Shown here one piece after another: positions 1-64,000 of a DNA stretch of 64,000 nt. Position 1 is the first letter of the stretch; the number at the start of each line of letters is the position of its first letter. Below the pieces are notes generated by a model. The model worked only from the letters and a program-made list of their open reading frames with translations, made no database searches and was not told the DNA's origin. This DNA is from Ectocarpus siliculosus (Eukaryota > Sar > Phaeophyceae > Ectocarpales > Ectocarpaceae), in contig FN648539.1 of the NCBI GenBank assembly GCA_000310025.1, forward strand, positions 82,368-146,367, read 5' to 3'. A program made the translations under genes and the position numbers.

Positions 1-1099
1 CGGCGGGCTTCGCCGCCAACGCCGCCGCCGATGTTCATTTTTTTTCCCGGCCAACAGAGCCAATTCTGAGACTGCCTATAGCATCATTTTTTTCTCTTCC
101 ACGATTTGGGAGGTTTCTTCTACTCAATAAACACCAACCGACGCGGCAAGCGAGTGCACCTAGATGGCACACCACCGAAATTATCGAACGAGGCACGATC
201 TGGGGTGTATAGCGGCTTAACGGTGATTCACAAGAAGAATGATATCCGTTCAACACGCCCTTCAAGGTTACATGCATCGTACTTTGAGTCTAAACGTACG
301 TGTTCCGGTGCGTGCTATCGGACGCTGCACGGAGTGTCAAAATATCCTAGAAAAATGATCGGGAGCAACTTACAGGTATCCCACTAACGTACTTGTTCCG
401 GTGCGTGCTATCGGACGTACGGAGTGGCACACGCACGAAGAAAACTGACTGGGAGCATCATACAGACATAAACTCCACACAGCTACATCACATTGACATG
501 CCCCGCGTGCTCGTCTACACTGCTTGCAATGGGTAAAGTAAATACGTTCAACGAATGCCCTTCGTACCAAATCACAAGACGACACAGTCCCATGGCCATG
601 AAAAGCCCTCGCCCAACTGGGACCCTCCGATATTTCAAAGCTAGCTGCAGGATACGACTCGCCCTGCCCAAGATAGAGGCAACACTTGGAGGCGCACAAC
701 ATACATACAAGATGCAACAGAGACGATGCACGCAGCGCCTCTGTATCGCACCCACGCGCAACAGATGCCAGCAGCCCGTGAAACGGACAAATGGGTCCCT
801 TTGTTCCGCCTGAGCACCGTCAGGCTGCAGTGTTAATTGGGAACTGGAGCACCGAAAAACAAGCACGCGTAAAGGGAGTTCGAAGGGAAGCGCAAGGGTC
901 AAACAAGATCCAAGAGCTGTTGGCGATATCGATATGCTAGGTAGGGTACCGGGACGGAAACACGCCTCACAGCACGCAAGCTTCAGGGGTACGCCCCTAG
1001 CGAGGAAAGTCTCCATATACTCCATATGCCGCGATTGACACTCCCCTCCCTTGCTAGAACGGCCCAGGATCCGGTACACAAAGACACACGAAGTTCGGT
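1..1099. other. No recognised gene; imperfect direct repeat near 298-430
   Basis: I see no supported gene here. Open frames exist on both strands but none shows a domain, coiled coil or plausible splice chain. A unit starting with a GTTCCGGTGCGTGCTATCGG core at about 298 recurs at about 390, a spacing of about 92 bp, with diverged tails. The region lies downstream of the minus-strand coiled-coil gene and may include its 3' end. Confidence 0.4.
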
Positions 1100-4000
1100 T
1101 TAAGCGCCACATTTTTTACCTTGTCGGAGAACCCTCACAAGCGCCACAATCAATCTCAATACACAGGTGATCACGACAAATTGCACATACATGCCGATGA
1201 CGAGACAACCGTCACGAAAATGACTCTCGTAATTCGGTGGTGTTTCGGCGAGAGACATTACCCCAAGATGTGCCCCGCTGATTAGTGACCGACTCGCGCT
1301 TTCAAAGTCCCATTGACGGCAGAGCATCGTAATGTGCGAAGTTGCAAGAACTACCGAAGTGCGCTCATACAGCAAAAGCGTCGCTGCATTGATCGTCAAT
1401 ATTCCGGTTTTGGTGTTCGGTAGGACCTGTACAAATGGTAGTGTGCGGTAGTTAGTACTCGTAAGAAGTTGGTCCCGAGAAGAAACCATGTGTAAGTCCC
1501 GCCCACGTTTCGTGAATACAAGCAACAACCGGGGTATTCTCGAGAAGACCCGCCTCAAAAGCACACCAAATGAATTTCTCCCGAAGTTCCGTGGGAAGGG
1601 CTACCACAGTACTTCAACTCAGGGGCAAAGGACAAGGTTAAAACACCACTTACATCCTGAAGCAGTGCCATTGTGGACACATGCAGCGCGCCAATGTCTG
1701 CCTCGTACTTATCTCGCTGCTTCTTGAGTTGCATAGCCTGCAGAGAGAAGCATGCGATACTTTTCCGTCAGCCATTCTATTCTAACTCGACACGATTTTC
1801 AAGTATTCGTCGCCAACAATTTCTCCATCGTCGCAGCACATCGCATGACTTCACACGCCTGGATCGATCTGTTTCACCATCATCCGCATCGCAATAGCTC
1901 CTTGCCTACGTCGATCTCCACAAGCGTGGCAACAGGTCACAAAACATTTGACACAGCCTTATCCCAATCCGTCACGAACGTGCAAAACACGTTATCATGT
2001 CTTCAGAGAGAAAATCTCGAGCCGGACTTGAGAAACTAGCTCGAGCTGCTGAGACCCCCGCTCTCACCGCTTACCGTTTCCGCAAGTGAACCCTGGCACG
2101 GCATAAAGCCCGCAAAAAAGTTCAGACGTGCTGGCACACACACCTTCTCGCGCTTGAAACGTCGTGTCAACGACCGCTCCAGATTGCTTTTCTCCTTCTC
2201 TGCTCGCTGCAGCGCGGCGCTAAGCGCGCCCGCCTTTAACTCTAGCTCTTCCATTCGGGCGTGATCTTCTGACTTGGGCCGCCACGATCGGTCGCCATCA
2301 TACTTTTCTCCCTCACTACATCGACTATCCATGCCACCTTCCCACGCTGGTGCACCACCCCTTCCGCCTGCGCCAGGAGCAGTTTCTGTTCTCCAACCGC
2401 CGAGATTGCCCGCCTGCACACCAACATTGTGTCGCTGATCCACCTTCAATTCCACGATGCCTACCTCGTCAGTTTGAGAGCCCGATGTGGCCCGTGGTAA
2501 TGTGGCCTTGGCGGTGGTTAGCGATCCTGTAGTAGTACGGGATACCGCTGTTGTAGAATCTGTCGGCGGCTCTGCTGTGGTCTGCGAGCCTACGGTTGCC
2601 ATGGTCAAAGTCAGCGACAACGGCGCCGTCCGCACCAAGTGATCCGCCAACGCAGACCGGAAACGTTCCATGGATGACTCAACATCATCTCGCAACACTT
2701 CCATCGCAGCCGCAGCGTCAGCCTCCGCCTCGCTGGGCGCCCACGGGACCATAGCGCTGCTCGCCTCGTTTCTCAGCGCGGTCGTTAATCCCACCAAGGG
2801 CGACAGCACGAGTGCCTGCCGCCCGTTCCCTTTTGCGTCTGCGCCAAACAAACAGTCAGCTTGCTCGCAAAGAGACACCAACGCAGTGTGAAACAAGCGC
2901 CTGGCTGCAGAGAAGGCGGAAGCCCACGCGGTGGCTCCCACTTGAGCCACTGCCGCCGACGCCAACGCGGCCGAGACTCGTCTCTCTGCTTCATCCTCCA
3001 AGACCACCGTCACCTTAGGAGATGCTACGATGCTGCTCCCGTCGGCACCGGAGTCTGCCAGATCCACTCCACAGGCCGGGCACGCAGCGCCCACTTTATT
3101 GAGAATGTTGCTTTCCACCACTACGCCCTCTTCCGTGGAAGACGATGCGATCGACGCGATTGTGTTATCCGACTGACAAGCTTTGTCCAGTCCAACAGGT
3201 TCTCGGCTGCGCTCGCCAGAGCATTCAGACAACCCTGTGTCTGTGGTGCCATGCAACTGTTGTTCCTCCTGCCGCTGTTTTCTCACCTCGCACTGCAACC
3301 TACCGCAATGTTCGAGACACGCGTGGTACATGGACCGCAGTGAAATTTTTAAGTTCAGGTTTCAATAGGCATGTGGACGCAACACGTGTGGATCGCTCCA
3401 TATGTAGCTAACGTGTTATGCCGTTGGGGCCTTCTTAACAGCACAAGGCACCTGCCGACGGAAAGGAGGAGGCGAAACGGATTAATGTGAGAACGACGCC
3501 GAACACCCCATCATCTTACTTGATGAGTTTGAAGAACCACGGGCATTAAAGCACCCACTCAATGTTGGCTCACAGCGGGTGGAATAGGGCTCAAAGAAGG
3601 TGTAGTCAGGCGTTGCAGATTGAATGCAGGTGTTGCACGGGTAACCTTAAAGTTCAGAATCGAGAGCAAACTCACTTGTGAAGCTCATCGACCATATCTT
3701 GTTGAATGGCTATTTTAAGGTTCGCCATATCCCTGGCCTTTGCGGCCCGTCTCGCCACCACATGCTCACGAGCTGCCCTTGCGTTGGCCTCCGCCTTTCT
3801 CTGGTGTTCACACAAGTTGTAGGACAATGCAAATCGGGGGAGATCAGGCTAACATGCTCGGCAATGGCGGAACTCTTTATTCACACCAACAGGATTGCCG
3901 TGCAGCGCTAATGTCGCAGAGAACACGAGTGCTGTCTTTCCGTGGGAAAACACTGCCGCCTTTCAACCAAGTGTTCAAGGACGCACCCGTCGGCTGAACA

Positions 4001-7000
4001 GGGTACACCGAGTGCTGCTGGTAAACAAAGATTGCGGCTGAACAGGGTACCCGAGTGCTGCTGGTAAACAAAGATTGACGAAAAGACGCCTCCGATGACA
4101 TCAGCCTCGCCACTACTTAATCTTCCCTCTCAAACCCTCCTCTCTTCTTCACTCGCCTGCAAACCCTCCACACAACTTTCTGCCGCAGCTCTCATTGCAG
4201 CCTGCTGCCGCGCCTCCAGCACAGCCGCAGCCACCTCTTCTCCCTTCATCACCAATGACTTCTTTGCCTCCGACAGCTCTTGCCGCAAAGAGTGTATCTC
4301 CGCTTCGTGCCCATCCCCCAACACTTTCTCGTGCTCTTCTTTCTCTTCTTGAAAAACTGTCGTCGGTATGGCCTCCGCGGCCAAGGGTGGGCCCCCTTCC
4401 ATCGTCGGGGAAGGAAGAGGCTCGACAGATTCTGTGCAACGACTGGGCTCCGTCTCTGAACTGCTACCGTCGAAAGCGGACCGTTCTGGCGAAGATGCCA
4501 CCCGCTGAAGATTTTCCAGCTCCTCTGCGCGACGTTTCCAGCGTGACACCTGAGCAAAACACATCGATAAAAATACGACAAAGACACAAGTTGAATCCCC
4601 GACTGCCGTGCGGCTAGAACTTGAATACCTCAACGCCAGGAAACACCAAACACTATCGTAAGAGTGCAAGACTAGGGGTTGAGATCCAAAGCCACCCGGC
4701 CCCAATAAGAGAAGCATGTCTTCAAATCCTCCAGGGCAAGTAACGCTGAACGCAATCGAAGCTTGCACGCGGTTGGCTGTGACTGTCGGCCAGTTATGCA
4801 CTCGCCTGTCCTAGCAGCTGGTCTATGGTGTCATTCTCGCTGTATTGCCTGAGGGCCTGAACGGTCTCCCGCAGCGTCGCCGCCTCACTCGAAAAAGAGT
4901 CTGCCTCCTCCCGCCAGGAATCCCTGCCAACGTGTACGAGATGAGAAAAAAAGCACAGGCACATGTTGAACTGGTCATCACGCATAGCAATGGGCCACTC
5001 CACGATAGTGCAACCCTTCAATGAAATTGTGTACCAAAGGACAACGTTTTCTCCGTGTTTGCTGGAACGCCTCGAGCGCGAAGCTCGTTGAGTGTCACCC
5101 CTAGCCCTTCCCCGTGGGTAGTCGCTTACCTTTCCCCACAGGCATTCCGTAGCTTGCTCTTGGTCTGTTCTAGCAACGTGCGGAGGCCGCTGGCTTCCTG
5201 CCCCAAGGTCCGTGTCTCGCGCGCCGCACTTTCTTGAACCCGCTGCAGCTCCTCCCCAAACGCCCTCTCCGCATCCACCACGTCAGTGCTCCGTCGGGCG
5301 TGGAGGGCCCCTGAGATCCTCACCACTTCGGCGCGTGAGACGGCCACTTCGTTCTCGAGCTCGGTGGTTCTTGTTGCAGTCTTCTGGAGTTCCTCAGTGA
5401 GGACGGAGCAGCGCTGCTCCAGGTGTTGCCTGCGCAGTTGATGGCAAGCGCGCAAAAAAGGTGTGGCGATGAACATAGCTAGGAATCTCTCTCTCTCTGA
5501 GTTGAACGAGGTTTGAAGTGGTGGCACTGGCCACACAACCCATCATCTAGGAGAGAGGCCAGCAACTCGGCTCGTAGATTGCAAACACTTCAGTAGTAAC
5601 CAGGACACATGGCAGCATCCGAGTTGTTCAGTTGCATCACCTTGCGAGTGCTCCATCCACCAGTAGTTGAGATGTTCTGGTCAACTCCTCTTTCAGCCCC
5701 GACGCCTTCGCCAATGCAGCCACGAGATCCTCCTCGGCCCGTGCTTGAGTTTGCGCTTCGAGTTCCCCTCGCTAATGAATGGAAACCGTGCAGGCAAGAG
5801 GTACACGTACCGGGGAAGGGGTTAGTTTGCACCGTGGACCGTAAGGACGAAGAACACCAGGTACGTACCTAGCGCCAATACCTTCTGTCGCTACCCATAC
5901 AGCATACGTCGGTGTCTTGTACCAGTCGGTGCCTCATCACGGCGGGGAAAGTATCACTGCAGAAATAGTATGGATACTAGATATACGAGAGGCGGCATCA
6001 CTACTGAGTCGGGGAACAGTTGGCCGTAGGGAATGTTGGTCAAATCTTGCAGTGTCACCGGTCACCTGTCACCTGTCACCGCTTGCCTCATACCTGATAC
6101 CATGTCACGGGGAAGCAGCAGCATTAGCGTATTTTTATTTTTTCTGGCAATGAAGTCATAGCGTTTAGATGATCAACCTGTATTTCTACGGTTCTCCGAG
6201 CAGCATACGGCGATATATCTCCTGTGGGAAACAGGCTCAACAAGACAGTTCGGTGCCCATCTTTTGTATGTGACAAAATACATAGGCTGGCGGTGTAGAC
6301 TATGCGTAGTCTACCTGTGTACTTACAAGTAATTCATTTTACAAATTTCAGGTCCACCACAAACTTGTGAGCACAAATACGAACGAGAAGGCTAGCTCAC
6401 CTGGTCCAACTGGCGCTGCAGAGACCTCACCACAACATCTTTTTGTTCAATCTGAGACCGAACGATCACCAGTTCGTTGGTCAGCAGCGCCACTGTTGAT
6501 GCCGTCTCATGGTCTCGGTCAGGTGTGGGGTGCCGGTGCCTTCGACGTCGGTCGGTACGACGCTCGTGATCGGCAGCGGAATCGGTGTGACGATGGTGTC
6601 GTTTCCCCTGATGTCTTGCTACCCGTTCTGTGGAGCGCTCCGTCGCACAGCTGGACGAGGAGGAATAGATTCGGGTGGTTACGTCCGCCACTTCGCGCCC
6701 GCCTAGACCAGCCTCGGGGTTGTCGACTACAGCAGTGGGAACGCTGGTGTCGACTACCCGACTCCAACCTACGGGGCGCCAAGGGCGTGCTGTATTCGAA
6801 TAGGCATCATCACGTGGACTTCGTGGGACGTAGTGATGTTTTGTCGGAGTTGGCTCCTCCGAGCCGAAGGACACCAAGCTGGCGTCGTCTGTACGAAGGC
6901 GACGAGTGAGGATGGAGGCGGCGCGTAGTATAAGCAGTCGTATACTGTATATACAATGTATTCACGACGAGGAAACACGGGCGAAACGGAAACATTTGAA

Positions 7001-7423
7001 AAATTGTCGACCACAGCATACCAACCCCCAATAGTGAACCCTCTCACTATTCGGAGCGCTACTTATCGGATCAAAGCGGTACTGGTGCATGGCGCAGAAA
7101 CATCCGGTAGAATCCCATGCATGCAGATGTATGTGGTGCATAGATCGCCTGGCCGTGTGCAGGAGACATGCATACGGGCCCGGCAAAGCAGCACTTGCAC
7201 ACGAGAGCAAGATAGAGATACCCACGACGGACAAGACACACACACCGCACACACCCGTCACGTCTCCACTGCATGTTGCATCTGCTAACATCGCCTCCAA
7301 CTCCGCTAGCTTCTCCTTCTCCGTTTTTCTCGACAAGGCCTCCATCTCTCCACATATACCACTCCAGAAGGAGGCAAAGTGCTCTGTCTGTGTCTGGCGC
7401 GATGGGCTCAAATCAAATTTCAA
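1100..7423 (-). CDS. Long coiled-coil protein of unknown function, about 10 exons
   Basis: Minus-strand exons in transcript order: 7423-7255, 6888-6401, 5771-5641, 5429-5130, 4923-4806, 4549-4136 (or to 4157), 3800-3676, 3299-2144, 1737-1654. All splice phases agree, giving about 995 codons. The first donor (phase 1) is the least certain. A possible last exon, 1426-1100, is in phase and ends at TAA; it would add a hydrophobic stretch (VQFVVITCVLRLIVALVRVL) just before a basic C-terminus, like a tail anchor, but this is tentative. The N-terminal part is His/Arg/Ser-rich and looks disordered. The rest is mostly Glu/Gln/Lys/Leu-rich heptad-like sequence. The large exon also holds CPAC and repeated GSQT/VGVQA-type motifs as seen in some centrosomal or ciliary coiled-coil proteins. 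I do not recognise a family; golgin-like or cytoskeletal scaffold roles are guesses. It is divergent from MED17. Confidence 0.65.
3995..4076. repeat. Tandem duplication of about 41 bp
   Basis: Two adjacent copies of a unit containing GGCTGAACAGGGTAC and GAGTGCTGCTGGTAAACAAA lie in an intron of the coiled-coil gene. They differ by a short indel, so the duplication looks recent. Confidence 0.8.
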
Positions 7424-7553
7424 ATCGCATCGGTGGATCGTGAATCCTGTCGCATTGGGGGGTGGGGGGCGGGGTGCTGTTTCCTTCTATTTTTTGCGCG
7501 TGCCCCCTCTCGATCTCCTCCTTCTTTCTGCCTTGTGTGTGCCCTCCGTCTCT
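7424..7553. promoter_or_regulatory. Presumed bidirectional promoter between coiled-coil gene and MED17
   Basis: Only 130 bp separate the chosen start codons of the two divergent genes, so the interval (with the 5' UTRs) probably contains a shared promoter. It includes a G-rich block at about 7458-7474 with a GGGGCGGGG-like core, followed by a pyrimidine-rich stretch. No TATA box is evident. Either gene could have an unseen upstream non-coding exon. Confidence 0.5.
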
Positions 7554-10500
7554 ATGCCAAGCAATGCCAAGACGCAGGTCCAAAACGGTATTGATATGGC
7601 CACGAAGCTAAGCCATGTGCAAGGCATGGGCCCGAAAAGTGCTGATGTGAGCGAGGGTGGCGTGGCAAAACCGAAAAGTGCTGAGAAGGACGAGAATGGC
7701 GTAGAGTCGCCTCAGAAAATCGCCCTGGTACCGTTCGTAGCGGACCCAGTACACCAATACGACGGCGACGGCAATGCTTCTTGCGCCAGGTATGACTCGT
7801 TTGTCTTGAATTGTTTGATTCTAGTTGCGTTGTACTGCGGAAATTGTTGTTTGGTACGGTGATGGCTGCAGCACGCACGCGTCCGTCGAAGTTCATCATC
7901 CTATCGCTCTCTTTGGCGCCTTTCCAGGGAACGCTCTGTCCAGGACGACTTTCAGCTTGCAGTCCAGCAGACCCTCGCCGACCATGCCAAAGAAGTTGAA
8001 GACCAAGGCGATAGCCACGGTCACCCGCGAGATACGGGTGCAGGGGAGGGCAATGACGATCTTGAAAACGGGGCCAAGAAGGAGGAAGCAATCGGCAGCG
8101 GAGGCACTCACGAATCTGCATCTTTAGCTGAACACCCGTTGCAGAGCGCCGTCACGTCGTTTGACATGGCGTTGGGAGAGCTCAATCAGCTAGTCCATCT
8201 TGTCGATCTGGCCCGGGCGGGCGAGTTCATGGCACTGGAGAGGGTGACACCAAGTGACGAGGACCAAGCCAGGGCAATGTCTGACCAATCGGTGAGAGGG
8301 TATGCCCGCGCGAGAGTCGGCTACATCCAACAGATTCTCCTCAGTGTTGGTATTATCTACCAATTTGGTCGATATTAATTTGTTCTCAAATTCCCCACGA
8401 GAGTTCCGTACGGCAAGCGTCTTACAGGCAGTAGATCTACATGTAGACTTGGAACTTGGAACAACAGTATTGTACATGACACGGGGATATCTTGGGAACA
8501 TTGTCATTCCCCGCGTAAATCCACATCCATTTTTCGATCATGTGCGTAAATCGAGATTCCGTTGGCGTGTCCTCTTCTTACAGGCGAGACCTGGAGACGG
8601 TGTACCGCCGGAAGCTCTCCCATCGTTGGTGACCATGAAGAGGAGCCAGTTGAAAGGGGCGGCCGAGCAGCTTCGCGAACGAGCCAAGCGACTCCGAGAA
8701 ACGACTAAAGTGCAACTGGTGTTTCAGCAAGGCGTGGTGCATCTGAGGAAGAGTTGGAGAATAGTGGCCCCGAACCATGGCAAGGTGTGCGTGGGTTTCT
8801 TCATGAGCAGGGACCGCTACAACGGTTTTACCAATGAAAATTCGTCAGTCTCCTGCACGTAGGCAAACAGTTTATTACACGTTGTCTACTCAGCCATCGA
8901 GTTCCCCAGACAGCAGTGTGTCTAGATATTTTTATTTGTTGGCACTGACCGCGCTAGCCGACCGACCAATGAATAGACGTCAGTCAGCTGGACTAGAAAC
9001 GCCAAGGTGACTGCTGTTGTGGCACGAACGGCCACCACTGAAAACTTGTGTGATTTTTTCACGACCAACAGCGGTCTGTGCAACACAATATGTGTGCGTA
9101 GCAGCCTGCCATTCGGTTTGACGGAGGGAATCATCTGGAGCCCTTGTCAACCTCGCGCGCCTTTGCGCCTCTGTGCGTCGTCCCTGTGGTCGTAGGTCAA
9201 CGTGCCGCTTCAAGTGGGCGAACCGCTGTCAGTCGACTGCAGTTTCGGAAGTGCCGGTGGCAAGTCTGTGCCGTTCACCGCGGCTGCGGGTACCCGACAC
9301 AGGCATCCGTGGCTGTTCCAACTGACGTGCGGTGAGGGCGGGCGGCTGGAGGCGCAACCCTCGAATACGCAGGGTCTCAAGGCATTTGAAGTCCAGCTCG
9401 TATCGGTTCAAACCGGCATGTGCGAACACTCCCTTAGAGCTAGCTTTCCTGCACGAAGCGATCGATGCAGAAGGACGGACGCGGCAGCGGGAGACTGTCG
9501 AAAACCACCACCCGCAAGTAATGGAGGAGCGGAGCTCAAGTTGGAGAGACGGAGCGATGTTCGGATGGATGACCTTGAGCAACACATATCTCGCCTACAG
9601 CATAGCGTCTTTTGGGAGGAGGTCTTTGAAACTCTCAAGGCAGAGGCTTTGGTTGACGGGAAGGATGGATGGCTGGTTCATCAAGATGCGAGATGCGGCT
9701 CGGATGTTGTCGGACCTCGTACGGGGACGCCGGCGATGGCGCCTGAAGTGGTCGGAAGGATAGAATCAGGAGCAAAACGGAGATTAGTAGGCTTGAGCCC
9801 ACGAGGGATGACGACTTCCACTCTGAACGCTAGGGCTCGGGTGGCGCACGTGTTGGACGACGAAGTAATGGTGGAAATGGACAGCCACTCTCTCTTGGGG
9901 TATAGATTGGTCTCAGGCGAGAGTCCATCAAGTGGCTCGAGTGGGGGGTCTGGAAGTGGCTCGCCTGCAAAAGGCGGAACTTGCCCAGAGGACGACAGAT
10001 CTAAGGGACCAACGATGACGCAGTCGGCGTCCCTCTGTCAACTGGCCTTGTTGTATTGCGGGAGTCTTATCCGGGAACAACAGCGAACCCAGGAGGTTGC
10101 AGGGAGGGTTGTCAGTTCAAAAAGTCCTGTGAGCCGGGAAGTAGGAGCATGGATTTCTGCCGAATCTGGAGGGAGCACAACGGGAGGTGCCACGACGGGG
10201 GGGCGATTGTCGGCCGCGAGTACGTGGAAGTCGGTTGGACGTGTGTTGCTACACCACCTTTTTCGCTCGGAGGTAAGTCAACTATGTGCGTGTTTTTGGC
10301 GCACGGTTTGAAACACGCGCTCAGGAGATACCAACACAGGAGCAGATACGCCCGAAGATTCCTTTTTTGGTATGGGTTTGCGTGCATGGGTTGAACGTCT
10401 TGACGTTTTGCCTTTTCGCGTATTACAACTGCAGGAAGTTTCTCATCGCATTTGATACATCCTTGTCCAACTGAAATATCAAGCTCAACACTGCGCTCTG

Positions 10501-11920
10501 GTTGTTACATTGGCCGGAATTGCACACCCGTGTGCACCAGGTTGTCCAGGGAGTGGCGAACGTGAGTCGCTCTACGCAAAAGATCGGTCTTCCGTTGGCC
10601 GTGCGATGGACGCACTTGGAGGAGACCTACCGCACTAGTGCTCTTACTTTGACCGTAGGGCACTGCTTCCATTTTAGGGCGTCCTTGGACGATGGATGCG
10701 GGATCGTTGTGAGTGCCCTCCCTGGTCTGCAGAACCACGCAGATCAGCGAAGTGTGGAGCTGCAGTCTGCACGAGACCTTGAGCATTTTCTGCTCCGCGA
10801 GGTTTGTCGTCAAATCGTGCTTACATTTGGGGATATCACTGCGTCGTGGACAAGCGGGGTTATGTCGGAGGGAGCGGCTTGTTTCAGGGTTGAGCTTGAG
10901 CCAGCCGCAATCTATCTCTTGCCAAGCCCGAAAACAGAGGAATCCGGTCCCAAATCTACGGAGGAACCCCGTGGAAGCAGCTGCGAGGTCCGGGTTTATG
11001 TCCAAGGGGTGAGTTGTTGCCGCTAGAACACGTGTCGTTTTCGCCACTAGCGCTGCATAAAGGAATGAAGGAGATACCTAGCAAAAGTCTGGGATCAACG
11101 CAAACCCACAAAATTCATCGCGAAATGTTTGGCCACGCCTAAGCAAAAATTCTACTACTACTACGAAGTAATTGTTTCTCGGCAGTTCACCTGAAATCCC
11201 GAAAAACATAACGAATGACAAGTTAAAGGCTAGTTAAGGAGCTTCCGAGAAACTATTTCCGCTGGAATTGTTCAGGCCACTACTGGTACTGTGGCACCGA
11301 CGGCAGGTCGCTAGAGGCTTTACCCGTGGGAGAAGCTCATTCATTCGAGGGTACAGCAGTATACCCAAGAAAGACAGGGTACGAATATCCACATTGCGTT
11401 ATGATTGGTGGTCTTCGTGATCATGACGTAGATAGGCGAGATTGGTGCGTGGGATTAGCAGGTTTTACATCCACCCGACCGGCAAGGTACCTGGATCTCC
11501 CCCCTCCCCACCCATACCGATTTCACATACCGCTTGTTACCCCACCTGGTGCGGTGGTACTCTTTCGCTGTGGATAACACGAATAGTTCAACATGCTTCC
11601 TTAGAACCGGATGTCCATTCGGGGCTTTTTAGACCTGCTTTGACGTACGCCGCAAATGTCTCTTGGTGTTTTTTCATCAGGCGGGAGTTCAGATCGCGTG
11701 CAGCAGCTGGTCAACCTCGGGATGTACACCAAACGGGCAAGGTCCCCGAAATGAAGGCAAGGCTGGTTTTTTGACAGACACCACCCCAGCACGGCCTTCA
11801 GAAACATCGAGCACCACCGCTGCTACCCTGGAAGTGAATGTAGCAGAATGGGACAAGCTGGATGGACGAGATCTCTTCCAAAAGTTTTCCAGCCTGCTAG
11901 GGATATTGTATCCGTTGTGA
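7554..11920 (+). CDS. MED17: Mediator of RNA polymerase II transcription subunit 17
   Basis: Six exons: 7554-7789, 7928-8291, 8584-8784, 9196-10272, 10484-11008, 11681-11920. All junctions keep phase, predicting 880 residues (human MED17 is about 650). MED17 is a Mediator head-module scaffold linking activators to RNA polymerase II in the nucleus. Family evidence: a FDMALGELNQLVHLVDLARA segment, a helix ending VVHLRKSWRI (family: LRxxWxL), a LQHSVFWEEVFETLKAEA block matching the family's LQ...LFCKEIFAQLSREA region, and a C-terminus VAEWDKLDGRDLFQKFSSLL matching the VQWNKMEGRNF...LLMSAL ending. Low-complexity Gly/Ser inserts in exon 4 explain the extra length. The start was chosen as the first ATG downstream of a pyrimidine-rich leader. 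The stop codon overlaps an AATAAA (11920-11925), a possible polyadenylation signal. The acceptor of exon 5 (ATATCAAG) is weaker than the others. Confidence 0.8.
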
Positions 11921-11968
11921 ATAAAAATGTGACTTAGTATCTCGCATCGTGGAGAATCCATTGTGGGA

Positions 11969-14900
11969 TCAGTTAGATTTGGTCGACACGATCCAAGCCT
12001 GTGCCGGGAGGTCCTGCATTCGCTGTACCCGGCGTGCGAAAAATCCCAGCCAGATCAAGCCGATGAGAGAGCAGCCCCAGGCCTGAACGAGTACGTTGAG
12101 CGCCGCACGAGCATGTTGGGACGATGAGGGGTCAGCAAGTGCATGGTAGTGGGGCGACACGGTAGCGTGTTGGTAGCGAAAACCCCTTGTAGTGTGCAAC
12201 GAGAAGCGATTTGATGTGAAAGTACGTTCGAGGTGCTTCAGGAATTCGACGCGGAGCTGGCACGGCGTTCACTTTTTATCATGTTGCTGTGGTCGTTAAT
12301 AGTCCTTGTAAAATTAGTTTTGGGGTTTGTGTTAACAGTTGCATTGCAAGAGAATAGAGGCTCTCCAGGCGGGGTCAGGTCCCCCGTGTGTTCCGATACC
12401 GCTTTCATGACCTTTATCCAATATTCAGAACGGTGATTCTTTCACGGGTGAGTAATGGAAGAGGTATCTCGGGTTCAGGTGGCAAAACGTGAAAAAGGGC
12501 GCATGAAGCCGTCCCATTTAATGCAGTGGATAAGTAAAAACATTTAACGAGCATGGGTCTCCGGGCCTGGCCACAACCGTCTTGGCTGGATATTTGTTTC
12601 ATGTAAAAAGCGACAGTCCGACCTGCATGTCTTCGGACTATAGCGAATAGCCAAATCGGGTTCCGTCCGGACACAAGGTCGCGGCAATCGCCACTATGGG
12701 ACGAACCGTCACCTGCACAGTGTATCCATCTAACCAGGCAACGCAGGATCCTTCAGCTCCCGTGCAAAGTTGCTTCCCGTCATCCGTGGCACAAGAGGCT
12801 GCCTCCACAATGTCTCCGACCTCAGTTACGCAGTGGCTGAAGGTGAGCTTTTCCAGCAAATACAAGGACAAAGAGTTGGGCCTGTGCGGCCAAGGCAAGA
12901 TGGGAAATATTTTGGTCAGCGTGCGATTTCGGCCGCGATATTCACGTGTATCCACACCTGCGGTGAGGAAGGCTTGGGCTTTTATACTGCATCACAGGCG
13001 GCTCACCATCTCCCTCCCACGTTGCCGATTGTATTCAAAAGCGTCATGTAGGTCCCGCCAATAACTGGATCGCTGACACGAGAGCAAAACGCCATCTGGG
13101 ACTGAAAGCAAACGTCGGGGGGGGGGGCGCATTCGTTATAAGGAGAATGTCGCTGAAAGCGGAGGGTGTTGGCACACAGCTATGCTACAATCTGTAGATG
13201 AATGACACGCTACCCATGTTCCCACATGAAGAAAACCATAGAACAACGGCTCACCACGAACATGCAGTTCATAGCAACTTCGTGTAATACAACTGCAGTT
13301 ATGAGCCACCCGAAGAACTTCGCAGTGTCACCGCCGCCGGTGTCGTCCCCTTCTTCCTCTTCGCTGTCGCCGCCAGGCATCATGTACACTTTCCTGTGAC
13401 CCAATAAAGAAGGGCGGGAAGTCAGACGGTCAAGGTGAAAAGGGCAGCTAGCATCTAATATGTTTTCTTGGTTCACAACAGCAGGGCTGTAGGTACCCTC
13501 GTGACCGTCTGACGTTTGGGGCGTGGGCTCGAACCTCGGTGTAGCCACAAACTTGCAAGTTTCCTCACAAAGTGCCCAAAAATATGGGAGCGACAATTCC
13601 GTGTGTACGCAAATACCAGTACGACTTAACGGTCCACGAGGGGGAGGAACGGCAGAATCCTTTTCGCCACAAAATTAGGGCAAGCACCCCTTAAAGGAAG
13701 GCGGAGGAAAAAATCCTGTTTTTGCCTTCCTCCTGTGTGATGCCGGCTGGTGTATCTATAAATTGTACCGAAATGTGTGAAAGACCGACTCCTAGAATAA
13801 ATGGGATCGAAAATAACAAAAAAACTGCTGTCGGCTCGGTTTTAGCAAGTACAACCATTTAGGTTTGGAGGAATCCACAGTAGATCAGAGATGGGCAAAC
13901 TGTTGACGCCCACAGTGGGCCACGAATTCGGTGTAGTCTTCATGGATCACAGGACTTTTCCAAGGACTTCCTCACTCGGCCAGTGTCTAGTAACAGGCTT
14001 ACCTTGACAACGGCAGCACCACTAGGTACATGAGAGTGACGGCGATCCTTAGCGGATATCCCCATAGAAAGACTGTCATGGGCCTGGAACCGGCCGTGAT
14101 ACGGCCAACCGCGACTGGAATCATCATCCCAAGGGCGACAAGGATTGGCGACAGCATTGCGATTTCTTCCTTGGGCATGCCGTATTCGACAAGCTTCAGG
14201 GAAGTCGCAGCATCGGTGACGGCAAACGCTACGGTAAAGAGAGAGAGAGAGAGAGAGAGAGAGCGGAGCGAGAACGTGTCAAGGGCAGCCAAGCATGATT
14301 CGGAAGTGCTTGGAGTTCATGCCACAGAATTGGGACAAGGTAAACCTATTAGGTATATACAACCTCATGTGTGCGCAACAAGTGGGTGCCTCCGCAGGAA
14401 CTGTTGAGCTACGGAGTAACAAGGTGGCCTTTACGACACGGCAAGGGTACGGTATACAGTCAAAGTGCTCCTAGACACCCCCGTGCATGTGGCAACCTTA
14501 CCTATGCGGCACGTGAGAAGTACCGAAGAGAAGGACCTCACCGACGGCAGTTGCACACACTTGTACAGCTGTCAACGGGTCGCGTCAAACAGAGATCAAC
14601 GGCAGTATCGGACGGATAAATGGTCACTGTAGGTTGAGGGTGTTCATAAATGAGCCCCCAACTGGCATACATGACCGAATATGGCATCGTCAACGAGGTA
14701 CAAACATATGGCCGGTGGGGTGTGGAGAGCTGGACAAGAATATGACAACCAGGAAACCCACACGTCGGTTGGCACCAGTAAGTGGCGAGACAGAGGTCTA
14801 CCAGCTAGCGTGTCCTCGACAATTCAGCCCTATGCATAGACAGTTCGCTTCAACCCCCGCCAGCCCCACACACCTGCTTGTAAGTGTCAACCAGTCCCAA

Positions 14901-17379
14901 AGTCTCGTCGGTGACTCCGTTTTCGACCTCGGGCTTGAATAAGCACAACCAAATCGTTGTCGCCAGAAACACCGCACCCCAAAATTGTAGGAAGGTGGAA
15001 AGGGTGACGATTCCTACATCTGATGGTTCAGATCTGACGCACAAACAAAGCAAACAATGAGACCACAGCACAAGGTTAAGACTTGCATCACTATCAGCAG
15101 AATAGTAGGCCACGAATATCGGACGTCATGTCTACCGCGAGCAGGGTGCGAAGATTGGGGGACAGAACCACGATAGATGAAGCTCGCGCGAATACGTACC
15201 GAAAGTACTTGTTGCACACGCCAGGGTCATATAGAGCAAGGAAGCCCACTTGAGAAATGAAGAAACCCAGCGTTTGCCCGATGGTGTTGCACGTCGATGC
15301 GAACCCCACATTTTCGCGAGAAAGCATCGTTAGAGCCCATCCATCCACAGCAATGTCCTGACGCGCACAAAAATCCGTAGAGGAGAGGTCGGGCATGGTC
15401 AACATGCATTATCGGTACGCTAATTGCGCGTGTTACTCGCCGCACACTTTCATGTGTCACAGCACGTGAGCACCGACAAAACACAGCAACTCGGTCCCGG
15501 AAATTAGCGACGGAGTCGCACAAAAGTACCCAACAGGGTATTTGCAATCTGCAACCCTCCTGCTCGTCTACCTCGACTTTGTAGACACAAGCCAATGAAA
15601 AACCCAAGGTCTATGGGAAGTGAAAACGCGGCCACAATTTCGCACCAAGCCGTCAAATATCATGAAGTCCTTTTTTGTTCATGGTCGCCACGCTTGCGAA
15701 GAAAGTATCGCTTGTTTCATGCTTACGGGCGTCAGCACAGGATAGGGCGGCCTACAATAAAACGAGACCAGTCGGGCGCATACCTGAGTTGCCATGATGA
15801 AGTATAAAGCTAAAAAGTAAGCCGTCAACGTCTTGACGTACGGTACCCCCCCGTCTTCCCCGGTCCACTCATCCATCACGCTCCGGGCCAAGAGCATCAT
15901 TCCTCCGCAAAGGAGCTGGGCAGGCACCAACCATGACTTTCGCCGGCCGAAGGACGGGAAGTACAGCGAGTCAACCTGTCCAATCAATCCGCAGATAGAC
16001 TAATTGATCAACTGATCGGTTGAAGTGCTTGTGCCGTCTTGTGTAAAGGCTAACACGTAGCAAACTCTGAATCATGTAGCTATGTACCCAAGTCATTGCT
16101 TGTGCCGCTAGCACCTAAGCTAATGCGCTTTCTACAACAGTTGGTCGAAAATGTTTAACTTGGTCCGTCGACAACTAGCGGAGAAACGTACCTAGAACAT
16201 ACAGTGACTCACCAGTGGGGCCCAAAGCAACTTCAGGCTAAAGGGTGTTGACACCAGACTGAAGACTGCCTGCTCCGAGTAAGACACCTGGAGTGCAAAG
16301 CGGAAGCATCGAATATGCCCACAATGAGGTCCTCTACTCCAAGGGACACCCTTTTTCAAGGTTGCACTGACGAATTGCTGTTGAACGTTTCGCCCTCCTC
16401 CCCTCGCACCCCCTCCGTAAGAAACTCGACCTGAACGTCATAGTCATGGAACAGCACTACTGTACTCGTCCACCAAAGACAAGAATCGCTCTCGCGAGCT
16501 CACGCTGGAAGACGCTTGCTATTGCCGTCAACTGTGTGCCTTGGTGGTGAGTGCACACGGAGTATGTCATGGGCGGCGTAGATCGACACGTGCACGTTGT
16601 CTATTGGATTATCGCGGATCGCTTCTTGTACGGTTTCGCGTGAAGGATGCACCATGCCTGAAGGCCACAACTACAAAAACAGGCGGACAGAACGGTGGTT
16701 GCATTGCGTAACTGCTGGCCAGCGGTGTTCAGTGGTAATGCTGAGCTGTCATTGGTGTAATTAACATGTCTGTGGGCCAAGACTCAAGCCGGCAACGAGC
16801 GTGAGACTGTTGCCGTGTTCAGGGCCTGATCCGGCACAGAATGCGTGTCAACACACAGCCAATTTGTGTCTACACACACCTGGCCAGAACGTCAGTTACG
16901 GAGACACACTACAACCGAGCGAGGCTGCCGCTACGAGACGTGACAGCAAAGCGACCGACACCTCCGAGAGTTGGACACCAGTTGTGACGGCACAACAATG
17001 CACACTGCGTATACCCCTTTTCCATAGGTGTGTGCCTCTCCCGTCCGCCAAGGCTACCATCCTACAAGACGAGAACTCCACCGGATAGTAGGACGCACTG
17101 CTTTAATTGTTTCACCTTGTCTACAAGCAAGAAGGGAATGCTCCCGCTGAGGCCCATCGGTATCCCTTGGAGAGTGTACAGGACCAGAAGCAAGATGATG
17201 CTTGACAGGTCTTGCCTCCAGCCGCCCTTCACCGTCTTGATCGTTCTATCAACTATGTGGCCGTTGTGTTCCACCTGCTCCACATCTGTTAGAATCGGTT
17301 GTGTCTCTTTCCTCCGTTCGACCGGTGACTTTGGGCCAGGCATCTCCTGTTTCAAAAAGCGCAAACGATGGGTATGCAT
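11969..17379 (-). CDS. SLC33A1: Acetyl-CoA transporter, SLC33A1/AT-1 family
   Basis: Eleven exons in transcript order: 17379-17116, 16287-16213, 15975-15784, 15357-15200, 15033-14874, 14568-14502, 14228-14003, 13393-13255, 13101-13007, 12881-12713, 12082-11969. Every phase agrees, giving 552 residues (human SLC33A1 is 549). The family moves acetyl-CoA into the ER lumen for protein or glycan acetylation and has about 11-12 membrane segments. Diagnostic strings: LYTLQGIPMGLSGSIPFLL, a PFSLKLLWAPLVDSLYFPSF junction, FGRRKSWLVPAQ, DIAVDGWALTMLSRENVGFA, FAVTDAATSLKLVEYGMPKE, RVSDPVIGGTYMTLLNT, and a Cys-rich loop ending GSCVAWLDGY. An acidic Glu/Asp loop at 13.36 kb is an addition relative to the human protein. 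The start is the first ATG of exon 1; an internal Met at 17343 is an alternative. Confidence 0.9.
14237..14263. repeat. (GA)n microsatellite acting as polypyrimidine tract
   Basis: On the plus strand this is an AG dinucleotide run. On the coding minus strand it is a CT run ending in TTTACCGTAG, placed directly upstream of the acceptor of SLC33A1 exon 7 (14228). Length change here could alter splicing. Confidence 0.85.
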
Positions 17380-20300
17380 AACTGGACCGCAGTGCGGTCA
17401 CAATTCAGTACCTGGAAAAGGCGTGGCGTTGTTCCAGCATAGCCGGATCGTTGACGTTATCGCGCTACACGGTTGCTGCAGTGAATATTATATATTGGTT
17501 GGGGAGCAAATGGCCCATAGATAGACGTTGGTGGAAAGACCGGGAGTGGTATATCTTCAGGGGTGCGGCGTCTCGTGGTTCTGGGAGACGTCATTCTACA
17601 TTTTCATTTCTCTCATTCTGACATGCAATACATTTGTATCGACATTTACCAATGACGTTGAATCGTCTCGCCAAGTCGGATCTCTACAAACATGCTGTGT
17701 CAGGACTCGCCTGGGCGCTGCACAACGTCTGGCGGCGTACCGATTGTGCCCCGGCACGCCCAGCAATGTCTGGCCCCAGCGGCACGTTTAGTTTAACATG
17801 TTGACAACATCGACAAGGGACGGGCACAACTTCAACAACTCAACCCTGCTCTAGAGAAGAACCGTCGACACGGCAGTCGAAGAATGCATTAAAACCCGTA
17901 AAACCAGTGAAAGCTCAATGACACCTGCCGAAACCAAACACTGAGGGGTAGAGTCAGTCACAGCATTGAGACCATTTTCTCCGTACAGAACTCTGTCAGC
18001 GGCAACAACCCCGAGAGAAACCATTCGTTGGCCAACGGGATGGATCTATTATTATTATATACCATGGTATTATTTTTGACTTCACTTCAATCAATCAGCG
18101 CTCACAGCATTTGTGTCGTATACTCCAACCCGTGGTCACACAGAAGAGTTCCTCTCGCTGAGCCCCCCTACTCACCCCTCCTGCGGTATACGCTTTGCCT
18201 TCGATTTTTAATGCGAGAAGAGTGCAGCACTCTCTTCCCTCTGTGTACACACGAACTACTAATAGCGCTTTCCACCCAGGCCAGGAATGAAGCGAGATAA
18301 AAACTCACTTTGAAAGAAAAGCTCGCTTGCGCCGGGATTCGAACCCCTGACCCTGGCCACTAGAAAGGTTGAGGGCCAACTAGACTACCGGGGCGACCGG
18401 CAGTCTATGCCCCTGGAAAATACTCCTCGAACCAACGTCAACGCCACCACAGCATGACAGGTGGTACTTATCGCCCCTGTTCACTTCGCTCTGGTGTGAT
18501 TAACCTACCACGCACTTTGTCTAAATAGCTCCGAGTGTTAGAATACGCGCATGTAATGTATGGCGCTAGCAAGACCAAACAACACAGACTGTGGTAGGTG
18601 GTGAAGCCCAGATAAACTGCGTCCGAATGGTAGCTGAGCGTATGCATACACACGTTGACCTCTACCTTCAGCTTCAGAAAAACTGTGCGTACACCAAGTT
18701 ATTTTGTGTCTTGTTTGTTGTTGTTGTTGTTGTCTTCACATAAAAAAACCCGTTCCGGTCTCCGCTCAGTACCTTCTAGGTGTCCATACTGCTCCAACTG
18801 ACGCAGTCGCCTTCCGTGGTCACAACCCAACTGCCCTCCGCAGGGGGAGGTGGTACACCTTTCAAAAAAAAAAAAAAAAGGACACCAGAAAATTTCTCCA
18901 AGGCGCGATTCGTTTTCCATCCAAAAAAAAGATCAACAGTAAGGAAAACCATGATCGGGATAAAGAGACGATCGACCACCCCGGTCCCCGGTCAAAGGGA
19001 TGGAAAAACGAAAGGCAAAGAAAGAAAGAAAGAGAAGAAAGAGATAAAAAGAAAGTTTGAATGCAGTGAGCATATTTTTAATTTGGGTTTGCTCGGCAAC
19101 GGGAGATTGATTGTTACCTGGTACCGCTATGTTGTTGCAGTACTTTAGACTACCTCGTACACTACGTAAATACAGAAAGATACAAAGTAGTACTGTACAA
19201 GTGGAGCAATTTTGTACTGTAATTTTCCGAACACCTGAGTTTACCCCTTTGGGTCTAGCTCGTAAGGGAAGAGAAAGTGCGGGAGAGGGAGACAGAAGCA
19301 TACAACAGAAAGAGAGAGTGTACTTCTTGTAGACGAACAGCTATCTCCACCCATAGGCCATGAGGGCAGCCCGCGACAGGACGGTGGACACGGACAGGGT
19401 CATAGAAGGGTTGATGCGTGGTCACGGTGCGGCCGGAGGGCAGGTTAGGCTTGTAGGCCTCGAAACGATCAGTCGTCAAGCCGCCTAAACTACTCCATTT
19501 TCAGTATATTCAAATGATCAGTGAAAATGCTCAGTGAGAATGCTTGTAGACCCATAGCTTGCCATAGCTGGTCTTCTGTACTTCTCTGCTCCCTCCCCAA
19601 TGTGAGCCCTGCCGGCTCTTTTACAGCTCCTGTGATTTTCCCACAATTCCCACGAGCACACAGGCACACACCAGCACACACCTATCTTTGCATCAGTGGC
19701 TCTCTAGGTTGGGGCGAGGGTATGTGCGGGGCTATGATGATAGAGCATGTGTTACTACTGTATGTTGGACTCGTCTATGCTGCTGCTGCTGAGTAATATA
19801 GGTGCTGACACGATGACTGCTGGATCCTGGGGAGTGTACGATTTCAAATTTGGAGGATATGCAGCATACCACGATATCCTGGCCTGGTTGGGCTTGAAAT
19901 GCCCCTTGTTGCTGTCCTCCTGTCTTTGCTTTAGTGGCTTCCTATTACATATTCAGGCGAGGTCATGTACGTGGAGCTATAGCTGTGTGTTTCTGTGAAA
20001 GGACATGGGGAGAGATTCATGGTGGCATTCGCATATAGAGCAGTGTGCGTTTTTCGAATTTTGGCCGTTCCAGGGACCTTGATATTTTCCGCTGGCACCA
20101 ACGTCTTTTCATTGGTCACCGGGTAGCACGGTCGATGCGAATAATAAAGGCGCACCTACCTATGGACTTGCCAACACCTGGCATGGAGGGCAACTCCATG
20201 GCATGCCACAACACCAACATTTGCAAATTATGAATCAATGATCTGTCAAATTACGAACATGGAGCCCTGACCCGGGGCTGAGGTTGGTTTTCACCGGTAC

Positions 20301-20996
20301 GCACAGACTAATGGCCCACAGGGCTCTCAGCACAATCAGATGGTAGATTTTATGCATATTGTCCGGCCGTGATATGGCTTACGGGCCCACTCTGGCGAAC
20401 GCAAAGTCAGCAGTCTATACTGAGATGTAGAACGCATAATAGGGATGCGAGTTTAATCTAAAGGCCTCTATCTGTATGTAGTAACAAACCTCTATCTGTA
20501 TGTGGTAGGAAACACGCGCCTGCAGACGCAGATTCAATGACTCGACCATCCTAACCCCAAAACCAACCGCTGCCAGTTACCCCTCCGGTTAGCTGAAGTC
20601 TAGACGACTGCTGTTGCCTGAGGAAGCAAGACTATTCCATATCTTTGGTCATGCCGCACTTGTTCGGTATCCTTGTCCTCGACTACACAATCGAATCAGA
20701 GCGCATCTCCTTGTCCTCGACAACACACCTGAACAGCTGCAACTGATCCTTCTTTACGCTTCCTCGATGTCGCCATCCCCTGCGGCGATTTGTAGCGGTA
20801 GCAACAGCAGCAGCGACGGAGATGGGAGACACGCCGCGTGCGTTGCACGCGCACGTGGTTTGCGCCTGTGAGAGCCGCGGGGGTGGGTTTTCGGATTTTC
20901 TTAGGCGCGAACCCCCTATTGGCGAGCATCCAACGCATTGCTGCTGCTACCACCATCCATCCACTCTGCTGTAGGTAGCAGTCGAGCTGAGACACC
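17380..20996. other. Intergenic region between divergent SLC33A1 and MTR4
   Basis: About 3.6 kb with no gene I can support. It contains a tRNA-like repeat (18.32-18.40 kb), a TTG microsatellite (about 18713-18731), an A16-type tract at about 18864-18880 and a further A/G-rich stretch to 19.06 kb. The interval should include both promoters, but no clear core element stands out. Open frames here are short and lack domains. Confidence 0.5.
18325..18402 (-). repeat. tRNA-derived SINE-like fragment
   Basis: On the minus strand there is an A-box-like TAGTCTAGTTGG and, about 35 nt on, a B-box-like GGTTCGAATCC. The T-arm has two mismatches and no acceptor stem can be formed, so it is not a working tRNA gene. 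The same A-box core GTCTAGT and a B box occur in the repeat at 28.75 kb. Confidence 0.5.
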
Positions 20997-23900
20997 ATGG
21001 ATGTGGACGATTTATTTGGTGCCTTCGATGGCGCAGAGAAAGTTAACGACGTACGTGAAGCCGTGGAACCGTCCGGGAAACGCAAAGCGGTTGATGGGGG
21101 TGGAGGGAGCAAACGCCAAGCTTTGGCTCAAGAGGAGAGGGCCAAACGCGACTCGGATCCGGCTGCGTCGGCAGTGGTTGAGGGAAGTGTTGCGCTGAAG
21201 GAGGGCGAAGAATCTTCGACCGTGCGCGAAGATGGTACTCTGGTGAAGTCGGTAAGGACCGCAGGGCAACATCCATGTACTTTCCTAATAATCATGTACG
21301 CCGTACATTTTGGGATTGTCGATTGTATAGATACTGCTGACCACCTACAAATACAGACCTGAAGTTGTAACCCTTGAAGACCTGAAGTTGTACCAAAGTA
21401 GACGCTGAATATGCGTAAAAGTATACCACGCTGTACCAATAGAGTGTGATGTAGGCCTGTGTGCACGGAGCATCCAGTCGACTGCACCGAGACATGAACA
21501 CATCCATAGCATTGGACTCGTGTTGCATTCATTCCGCACCCCTGTGCAAAGAAGTACAACACGTCGTACATAGTTACGCAGAGCTTCAAAGATGCCAGAA
21601 CGAAACCACAATATGCATAATCACTGTTAGGTACAAGTGCTACTACGATCGCCTCCCGGTTTGCCTTCGTGAGGTGTAGTTGCTGCTCTGTGTGATCTGG
21701 CCCTTGATCACCTCGCACCTCGCACTGCCGTCGCTCGAGGATCACACCCCTTGTTTTGACTTCAAGAAAACTTGACGAACTCCTCCAAAACCTCAGAGGG
21801 CAAAGGTAGCCAGCAAGCCCCATGCACTCCCACGTGCACGTGTTGCACGCACCCTAGGGGGCACAACGTGTGTGACCGACCATCTAATTTCCTTCCCCCA
21901 GATTAGAAAAAAAAAAAGGTGGGGAGGGTCACCCCGGAGGATTTCCGAAATGCTCGCCTGGGAAGGGCTCACCCCCCCGCCCTCCCCATACCCGAACCAC
22001 CCCCTGAACAACAGAGGCCATGCCCCACATACGACCCCCCCCCCCTTCTCCCGTCCCCAGAGGAAGAGGAGGGTACAGTCCAAAGTAAGCACAAGCTTAC
22101 CCAAGGTTACTGTCTGTAAAAAAAAGTACAACAGGTAGTCCCCATTGGGCGGTGGAAGACTTGGAGCTAAGACATCCCGAAACTCTCCGGTGTGATTCAA
22201 AATGGATCAGACGGTGGAGGGGAATGTTCGTTGCCTCAAGTGAATCTATGAAACATGGAGGACAGACTGACAAACGACTAACCAACCATGCACGAATTGC
22301 GGAGCTTTATGTGCGGCACGCACAATGCATTGTTTTCCGGTTGGATAGAGGGAGTATGAAGCAGCAAGGAATTGTTGGCCAAACTTTCGGCAGATAGGTC
22401 TACTCGGGAGCGTAAGTGGGGTAGCAACCCATGGTGAAGCGTATTTGAGAAGCGGACGTTGGTGTACGCTCCATCCTGGCGTGTGAGTAGGATCTTAGGC
22501 TATGCAGTCCTCCCTTAACTTTCTGTGGTGAAAATGATCTCCCAGGAGGAACGTAGCTTGTGCCGCCGGGGTTCGGAGATGATCAATTGGGTGGTCGGGG
22601 GACGACTGGGTGCTTTCTAAAGAGAGCGCCCGGTCCAAGACTGGGGTACTTGTGCCAGGAGGTGCAAACTTGGATCTAGACTACGAGCCCATGTTGGAGG
22701 CGCTATTTAGCGCCTAGAACTGAAAGGAACCGCAACCCCCACCGGACACCCGGATTGGGAAGGCCGAGTATTCCGTATACCTTCCAGAAAACACACAAAA
22801 ATCAAGCGGCCACGGCCCAGTTGACCTAGAGATAATGAGGATGGTGAGAAACCGAAAGGTTGAAAGCAGAAACTGTGGAAGGGAGAAAGTTGGAGCTGCT
22901 TCTGTTTGGGATCTCAATGGACATGACTAAGGTAGAGTTCAAGAACTGCTGTGACAGGGAGGGACTACGTTGCCTAGCAAGGGGGGAAGTAGGTAAAGAG
23001 CATGAACATTTCCAGGTGAAATTGACCAGGGGAGACAGCAAATAGTGCATGGTTGTTGACATCGAGAAACTGTCGAACTACTAAGGAAGTTTGGGTGGGG
23101 GGTTTGCATCGCGAAATAAAGGGGAAATTGTGGAGAGTGCTGAAGATGACATAGTGTACGAAAAGTGCTGTCATGCTAGACGGAGAACTGTCTTGAGTTC
23201 TTCAACGTAAACAGGGGCCCCCACAAGGTTGCACTTTGTCTCCAACGTTGTTCCAGGTGTTCATCAACGATCTGTTGAAAGTCTTAACAGGCAATTGGGA
23301 AGGGGGTTAAGGTAGGGAAGACTTCGGTGTCGGGAATGCTGTTTGCGGATGATTTTGTTGAGATGTCTGATACCCTTGACTTCAATTGCAGATTGACGCA
23401 GCGACGGAGTTTGCTGATAAGTGGAGTTTGTCTGTCAACGTTAAGAAGAGAGCCGTCAGAGTGCCGTCATGGTATTTAGCGAGCACAGAGAGAAACCAGC
23501 AGAGTACAGATGGAAGTGAGGGGTCGAGGAGCTTGCAGTAGTGGATCAGTACACCTAATCGGAGTAGAGATCTCGAAAGACTGTTCGTGGAATGCACACA
23601 TGTCCAAGGTAGCGGACAAGGGCAAAGCACGAGCAGGGAAACTGTACCCAATACTCGCAAACCGGCACCTCGATACACGCATCAAATGGACAGGTTTGAG
23701 GAGGGTAATCTTACCGCCGCTAGAGTACGCCGGAGAAGTATGGGACGGAAATAAGAAGGTAGTCAAAGAGCTCGAGGCGGCGCAGATGAACGCAGCGAAA
23801 TCATCCTAGGATGCTCCAAGCGCACAAGTAGTGCAGCCGTCAGGGCAGAACTAGGGATCCAATCCCTACGATCGGGAAGAGACGCAAGGAAGCTGACATG

Positions 23901-26900
23901 GCAGTGCCGCATGCGCGGTATGGGAAAGGAGAGGCTGCCAAGAGTAGCTTGGGAGGCGGAGTGGGCAAGCAAGAAGAGGGGTAGACAACCCACGGAGTGA
24001 AGGTTGTAGATGAGGGTTCAAAATTTGACAAAAGTGAAACGCTGGAAACGGAAGGTCTAGAGGGGTTTAAGGAGAAGATATCTGTTGCTTGTGCCGAGAG
24101 AGAAGAATAGAATCTAACGAAAGAAACCAAGGACAACGGTTGGTCTAGATGTGCACGGAATGTTGAAAGAAGGAATAGGAATCAAAGAGACCTACATGGA
24201 ATGGATACAGGGACGCGTGGTCAATGGTCTAAACGCTGAGGCATGACAAACATAAGAGTAGCCCCCCCCCGCCCCCGCCGCCCTTCCTCGAAATCACCGT
24301 TGTTGTACGATTATCTTGCAGCCACATTTGTACACTTCACTGAAGGTTATGTTCTTTGAGGCACCTCGGAACTGGGCAACTGTTCGTCGGTCAGGTTACT
24401 GACATGTTGAGAGTTGAAAATTCGAACACTGGCTCCTTAACCGCCAGTTCTTAATCGGTGGCGGGTGCAGTACGCGTACGTGATGAGAACACGCGAACGC
24501 AAGAGGTCTTTCATATCAACCTCACTCCAGTTTTTGTAAGCCCAGGAGCTGGCCCCAGAACTTCGTGAACGACTGATTGGTGTACAATTTTGTTTGCTTT
24601 CCGCACATGGGACACTTCGGAAAATAACCCAATCACCATCACGACGTCATTGTGCGTCTTTTCTCCGCTTCGGTCCTTCAAACGCACCTTGTCCATACAC
24701 CAATTGCTCATTTGTTCGAGAATACCCACTCCCCCCCCCGTCGCTCTTGATTGTCAGTATTCGGTGTACCCCGCCGACTGGAAGCCGGACACGACCTACA
24801 GACCAGCCCCGAAACCTGCCAAGGAGTACCCGTTCACCCTCGACCCTTTCCAGAAGCAGGCCATTGAGTACATCGAGCGCAATGAATCGGTACTAGTGTC
24901 GGCTCACACGTCGGCCGGCAAGGTGTGTGGTTTTCTGCGCGACTGGGAGTGATGAGTCGATGGATGTTGAAATGAGTTTTGCGGGTGACCTTGAAACCTG
25001 AATAGTGGGTTGATGATGTGGGTTGATGCCGTTGCTGCTATTCCGCCTCTGCTGTTGATGTGGATTGGTCCTGCGTATACAAACTCCGTGGTCTCAGGCA
25101 AATAATCCACATGTGGTGACTACAAATTGTACTAGAGGTCGTTCCATGCTGGAGAAAAACTGCTGAGCGGATTTTTTGTTCCGTCTAATCATGTACAGCT
25201 GGTGTTGTCATGCCCGTGACGCACATCTCCTTCAAATGGTAGGGAAACATTGCGGATGGCCCTTTGTATGCAGGCCATCGCTCTTTATTCGTCGTCGACT
25301 CCATCATGCATAGGGAGAGAGCATGTCAGAGGACCACCACGTCATGTAGCAGTGCTTACGAACGGGCATAGTAGAAACATTTGATATTCGAGATGATTGC
25401 AATGACGCCCGAGTTTGCCCGGCAGAAGGTCATTGTTGTGCGCGCCATTGCAAGCAAGTAGGGTGTTCACCAGCTCACAGGACCATTGAATGCCATTTCC
25501 TGCAGACGGTGAACGCTGAGTACGCGATAGCCAAGTGCCTGCGAGACAAGCAGAGGGTTATCTACACTAGTCCTATCAAGGCCCTGTCCAACCAGAAGTT
25601 CCGAGACCTACAGGTGAGGGGGTGGCTGAAGGATTCATTCATGGTAGTCTTTCAATAGTGATTTACTCGCCAATCGTATTTTGCTCAACTTGTCATGTGT
25701 GGTAGTGAGGAACGACGTGCAGTCTCTTCGGCCATATCTGACCCAACAAACTTGGTGCGTGTCAGGAGGAGTTTGGCGACGTTGGGTTGATGACGGGCGA
25801 TATCACCATCAACCCTAGCGCCACTTGCCTCATCATGACCACGGAAATCTTACGGTCTATGCTCTACCGAGGGAGCGAGGTGATGCGTGAGGTGGCTTGG
25901 GTCATCTACGACGAGATTCACTACATGAGGTGAACAACATTATTTCGGAATACACAGCACATGGCCTGTAACTGTTTTACGCGCAATCCACGAGGATAGC
26001 AACCAAGACATGGCGATACTCCAATCCCCGATCCTTGTGTGTCACTAACAGAGGGTCCATACGCGGCGTGTTTTTCGCTATTATAGGCCTGTCTGCCCGC
26101 GGACAAGCATGTATTGTTTTTTTTTTGTTGGCAATGGTAACCGCTAAGCAGCCCACGTCCCACACTCTGCCTGGGCCGCACAGAGACAAGAACCGGGGCG
26201 TTGTATGGGAAGAAAGCATCATACTGCTGCCGCACAAGGTGCGCTTCGTCTTCCTTTCCGCGACCATACCCAATTCGAAGGAGTTTTGCGGATGGATCGC
26301 GAAGACACACCACCAGCCATGCCATGTGGTGTACACCGATTACAGGTGAAGTGTGAAATTGCATTCTCAATGGTAGCACTTTCACTTAAAACTGAGAGCG
26401 TTTGGTCGATTTTCGTGGGTCCAATAGCACATTCATTCATGCAAAGTGCGGTCTCAATTCACCTTCGGAAACAGTACGTGCGTGAAGAGACACCGTTTTT
26501 TCGCTGACCCTCATTCGCGGATTTGGCGTTGTCTCTCCAACACATCAGGCCTGTGCCTCTTGAGCATTACATTTTCCCTTTCGGTGGAGAAGGACTGCAC
26601 TTGGTGGTGGACAACAAGGGGCGCTTCAGGGAGAACAACTTTCAGGTGACCCAAGCAGCATGGCATCCTTTGCGCGCGTTGGAGTGTAATCTGCTAACGG
26701 CGAGTCTTTGCTCCGCTGGACATGCATACATCAACTGGCGACAAGGAGTGAGCACGTAGCACACTCCGGCGCTTTCGTGTTGTCATGTTTCAGAAAGCAA
26801 TGGCGAAGCTTCAAGCAACTCCGGAAGAGCAGGCAGTCGCGGAAGGGAAGAAAACCTTTGGGGCCAAGAAACAGGCGAAAAAACAGGGGGAAGGAAGCGA

Positions 26901-29900
26901 TTTGTACAAGATCGTAAGGCTGGTAATGGATCGCAGCCTGGATCCGGCGATCGTCTTCAGCTTTGCCAAAAAGTGAGTTGGTTTGTTGTGGTTGGGTGGC
27001 ATGGTATGGTGGGAATTGCGCGGCTCTTTCTTCATGCGGTTCTTTATCCGTGATACGTAATTTATCATCCAAGGACTTTATTTGTTGAACAACTCTTACC
27101 GCAAATATTTACTGGAAGGCATCCGTTCACTTTGTTTGGAAGGCGGGTGGAATAACTCCCTGGCCCGGGATCACATCGCACATGACGCGTTGAACAGCAG
27201 TTTCTCAACATTGTCCGAATGCTTGTAGGGAGTGCGAGGGAAACGCGCTCCAGATGTCCAAGCTCGACTTTAACGACGACAGCGAGAAACTTCTCGTGGA
27301 GCAAGTGTTTGGAAACGCGATGGAGTCCCTGGCAGATGAAGACCGACAACTCCCTCAGGTATGAACGAGAAACATCCGACCCCACAAGATTCGCTTTGAG
27401 TTCGTATGAGTTCACGGGCAGCATCCACCTTGGTGTGATTGACAAAACAAGGATTGCGGAGTGGCGATCAAATGTTCGCTAGATTTACGACCCCAACCCG
27501 ACTTGGCTACTTGTATTGTGGTCTTCGTCCAGGTCCAATCCCCTTCATATGTCGTGCGTCCACAATGCAGGTCGAGGCCATCCTGCCTTTGCTCAAACGA
27601 GGGGTGGGCATTCACCATGGTGGCCTCCTGCCCATCTTGAAGGAGGTCATCGAAATACTTTTCCAGGTTGGTCGGCGTTGATTTACGGCACGAACGCCTT
27701 TGTCTGCGAGCCCGTGGAGGTGTATAGACGTCCCGCGATTGTGATACCCTGGTGCTCAGCCTCATTGATATGAAGCGTTGCGTGGATATCATGCCACGTT
27801 GCTTGATGGTGCGTGACCGTGCGCCGCACTCTGTAGAATACTGCAATAACAAGGCAGCACCCAAAGCCTGATGCATTTCGACACGTTGTCGTCTTTTTTA
27901 TTGCTGCACGCTGCAACGTTCCTGTCATTGTCACTCTCATCAGGAGGGCCTCATCAAGATCCTTTTCGCGACCGAAACTTTTTCCATTGGTCTCAACATG
28001 CCTGCCCGGACAGTGGTGTTCACCAACACTAGGAAGTTCGATGGACAAGATTTCAGGTGACGTGTTGCTGTCGAGCCCCCCCCATCCGATTTACTTCATA
28101 AGCAAAGGTCACAAGACAACATTTTAGTGGAGACCTTATGGTCGCGGTCGCGCATCGACAAGAATTCTCGACAGGAGTTTTGTAACTCGCTGCGATGGGA
28201 TCGTCATGCACTAGCTGGCTTAGCTGGCTCGGTGTCGTTTCGTATGGGACTCTGTATCTGTAAAGTTCACTCTCCTCGAGTTCATGGTGGGAAAATAATA
28301 TTCAAAGAACGAGGGCGTAGCAACTCATAGACCTACCGCACATCCTGAGATTTCTGCACGTGGCGCATCCTACCCTCCCCGTGAAGTAAATAGATAAATA
28401 GGTACTGCCTCTCACGGTTGTAGCGCTTGTTTTTTCGCCCTCTCCGTCTTTCCCAAAGGTGGATCACCTCAGGAGAGTACATCCAGATGAGCGGTCGGGC
28501 AGGAAGGCGAGGAAAGGACGACAGAGGAATTGTTATCCAAATGCTGGACGAAAAGATGGACCCCCAGGTGGCAAAGGGTAAGTGGTACTAGTAATAGCAC
28601 AAAACTAGCAAGTAGCAAGCGCAGGTCAGGACGGTGCAGGTCTTCCAAGAGCTGTCATGTCGAATAAGACGACTTCCCTTTTATGTAGATTACAAGCAGT
28701 GAGGACAAGCTGGACTGCTGTTGGTTCGGTACATTCTATGTAAGCCGGACGCCCCCGTGGTCTAGTAGTATCCTCGTGAACCGCTAGTCGCAGAGGTTGT
28801 GAGTTCGAATCCCCATGGGGTGAAAAATTTACAAAGTTTGCGGGTGAAAGCGAAATGCAGCTGGAAAGCTCTCGTGAGTACCAAACTTCGACGTTAGCAC
28901 CGTTGACGAGGGAAAGGGATGGCGGGACCCTTCTCGCGATAAAAATAAAATTCAGCACGCGCCGCAGGAGGGAGGCAGGGCATGAAAATAAATAAAGAGA
29001 AGAAAAAAGCCCTGGTGTTTACCCCCCCCTGTGTGATCCTGGATGGTTGTAGTTGTACGAAAAAATACACTGAAAAGTGTAGTACTCTACATACGCTGAA
29101 AAGTGTAGTAAACGTCTCACCATGAAAAATGGGGGGACTTTCGCCATAATAAATACGACGAAAACAAACATGTTAGGGCAATCTACTCCATTGCCGGTGA
29201 ATACATTCACCAGAGGTGTCATTGCCGGCCTTCTCTTGTCACAGGAATGCTCTACGGGGAGGCAGATGCCTTGAACAGCTCCTACCACATCAGCTACAAC
29301 ATGCTGTTGAACATGCTGCGAGTTGAAGACGCTGATCCCGATTTCTTGGTGAAGAGCTCGTTTAACCAATTCCAACAGGAGGCATCGGCGCCAGCCTTGG
29401 AGGTTTGGCCCACATTTTGTACCCAGTTGCCGCGCATAGAACCATTTACAGGTGGGTGGTAGGTAGGTTGAAGTAGAAGCGTTGTAGATCCGGGGCATGT
29501 TTCTGGGATGTAATTCGGAAATTCACACGAACCCATTTATGGTAACCCTCGGATAAGCTGCACTTTTTTCGAATGCAACGAATTCGCTGACGAGCATTGG
29601 AATCCTTTTGTTGGCAGGAGGAGGCAAGCGATTTGGACAGCGAGAAGAAAGTGCTCGCAGCTGGGCTAAATGACGAAGAACGTACGTCAGAGTACTTCCT
29701 CGTACGTCAGCAGCTCGAGCGGACTCGGGCGGAAGTGTGCCGCGTGATCCAACGCCCAGAGAACTGTCTCCCCTATATACAGGTAAGGATACACGGCAAG
29801 CGCCTGAAAAAATGCTGGGTGGCTTGCTCGCTTAGTGGTGTCCCTGCTCTTATTGCGTGTACGGGCATGTTCATGGGTCCTGAACAATTTGCTGGCATCG

Positions 29901-32900
29901 ACAAATGTTCTGGCCAGCGTTCTGTGTTTGTTGAACTATTCAACGTTACGACGTGACGGTACCGAACGTGTCCACCTTGGTGGCCACCCAACAACCGCAG
30001 GCAGGACGGTTAGTTCGCATGAGAGGATGGCCTGCTAGGCATGGAGACCAAGACAAAAAGCCAGACGGGAGAGAGGCAAACGGGCACCAGGCGGAGCTCT
30101 CATTTGATAACCAGCCGGACTGGGGATGGGGAGCCACTGTGGACTTGAACAAGAAGGCCTCCAGCAAGGCCGGCGATCCGGCCAAGTATGAAGTTGGGGT
30201 GCTGGTGAAGTGCAAGCCGGAAGAGAGCGCGCGTAGAGGAGGGCAACATATCTATCCTCCTACTCCCATGGTGAGTGTCTCACGGGTTACATTATTTTGC
30301 ATCCTCGTTAACCGTTGCTTGTGCGCGTGGAAAAGTACCTGAGATGACCTAATGCCTCAAATTGAAGTACGACGAGGGTTCGTCCGTCGAGACGGTTCCA
30401 GGCACAGGGTAGAGTATGTACCCCGCGGCGCCTTTTTGCGCCCAAAGCCTTTGTTAGGAATGTTCGTGAATGTGCTGTTTTTTAAGTACATACGGTCATC
30501 GCGCTTGCCCACCTGCCCTCGACTCGGCGTCCCCATCAGTATCAGCTTGTTGATGTGAGGTTTTCTGAAAGTGTCATGCAAAACGATGGCATCGGCCATT
30601 CATCCGACTACTCACTGTATACCTGTCCGGCTTGTCGATCGGTTGCCTTGATTTCATAGGAGGACGGCGAGATGCGAGTCGTGCACTTCACTCTTGACTC
30701 CATAGCGGACCTGAGCTCGATTAGGCTGATGATGCCGAATGACCTGCGAGCGGCGGAGGCGCGGGCAGCAGTGGCGGAGAACATGAAGGAAGCGTTTCGC
30801 AGGTGTGCGCCAGTTCGCCTATGTATGTATATGTTGGGCACATGAGAGCATGAGAACTCTATTAATTTTCGGCATTGGAGAGAGTTGGTTCGGCACCGAG
30901 ATACCCCACCAATCGAACAAGTGCCGGTGGCGGAGCCGTAACATTTGACACGCTTCCTGATTAATACAGGCTCGAAGGCAAGGTGCCGAAGCTGGAACCA
31001 ATCGCTGACATGAGGATACAAGACTCCTCCCTGGAGAAACTGCTGGCACGAGAGACACAGCTGCAGCTTCGCCTGGAAGGCTTGCCGTTTCACAGCGACA
31101 AAGATCGAGAGGAGCAGCTGCAGAGGTAGTGCACGCATATCCAATGTCCTCCGAACGTGACAGTAGTAAAACTTAAATGTTTTCATTCGCAAATACGTTG
31201 TCCACCATCTTACCAATGACACTTTTAGGCGCTGGTCGCACGGTTGTTTTCTGTACTTCGAGACTTCGGTCAGTGTTTTCGTGTTCGATATTGTGTGCTT
31301 TGTTGGACTTTCGTAGCGCTAACGTTGCAACCCTGCCCCATCACAAGGAGAGACGACAGGTTGATGGGCGTCTGTATTTTCTCTCTGATTCCAGGTACAC
31401 TGCGGTGCAGCACCTCGCTGACAAGGCCAAGCTTCTTCGGAAGGAGGCGAAAGGTGTGCAACACATGGTGATGAAAGACGAGGTACGTTTTGTAATTTTA
31501 TGCATTGAGATGCTGGAACAGGAACAGCAGTGTTGGCGATCGGTAAATAGATCTCAAGTACCGCAGTGTTTTGCTTTTTTACTTGTCTCTCAAGACGAAG
31601 CGCAGCCTTGTGCCAAATAGCACAGGGCACGCAGGCTCGCGGACCTTATTCTTCCCCAAGGTTTTTTCACACCGTTGTCGACTGGTATTTGCCAACTGTC
31701 AGCCGCATTATTGTTTGATACGCAAGGCACAGCCTCTGCCACCACTGTTTTCCGCGGCCGAGCACTCGTGTAGTGATGCTGCCATAGACTTATGTAGGTT
31801 TGCTGCGAGGCTTGTCACATGATCTGTTCACTTGCTGAAATCCCCGCGAGTTATTTTTTTGTCCGGACCCATCTTGTTTTCAACAGATCCACAGACCTCT
31901 CTTGTTTTCAATAATCCCACCTTGCTTCAACGTAGCAGAACGCCCCACCAGTACACCTCAATACTCTGGGTGCATGCCGATGTTTGTACAGGAAAATGTG
32001 TTAAAGTTGTTGCACCGAAAGCGTGTTGTTGTGTTTCATGGGCTACGGTACTGCCGTGTTGTCGTTGCTTTTGTTTACGCTGACTTTTGTGTTCAGATGC
32101 GGCGGAGGAAGCGAGTGCTCCGTCGACTTGGCCACTGCGATTCGGACGGTGTTATCCAGCTGAAGGGACGCGTCGCCTGCGAAATTAACACGTGCGACGA
32201 ACTGGTGGTAACCGAACTTATCTTCAGTGGAGCATTCACCGAGCTATCTCCTGAACAGAGTGCTGCTCTCCTCAGTTGCATGGTCCACCAGGTGAGCTCC
32301 TATTTTGAATGGTTTACTTCACTGTAGGCGGTATTCTTAAAACGACGCTGCTGCTCGTTGGTTTCCCAGTAAATCGCCGCGCGCCACGCACGCCATGCTT
32401 TCACCTGCAAAGTTCATAGTGCGGCATTATTCTCTCAACAATCACGAGGTAGGTGATTTTCTGAGATGACCGTGCTCTCATTGATAGATATCTTGCCCGC
32501 CGGCGTGCTTTCTGTTCAGGCCAAGACTGACGAGACTGCACCATCACTGCCGGCAGAACTACAGGGTCCCTTCAGGCAACTTCAGGACGCGGCTAGGTGA
32601 GACAGCATACATGTTGCCTTGTCCAACAAACACGTTGCACATTCTCTGGTGGAGAGCAGATTCGTTGTTTCAGCCCCAAGGTCAGTATTGAAAAACAGTT
32701 CAGACAGAGGGTGCGGACGACAATGCCCTGTCCACCTACCTGCCCGTACAATCCCCCTGTGCTGTGGCAAACTTACCTCAGCACCACGTTCCCCGCCATT
32801 TTTTTTTTATCATACTGTAAAGAGGAAAATCCCGCCTTGTGTGATCCTCAGAACTCTGAGTGAGGCGGGACACCATGCAACAAGCACTTAGGTTGCAATT

Positions 32901-35900
32901 ATAATAGGGCCGGGTTTGGGCGGGTCGGCCTACTCGATGAACGACCTTTTAGATTTCGTGAGGTAGGTAGGCTAGCAGCCACGGACACACGAAAAGGCCA
33001 CTTTACGCGAGGCTATCACCGTCGCAGCTGTTCAAGCGGAACGGCGCGACGCAAAGGAGACGGAGGAGGGACTGATTCGGGCGAGAGTTGCCACAGTGCC
33101 GCAGGGCTTGACAGACACGAGGATGTTTCTGGGTTTGGCCAACCCGCTTGATTGGGGGCGGTTCTATCTGTTTGTTGGGGCGGCGTTGATGCTATCGGAC
33201 ATAGAGCTAAGACGTTAGCAATAGCAACCCTCACATACATCTCTCGAGTGTGCATGTACGTTAGAAATGAGGTTCAAAATGGGTAACATCTGCTTCCCGC
33301 CACACCGCTAACATTGTGGAAAGAGGAGAAGGGCAAGGGCATGTGCGTGGTGGAATGAATGAAAACTGTTGAATGCTGCTGCATTTAGCATCTTGTCCAA
33401 GCGCGACACACGGACATGTTACCAGCGGGGATCCTCCCCAGGCGATTCTGAGCAGGTGTGCCGCTAGCCCTTGTCACACCGGTTATCGGGAGTCATTTAC
33501 TTTGTCGGTTCGTTTCTCTTCTTGGACTGCATCACGGGAGTCATTCTTGTAGATGGCTGCATCATGGACTTGAGTTCGCCGCAGCGAAGAAAGGGAAGAC
33601 AAGACAATTGGATTCGAACACGATAGAATGACACAGGTAAGGCTGGCATTTTGAGCAGATTTGCCGCTAGCCCGTACGACACCCTTCTCGGCAGCGCTAT
33701 CTACTTCCATCGTGCTGTCCGCATTGGGCTCAAGAACCGTGCGCCATGTGCTTTGGAAATCGAAAGGAAGAAGATTTTTTGGCTGTACAAGAAGAGGCGA
33801 TCAAGAGAAGCGATTTCCTCACAAGGAGACTTATGCCTTGGAACCAACCCTGCACGCTTGCAGCAGCTATGCTCCTGTCCACCCCGCCCCAAAATGGTGC
33901 AGCGGTTGAGAATATGTTGGTGTCGTCCCAATCGTTGCGTTTATTTCGCTCGATGGAATCTCTGTGTCCACCTGAGCCATTTACTCCCATAAAATCGCTC
34001 TCTCGGGGACCACACGACAGCTTTTTTGCCTTTTGAGAGCTCCAAAGCCTCATTGTCGATGTAGCTGTGCACCATTCGAGCGGAACCCCGCCTGCACGGA
34101 ACCGGAGCCCAGATTTTTCCCCATAAATTTATAGCGCACCGTCAGGCATCGAAGCTTCGCCATGTTGAAATTGGGGTCCGTTTGTGACGGCAACACAAAA
34201 TGCATTGCTTGTCCCAGTGATGGTGCTACGCAAGGCTCCTTGCCGTCCCCCGTGTCCCCGGGTCTCCGCGACGGTGTGTTTTTCCCCAACCATATATATT
34301 TTCTCGCAGGTCCAACTGCTAGATAGATAAAAAATCCCGAGCGGTGCCCCCGCCGGCTGCTGTAAAATCTCATTTGTCCCTTCTGGCGCCTAACCCCAGG
34401 AGACACAAGCCTCTACATCCTTGTGGAAAAATCATAGATACCAGCTTGAGCAACCCCGTCGATCACAAATGTGCCGCTTATCAGTTTAGGCCTTGTAGCG
34501 CGAGATTGAGGTGCTTGAGATTTTGCGATTTGAGGGCAAAATCTTCCCGCCGAGATTTTTGGTGAACTAGCGCAGCAAAGTGTGCTCCGTTGCCGACAGC
34601 TACAGCACGCCACAAGCAACCACACCGCTCTAGACTGCCAGAGCCTACCGATATAGTGTGTGAGTGGCGTCGCATGACTTGACAGCAGCAGCAGATAAGC
34701 AGAAACGATTCTAGAGGTGTCCTGTCAACTGTATGCAGTTGCATACAGCTGCCCGAAATTTGGCCAAAATGACGGATCTTCTAGGCCCTTTGATGCGCCG
34801 CCGCCGTCCTCCACGTGTGTATGCCCGATCAACAAACGGATTGAACGCGCATGTAGCTGGTCCACCGGGTGTTCTCAATCTAAACGTATACGAAAGATAT
34901 TTTGCGTTTTTTTTCGTCCCCCCCTTACTCTAAATTCAAGTTGTTTGTTTTGGGTTCTGCGAAACGCCATCCACCTTTTGCTGCTCTTGTTTTTAGGAGC
35001 CTTTGCGTAGCCTTAAGGCGCTTTGGTATGGCTGAGGGATCCTCTACCCCGTTGCCAAATGGCTTAATATTGACTTCGTGTAAGTCGCAAGGATTTGACG
35101 CTTCTCTGTACGGTGTCTCTGTTTGCGGCCATAAATTGTGGTATGCACTGCATAGAAATGTGGCTGTTTTATCGTGTTCGTGCAACTATCCCACTTCCAA
35201 TGGTTCCTGATAACCGCTGTCATCGTAATTGAACTTGCTTCCGTGGGCAGGACGCGTCAGTCGCAGACTAGTGCAACCTGTGTACTTTTTCGTGCGCGTG
35301 TCGTGCCCCCGTGATTATTTTCCGCGGAAAGGCACATAGCAGGCGTGTCCGAAGAAGCAAAGATCACCATCGAGACTGAGGAATACGTCAACTCGTTCAC
35401 GGCTTCAATGATGGAGGCGACATTCGCGTGGAGTAACGGTGCAAGTTTCAGTGAGGTATGCGTATGTGGATGCATGCGCACCCGTGACATGATTCTTGTG
35501 GATCACTCTTGCAACCGGCTGTAGGGTCCTGCGTGATTCGAAGGTCCCACCGCATGTGAATGAACATCGGCGTCGTCGCAGGCACAGGAATGACACCGAT
35601 TTTCACATACGATGCAGGTGATCGAGCGGGCAGATGATTTTGAGGGCTCAATCATTCGGGTGTTCAGGCGCCTCGAAGAACTACTTCGACAACTGTCACA
35701 GGTGAAAAATATTTACTATTGTAGGCCACATACAGCTACGAAGAAATTTCGACTGCATCGAACCCCACACAGCAACCCATCACCAATGGCGCAAACAAGA
35801 CGTGCTTGACGTCCAGTTCCGTTATAGAGAGCTGTTTTGAAAGTGTAGTCATTGTGCAATGGTCCAACGGCAATAGCGGCGTCAGTCGCGTTGAAAACCG

Positions 35901-36418
35901 TCGTGTTGGCTGAGTCCTTTTTCTTCGGTCTGCTGCTGCTCAGCCTCTTAACTCGCGATACAGTAGAGTCAGCAAGTCAGATGTATATTTTTGGGAACTG
36001 GCCCCCCTCTGCGAAGGTCTTGTACGAGAAGACACCACGCAAGTCACTATTGGAGCCACATGGAACTGGGTCTCCCACACTTTTACAGTTTTCCCAAACG
36101 ATCGCTTCTCTCAAGTATGGGGAAGGCCTCGGGTAGTCTGGCTTCGGTTGTAGCCAATACGCTTGAGGATCCTGAGATAAATGGTCGAGATAAACGGTCG
36201 CTTTTTAGACCGCTCTTCTCGATACAGGAAAGCCGCGCTCAGAGCACAAATGTCGGCACGAAATAACCGTTTTTGAACTTTTTGGAACTATATTTTTTTG
36301 TCGCTCATATTTTCAGGCGTCCGCAGCGATTGGCAACATGGAGCTCAAGACCAAGTTTGAGCAAGCGGCCAACAAAATCCGGAGAGGGATCGTGTTTGCA
36401 GCTTCACTCTACCTTTGA
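20997..36418 (+). CDS. MTR4: Nuclear exosome RNA helicase MTR4 (SKIV2L2)
   Basis: Recognised exons: 20997-21251, 24758-24922, 25506-25613, 25766-25929, 26184-26345, 26549-26645, 26794-26972, 27229-27358, 27571-27666, 27944-28056, 28459-28577, 29245-29402, 29618-29782, 30001-30270, 30660-30802, 30970-31125, 31395-31482, 32097-32291, 32520-32596, 35332-35455, 35618-35701, 36317-36418. Phases agree, giving about 1049 residues (human 1042). MTR4 is a DExH helicase that feeds RNA to the nuclear exosome (TRAMP/NEXT). Motifs: N-terminal [15 protein letters not shown] (Walker A), [75 protein letters not shown], and the C-terminal FAASLYL. The KOW/arch part is in exon 30001-30270. A small exon carrying the usual C-x-H-x-V motif is probably missing between 21251 and 24758. 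Confidence 0.92.
22850..24240 (+). mobile_element. 5'-truncated LINE (non-LTR) reverse transcriptase fragment
   Basis: Within MTR4 intron 1, on the same strand. Translated pieces show RT signatures: [20 protein letters not shown] at about 23.22 kb, GMLFADDFV at about 23.34 kb, then [10 protein letters not shown] and a C-terminal block with [20 protein letters not shown] and [15 protein letters not shown] (23.57-23.76 kb), continuing to [18 protein letters not shown] at about 23.85 kb. The reading frame is broken by stops and frameshifts upstream of 23.5 kb and near 23.80 kb, and there is no A-rich tail, only a C-rich run at about 24.26 kb. It is a dead copy. Weakly similar-looking sequence upstream to 22.1 kb could belong to it, but I cannot show that. 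Confidence 0.8.
28745..28830 (+). repeat. tRNA-derived SINE-like repeat in MTR4 intron
   Basis: Contains an A box (TGGTCTAGTAG) and a B box (GAGTTCGAATCCC) in tRNA order, and a short CCCCGTG/CATGGGG pair near the ends. Spacing and the T-arm do not fit a functional tRNA. It lies in the 28578-29244 intron of MTR4, in the sense orientation. Confidence 0.5.
32597..35331 (+). other. Long MTR4 intron, no gene recognised
   Basis: This 2.7-kb interval joins two in-phase MTR4 exons (phase 2 to phase 1 base completion, giving Arg then [10 protein letters not shown], matching the family's KRIAKVSAEAK). I see no nested gene. A short unit around GAGCAGGTGTGCCGCTAGCCC at about 33.45 kb recurs in diverged form at about 33.65 kb. 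Confidence 0.6.
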
Positions 36419-37028
36419 ACCTGCTGAACCTGCAGAAGCAGCTACACACCCAACAATTGTTGTAGGCACGTAGCCCAGTTACAGCCATCAGGATTGAGCA
36501 ACCGTGGTGTGCATAGAGTTCGCCGGCGGATAGGGGTTTTGCCCCTACGCCAACAAGAAAGGCCCAAATGAGTGTGATTACTTCGTTCGGAGGCGACGGT
36601 CATGGTTTCGTAACACAAAGTGATTGAATCCTACTCAAAATTTGCCAAGGGACTGCAGAGATAGCCCCATTTGGCTCAGATGGATAATATCCTAGCCAAA
36701 GTCCCTGCTCATTTGCAAGCACAAGCACGTTGGCAAACAGCAGGCAGGCATCTGCTGGTGTCCGAACTGCCATCACCGGACGTTCATGTGCACGGCTGGT
36801 GATACACACCCTTGTACACCGCATGGTACAAGATTTCCAAACTCGACGAACTAACCTCAGAGGGGGTCGTTTCACCTATAACCCCCCCCCTCGATTCTTG
36901 AAACAGGCCGACGATAACACGTTCCTATTCGTTCGAGGGGGTCAAATCGTCTACACCGCCCAACCCCACCCCCTCCCCCACCATGCAACGGTGCGCCAAT
37001 GTGAAGAGCGATTTGACTCGGACATCTG
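36419..37028. other. Convergent intergenic spacer MTR4/TMX2
   Basis: About 610 bp between the stop codons of two convergent genes; it should hold both 3' UTRs. No coding signal and no clear AATAAA directly after either stop. A C-run occurs at about 36883-36891. Confidence 0.6.
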
Positions 37029-38905
37029 CTACCTTTTCCCTCTTAACCCTCGGCGAGAGTAGCTGGTTGTCCTGAACTCTTGGTCTAGTTCGAAGTAGTT
37101 GATCACGCCACGCTGTCGCGAAAGGAAAACACAGACATTGCGGTTACGCGGTGATGGACACAGCAGTGGCAACGCCGTTGTGGGGACAGAGAACATGGAT
37201 ACAGCGAATTCCGCGAGAAAGTCCAACGTCCTGCGGCTGTAGAGAACAGACAGTACTGGGCACGCACGGAATTTTGGTGGAATGACCCGCCGACAGGGCA
37301 GGAGGTAGTAGTGTGCATCACTCCCGCTGCTTACCTCATCCATTCGAGCCCGAACGACGCTTCCATCCGAAGCGAATGTCGGCAGCCTGCAAACTTCCCT
37401 GGTGGACAGAAAATGAAACAAGGCGACGTTTTCACCAAAGTTCAGTACCATGCAAGCAGCTAGAGAGAGCAGTGCATGTCGCATCCATCAAAAACAAGGG
37501 ACCGGTCCCACCTTCCGGAAGCAAAGAGTGCCAGAGTTGGAAGTTGCTTGCTCGTCCCGGCCGTGTTGATGTTAAGGTCTTCAGCCGTCTCGGGATGAGC
37601 CACGATATCCACAACTGCAAACCGCCGATTCTTGTCCGCATACCTGACCATATAAAAGTAGGATAGGATAGTAAACGTCAGAGTCGATATCCACGACGTT
37701 CAGCAGCAGCTGTAGTGCAACTTCCGTTATACCAGTAATGCGCACATCATGTTCATAGCTTTGCCTCGCGTTTGATTTTATGGCAGGCAAGCAGCATAGT
37801 GCTATTCTTCATACATTAACGACCTCCAGCCCTATTCCCAGAGTTCCTTTACCGAAGGAGTCGGAGAGATCGTACCACCGTGCCAACTCTCCTATCCGTG
37901 CGACGCTGACTACCGTTACAGCGAATAATAGTTGATGGCGGGTGCGCGCTTTTTGCCGGGGCAAGGGACAGGACCCACGGCAGCAACGGTTGGCCCGTGC
38001 TAGAGCGTTGCGACAAAGTGTACTTGTGTGAGTCTGCCGGAGTAACCAGAAGGGTCAAGAAAAAGACAAAACGCATCCTCGTGTAATCTCTCCGATCCCC
38101 GTGCGAAAACGCAATCAATTCACGAAGGTTCGGGTGACAACGCAAATTCTACATGGCAGCACATTTCCGGAAAAAACCCGCTCTCAAGCGCTTGATAACG
38201 GTGTTTGTTGCGCAACACAGATCCGTAACCAAAAAGAGGGAGCCCTTAAACGCTATACCCTCGTCGAGTCCTCTCGTCGCGATGGTGCAGCGAAACCAAA
38301 ATATCATGAAACTAAAGCCACATCGCACGCACCTCCTCGCAAGTGCACCGAACATTGGCTGCAGGTTGTGGCTCGAGCTGCACCAGTCCGCGTGGAACAT
38401 AACCAACCAAGCAACTCGCTCGCCGGGCGCTTGTGCTGACGATGATCTCACCATGGACTGGAACTCTCCCGGGTTAAGAGTTGAAACTTCTGAGGGCAAC
38501 ACAAAACGGGGGTACGGCACCACCAGCGAACAAGCTGGGAGGCGCGGGGTTCGCGTTGGGAGCTGGCAACTATAAGTCATTCGCCACAGTACAGCATCGT
38601 TTGGTGGAAGAAACGGACCATACATACGACGCAACGAGCGTTCATCCATGGACTAAACAACAAACAGATACGTGGCCGATACCGCAAATCGCAAATGTCT
38701 TCCAGAGCGTAATGGGATGTACAGGGAGCATACCTGTCCATAGAATGAGGTACCACACCATGTGGGGGATGCCCACGAAAAACAGGAGGACTGCCACAGC
38801 AGCCTTTCCGATGACGAAAAACCGTGCGAGAAATTCGTCGAACGTCGCCATTTTGCGGTACTTCGAGACCAGAGTAGCTGTGGCGAGACCGATAATCTCC
38901 GTTTC
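37029..38905 (-). CDS. TMX2: Thioredoxin-related transmembrane protein 2-like (TMX2), 5' exon(s) not found
   Basis: Exons in transcript order: 38905-38734, 38534-38333, 37643-37512, 37398-37335, 37112-37029, all in phase, giving 217 residues. Human TMX2 has 296, so about 80 N-terminal residues lie in unresolved upstream exon(s). TMX2 is an ER membrane protein with a lumenal or cytosolic thioredoxin fold. Matches: a membrane part with ATLVSKYRKMATFDEFLARF then FFVIGKAAVAVLLFF; thioredoxin part WLVMFHADWCSSSHNLQPMF, corresponding to the family's WIVEFFANWSNDCQSFAP; KQLPTLALFASGR, equal to the family's KQLPTLILFQGG; and the C-terminal VINYFELDQEF (family VIREFNLNELY). The active-site position reads WCSSS, one Cys only, so classical CxxC disulfide chemistry is unlikely, as in other TMX2 proteins. 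Confidence 0.8.
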
Positions 38906-41687
38906 CTGCGCACGCGATTGCAATTGATTTTCAACACAAGACACGAAGAATCAACAAGTGCCATCATAACATCGGAATAGATTAGATCAGCGTGTGCTGT
39001 CCAGATGACTCTTGGCTATTGGTGAAAAGCAGGCCCGCAGCAAATGACTCACTGCCGTTCATACCTATAGCTGTAAACATTTAACGAACCTACGCCATGC
39101 TTTACACACCTGGAAGAAGAATTGACGTACACCGAGCAACAATCCGTCCTACCCCAGCCACCTTGTCACTTGGGGGGCTAAAATACTCTCTCCCTATGAC
39201 GCGCTTCACCAACTTACACATAGAAGAGCTCGATGGTCAAAAACAGGTTTGTGCTCACCTGTGAAAAACCAGTCCAAGTCGCCTGCGATGTAAGCCGAGG
39301 CGCAGACATGTACCACCGTACTATGCCATAGTTCAGCACCAGCTACACGGAACGGAGAAGCGCGCGTAGTGATGGAATTTAAGTATATGCACCGACGGTA
39401 GGTCATGTTTGTTGGCGTGACTCGCACCGCTTACTCATTGAGCGGCTTCCCCATCAAATCTCATACCATGGCATGTCGTTTGATCAGAACGTTTGACAAC
39501 AAAAAAGCCGGTGAACAGCCGAGGGTGGGTTCAAATCTCAAAGCAACACGAGAAATGTGGGAGATCCTGCACAGCGTTCACAAGCCGAACGCCCTCCTGA
39601 AAGTCAGATTCTATGCCCCTTTCGGTGCAATATTGGGCTCACCAGCCGGAGATGTTAAGATCTCCTGGTCAGCGATCCGGGAAACGCCAGTCTAAAACGT
39701 TTTCCAAGGTCTAGCTTCTTTACGAAACTACCATCGTATTAAAAGCATCTTCCACTCGTGTGTGAGTAGATAGGATTGCAAAGCATTACCATAGTTCGCC
39801 CGCGCATGCCTATCCGCAAGGCCCGTGCGCCACTGTTCTACCCAATCTCTGGCAAAGACAGATTTGGGGTCCGCGATTTTCGAAACGAGTCTTTCGTATC
39901 GAGTACGCTACGAGCTAAACTAGGATGCTACTGCTGGAGCAGTCCGCTTTTCGAAGACGTCTACTAACTACACGGGATGCCGAATCTTGCGCATGACCCC
40001 ATCTGACCCTGACCGGATTTCTCACAGATAACAGAGACGACAACCAACGGTTGAGGGTTCTTGCCAACAATGACAACCAGTTTCAATGTAAAATTAAGTC
40101 CAATATTAGCGCCCAAAATATGTATCAAAAACGATCTTCCGGCGTGTGGAGTCCTGACCTAGGACATTTTCAGTAGAGGACATCATGGGGCAGCGGCATG
40201 GCATGGCACGCCCATCTGTTGCTGCTGGGGTCGTGCTGTCGAAGGCTGCGGCTGCGGTCCGAAAAGTCCGCAAAAAAATCTGTGTCAAAACCGCTCACGA
40301 TCCACTGCTGTACGCGCCGTCACAGATCCAATCCCCTGAACTGCTGGTCTACAGCAGTAGCTTACACCACTAGCTGCATTGCACGGCCCGCACTCCAGGG
40401 GATTGGTCTGTGTGAATTGGTACGGCCACCCAGTTTTGCGGAATTTTCGGACCGGAGCTGCAGCCTCCGACAGCACGCCCCCAGCAACAGATCTGGGCGT
40501 TCCAACGGGCATGCCCTTGCTCCATGATGTCCTAACTGGAATATATGCCCGGGTCGGGACTCCACAACGCAATGACTTGTTGAGACCTTGTTTGCACACC
40601 CACCATGTAGCTTGTTTTATCTTGAATATGCAGCTACTGCCGCTGTAGACTATTGTAGGCTTTGCGAATTTCTATTTATTAGTGTGTGAAGGGAGGCATA
40701 GAATAGTGATATGCTGTTGGAGACAATCAAGGAAAAATAAATACACGCACAGAAAGATCCCCAACCGCTGTTCTTTGTGATAGCTCACTTTTCTTTTGTT
40801 GCGCTACACTTCCCGAATGGTCGCACGAGGTCTCGTGAACGTCTCATTACCGGGTGCTGGATCGGTCGTTGCTGCAATAGTTTCGACCTCGCTCAAAATC
40901 GATTGTTGGCAAGGACTTCGTAAATAAGTGGGTAAAACAGAACAAAAGCACTTCCAAACCAGTAAAAATAGACTATTGTTTGTTTCTGGAGAGAACCGGC
41001 GACACAGCAGCAGTAATATAGAGCTCTGCACTGCTGTGTAGCTGTCCAAGCGGCAGGATGGAGGGGTATCGTTTTCAGTAAAAGCGTTAAAGCGAACACT
41101 GCTACAAGTTATGTACACATTCATCCAAACCGACGATATACCTCCGCAGATACTTGTGGGTGCAGTAGTCGAGCTTCAAAAGTCAAACCTTTCACAGCTC
41201 ACTAACTCGCTCCACGGACTGTCAGGGAGTAGTTACCCAGTGTAGCCGCGGGGTGCCGAGCTCTGAGTGAGTAATGTGCCGTTGAACGACGAGTAGTTCG
41301 TTGTACTGCTGCATTACCAACCTTTCGAAGGAAACTTTCAAGATATACTCACCGCCGCGTTAACTACGTAGTGAAGATGTACGAAGCGTGCCCATCGTCT
41401 CCGATGAACGATATTTTCTCCTGCCATTCCGCCCGAGACGGTGTCAGCAAGTCGGGGCGGAATTACTTCTAAGCTTCTAAGGCAGAGCCTCCACTGTGCC
41501 CATATTGCCTTCTTGTTGCAGTTGTGCACCCCCGAGGGTATGCAGTAGTGAAGCCCACCAATATTATCCACGTCCCCCCCCCATCTGGAGAGTTCGTGCA
41601 CACTCACCCTACTGCTACTTCCACTCTGATACTGCTGTGCCTGCGCTGTTCAAGCAACCACCACCTGCCTCACCCTGGATCCCCAAG
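38906..41687. other. Intergenic region between divergent TMX2 and PSMB1
   Basis: About 2.8 kb expected to contain the missing TMX2 5' exon(s) and both promoters. A frame on the minus strand ending in a GT donor near 39257 (GDLDWFFTG) is a possible upstream exon but its phase does not fit the next TMX2 exon. The other structure is the foldback element at 40.14-40.57 kb. Confidence 0.45.
40144..40571. mobile_element. Foldback (hairpin) element, MITE-like
   Basis: The two halves are imperfect inverted copies. The left arm from GTGTGGAGTCCTGACC at 40144 through the GCTGCGGCTGCGGTCCGAAAA block near 40262 pairs with a right arm running from the TTTTCGGACCGGAGCTGCAGC block near 40442 to GGTCGGGACTCCACAAC at about 40570. 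A second inner inverted pair (AGATCCAATCCCCTG / CAGGGGATTGGTCTG) sits in the loop. There is no coding capacity and no obvious target-site duplication. A MITE or foldback transposon is the simplest reading; a hairpin RNA source is possible. Confidence 0.65.
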
Positions 41688-44600
41688 ATGTCGCAAAGAC
41701 CTTCACCTCATAGGTGAGTGTTTTTGGTGTCACTATGTTCAGGTAGTTGTCTACGTGCCACCAAGAGCGGCAGAGGAGTTGTCTCCCTGCCTCGCTAACG
41801 AATCTCGTCCTTCTCCTTGTACTCGTACGTTTAATAAGCAGCAAGATCTGCGATCTACCAAGGCGTTCCCACAGCAGGCAATCTAGTTGCTCAATGTGTA
41901 ACGTGAAAATAGGACTGCTGTTGCTCAATGTGTAGCCCTTCCCCTTCACTTACGTTGAAATACTCGAAAACTACTGCTCGCTTTCCCCCAGCGCACCAAT
42001 CTGGCACTCGGAGGGTACGAAGGATCTCCAGGTGTTGTCTTCGGGCATTGACCACGGGGTGACTCAAAACCCGTTCGAGCGCAGATGGAGCCCGTATGAC
42101 TTTAATGGCGGGTGAGCAAGGGATTTATCGTTGATGATACGGCGTCTGAGGTGGACTGGTAGTTTTTAACTGACTCATAGTTCTCATAACAGGGGTATGC
42201 TGGATGAGAACCGGGGTTGCGCTAGAGGGGAGAGAGCTGGTCTCCGGCCAATCGCCCCCCCCCCTCAGTATCTACAATAGTTTTGAGGAGTGTCTCTCCG
42301 GGATCAAAGTGCATTTTCTGGAGAGCGCAGCAGAGTTGTGTCGTAGCAGAGAACACGGGTGTGTTGTGTGTCAACAAGGAGATGGAGGTTGAAACGTGAT
42401 AAAACCGGGGGTGAAGATGTGAACTGGGTGGTCCCGCTCTATTTCCTGTGGCAGGTATGTTAGGAAAGCACGTCTGCTGTGTTGCAAAAACACGAGGTCC
42501 AACGAAACACAGCATAGGTTCACAGCAGAGGTAGAGTGTGCGTTTTATTTACGTCCTCTACACAGAAAATACGAGATTGACTGCTGTCAAATGCACGCAC
42601 GTTGAATCTAAAGTAACCGTCTATGGCGGCCACCCGTTTTTGTCGCACGTTAGCACAGCAGTGGGGGCCAACTGCTTTTTTGTCTCACGGGTAGAAGCTT
42701 ACCTGTTCTTGAACGTCGATGGCCACAACAAAGTACACAGTCTCTAGAAGCGAAAGTGAGCACGTTCCTTGCTTCGCCAGTCTGAAGAAACAAAAATAAT
42801 ATTGTAACCAAACCAAGAAGCAACTGCAGCTGTAGTCGCGGGTTATAATCCCCCCTCTATCCCGGCCAAAGTTAACAGTGGCCGGGGAAACGCCAGCGGC
42901 GTTGCAATCCTTGACTTGTGTACGCTGCATCCTTGAGACACCAATACGATACGCATATGCCTACCTGGTGCACGACTTGTACATTGAAACATAAGCGCAC
43001 GTCCAACGCGTAAGAGCTGCATGGCCTCTTGGGTTGTCGCTACAAAATGCTGCGCGAGGATTGTGGATTTGTAGCGTCCTCGCCACTTTCGAGTGTTGTT
43101 TTGTACGGGTATGCCGTGTTGTGTTTGAAATACTCTCCAAACTACTTTACGCGGACAACGCCGCCCAGCGCTACAGCGCGTCGGCCTTCCATCGGCCTGA
43201 TCCTTTCGTAGGGTCGTGGGGCAAAGATGATCGAATGAAACTGTTATGTAATTCGCTAGTGATTGTTCGGCAGTTCCTCGCAAAGACTAATCGCGTTGCA
43301 GTTTGGACAATGTGTGGGTCAACGATTGTGTCCTATTAGTTTTGCAAACATCTCGTCCGTTTCGTATTGTTCGCGCATCTTGTGCTGACTCAAGAAGTTT
43401 CCCGTACCCCTGCCAGCACGACCCTTGCCATTGCAGGTGCCGACTACGTGGTTGTTGCGGCCGATACCAGAATGAGTACAGGATACTCCATCATGTCGCG
43501 CGATCAGACCAAGCTTCATCAGCTTACCTCGAAGTGCGTGATTGCCTCTGCTGGTTGCAAGACAGACGTGACAACCCTGTGGAAAGAGCTGGATGTTAGC
43601 ATGACCATGTAAGTTCCGTAGGAACCACGTACTATTGCAACTTGAAAACATGATCAAAATACAATTTAGAATCGTGTTGGTGTACGTGCTGGTGTGTCTT
43701 GAGACCGTCGACGAACGTCTGTTCAATGTCAAATCTGCGTCTGTGTGACGCCGTAGATTTGTCTCTTACCTTGCGGGTGGCGCTGTAAGTATGATATTTT
43801 GCCGATGTGGTGATATCTTTGATACAGAGAAGTGCCGACCCAGGAAACCGGCCGTTTGCGACGAAAATGTCCTTTCGCGCAGCAGTAGTCTCAAGTATCA
43901 ATGCTGTTGGTTGTTCGTGCTGGCGGTCGTGTGCCTAATCACGTAACTGTACGCCCATTTTGTTATGCCTTGAGAAAAATGCCTAACTATGTATTCGGTC
44001 GGAAAGGGTCATAATCTATGACTAGAGGTAGGGAACATTGGCTCACGTTCAAGTTCGGCCCTCAGGCCTCACAGCGACGCCTGAGAGCGAAGCGGCGGGA
44101 CTAAGCCTACTCTCAAATCGACACGATAGCGTCACATCGCGGCACGCGCCGCAGGGGGTGCCGCTCGGCCTCCCTCGCGCCGGAGTCCACGGGACGCCCT
44201 CTCTCAGCGAGACGTTGCCGCCGAGGGCTCCCGGCGCCGAGCGCCGGGCGAGCTTCCCGCGCCGGCGGAAGCACTCCAAACCACGTGCTCGCACCTTCAT
44301 TGGCACCTCGGACCTCTTCAAGCGAGACTGTCAATAAACGCTGCTTGTGATTGGGCGGAACTCTCTACCGGTGTATTTTTTGGAACTTGAAGTCATCACA
44401 GACCTCGGAACTCGGAACTGTCTAGCAAAACAAGCAACAGTTAATGTCTACCTCTTGTGTACTTACTGCGAAATGGTACATCAGCACTTTCTACACCATC
44501 GTGTGCTGGGGACTGCTGTGTAACACTGCTACCTCGCAATGTGTGTGCGACCAAAAGTGGGCAAACATCTCTCCCAATAATGTGAAGAAGTGGCACCTTG

Positions 44601-45784
44601 CCGGATATTTCGAGAATTTATATTTTGCCTCCCAGAACTCGGAACATCTCTCTTGTGCTAGTTACTGGGGGAAACGGTCATGTGTGTGCGAAGCATATAC
44701 TACTACTGTACACGCGTTGTGTGAGCCCCACAGAGCCATAGCTATAGGTACCAGCCGAAGTCACGCACGGACAGGCTGGCACACATACAGGCGATGTCGT
44801 GTTCATGTGTGCGCCCGGCTTCAACGCAAAAAGTTCGTTCTGACAAAAAACACTGGCTCTCTGAATACACTCTCTCAAAGTCTGCTAACCCTTAAGCACG
44901 GATTGAATACTTTATCCCATATGTTTGCTTAATCAATTTTGCTGCGTAGACTGCTGATCTATCTCTCTGCTGTGGGGAGGACGACGGTATGTGTTTGCGT
45001 GGAAAACATTACTACTGCTGTGGCTGTACTTTCACGGCTAAAGCTACGGCACAAGCCACACCCACACACAATTGCAGTTTTAGATAAGTGTGGAAAGAGC
45101 ATGATGACGCACGCTTCTCCCGACTTTGAACCTGCAGTTATCGTTCTTTTTCTGCTGTACACCACCACCAACGAACCACAGTGCCACTTGGTACGCGTTT
45201 ATGTCCTTTGCTGATCGGTGATGTCACTTGACTTATTTGTGGGCTAGGGTTAGCATGTTCGCGACCAGCTATTTGCGTTGCTATCTATCGTGCACACAAG
45301 AGGTTGCAAACATCACCGGCAACATCGGCTCATCATTCGTCGCGTTCGTTGATATTTTCACGTCAGGTATGATCACAACATGGAAAAGGAGATGGCGACC
45401 CCAGCAGTGGCTCAGATGCTTGCCAATACCCTATACTACCGGCGATTCTTCCCGTACTACTCTTTCAACGTCCTGTGCGGTCTGGATGAACAGGGGAAGG
45501 GATCTGTTTTTTCTTACGATGCTATTGGGTCGTTCGAACGAGTCCCGTACAGCGCGTCAGGCTCTGGCCAGACGTACATAATCCCACTCCTTGACAACTT
45601 GGTAGAATTCAAAACACGAAAGGACGAGAAGCCCGCACGCTCAGCAGCTGAAACGGTGGAGTTGGTGAAAGAGCTGTTAGTCACCGCAGGCGAACGAGAC
45701 ATCTATACGGGGGACGCGGTGGAGATCACAATCATTTCAAAAGATGGCACATCGACACAGATGTTCCCGCTTAAGAAAGATTAG
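41688..45784 (+). CDS. PSMB1: 20S proteasome subunit beta-6 (PSMB1 type)
   Basis: Four exons: 41688-41713, 41992-42111, 43417-43608, 45367-45784; all phases agree, giving 251 residues (human PSMB1 is 241). It is a non-catalytic beta-ring subunit of the 20S proteasome in cytosol and nucleus. Matches: [13 protein letters not shown] (family LRFSPYVFNGG) followed by [20 protein letters not shown] (family [20 protein letters not shown]), [41 protein letters not shown]-like [14 protein letters not shown], and the C-terminus MFPLKKD (family VSLRKD). The start MSQRPSPH is joined to exon 2 by a phase-2 intron and is the first Met of a short first exon; an upstream in-frame extension is possible. Introns 2 and 3 are 1.3 and 1.8 kb, much longer than most here. 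Confidence 0.9.
44040..44340. other. GC-rich island inside PSMB1 intron 3
   Basis: About 300 bp clearly richer in G+C than its flanks, with CG-dense self-complementary stretches such as CCCGGCGCCGAGCGCCGGG. It is open on both strands (99 codons plus, 90 codons minus) and the plus frame ends at a TAA that overlaps AATAAA. I recognise no domain. It may be an inserted fragment, a CpG-type island or a nested short gene. Confidence 0.4.
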
Positions 45785-46603
45785 CTGTGTTGCAATTTTG
45801 AACCGTGGTACATTCAGTGTAGGTGGATATTTTGATATGCCGTAGCGGGATAAGCTTGGAAATATCTTGAAGAGTGAGTCGTGGAGAAGCTGAGAGATGA
45901 TGACTGTCCAGCAACATTTGAGAAAATCGCCTGCTTGTGGCAACGCGCTCGCATACAGCAGTGCATCAAAGGGTCCATTAGCGTTCGTCATTGGAAAGCT
46001 TTGAACATCCAATCGCAGTTCGCGCATCTGCACCCCAGTGGTGTGAAACCTTCAGCACCACTGGGTCAATTGCCAACAACCTTTTTGTAACGGTGTGACA
46101 TTGTGTGTGTTGTGACCCATCTAATGGGGAGTCACTCTGCCGGTCCTTGCGGTCTTGACGCATCAACCGGGTGACGTTTTTCAGGCTTGATATTTTATTC
46201 CCGCTCTCGCGGGTCTCCTCAGTACACGCGCACATCGCTCGTTGGTGCATCCAGAAGTTTCACTGGAAACAACGCGCCCGGCGTAGCAATAAATAGCACA
46301 CCGCGGGGATATTTTGTGAACGCTTGACATGCAGTCTCTTCGGGTCGATAGCGGTCCCTCATTCCGCTAGCTCTTGGGCGTGTTGTGCTTGTGAATGTGT
46401 GGGTGAGAGATACAAAAGACTGGAGAGCCGCATGCGCTCGGCTGATCCCCAAGGCGTGGCCTTCCGCAGGGTGCAACGGCGAAGTCCATGCCACCGAACC
46501 CTGGTGTTGAGAGGTAAAAAGTACAGTAGGTGCCTCGGTTATTGCCAGTTTGTGCCCAGGAGGGCCACTTAAGCGGTCACCGGCACTATTCAGAACAGTG
46601 CCT
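45785..46603. other. Downstream of PSMB1, no gene seen
   Basis: Contains the PSMB1 3' UTR and anonymous sequence up to the first LTR copy. A short inverted pair around GGTTTCACACC..., CACCCCAGTGGTG / CACCACTGGG near 46.03-46.07 kb could form a small hairpin. Confidence 0.4.
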
Positions 46604-46867
46604 TGTAGACACGCCTGAAATCAGGCATGGCCTAGGACCAGAATCCTCCCCCCGTGGCCTCTGGGAGCTGGTCGGTTCACCTACTTGGTGATGGTAAACA
46701 GAGTGTTTTGTTTCACGAGTATCTCTCTCTCTCTCTATCCCTGTCTCCCATGCCAACATGACAACCAGACAGAGGGAAACCCAATCTACCATATCTTAAA
46801 ACTTGCAGATATCCAAAGGGCGGCTTCCCACCGTCAACTACTGCTACCCACATGCGCTGCATCCACA
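46604..46867 (-). repeat. Solitary LTR copy (Ty3/gypsy family of the 54-62 kb element)
   Basis: About 264 bp sharing blocks CCTGAAATCAGGC, GGACCAGAATCCTCC, a CT-rich run, CATGACAACCAGACAGA and GCAGATATCCAAAGGGCGGC with the copies at 49.93 and 59.39/61.94 kb. Ends read TG...CA. No internal element sequence flanks it, so it looks like a solo LTR or fragment. Diverged by many substitutions, so old. Confidence 0.65.
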
Positions 46868-47350
46868 ACGCCAACAAAGCTTGGTACCACCGTAGACAGT
46901 AATTAGCTTGATCTCAGAGAGGTTGGCACCTGGTTGTACTCAAGGAAAACGACAGCGGTGTTTATGAATGATAAATACCCATACACGGCGATATCGCGCC
47001 GGACTAATGCCACACCATTTCGTTAGGCAGCGCATGTGTTCAACCTTCCATACAAAGTGTAGATTGTCCGCATTCAACAGTGAAAGGCACGCGACGCCAC
47101 ACATGACTACAACACGCAAGTGACGGACGACCATGCTAAATAGGCAAAGGCCGCACGCTCGCAAAAAGAAGACAACTTATGCAGTGCGACCAACACACAC
47201 GTAAACATGAAATGGTGCATTAAAGCTTTAGCTTGAGCTTCTCAGACCAAACTCAATGGAAGATGTATTCGGCACGGTACGTACTTAAGTATACCGCCGG
47301 TATTTCCGCCAGTATATACCCTACCGAGCGTCTCGGTACCCTTCGGTAGC
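46868..47350. other. Anonymous spacer
   Basis: No coding, RNA or repeat signal that I can support before the 41-bp minisatellite. Confidence 0.4.
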
Positions 47351-47550
47351 CCCCATACCTACCGAAAATCCCGGTACGCCTCGGTATCGGTATGGCCCTC
47401 CATACCTATCGAAAATCCCGGTTAGCCTTCCATACCTACTGAAATTCCCCGTACGCCTCGGTTTGGTCCTCCATACCTACCGAATCCCCGGGTACACCTC
47501 GGTACAGCCCTCCATACCTACCGGAAATCTCGGTATACGACATCACTACC
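47350..47550. repeat. 41-bp minisatellite, about 5 units
   Basis: The motif CATACCTACCGAAAATCCCGG begins at 47354, 47401, 47431, 47472 and 47513, each followed in most units by a CGCCTCGGTA-like half. Spacing is mostly 41 bp, with one 47 and one 30. Degenerate related sequence extends left to about 47295. Confidence 0.85.
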
Positions 47551-48289
47551 GAGTGTTCGGAAGGGGTATCGGAGCACCCTTGAAAACATAACGAGGGGCC
47601 GGTAGAAGCGTTCGACGAGTCGCATGAAGGGTGCGCTGCATCCTGCTAAGAGTGTTCGGCATGTCGTGCTTACTTCCCTTGCGTGGATGACAGCTGCATA
47701 TGACTTAATCTATTTCCTAGTGCTTTCACTTCCAGAGACAGTTGTAAGCACTGTGTAACTGCCTCGAGGATGCTTGGCCAATTTAAAACAACGTGGTGCG
47801 ATCATTTCCCTTGTGTGGAGTGAGGATTCTCGACCCTGCACAATATAATTTACTCGACCACCATCATCAGACGTAAAACAAAAAGCGTAGCCTGGTTGCC
47901 GAGCTCACGAAGTGATCGGCTTGTTTTACAACGTCGTTGCCAAGCGACGAAAATCCAACCCCGATGGCAACACCGGGGGGGGAGAGGCATGGGAGGGCGA
48001 TAATGATATTTTTTGGCCTCTTGGTGCCGGTCGTGGACTGTCTTTTCGGGCGGAACTTGAGTCACTCCTTTGCGCAGAAACGTTCTCCACAGGAGCCCGC
48101 GAGCATGATAATGAAGTACACGCACCGACACCCAACCACGATATCGGATCGACGAAACCTCGACCGCGTGACCGCAGGCGTTACCTTGTACCGCTGCTGA
48201 CGGATCGCCGTCTGCCGGGTTGGCTCATGGCGTGCGGTAGCCCAGTCCACCCGTCGTCACGACCGTCACGGTAACCGCTCCAGTCATCG

Positions 48290-49025
48290 CCGCTCCCATT
48301 AACGGTGCCGCTGCTCCGTTCGCGAGTGCGTGCGTCCCGGCCGGCCGCCGGCGCCGCGGCGAACACATGACTGCGGGCTAACCCCCCTCTTACCGCCGGT
48401 GCTGCGGCCGATGCTGCCGCTCCCGCCACGAGTGCCTGCGGCCCGGCCGTCTCCCCCCGCCGCCACGGGGAAAAATCTGCTACCAAGAGTCACCACTCTC
48501 GCCGCCCGTGCTGCTACCGATGTTACCGCTCTAGCTGCGAGTTGGTGTACCCCGGCCGTCCCCCCGGCCGGCGCCGCGGAGAACACATTATTGCCGGCTA
48601 GACCCCCTCTTGCCGCCGGTGCTGCTGCCGATGCTGTCGCTTCCGCTGCGAGTGCCTGTGGCCCGGCCGTCTCCTCCGTCACCGCCGCGGAGAAAACCCT
48701 GCCACCAGGGGTCACTACTCTCGCCGTCGGTGGCTACCGATGTTACCGTTCTAGCTGCGAGTGCCTTCACCCCGGCCGTCTCCCCGGCAGGCGTCGCGGA
48801 GAACACAGGACTGCCGGTGGTCCCCCCTCTCGCAGCCGGTGCTCCCGCCGATGCTGCCGCTCCCGCCACGAGTGCCTGCGGCCCGGCGGTCTGCCCCCGC
48901 CGCCGCGGAGAAAACCTGGACGCCGCGGGTCGCCACTCTCGCCGCTGATGCTGCTACCGATACTGGCGTTCCATCCGCGAGTGTCTGCGCCCCGGCCGCC
49001 TCCCCTGCCACCAGTGCCGCTGCAG
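48290..49025. repeat. GC-rich 110-bp minisatellite with 220-bp higher-order period
   Basis: A GAGTGCCTGCGGCCCGGCC-like landmark starts at 48324, 48430, 48539, 48650, 48759, 48870 and 48979, giving intervals of 106, 109, 111, 109, 111 and 109. Alternate units resemble each other most, so the true repeat is a dimer of about 220 bp. Neither 110 nor 220 is a multiple of 3, so the frame changes from unit to unit. The long Ala/Pro/Arg-rich frames on both strands are therefore best seen as by-products of GC-rich, stop-poor DNA. Confidence 0.85.
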
Positions 49026-49860
49026 CCCATCCGGTGGAAGCCTATCACCAAACGACCAACATGCTTCAGGCCCTGTTAGCCCATGGCTTGAGGCGTTTGT
49101 TCGTGCGTTTCCTTCGCGTTTACATACTTTTTTAATGTATCCTGTCATTAGCTCTTTAGCCTTGCCATCGTCGGCACCATAGTTCAAGATCTTCATCGCG
49201 GTCTGGACATCTTTATTCTTCAGTTCACTTTGTTCTTTCTGTGTCTCATGCTCGAGGGTGTGTGTTACCGTAGTAAGCACTCGCGACTTCCCGTAAAAAT
49301 AACAAGGAAAGCTTCAGACAGTCAACACCGACAAAAATCGCCAAGGAGTTGCAAATCGCATGGAAAACAACGAAAAAGCAACGAACCCCGAAGGAAAACG
49401 CTGAAAAACCGTTACGAGGCGCTTCCAGGGTTAATTGGAGTACCTCGGAATACAAGCATACATGTTGCCACGATCTGTACCGTACGATCGTCGAACAAGC
49501 CAGTTTCACGAAGATCGAAACGCACGCAGCCCGCCAAGGAATACCACCAACACGATGTCATAAGGTGGCATCCACGTAGTTTAACCACATGCAACCATCG
49601 GACCAGCCAACGCACCCCCAACACTAGGCAATGCGGTCGACAGTGACCTACCTACATATGCAAGAGTCAGGCCCGCGGCATCGTGAAGAATGTACATGAA
49701 GCAGCCAGCAAGAAACGCTATCAATACTCGACAAGATACCCCTCACTCAACTCAAACAAGTAAATTACCAAGACAATGCCGAAATGTTGCTTCAATCGAG
49801 CCCGAACCTTTTTCGGCAGACCCAGCCGCCGCAGTTTTCCCAGACCTTTTACAGCTCTTG
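49026..49860. other. Spacer without recognised gene
   Basis: Several overlapping open frames of 70-140 codons occur but none has a domain or splice context. I see nothing else until the LTR-family leader at about 49.87 kb. Confidence 0.4.
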
Positions 49861-49869
49861 CCAGGTGTT

Positions 49870-50184
49870 TTCTTCCTTGTCGACACTGACTGCTCCCGAC
49901 CCTGGTCGGTCAGCCTGAGTTCTTGATAACTGTAGACATGCCTGAAATAAGGCAGGGTCTAGGACAGGAATCCTCCCCCCGTGGCCTCGTGGGGCTGGTC
50001 GATTCACGTCCTCAGTGATGCTAAACAGAGTGTAGTATTTCATACGAGTCTCTCTCTCCCCATCCCTGCCAAAACATGACAACCAGACAGATAGAAACCT
50101 TGATTTACCACATCGTAGACGTGCAGATATCCAAAGGGCGGCTTCCCACCGTGAACTACCGCTACCCATGTGGGCTAGTCCACA
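49870..50184 (-). repeat. LTR plus short leader of the same Ty3/gypsy family
   Basis: LTR body about 49932-50184 (253 bp). On the minus strand it is followed by about 50 bp of leader (GTTATCAAGAACTCAGGCTG...) that matches the sequence beyond the LTR of the 54-62 kb element. This copy is therefore a remnant of an LTR-leader junction and not a pure solo LTR. No internal domains are left next to it. Confidence 0.65.
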
Positions 50185-50598
50185 GCCTGAATAGTGCCAA
50201 GTCAGCAATATTCAGGGTGTAAAATCCCTCAATAGTTCCGGCTTGGCACTATTCAGGACTGTTCGACTTCAGAGTGCAGCGCTTTTACTTTGCGGGGCTA
50301 ACCAAGTACTAAGTGCCCGAGCTCTAACGGATCAAGCAAGTGTGAGGTGGGGGACGTGGGGGGGTTTCTTTCACTTTCGTGAGGTCCTTGCCTGTACGGA
50401 CAAGACAGCAACATGCCCTCCATTGAGCCCCCAGGGCATCTGCGCTTCGCGAGGCAACCAATACGCCTTCGGAGTCCGCTCCTCGACGTATACATGCGAT
50501 GTAGTTGCCTTGGCCACCTGCACGCTTGAACCTTTTTCTAGACCAAGAAACAGCTCAAAGCTGCCCAATCAACCTGGATTCCTGAGTTCTTAAGAGTT

Positions 50599-53233
50599 GA
50601 GGACATGAGAGCCAAATGCCCTCCGTTGACCCCCTAGGGCAGCCTCCCCAGGGTGTGAGGGGTGAGGCTAAGCCCCTAAGCCCCTATCGAAGAGGGTGGA
50701 AGGGAAGCGGAAGGAAAGTTTGTATTGTTCTGACGTCAACATATGCCCCCCGAAGAGGACAACAAGGGGGTATCATAAACATCTCCAACTACCACATCTG
50801 GGCCCCTAGCAGAGCCCTGCCCACATCTGTCAAAAACATGGCTTTGGTCACATTAAAATTTACTTGACCAGATACTTTTGTTGCACTAGTGTTCTCTTCC
50901 TATCTCAACGCGCATACTAAGGTAGTGAACGTTGGCGCTGCCTTTAAACCGTAGACCGTGCTTCCCAAGCAAAAGGCACCTCGCATTCGAATGAGTTAGT
51001 GGCAAGGACGCTGTAGCACTACATATTCAGGTAACCTACCTCAAAGGCACCCCTCGATAGGGAAAGAGTGACGCTCATGCACGCACCCAACATACATTTG
51101 GAGGTACACCGTGGATGTAGAGCTCCTTACATGAGCACAGCAAAGGTAGATGCAACCAAAAGGAACGAAGAAGACACCAAACTTCACTCTTCCACAACTA
51201 GGTGGAGAAAAGAGATCAAGCCTTCAGAAGCGAGAAAAACGACCGCAAAAGAAGGGCGATGCTGAACCGCTGCAGTTATGCTGATCTATTCCCTGACCCT
51301 CAGCGTAGAGCTGGTAGGGTCTTCAGAAGCAGCACGCGTCCTCTACCGGTGGTGTGATGCGGGTGCATGCGTGTATGCCTCTGTGTATTACTAGCATCGA
51401 GCGCTCTAACCGGCTGACCAACGAATAGACGTCAGTGAGGTTGAAAACAGAAAATAAACATTTCTCAAGGCCCTGATGATCTGGGGCCCCGTGAGACGGT
51501 GTATGGAGGCTAATCTATTCGGATGAAGAGGGACACGATAGCAACGGAGGAAACTGCACGTTCGTTTCGACGTGTTTTCATCTTTATCTTTGTATTTACC
51601 ACCACTACTCCCATCAGGAGGGTCTCTATCAACTCCTTAAAACTATTATACTTCCTCTTCACCTCGCTGTATGTGTGTTTGATGGCTCGCCCCCCCCCCA
51701 CACACACACACCAAGGAGACGCCGCGCCTGGGAGATCAGCCGAGGTTTAAGACTCCGTTCATAAATAAACAAAATTCAGGTTGACAGGGGCAGGTGTGAG
51801 CTGTTTCGTGTTCGGCTGAAATTCCAGCATCACACGTTTACCTCCACTTGTTTAGCCGCGTTGAATACTCTGCCCCGCGCGGCGAGCTATGCGCGTCGGG
51901 CTATGGACAGGGCAGATGAAACTTTGGCGAGCGTCGCATGTTTCTCACCGACGTTCAGCCATGTTGACAAACATATCATGCGGCCTGTTTTAAGCGTCGG
52001 GTATGTATGGTGCAAGTTCTGCATCAAGCATGTGTTTGCGGGGTCTGTTTTTGGAGGCGTTGCAAGCATCTCTGGCCGAGCGTAGTCATACCTTAACATT
52101 CTGCGACGCGTTCGTCGCGTGTTGTCGGACGCCAAATGCTTTTAAGAGATTCGGCATTCATCATCCCTGGTGTCTCTCAAACGAATAGTTCAAACCTGAA
52201 ATACACCAGTAGAAAGCGATGCGAAAGACATCATCCATCCAGAAACGGCAAATACATGCCCATGAAATTCGCATACTGCATCTGTCTGATTCGCAAAACG
52301 CAGTCGACGCATCCTTCTACAAGAACAAATCACTCAGAACATGCGAAAAATCCACAGCAGTTGGATTCGCAGGTGGTCTGAAGAAAATTCAGCCCTGCAC
52401 ACGTCGTCGTGCACACGAGCTCGCCCCAAAATGTGGACCCCCCCATCATTGTGCGCCGTGCAACGCACGTGGACACGAAATGAACCAAACTGTACATATT
52501 TGCAAGAGTAGTGCTGACCTCGGTCGTATCTCTGAAAAACGTTTGGCATGGTACGGCGTACATAGGAGTTCCCTACTTAGTGCCGGTCAAATCTCTGGGC
52601 AACGGCAGAACTTTGTTTTGTTTTGTGCCAGCAGACCGACACTCAGCGTTGTTCGTGTTTTTAGGTTGGCGCAATATCTACGACTACGTATTTTCGAGAG
52701 AACGGGCGCAATGCGGGCGTTTTTCTTGGATGATGAGGGCGTTCGTGATGGTTACAAGGCATTGCTGGTTGACGTTCCGTTGGACACTTTTGGGACGTGA
52801 CGTTTGTGTGCGGTTTCCATCTGCCTTTGCGTACAAGGGCTGTTTTGCTTCTTGCTCAGGCGATTTGATCATTCATGGCAAGTATAATTCCATACCCGCG
52901 ATTTTTGCGCGTTTTTGGCTTGGAGTCAGAGCCCAGTTTGGTATCAAGCTTATCATCGAGTTCCACTACAATGTAACAAGTAGCGATGTGTTTTGGGGGT
53001 GTTGTGGACCGGGCTCTGCTAGGGGCTCAGATATGGTAGTTGGAGATGTTAATGGTACCCCCTTGTTGTCCCATGCGGTGGGCCTCTGTTGACGTCTGAT
53101 GATCACAAACAATACTCTCCTTCTTGTCTTCTTTTCTACCCCCCCTCTATGGGGGCTTAGGAGCCTAGCTTCCCCCCTCACACGTTGGGGAGGTTGCCCT
53201 GGGGGTCAACGGAGAGCATATGGCCCTCTTGTC
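50599..53233. mobile_element. Pair of inverted ~260-bp repeats around a 2.1-kb centre
   Basis: The left arm (about 50599-50855) and right arm (about 52972-53233) are inverted copies at an estimated 75-80 percent identity. Paired landmarks are ATGCCCTCCGTTGACCCCC / GGGGGTCAACGGAGAGCAT, CATCTCCAACTACCA / TGGTAGTTGGAGATG and CCCCTAGCAGAGCCC / GGGCTCTGCTAGGGG. A third partial copy of the outer part is near 50400-50450. The centre has an open plus-strand frame (52511-53092) with no family I recognise. It could be a degraded DNA transposon with long inverted repeats, or two oppositely oriented copies of one repeat. Confidence 0.5.
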
Positions 53234-53819
53234 CATAAACAGGATACATCTATGGAGTCATCGGGTGGTTTTTCAATCGGCGGGAAAAATCCATTAAACC
53301 CCTTGAAAAAAAAAGTGATTTTCGGCCTTTTCCACCAGTTGCCATGAACGTCTGCAACCTAAACGCAAATCGCGTCCGATGAAAACATAGATATCATGTT
53401 CACGGAGGTAATACAAGAAACCACTCTAAAATCCGTTGCGCAAACATCTCAAAACGAATCCTACGTTGGGGTAGTGTCGGGTGACGCACGGGTCCAAACG
53501 TCCCCCGTTTGTCAAGTACAAAAAAATGCGGTTACCACACAACCAGCCCGATTCGGTAACGACGGGCGGATCAAGGGGGCGGAAGCCCACTGCCATCTAC
53601 AGGGCGAGCCCCACGGGAGCGAGCTCTGGAGGGAGCAATGCTAGAGGGGAGGGTGCGAAGGTGTGGTCTGTCTGGGGTTAGGGGGCGGGGGTGAAGCAGG
53701 CACCACTGTGGAAAAAGCTCAATGGTGGTTGTGGAACTGATTTTTTCGTGCGCGTTTTGTTGTTACATAATGAACTGGCTCTTTGTCAACAATGCTTGAC
53801 TCCACCCATGACGCTACAC

Positions 53820-54362
53820 TGGCGCTCTTGCCGCCGTTGCTGCAGCTCTTGCTGCCGTTGCTGCGCCATGAGAAGCAGTGGTTTCCCTACTTTCCTCGCA
53901 ATGTCTCTTGAACCCCTTGAAGGGGCCGGTACCATGTTGTTAAAATCAGACGTACCGCTTTCTCGACGGTGTTTGTTCTTCCGCTCATCTCTGAAATTTG
54001 TGCGCAGGCCCAACGAACGGTCTTGCTACCAGTGCTACTGCAGCTGTTGCTACCTTTCCTGCACCATCAGTAGCAGTGTTTTTTTTTCTTTCGTTGCGTA
54101 TCTGTTGAACCCCATAGACTGGCGGTAACGGGAATGTGGCTGTTGAAAATCCGGTTGGGCGTGTATTTATATTGGATCAAATCGTTGCCTCTTCCGCATG
54201 CGTGTGCGCGCGTTCTTCGACTGATTTTTTCATCATTCAACTCTACTGTCAGCGCTGCTGCAGCCTGCGTAGCTACAGCTCTTGGTACTCGTTCTGCGCC
54301 GTTGGTAAAAATGGTTGTCCTGCTTTCCTGGCAATGTCTCTTCAACCCCGTAAAAGGGCGAC
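53820..54362. repeat. Three diverged tandem units of about 209 bp
   Basis: Blocks starting CTGCAGC at 53840, 54048 and 54258 each lead into TTTCCTCGCAATGTCTCTTGAACCCC-type sequence and end in a GGGC motif. Spacing is 208 and 210 bp. The units are well diverged, so this is an old tandem array. It abuts the truncated end of the retroelement. Confidence 0.65.
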
Positions 54363-56267
54363 AAGGGGGGCGGCGGCTTCAGTTCCTTTATTGTGCCATT
54401 TTGGAAAATTCAGACCTACCTTGATGTCGTTTTTGAAATGGAAAGCGTTTTTTCAAACCCAAACCTCCGGCACGCCCAAGATCTTGCACCACATCAGGAG
54501 TTGTTGCGCAGTCAGTCGGGCTACGCATGCCCCGGTGCGCTCCAGCCATACCCAGTTGGACATGTCGTCCATCATAACCAAACTATACTTGAATTGAATG
54601 AACCCTTACTCCTCGTCCAAGCCATCTTTCCCCAGCTGGCCTCTCGCTCCCACGTAGAGGTAGTCAAAATGAACAACTTCCGCCAGGACGTGTACCGTGG
54701 ACTGTCTCCCAATGGGCAAGGCACCTTTTCCCCCGCCTTGGGAGTCGACATAATGCAGGAACTGCCTGACGAAGTCGGTGAATTGCTCTGTCATTCGAAA
54801 CTAGCAACACTACATCCGCTGCAAGGTGGCGACGGCGCCACCATCCCCATCTTCTTTCATGTGTGCACAGATCATCAGTCGCACCTGCAAAGCACCCGCC
54901 TGATCTGAAACCCAAAGCACGTCAGGTCCGTTCAACCGCACGCGAAACAACCCGCCACTATCCAGAGAGGCTGTCCCCACCGCAATCGAGAATGACGTGA
55001 AAGGTCCGGCAAGTGCACCGAGCTTACTCCGCGCCCCTTGTAGTGCATCACGGGGCTTGCTTGGACGGTATAGGCAACGGCACCGGGTTTGCTCGGGGAG
55101 CAAACCGCGGCCGCATTAACACGAACCGACGGCACAGAAACCCACCATGACAGAAGGTCCCCCCAGCAATTCCGCTCACCCGAAATGTGCCTGATGTTAT
55201 AATCGTAGAGGTCCCGGGCAGCTTTGCACTGGTCGAGACGCTGAGCCGTTGTTTTCGCTACCGAAGACACGCAAGCCTCTGGATCGAAGATGTACACGAG
55301 TTTACGGTGGTCTGTGAAGAAATATATGCACGCCATCACAAAGCAAATACTCCAACCGCTTCAATGTATTCACGATTGCATAGCCTTCCATGTCCACCGT
55401 GGCCCACCGTTGCAGCGTACCCTTGAATGTGCCGGCCAGAAACTCCATCGCCTCATGACCCATATCCTCTGCAGGTACGCCACAGTCCAGCTGGTCTTGG
55501 AACACTTCAGTCCCAAAAACCACCCAATTTTCATTGGACGCATGGGGAAACGTGAGCACGGCGAAACCTAGGCGATGGTGACACAAGGCCGCAGCGCAGG
55601 CAACAAGGTCTTGCGCGGCAGTTCAAGCTTTGACCAGCGCGAGCGTCCATACGTCGATTGCGCGATTGTCGGCCACGGGCTTCGTCCGGCTCTCGGCACC
55701 GACCAAGTGCTACTCGAGAAACAGACGAAGCGACCACGTAACCTCCGCCATCCGCGGTAGAGATGTGCGCAACTTGTTGACCGCCTGCAGGAACTGCATC
55801 AGACTCGCCAGTCACCTCACCTCAGGACGCCGCATTGTAGCCAGACCGCTGAGCCGCTCGGGGTCTTGCTTGTACACATTTTCGCACCAAGTCATGCTGG
55901 TCTCAAAGAATGTGCACATGAGCACTCCTGAGCGGCCACGAAAAGCCCAGCCCCCTCCAGACGTTCAAAAATCAGGGCGAGGGTGTCAAGCAAATCGTCT
56001 TCATCCATGCCCCAATACAAGACATCGTCTACCCAGATGAAGCAATTTCGCCCCTCCAGGACACCCGAAACGGTGGCCTGGAAGTACGACCGATCGTTCG
56101 AAACACCTCGCGGTACCCACTTGGGCATGTAGAGACCGCCCAGCGTCGCGATCGTAAAAATTTCTTGCGCCTCTGACGACAACGGGCACTGCCAGTACCC
56201 TTGCAACGGATCCAAGCTCCCATAGAACTTGGACACAATGAGCTGAGTCATGCGTGCTTCAGAGTTA

Positions 56268-56870
56268 CCGTATATGACACAAGATAACATACCCCGGTGA
56301 TAACATTTTGGAGTTTGAAAATATTACCACCGGGTGTGGTATCCTGTGGGGGGTGTGTTATCTAGGGTACCCCGGGTGATAAAGTGCAGCTCGCAGGGGC
56401 CCCTAAGGGGGTGTGATAAAACAGGGGGTGTGGTAACGCGTCCGAACACCAACAGCGTGTGTTTGGGGGGCGTAGAGGTGTGCGCGGGCCCAAAGAAGGA
56501 GGTGATCTGCTGTGGCGCCTGCGTTGCTGTAGTCGAAGCAGTTGTCGAAGGAGCGGAGGTACTTGCGGCTGCATTCTGCTATGTCTGCACGTTAATGTTG
56601 TTGGGGGTCTCCATGCGGGGTGTTTCCCCGCACACAACTGACGTGATTGTGTGTGTGATTGCCCAGGGCAGAAACTGTCACCCCGGTGATAAAGAAGGAG
56701 GGGCCCCTTGACTATATGCGGCGTAACTAAAAATATCACTGGGGTGTGTTATGTACCCCCCGGTGATAAACCGATGGTTTGTCAGAAGCGCCCAAAACTA
56801 TCGCCGGGGTGTCGTATTCTGTGGGGGGTGTGCTTTCTTATGTAGGTGTGTTATCTTGTGTCATATACGG
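56268..56870. mobile_element. 603-bp MITE with perfect 22-bp terminal inverted repeats
   Basis: Ends are exact inverted copies: 56268-56289 (CCGTATATGACACAAGATAA...) and 56849-56870. TA dinucleotides flank both sides (56266-56267 and 56871-56872), as expected for Tc1/mariner- or pogo-type target duplication. Inside, a CCCCGGTGATAA motif recurs at about 56292, 56371, 56682 and 56758, with complementary GGGTGTGTTAT motifs nearby. There is no transposase frame. It lies inside the RT region of the retroelement, between conserved RT motifs. Confidence 0.85.
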
Positions 56871-59403
56871 TAGGCATGACACCGAGCACCTTTTCTTTTT
56901 GCTTGTTCTCTGTCTACTTGCTTGTTGGCCGCATAAAAGTCACTAACCAGCCGGTATCCCACTTTCTTCGGAGTTGCCATCGCGACGCTCGCCCACACGG
57001 CCTGCATGTTGAGGAACACCAAACTCAACGCGACCAGCGACGCCAAGCACCTCTCCAGCCACGCGATCTTGATCGGGTATATACGCGCGATCGCGCTTTC
57101 CCCGGCCGCACTCCGAACTTAAGGGTGACCCGTACAATAAAGGCTCGAGGTTCGCAGGAGGGTCACCATGGCGTACACCACGGCGCCACGGCGGAACGCA
57201 TTCCAACGCTTGCCGATGATGTCTCGTGGACGTCCCACATGCGGTTCCTCCAAGATAAGAGTAGCGGCAGAAGAGACAGCGTTGTCCAACGATGCAGACC
57301 GCGCCGATGCCTCCTCCTTTGGGATCATGTCAATGTCTGGGCCTCGCGCCACTAAAAGCTCGACGGCTCGACCGCTAGATTCGGTTCGGCTTGCTCCGGG
57401 CCTTCACGCTGCTGCAGGACCTGCGGTCTCGACACCCGAGACGCTAGCCCGCGAACGCGCACAGGCCCTCAAGCTCTCGTGCACATCGATGATACCCAAC
57501 GACTTCAGGGTTGGGTTGCGAAGAATTTTCAGCTCATCATTCCAACGAAATCATCGCAAACGACAACGGTCCACCACACCGTGTTTTGTGTGACCTCGAG
57601 CAGGCGTCTGTCTACTACTTTCAGCTTCCCCGGGCTTTGCATGCCCCCCACGACCTGCACTTCAGGAAAATCAGCTTGCAGCCTACTTGCAACACCTGCT
57701 CACATGGTGGTGAGCCCCGAGCCAGAATTCTGGATCGCAACAGCATCGACGGCAGTTATGTCGGCGGCACCAGGCATCGACAAGCTCACCCGGCACCATT
57801 TGCCCTGGGAATCAACTGCGACACCTTCAGAATCGAACGCAGACATGTCTCCGGGCTGAACTCGACGAAAGGCTGTCTGTCACGAACGGCCCCTCAGGGA
57901 CGGGTGGCACCCCCATACCCTCAAGGTGTGTTTTCGTCCTATTCGCCGCTGGAAAAAATGTGGGGGCAGTGGCAGCTGACCGAGACTGGTCGGGCGGCAG
58001 AAAAGACGTTGGGGCTGCCTCTCCGTGGGATACTCCGGCAAGAACAGCCTTGCTACTGACATGGCTTTGGCGGAAGTTGGTTGACGATACCTCCTCGAAC
58101 CCACGTCCCCCCCCTAAAGAAGGCTGCGCAGGCTGTTGTGTGTGAGGGTGCTGATACTACTGCGCGTGCGCTTGGGTGCTGCTGCTGTTGCTGCCTCGTG
58201 CTGCGATCGGTATCCACGGGTGTCCCCAGTGCCGCGAAAATGCTACCCATACCCAGCGTGCTGAGCGGACAAAGGCTGTGGCTGGGAACCGCTGCAAGAG
58301 ACAGTTCTGCGGGGCGTGGCCTGGTTTTTCGCCCCAGAAACACCCAACAAGCTCGGCAGACGAAGACGAACCTGCACTGCCAGCCCCATCAGGCGCTTTC
58401 GCTTTCGCCGATGTATGTTGCTGAGACAGTTTGTTTACGAGCCTGAACGCGGGTCACCACGCGATTTCCCACGCTGCCTGTCTGCCAACTCACCCGTAGG
58501 CCACTCGACCGCAACATCCCGAACGATCTCAATGACTAGCTCGGGGTTGTTCGTTCAGCTACCTTGCATGTCGAGCTTGGTCTCCACCTCAAGCTTCAAC
58601 TCGGATGGTCCAAACCTGCCACAACTACTTTGCTGAAGACAGCGGCCGGACCCTTCTTCAACGCACAAGCGGAGTCGCGAAAAACACATTCAGCGCTCGG
58701 GTTTTCGAAGTACTGCTCGAGGCGTCTTTGAACAGCGTCTATCCGATCTACAGCAGTTGTCTCAGTCGTTATGGCTACTCATATACGACACCGCGGCGGC
58801 CGCAATCGAGCGCTCGAATGTAACGTCCGCCCAGCATGCATCATATTTGGCCAGAGCCTCGCGCAAGTTATCTTCATCAAAGTTCGGTGCCGTCAAAGTA
58901 GATGCGCGACAAGTTTTTCCGGATGGACTGACGCAGCAATTGAGACACAGTGAGCCGCGGGCGTTTGGTAGAGTGCCCACTGTTGCAGAGACCATGCCCG
59001 CTCGTACTCGCGGTATGGCGCATAGAAGAAACGAAAGGACGGAGCTCTCGAAAACGCATGGCCATATTCGGGCGGTTTGGGCCCATTGTCCAAGACCAAA
59101 TCGGTGAGCCCGCCCTGGATCTCACCAATCTCTCCAGCAGAACCTTGCTGAGCGCCAAGCTCCCCCTTGCCAGCAGTGGAGCGTCTCGAGGCCATCGCGG
59201 CATACGATGCCCGGGCAGATCAAGATAGCAGCTCCGCGGGAGATCAGGACAGCAGCTCCCCCAGTCGAAGCCCGTACTCAGCGAAGCGGGAAAAAAAAAG
59301 TGGAAGGATAGCTTGTACTGCTGTCGTCACGAGAAAATGTTGTTGACATTGACTGGCCCTGGTCAGTCAGCCTGAGTATCGATAACTGTAAACTTACCTG
59401 ATA

Positions 59404-61942
59404 CAGTAGAGGTCCCTGTTTAAGGCCGCAAATTTAAGGCCGGTGGCCCTTTTTAAGGCCGGTGAAATCGTCTGTCACACTTTCCTTCCTTTTTAAGGCC
59501 GCATAGGCCTTAATCAGGGTTAGTCCCTATTTAAGGCCTATTAGGGCATCCGCGCACCCTATATAAGGCCGGTTTTGGTGTGACGCACCCAGTTCTTCGC
59601 CAGCATTATTCAAGCCGCAACACAACCACTCTAGAGATCTACACAACAGCAATACCTAGCGCATACCCCTACCGACCCAACCAGTAGGGGCACACATGCC
59701 TTGTGCGGCTGGTGAACTGTGCCAACTGCCAGACCGTACGCCAGAAGCCCCTGACGGCCACCAATGTCACGGAGGGTGTGGCGGCAGACTGCACGGACTG
59801 TGTGGGGAACAAGACCAAGATGCGGAGTTCGAAACCGCCCGCATCTGCTATGCGTGCATTGCCTCCAAGCAAAAGCAAAAGGCTAGTGATGCCTCCACAG
59901 CTGGCAAGGGCTCCACAGCTGGCAAGGGCAAGCGCAAAGGGTCAGCCACGGAGAGCGGAGACACGGCAAGACCAAAAAAAACGAAACCAGCCAACCACCC
60001 GGACATGACTGGTTCGCGGACGCGGATGGACATCGGCACCAAGATGGAGATCCTACGTCTGCTGGACAAGGGCACGCGGACGCAGAAGTCGATCGCAGAG
60101 CAGTTCAACTGCGGGGAGCGCACGGTGCGTAACGTCAAGGCCGAGCGGGCGAAGATAGAGAATCAGGCCGCCAAAACTCGCAGCAGCGCCACCTCAAGGA
60201 AGAACCTTCGGGCGGGGGATTTTCCCGAGGTATGCTAGAGTATGTATTGATTTTTTTTTTGCAGCCTGAATTGTACCACTCGGTGTTGATTTTTTTTTTT
60301 TGTCAGCCTGCCGTTTGTACCACACTCGGTTGATATCGCACTTTCAAGAAAAATCGCAGTGCTTCATGTGTGCAAATAGCGACCCCCCCCAAAGCAGTCT
60401 GGATTATGCACTGAGATTATGCTTTGCGCGGTCAACTGCATTGGAAGCACCACGAACATTTTTCATCTGATGCACCACCCCACACACGACAAAAAAAGGC
60501 ACAAACATATTTAAATTTATACACATTTTTTTCCACTGCTCATTTTATCTGCATGTGCATTTTGGCTAGGGTGGCGTGAACTTTCGTGCTGGTGCGTAAC
60601 TTTGTGATATTATTCATCCGTGAAAGCAGTACCGTTCTAACCCGCGCACCACCGATTTGAACCCTGTGGTGCTTGCTGCTGACTTTGTACAGTTGGATTC
60701 TTTAGTTTTGGGCCTCGTCAACAAGGCGCGGATGGCGAAGTACACCGTCACCGGCAACGTTATCCGATCGTTCGGCCGCTCTGCCAAGGCCACCCTGTTG
60801 GGCTCGGAAAAAACGACTGACTCCGTGAGGAAGAGGCTCGAGGACTTCAAGGCTGGCGACAAGTGGAGCAAGAACTTCGTGAAGCGCAACGACCTCCACA
60901 GCCACAAACTTCATGGGACGGCCGGCAGCGTCGACCACGACCGCATCAAAGAGGGCATGGAGGAGGTCCGCGCTGCTTGCGAGAAGTACCCGGCGAGGAA
61001 CATTTTCAACGTCGACGAGACCGGCATCCAGTGGAAGCTCATAGCCAGGAGGACGTATCTTGCCGCGTTCGAGGCACTTTCGTCGCACTTCGGGGCTCTG
61101 GAGGCGGCAGCGGAGGGGAGCGGCAACCATGACGCCGCTTTCCACATTCAGAAGGCCAAAATGGCAATGATCGCAGCGCATGGTTCGAAGGCAACGAGGC
61201 AGACAGACATGAGGCAATTTTTGTAGACTCGATAGGCGCAAGGGGGGAGGCATCAGTTGAGTGTGGTTCTCACGCGTCCGGTGTCATGTCCAGTTTCATC
61301 CTTGTATTTTCAACTTTCGTGTGCCGTTGTTAGTGTATCTGGGGGTGGAGAGGTCGGGCTGTTCGATTTTTGTGTCGACTTTGTGTTCGACGGGTAAGCA
61401 CCAGTTGGTCAGTCGGTGCAACATGTGCATTTTTCCATGGTTGTTGTGTTGTGCAGATCGTCGGACTTTTTTTTGCTGTGGGCGTCCTCTCATTCTGATC
61501 AGGATTGGCAGTATTATTGTCGACCTTCACAGAGGGTGTCACTCGATGAGATATGTATGTACTTCGCACGTACCAAGTGAAATACTTCTAATATACTTCT
61601 ACATATTTTCTGTTGACGTCAGCTGCGGCAGCAAGTAATACATATTTGGAAATATGCAACATCATTTTTTGTCACGACTTGTGCGGCAATATTTATCTTT
61701 CATGTATAGCGTGCTTCCTGCGAGCCTTCAGACAAGTTGGGGCCCGCCACCGTCCCGAAAGGCTTGAGTGCAGCATCAATATTCCTCAATAAGGCCGGTA
61801 TCGGCCTTATTGAGGAAAACTCAATCCTCTATAAGGCCGGTACCGGCCTTAAACAAGACCCGTTCCCAATAAGGCCGGGTGCCCTATTTAAGGCCGGTTA
61901 TTTCGTCTGTCACAGGGCGGCCTTAAACAGGGACCTCTACTG
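59404..61942 (+). mobile_element. pogo/Tigger-like DNA transposon, internally deleted
   Basis: Terminal inverted repeats of 26 bp are identical: 59404-59429 (CAGTAGAGGTCCCTGTTTAA...) and 61917-61942. TA target duplications lie at 59402-59403 and 61943-61944. Both subterminal regions carry many AAGGCCGG motifs in either orientation (at least five on each side), likely transposase-binding or regulatory sites. The element encodes a two-exon protein (separate entry) and sits inside the 5' LTR of the gypsy element; without it the LTR sequence is continuous with other copies. Perfect ends suggest recent insertion. Confidence 0.9.
59696..61226 (+). CDS. Tigger/pogo transposase with N-terminal Cys/His finger, catalytic core deleted
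   Basis: Two exons, 59696-60229 and 60693-61226, each exactly 178 codons and in phase, joined by a GT-AG intron (GAG|GTATGC; TTTGTACAG|TTG), predicting 355 residues. Residues 1-54 contain Cys 3, 9, 24, 28, 36, 51, 54 and His 22, 25, 33, a PHD/RING-like zinc-finger pattern. About residues 103-156 is a CENP-B/pogo helix-turn-helix (GTKMEILRLLDKG, KSIAEQFNCGERTVRNVKAE). Exon 2 holds the second HTH (KWSKNFVKRNDLHSHKL) and the first catalytic block FNVDETGIQWKL. After RRTYLA the frame runs straight into a C-terminal tail, so the remaining DDE core is missing without a frameshift. Such a product might bind element ends but could not catalyse transposition. A host-tamed or dominant-negative role is speculation. 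Confidence 0.75.
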
Positions 61943-62029
61943 TATCAGGCAAGGCCTAGGACCAGAATTCTCCCCACTTGGCTTGGGGGGACTGGTGGGT
62001 TCACCTGTTTGGTGATTGCAAACAGACCT

Positions 62030-62053
62030 TAGGGTTAGGGTTAGGGTTAGGGC
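62030..62053 (+). repeat. Interstitial telomere-type repeat (TTAGGG)x4
   Basis: Four exact TTAGGG units sit inside the LTR of the 54-62 kb element. The other two LTR copies lack them at the matching place (after AAACAGA), so they arose in this copy. Confidence 0.95.
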
Positions 62054-62196
62054 TAATTTATAGAGTCTCTCTCTCCATCTATTCCTCTCTGCTGCCAATT
62101 TGCAAACCAGGCAGATAGGAACCCTAATCTACCATTTCCTAAGACACGCAGATATCCACTGTAAACTACCATTACCCAGGTGCTGTTGAGTCCACA

Positions 62197-64000
62197 TGTA
62201 ACCTGCCAGACTCACGTCTATTACGGGGATAAACCAGCGGCAGAGCATGTGTTTTGTCCTTTGTTGGTCCATACCCAGATATTGCATCGTCCCGTCTTGA
62301 ACTGCCGCTGTTAATGCTCGTGATTATATGTTTAAATCACAAATGACAAAATGCGGACACAGCAGCATGAGTGCAGCAGTAGCGCCGAGGCCTCCAACGC
62401 GCTGATATATTGGGTTCTGCTGTCAATATGATACGCTTTGTGAGTATTGGGGGGGTTGCTACTCAGAAAGAAATGTGAGAGGTGTGTGCCACCTCGCCAA
62501 ACTGCTGTTTGGAAAAAATACGGTGAGATGACCTATTTGTGGCAGACAGAAACACAAATCTTCGGCACCACGCAGCAGGAGAGCGTAGCAGCTGATTAAC
62601 AGGGCCTCCGACACGCAAATTATTTCGTGTTGGTCATACATGTGATGCTTGCTCTCAACGCCGCTGCCGCCCTCTGATTGTCAAAGTACTTTTCAACGGG
62701 TGATGGTCAAGGAACGGGGTCGCAAGGGTGAAAGGCGAACCGGCAAACTTGTGAAATTGCAATTGTTTTCGTCGAGAGTACTCGTGTTTGCTTGTTAAAC
62801 GAGTGCCCAGCATGCCTGTGTGTTTGAGTGATGTTACAGCGCACATGCAGCATATTTGAACCACAAACAGTTGACGACATGCCGTTGAGTTTCTTTTTGG
62901 ACATTGCAGTTGCAGGCGTGGCCTTGAGCTGGTCAGTGAAATCAAATACTACAGTGAGCCCAGGCTGCTGCTCTGATAATTCTTTCATGGCATTACTATC
63001 ATGGAGGTCAAGGGGGGCGTTATATAGCGTGTGTAAGCTACGAAGGCCAATGGAAGAGCGAGAGTCTCACCGTTATCTGGTATAACAGAGTCGTTATTGT
63101 TTGGGAGTCCATATCTCTCGTCGAATGAGTCCAGAGTTGACCGCGACGACAAAAATATGCACAAATCAACTCACCAACGTCAACTGCGATTGCGGCGATT
63201 CAAACTAGAAAGGGAGTCGTTTCGGCGTCGCGTGCGATGCTGCCTGCATACTTGCTGTGATCATATCGACGTTTTTCCGACATGTTTAGTGCGTTGAGCA
63301 TGTGATATACACCGTAGCTTGGTGCTATATAACACCCACAGACAATGACTGTCTGCGTTTTCCCAGTGGCGTTTGATTTGCTTGGAGTGTAATCTCGTAC
63401 TTTGAGCCGTCCTTTTTGGGAGCACATGTGCCTGTTGGAGTGCGTGAACAAATTAAAGGGTCTTTTGGATGAAGGAATCCTTTCAGAATTTGCAAATGTT
63501 TTGGGCCAAAAACGTGCCGTGGTCAGTGGCTCAACAGACTAGAGCCAGTTCGAAGTAGCCAACCAACGATCCCAAAAGCAGGTTGGCTACGTCACCGATA
63601 CGCTGAAAAACACGACTCCACTTGTAAAAACTTTGTCAACACCAACGCGTACAACGTTCACTGCACACAAAACACACAGCCACGGACCACCAGTAGTGAG
63701 TAGAATTTTTTTCTTGATTGATTCATAGTGTATGTACGGTATGTAATCAAGTATCGCGGAATTTAAAGAAGATTTAACTCTCCACCTGGATCCAGTGGTA
63801 CGTGCGCCCAGTTTCTTGTCTTCATCCAAGTCAAAATAATCTTCGGCGACCAGTGTGTCTCATTGTACTGCTCGATTTTGTTGTTGCAGAGTGCTAGAGC
63901 GATGTCTTCTCATCGTGAGGTCACGACAGCTATTTCACGATTGCTATTGTACGGCATCATTGGCTGGGGGCGTTGTCGATAGGGCTGTGCAGGGGGCCCA
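62197..64000. other. Right edge, no gene established
   Basis: I find no recognisable host gene or repeat boundary. A minus-strand frame at 62988-62707 (starting MKELSEQQPGLTVVFDFTD) has a protein-like composition but no family I know and no splice partner. The plus strand shows only short frames. Confidence 0.35.

Follow-up and report, generated by a model that had tools for sequence, protein, structure and literature searches.

A deleted, probably non-autonomous pogo-type element of Ectocarpus siliculosus and the predicted PHD-like finger of its family

The element described here lies in a 64,000-nucleotide stretch of the Ectocarpus siliculosus genome, and we use the term window for this whole stretch. 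Our analysis suggests that the element is very probably a pogo-type transposon copy that has lost internal sequence and with it its autonomy, having arisen through faulty gap repair and then moved in trans, and that its open frame is a by-product or at most encodes a KP-like repressor. The features that this reading draws on are given below in positions of the window.

59402..59403, strand not applicable: left TA target-site duplication
59404..59429, forward: left terminal inverted repeat, 26-bp, starting with CAGT
59422..59575, forward: left subterminal array of six TAAGGCC repeats
59696..60229, forward: exon 1, 178 codons from the ATG to a GT donor, aligning with exon 1 of relatives
59696..59857, forward: predicted PHD-like finger, N-terminal, residues 1-54 (C3, C9, C24, C28, H33, C36, C51, C54)
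60041..60157, forward: CENP-B_N helix-turn-helix, residues 116-154 (E=1.5e-5, above the cut-off)
60230..60692, forward: predicted intron 1, GT...AG
60693..61226, forward: fused exon 2/exon 3, 177 codons and a stop
60828..60905, forward: HTH_Tnp_Tc5-like stretch of exon 2 (17.4 vs 22.2 bits, E=0.0043, below the cut-off)
61014..61016, forward: codon of the first catalytic Asp (NVDETG), kept
61066..61074, forward: deletion junction between exon 2 and exon 3 (9-nt match overlap, 3 nt of exact microhomology)
61075..61223, forward: conserved C-terminal tail from exon 3, SSHFGALE...MRQFL
61782..61931, forward: right subterminal cluster of the TAAGGCC repeat in both orientations
61917..61942, reverse: right terminal inverted repeat, 26-bp
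61943..61944, strand not applicable: right TA target-site duplication

The inverted ends of the element (59404-61942) are perfect over 26 bp and have TA on either side, so that the sequence at 59402-61944 agrees with the original prediction on this point; the first 25 bp of the left repeat are free of mismatches in all four other near-identical copies (L009-L012). The insertion site is palindromic (CCTGA-TA-TCAGG), which extends the inverted match to 37 nt at 97% identity (59393-59429 / 61917-61953). This site (window 59397-59403 / 61943-61949) is the 12-bp palindrome CCTGATATCAGG with the duplicated TA at its centre. The left TAAGGCC array is likely a transposase-binding array, a putative role. 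Other subfamilies have a different repeat in the equivalent subterminal place, with AAGGCCGG in the window element and TAGTGCCGG in L050 and L055 (in L050 the clusters lie at about 781-921 and 4294-4408), which suggests that the DNA-binding domains change in step with the ends. A telomere-like interstitial repeat of four TTAGGG-type units is found at window 62029-62052, 87 bp downstream of the element.

The gene itself was read correctly from the start: the two exons are open, in phase and exactly 178 codons each (59696-60229 and 60693-61226, stop included), and the first 54 residues of exon 1 hold the seven Cys and three His that had been counted. The equal length is a coincidence, the exon 1 of the closest relative having 170 codons. 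The exon borders match those of the relatives, also across subfamilies, and this agreement supports the predicted intron 1. The CENP-B_N helices are confident in an AlphaFold2 model. The catalytic triad is incomplete, the first Asp being present and the other two gone, and residue 7 of exon 2 is Gly in the window copy alone, the other copies having Asp.

We searched the genome (189 Mb, 492 contigs) for relatives and found a complete three-exon plan in which exon 1 encodes the finger and the CENP-B helix-turn-helix, exon 2 a second helix-turn-helix and DDE_1, and exon 3 the conserved tail. The finger occurs in exon 1 of every subfamily examined, so the fusion of a finger to a transposase, as originally proposed, is a family-wide trait and not frameshift noise. 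In relatives of the same subfamily (C3, C121, C368, C34) exon 2 is longer and encodes DDE_1 (matched at E=4.1e-28 in L017), and the tail closes a third exon; the catalytic spacing was DD31D in all five relatives measured. None of the four full-length relatives of the window subfamily is an intact autonomous copy: exon 1 of C3 is interrupted by a stop, C121 and C368 are frameshifted, and exon 1 of C34 was not found. In another subfamily with different ends (L049, L050, L058 and others) all three exons are open. CENP-B_N scores above the cut-off in the window protein (P0001) and matches 9 of 14 exon-1 proteins at E<=1, and the Tc5 helix-turn-helix of exon 2 is below the cut-off both in the window protein and in a relative.

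The full-length relatives fit pogo in their TA duplication, inverted ends of <=40 bp and DDE_1 domain in the DD29-36D range. Judged by these ends and domain matches, the full-length family consists of pogo-type, TA-inserting transposons with CENP-B, DDE_1 and DD31D; the pogo part of the first Tigger-like assignment stands, and Tigger itself is not established. The accessible text of a pogo survey (PMC7386202) likewise gives the superfamily (Tigger, pogoR) TA duplications, short inverted ends and lengths of several kb, together with CENP-B_N and Tc5-like helix-turn-helix domains and a DDE_1 domain in the DD29-36D range. The present family differs in having a PHD-like finger at the N-terminus as well as a long third exon, and the window copy in having lost two of the three catalytic residues. 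The section of the same survey on structural variation has five types of DNA-binding domain, and such a finger is not among them (PMC7386202). The available parts of two earlier reports mention pogo-like elements in Ectocarpus siliculosus (PMC3145265) and count almost 12,000 Mariner-Tc1 copies in Ectocarpus, mostly non-autonomous (PMC12477816). Searches of viral contigs found no relative of the DDE exon and none of the finger.

Comparison of full-length and deleted forms, which had been proposed as a check, shows what the window copy has lost. Relative to L017 the deletion measures 1301 bp and takes in the last part of exon 2, the whole of intron 2 and some 145 codons of exon 3; the junction is in frame, and the first catalytic Asp lies outside the deleted part. 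The claim that the core was cut from exon 2 in frame is thus right on the frame and on the loss of the core, but the cut also took intron 2 and most of exon 3. Five copies of the window form are near-identical, matching at 99-100% from end to end, and the seven copies compared share no similarity in their 390-bp flanks. Since near-identical copies occupy unrelated sites, the deleted form has moved. L013 (C23) is of the window type except in the junction zone, which carries the junction of L014 (C33) and four of six nearby changes; we rejected it as an independent deletion because its junction is common to L014, and the mosaic is the pattern that gap repair using another copy would leave.

We noted three further arrangements among the derivatives. 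In L010 (C73) a window-type copy stands head to head with an L028-type derivative, DDE-less and from another subfamily, the two occupying 222-2068 on the reverse strand and 2403-4947 on the forward strand with a few hundred bases between them. Seven near-identical copies (L062, L063, L064 and L068 on C1, C27, C13 and C4, and others on C3, C14 and C22) have the finger fused in frame directly to the exon-3 tail, giving about 109 residues from which the helix-turn-helix is gone. An open fragment inserted in intron 1 of L014 (C33) has a cluster of Cys and His that presumably resembles the end of a LINE reverse transcriptase.

The most probable course of events would then be that the gap left by excision was repaired faultily, exon 2 becoming linked to exon 3 at a short microhomology, and that the deleted form, having kept both ends and the putative binding repeats, was moved by the transposase of another copy. 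If the exons are transcribed and spliced, the product would consist of the finger, one clear and one probable helix-turn-helix and the tail; it might occupy the end repeats without cutting, acting at best as a weak inhibitor of the KP kind. The open frame may be explicable without selection, and it was on this open frame that the original prediction based its case for a retained function.

We therefore catalogued derivatives in which codons of the finger or helix-turn-helix are joined to the exon-3 tail, scoring the best 150 candidates per search, and found many deletions of the same gene with differing break points. With shared junctions counted once, 17 of 30 distinct coding-to-coding junctions are in frame, or 19 of 32 when two donor read-throughs are added. 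Nine of the 30 (three in frame, six out) were read from coordinates only, so that introns or indels could shift them, and one of the three in frame, C2:3383435, has conflicting frame lengths; the out-of-frame L022 may break in intron 2, and without it the count is 17 of 29. The 30 leave out junctions from intron 1 to exon 3, which are possibly spliced (L040-L043; C16:7039934, C132, C368), L044, the in-frame donor read-throughs L032 with L033, and L039, the 5'-truncated or tail-less forms L021, L023 and L046, short non-coding forms, and the unclear C19:306479 and C21:781190. A sequence-based subset (14 of 21 in frame) was not used, being biased by six stretches picked for a suspected in-frame fusion.

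The expected value depends on how the deletions arise. Random deletions in four full-length genes keep the frame in 33% of cases, and deletions at microhomologies of 1, 2, 3 and 4 bp in the same genes keep it in about 34, 37, 39-41 and 42-45%, above one third because codon composition is periodic. All 14 junctions measured have exact microhomology of 1-5 nt, with a median of 3, and the typical 3 nt suggests a null value of 40%. Against one third, 17 of 30 gives P=0.007, against 40% P=0.048 and against 45% P=0.14, and the in-frame excess of DDE-less junctions is suggestive at best. The step from an open product to a retained function is not supported, in-frame junctions being expected in 33-45% of cases at 0-4 bp of microhomology.

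Frame damage in other deleted copies, which the original prediction would have taken as the mark of an ordinary relic, is present in part: exon 1 is frameshifted in two of the five copies of the window form and the remaining three are without such damage. The five full-length copies used for comparison were chosen from open ones, so the absence of frameshifts in them is an unfair contrast. Selection among the deleted copies did not emerge either, as four in-frame lineages together have 20 N : 7 S changes that postdate the deletion, a ratio that agrees with neutrality (P=0.43) and rejects a dN/dS of 0.2 (P=0.0004). The five recent open full-length copies look equally neutral at 16 N : 5 S, and the N:S test is thus weak, as it cannot tell functional from useless copies. 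In-frame survival by itself is weak evidence of function. Counted against the by-product reading are the 17 of 30 junctions, above one third, borderline at 40% and unremarkable only at 45%; the dN/dS of the window element vs L014, 0.46 in exon 1 and 0.11 over 74 exon-2 codons, along a path that includes time before the deletion; and the finding of no intact copy among the full-length relatives of the window subfamily.

These same observations bear on a KP-like trans-repressor, which we consider unlikely, though it survives best of the alternatives. The DDE-less protein would bind the subterminal repeats of intact copies or poison their multimers, the copies encoding it would be favoured or tolerated, and recurrent products of finger, helix-turn-helix and tail across subfamilies would be its trace. 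Several multi-copy derivative lineages do have open fused frames, and the in-frame count exceeds both one third and 40%, but the excess vanishes at the 45% null, two of the five window-form copies are frameshifted, and purifying selection after the deletion is not detectable, recent full-length copies being alike in this. The out-of-frame L067 type also ranks among the most numerous forms, and in some derivatives (L074) only half of the finger is left. The accessible part of a study of P elements (PMC12393704) names the retention of DNA-binding parts and the loss of catalysis as properties of repressors, both of which apply here, and says that some derivatives bind the ends without cutting. 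KP and other deleted P elements, as that part describes them, likewise have an internal deletion that leaves a DNA-binding product and likewise spread in trans; they belong to an unrelated superfamily, and repression is reported there whereas here it is a putative role read from sequence (PMC12393704).

The family is set apart by its finger. In an alignment of 18 finger sequences C3, C9, H22, C28, H33, C36, C51 and C54 are invariant and C24 is present in >=90%, and the ligand order is C4HC3, as in PHD fingers. A finger profile run against the PDB matched the PHD fingers of KDM5A and KDM5B best, and weakly (E 0.0029 to 0.014). Of the two models named at the outset, PHD is the better, yet none of the 18 sequences matched the Pfam PHD family, and zf-RING-like was matched by six at a best E of 0.72; the best Pfam match was Znf_SCAND3 (four of 18, best E 8.2e-4, below the cut-off). 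Because the order and the KDM5 matches stand beside this absence in Pfam PHD, we call the finger PHD-like and not PHD. Its two-zinc cross-brace fold is a prediction only, and two AlphaFold2 models have no confidence in the finger (means of about 43 and 46.5). The last six zinc ligands are spaced as in the KDM5A and KDM5B fingers (2kgg, 2ma5), C-x3-C / H-x2-C / C-x2-C, whereas the first pair is C-x5-C, an unusual spacing for a PHD finger. PHD fingers typically have an aromatic residue before the last ligand pair, where the present finger has Ile, Leu, Val or Met. We rejected finger dN/dS as proof of constraint (0.14 for window vs L028, with dS saturated at 1.96, and 0.89 for window vs L017), and also a 2353-codon frame in C21 with a finger match, which is a run of masked N.

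The cysteine-rich domain of piggyBac is C-terminal, whereas the present finger is N-terminal in a transposase of another superfamily, where DNA binding by it is hypothetical. The consulted section on piggyBac describes that domain, likewise in a transposase, as a PHD-like cross-brace finger that binds a motif repeated at the ends of the transposon (PMC8086355), and the parts available to us of further sources report PHD or PHD-like fingers in Rehavkus (PMC6446971), in Ginger1 (PMC2836005) and in the partner protein RAG2 (PMC4411706). Our literature search found no described pogo transposase with a PHD-like finger, and the accessible parts of two pogo surveys contain nothing on PHD. One may imagine, and we regard this as a long shot of nearly the same order as the repressor, that DDE-less mini-proteins of finger, helix-turn-helix and tail, or even of finger and tail, arise repeatedly as trans-dominant regulators of the family, the finger docking on the end repeats or reading histone H3. 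If this were true, shrinking copies would be a brake on their own family, and reading of H3 would steer insertion.

It is quite improbable that the finger is an EsV-1-7 motif, as at the N-terminus of TcMar-2_Ec32, instead of a PHD-like finger. EsV-1-7 motifs are abundant in the genome (all matches listed, the best 150 of 880 candidates, are above the cut-off) and absent from 14 control genomes, and the accessible part of PMC12477816 describes their proliferation in brown algae and reports one fused to the transposase of TcMar-2_Ec32 in Ectocarpus. However, PF19114 had no match in the window protein P0001, in sets of 8 and of 18 family members, or in 14 exon-1 proteins (among the 25 of 28 families listed), and the finger profile finds the KDM5A/B PHD fingers instead. 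By its published description TcMar-2_Ec32 is likewise a brown-alga Mariner-Tc1 element; it measures about 4.4 kb, has many non-autonomous derivatives, and its transposase carries an extra zinc-finger-like domain at the N-terminus. The present finger differs in having no EsV-1-7 match, and the two are set apart by that description only (PMC12477816). Within what we could consult, this Ectocarpus fusion is the nearest published report to the finger-pogo plan.

Domestication of the open deleted copy as a host gene for a DNA-binding protein, as was also suggested, has almost no probability: the window copy does have an open frame with DNA-binding domains and predicted splicing, but the near-identical copies sit at unrelated sites, each inside the element's own intact ends, in a pattern of mobility, there is no single conserved locus, and the change at residue 7 of exon 2 is private to the window copy.

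The window copy, as a deleted pogo-type element, is ordinary, and its loss looks like the usual shrinkage of transposons. What is noteworthy is its family, whose pogo-type transposase starts with a PHD-like finger: it has many copies, at least one subfamily contains full-length open ones, and about thirty deletion derivatives can be told apart in a single genome. In the literature searched we found no report of a plan in which a PHD-like finger precedes a CENP-B-type helix-turn-helix and a pogo core. The family offers a test of the role of a zinc finger in a transposase, whether binding of the end repeats or reading of chromatin, and it is a natural data set on whether deletion derivatives that keep the frame are favoured, a question long argued for P elements.
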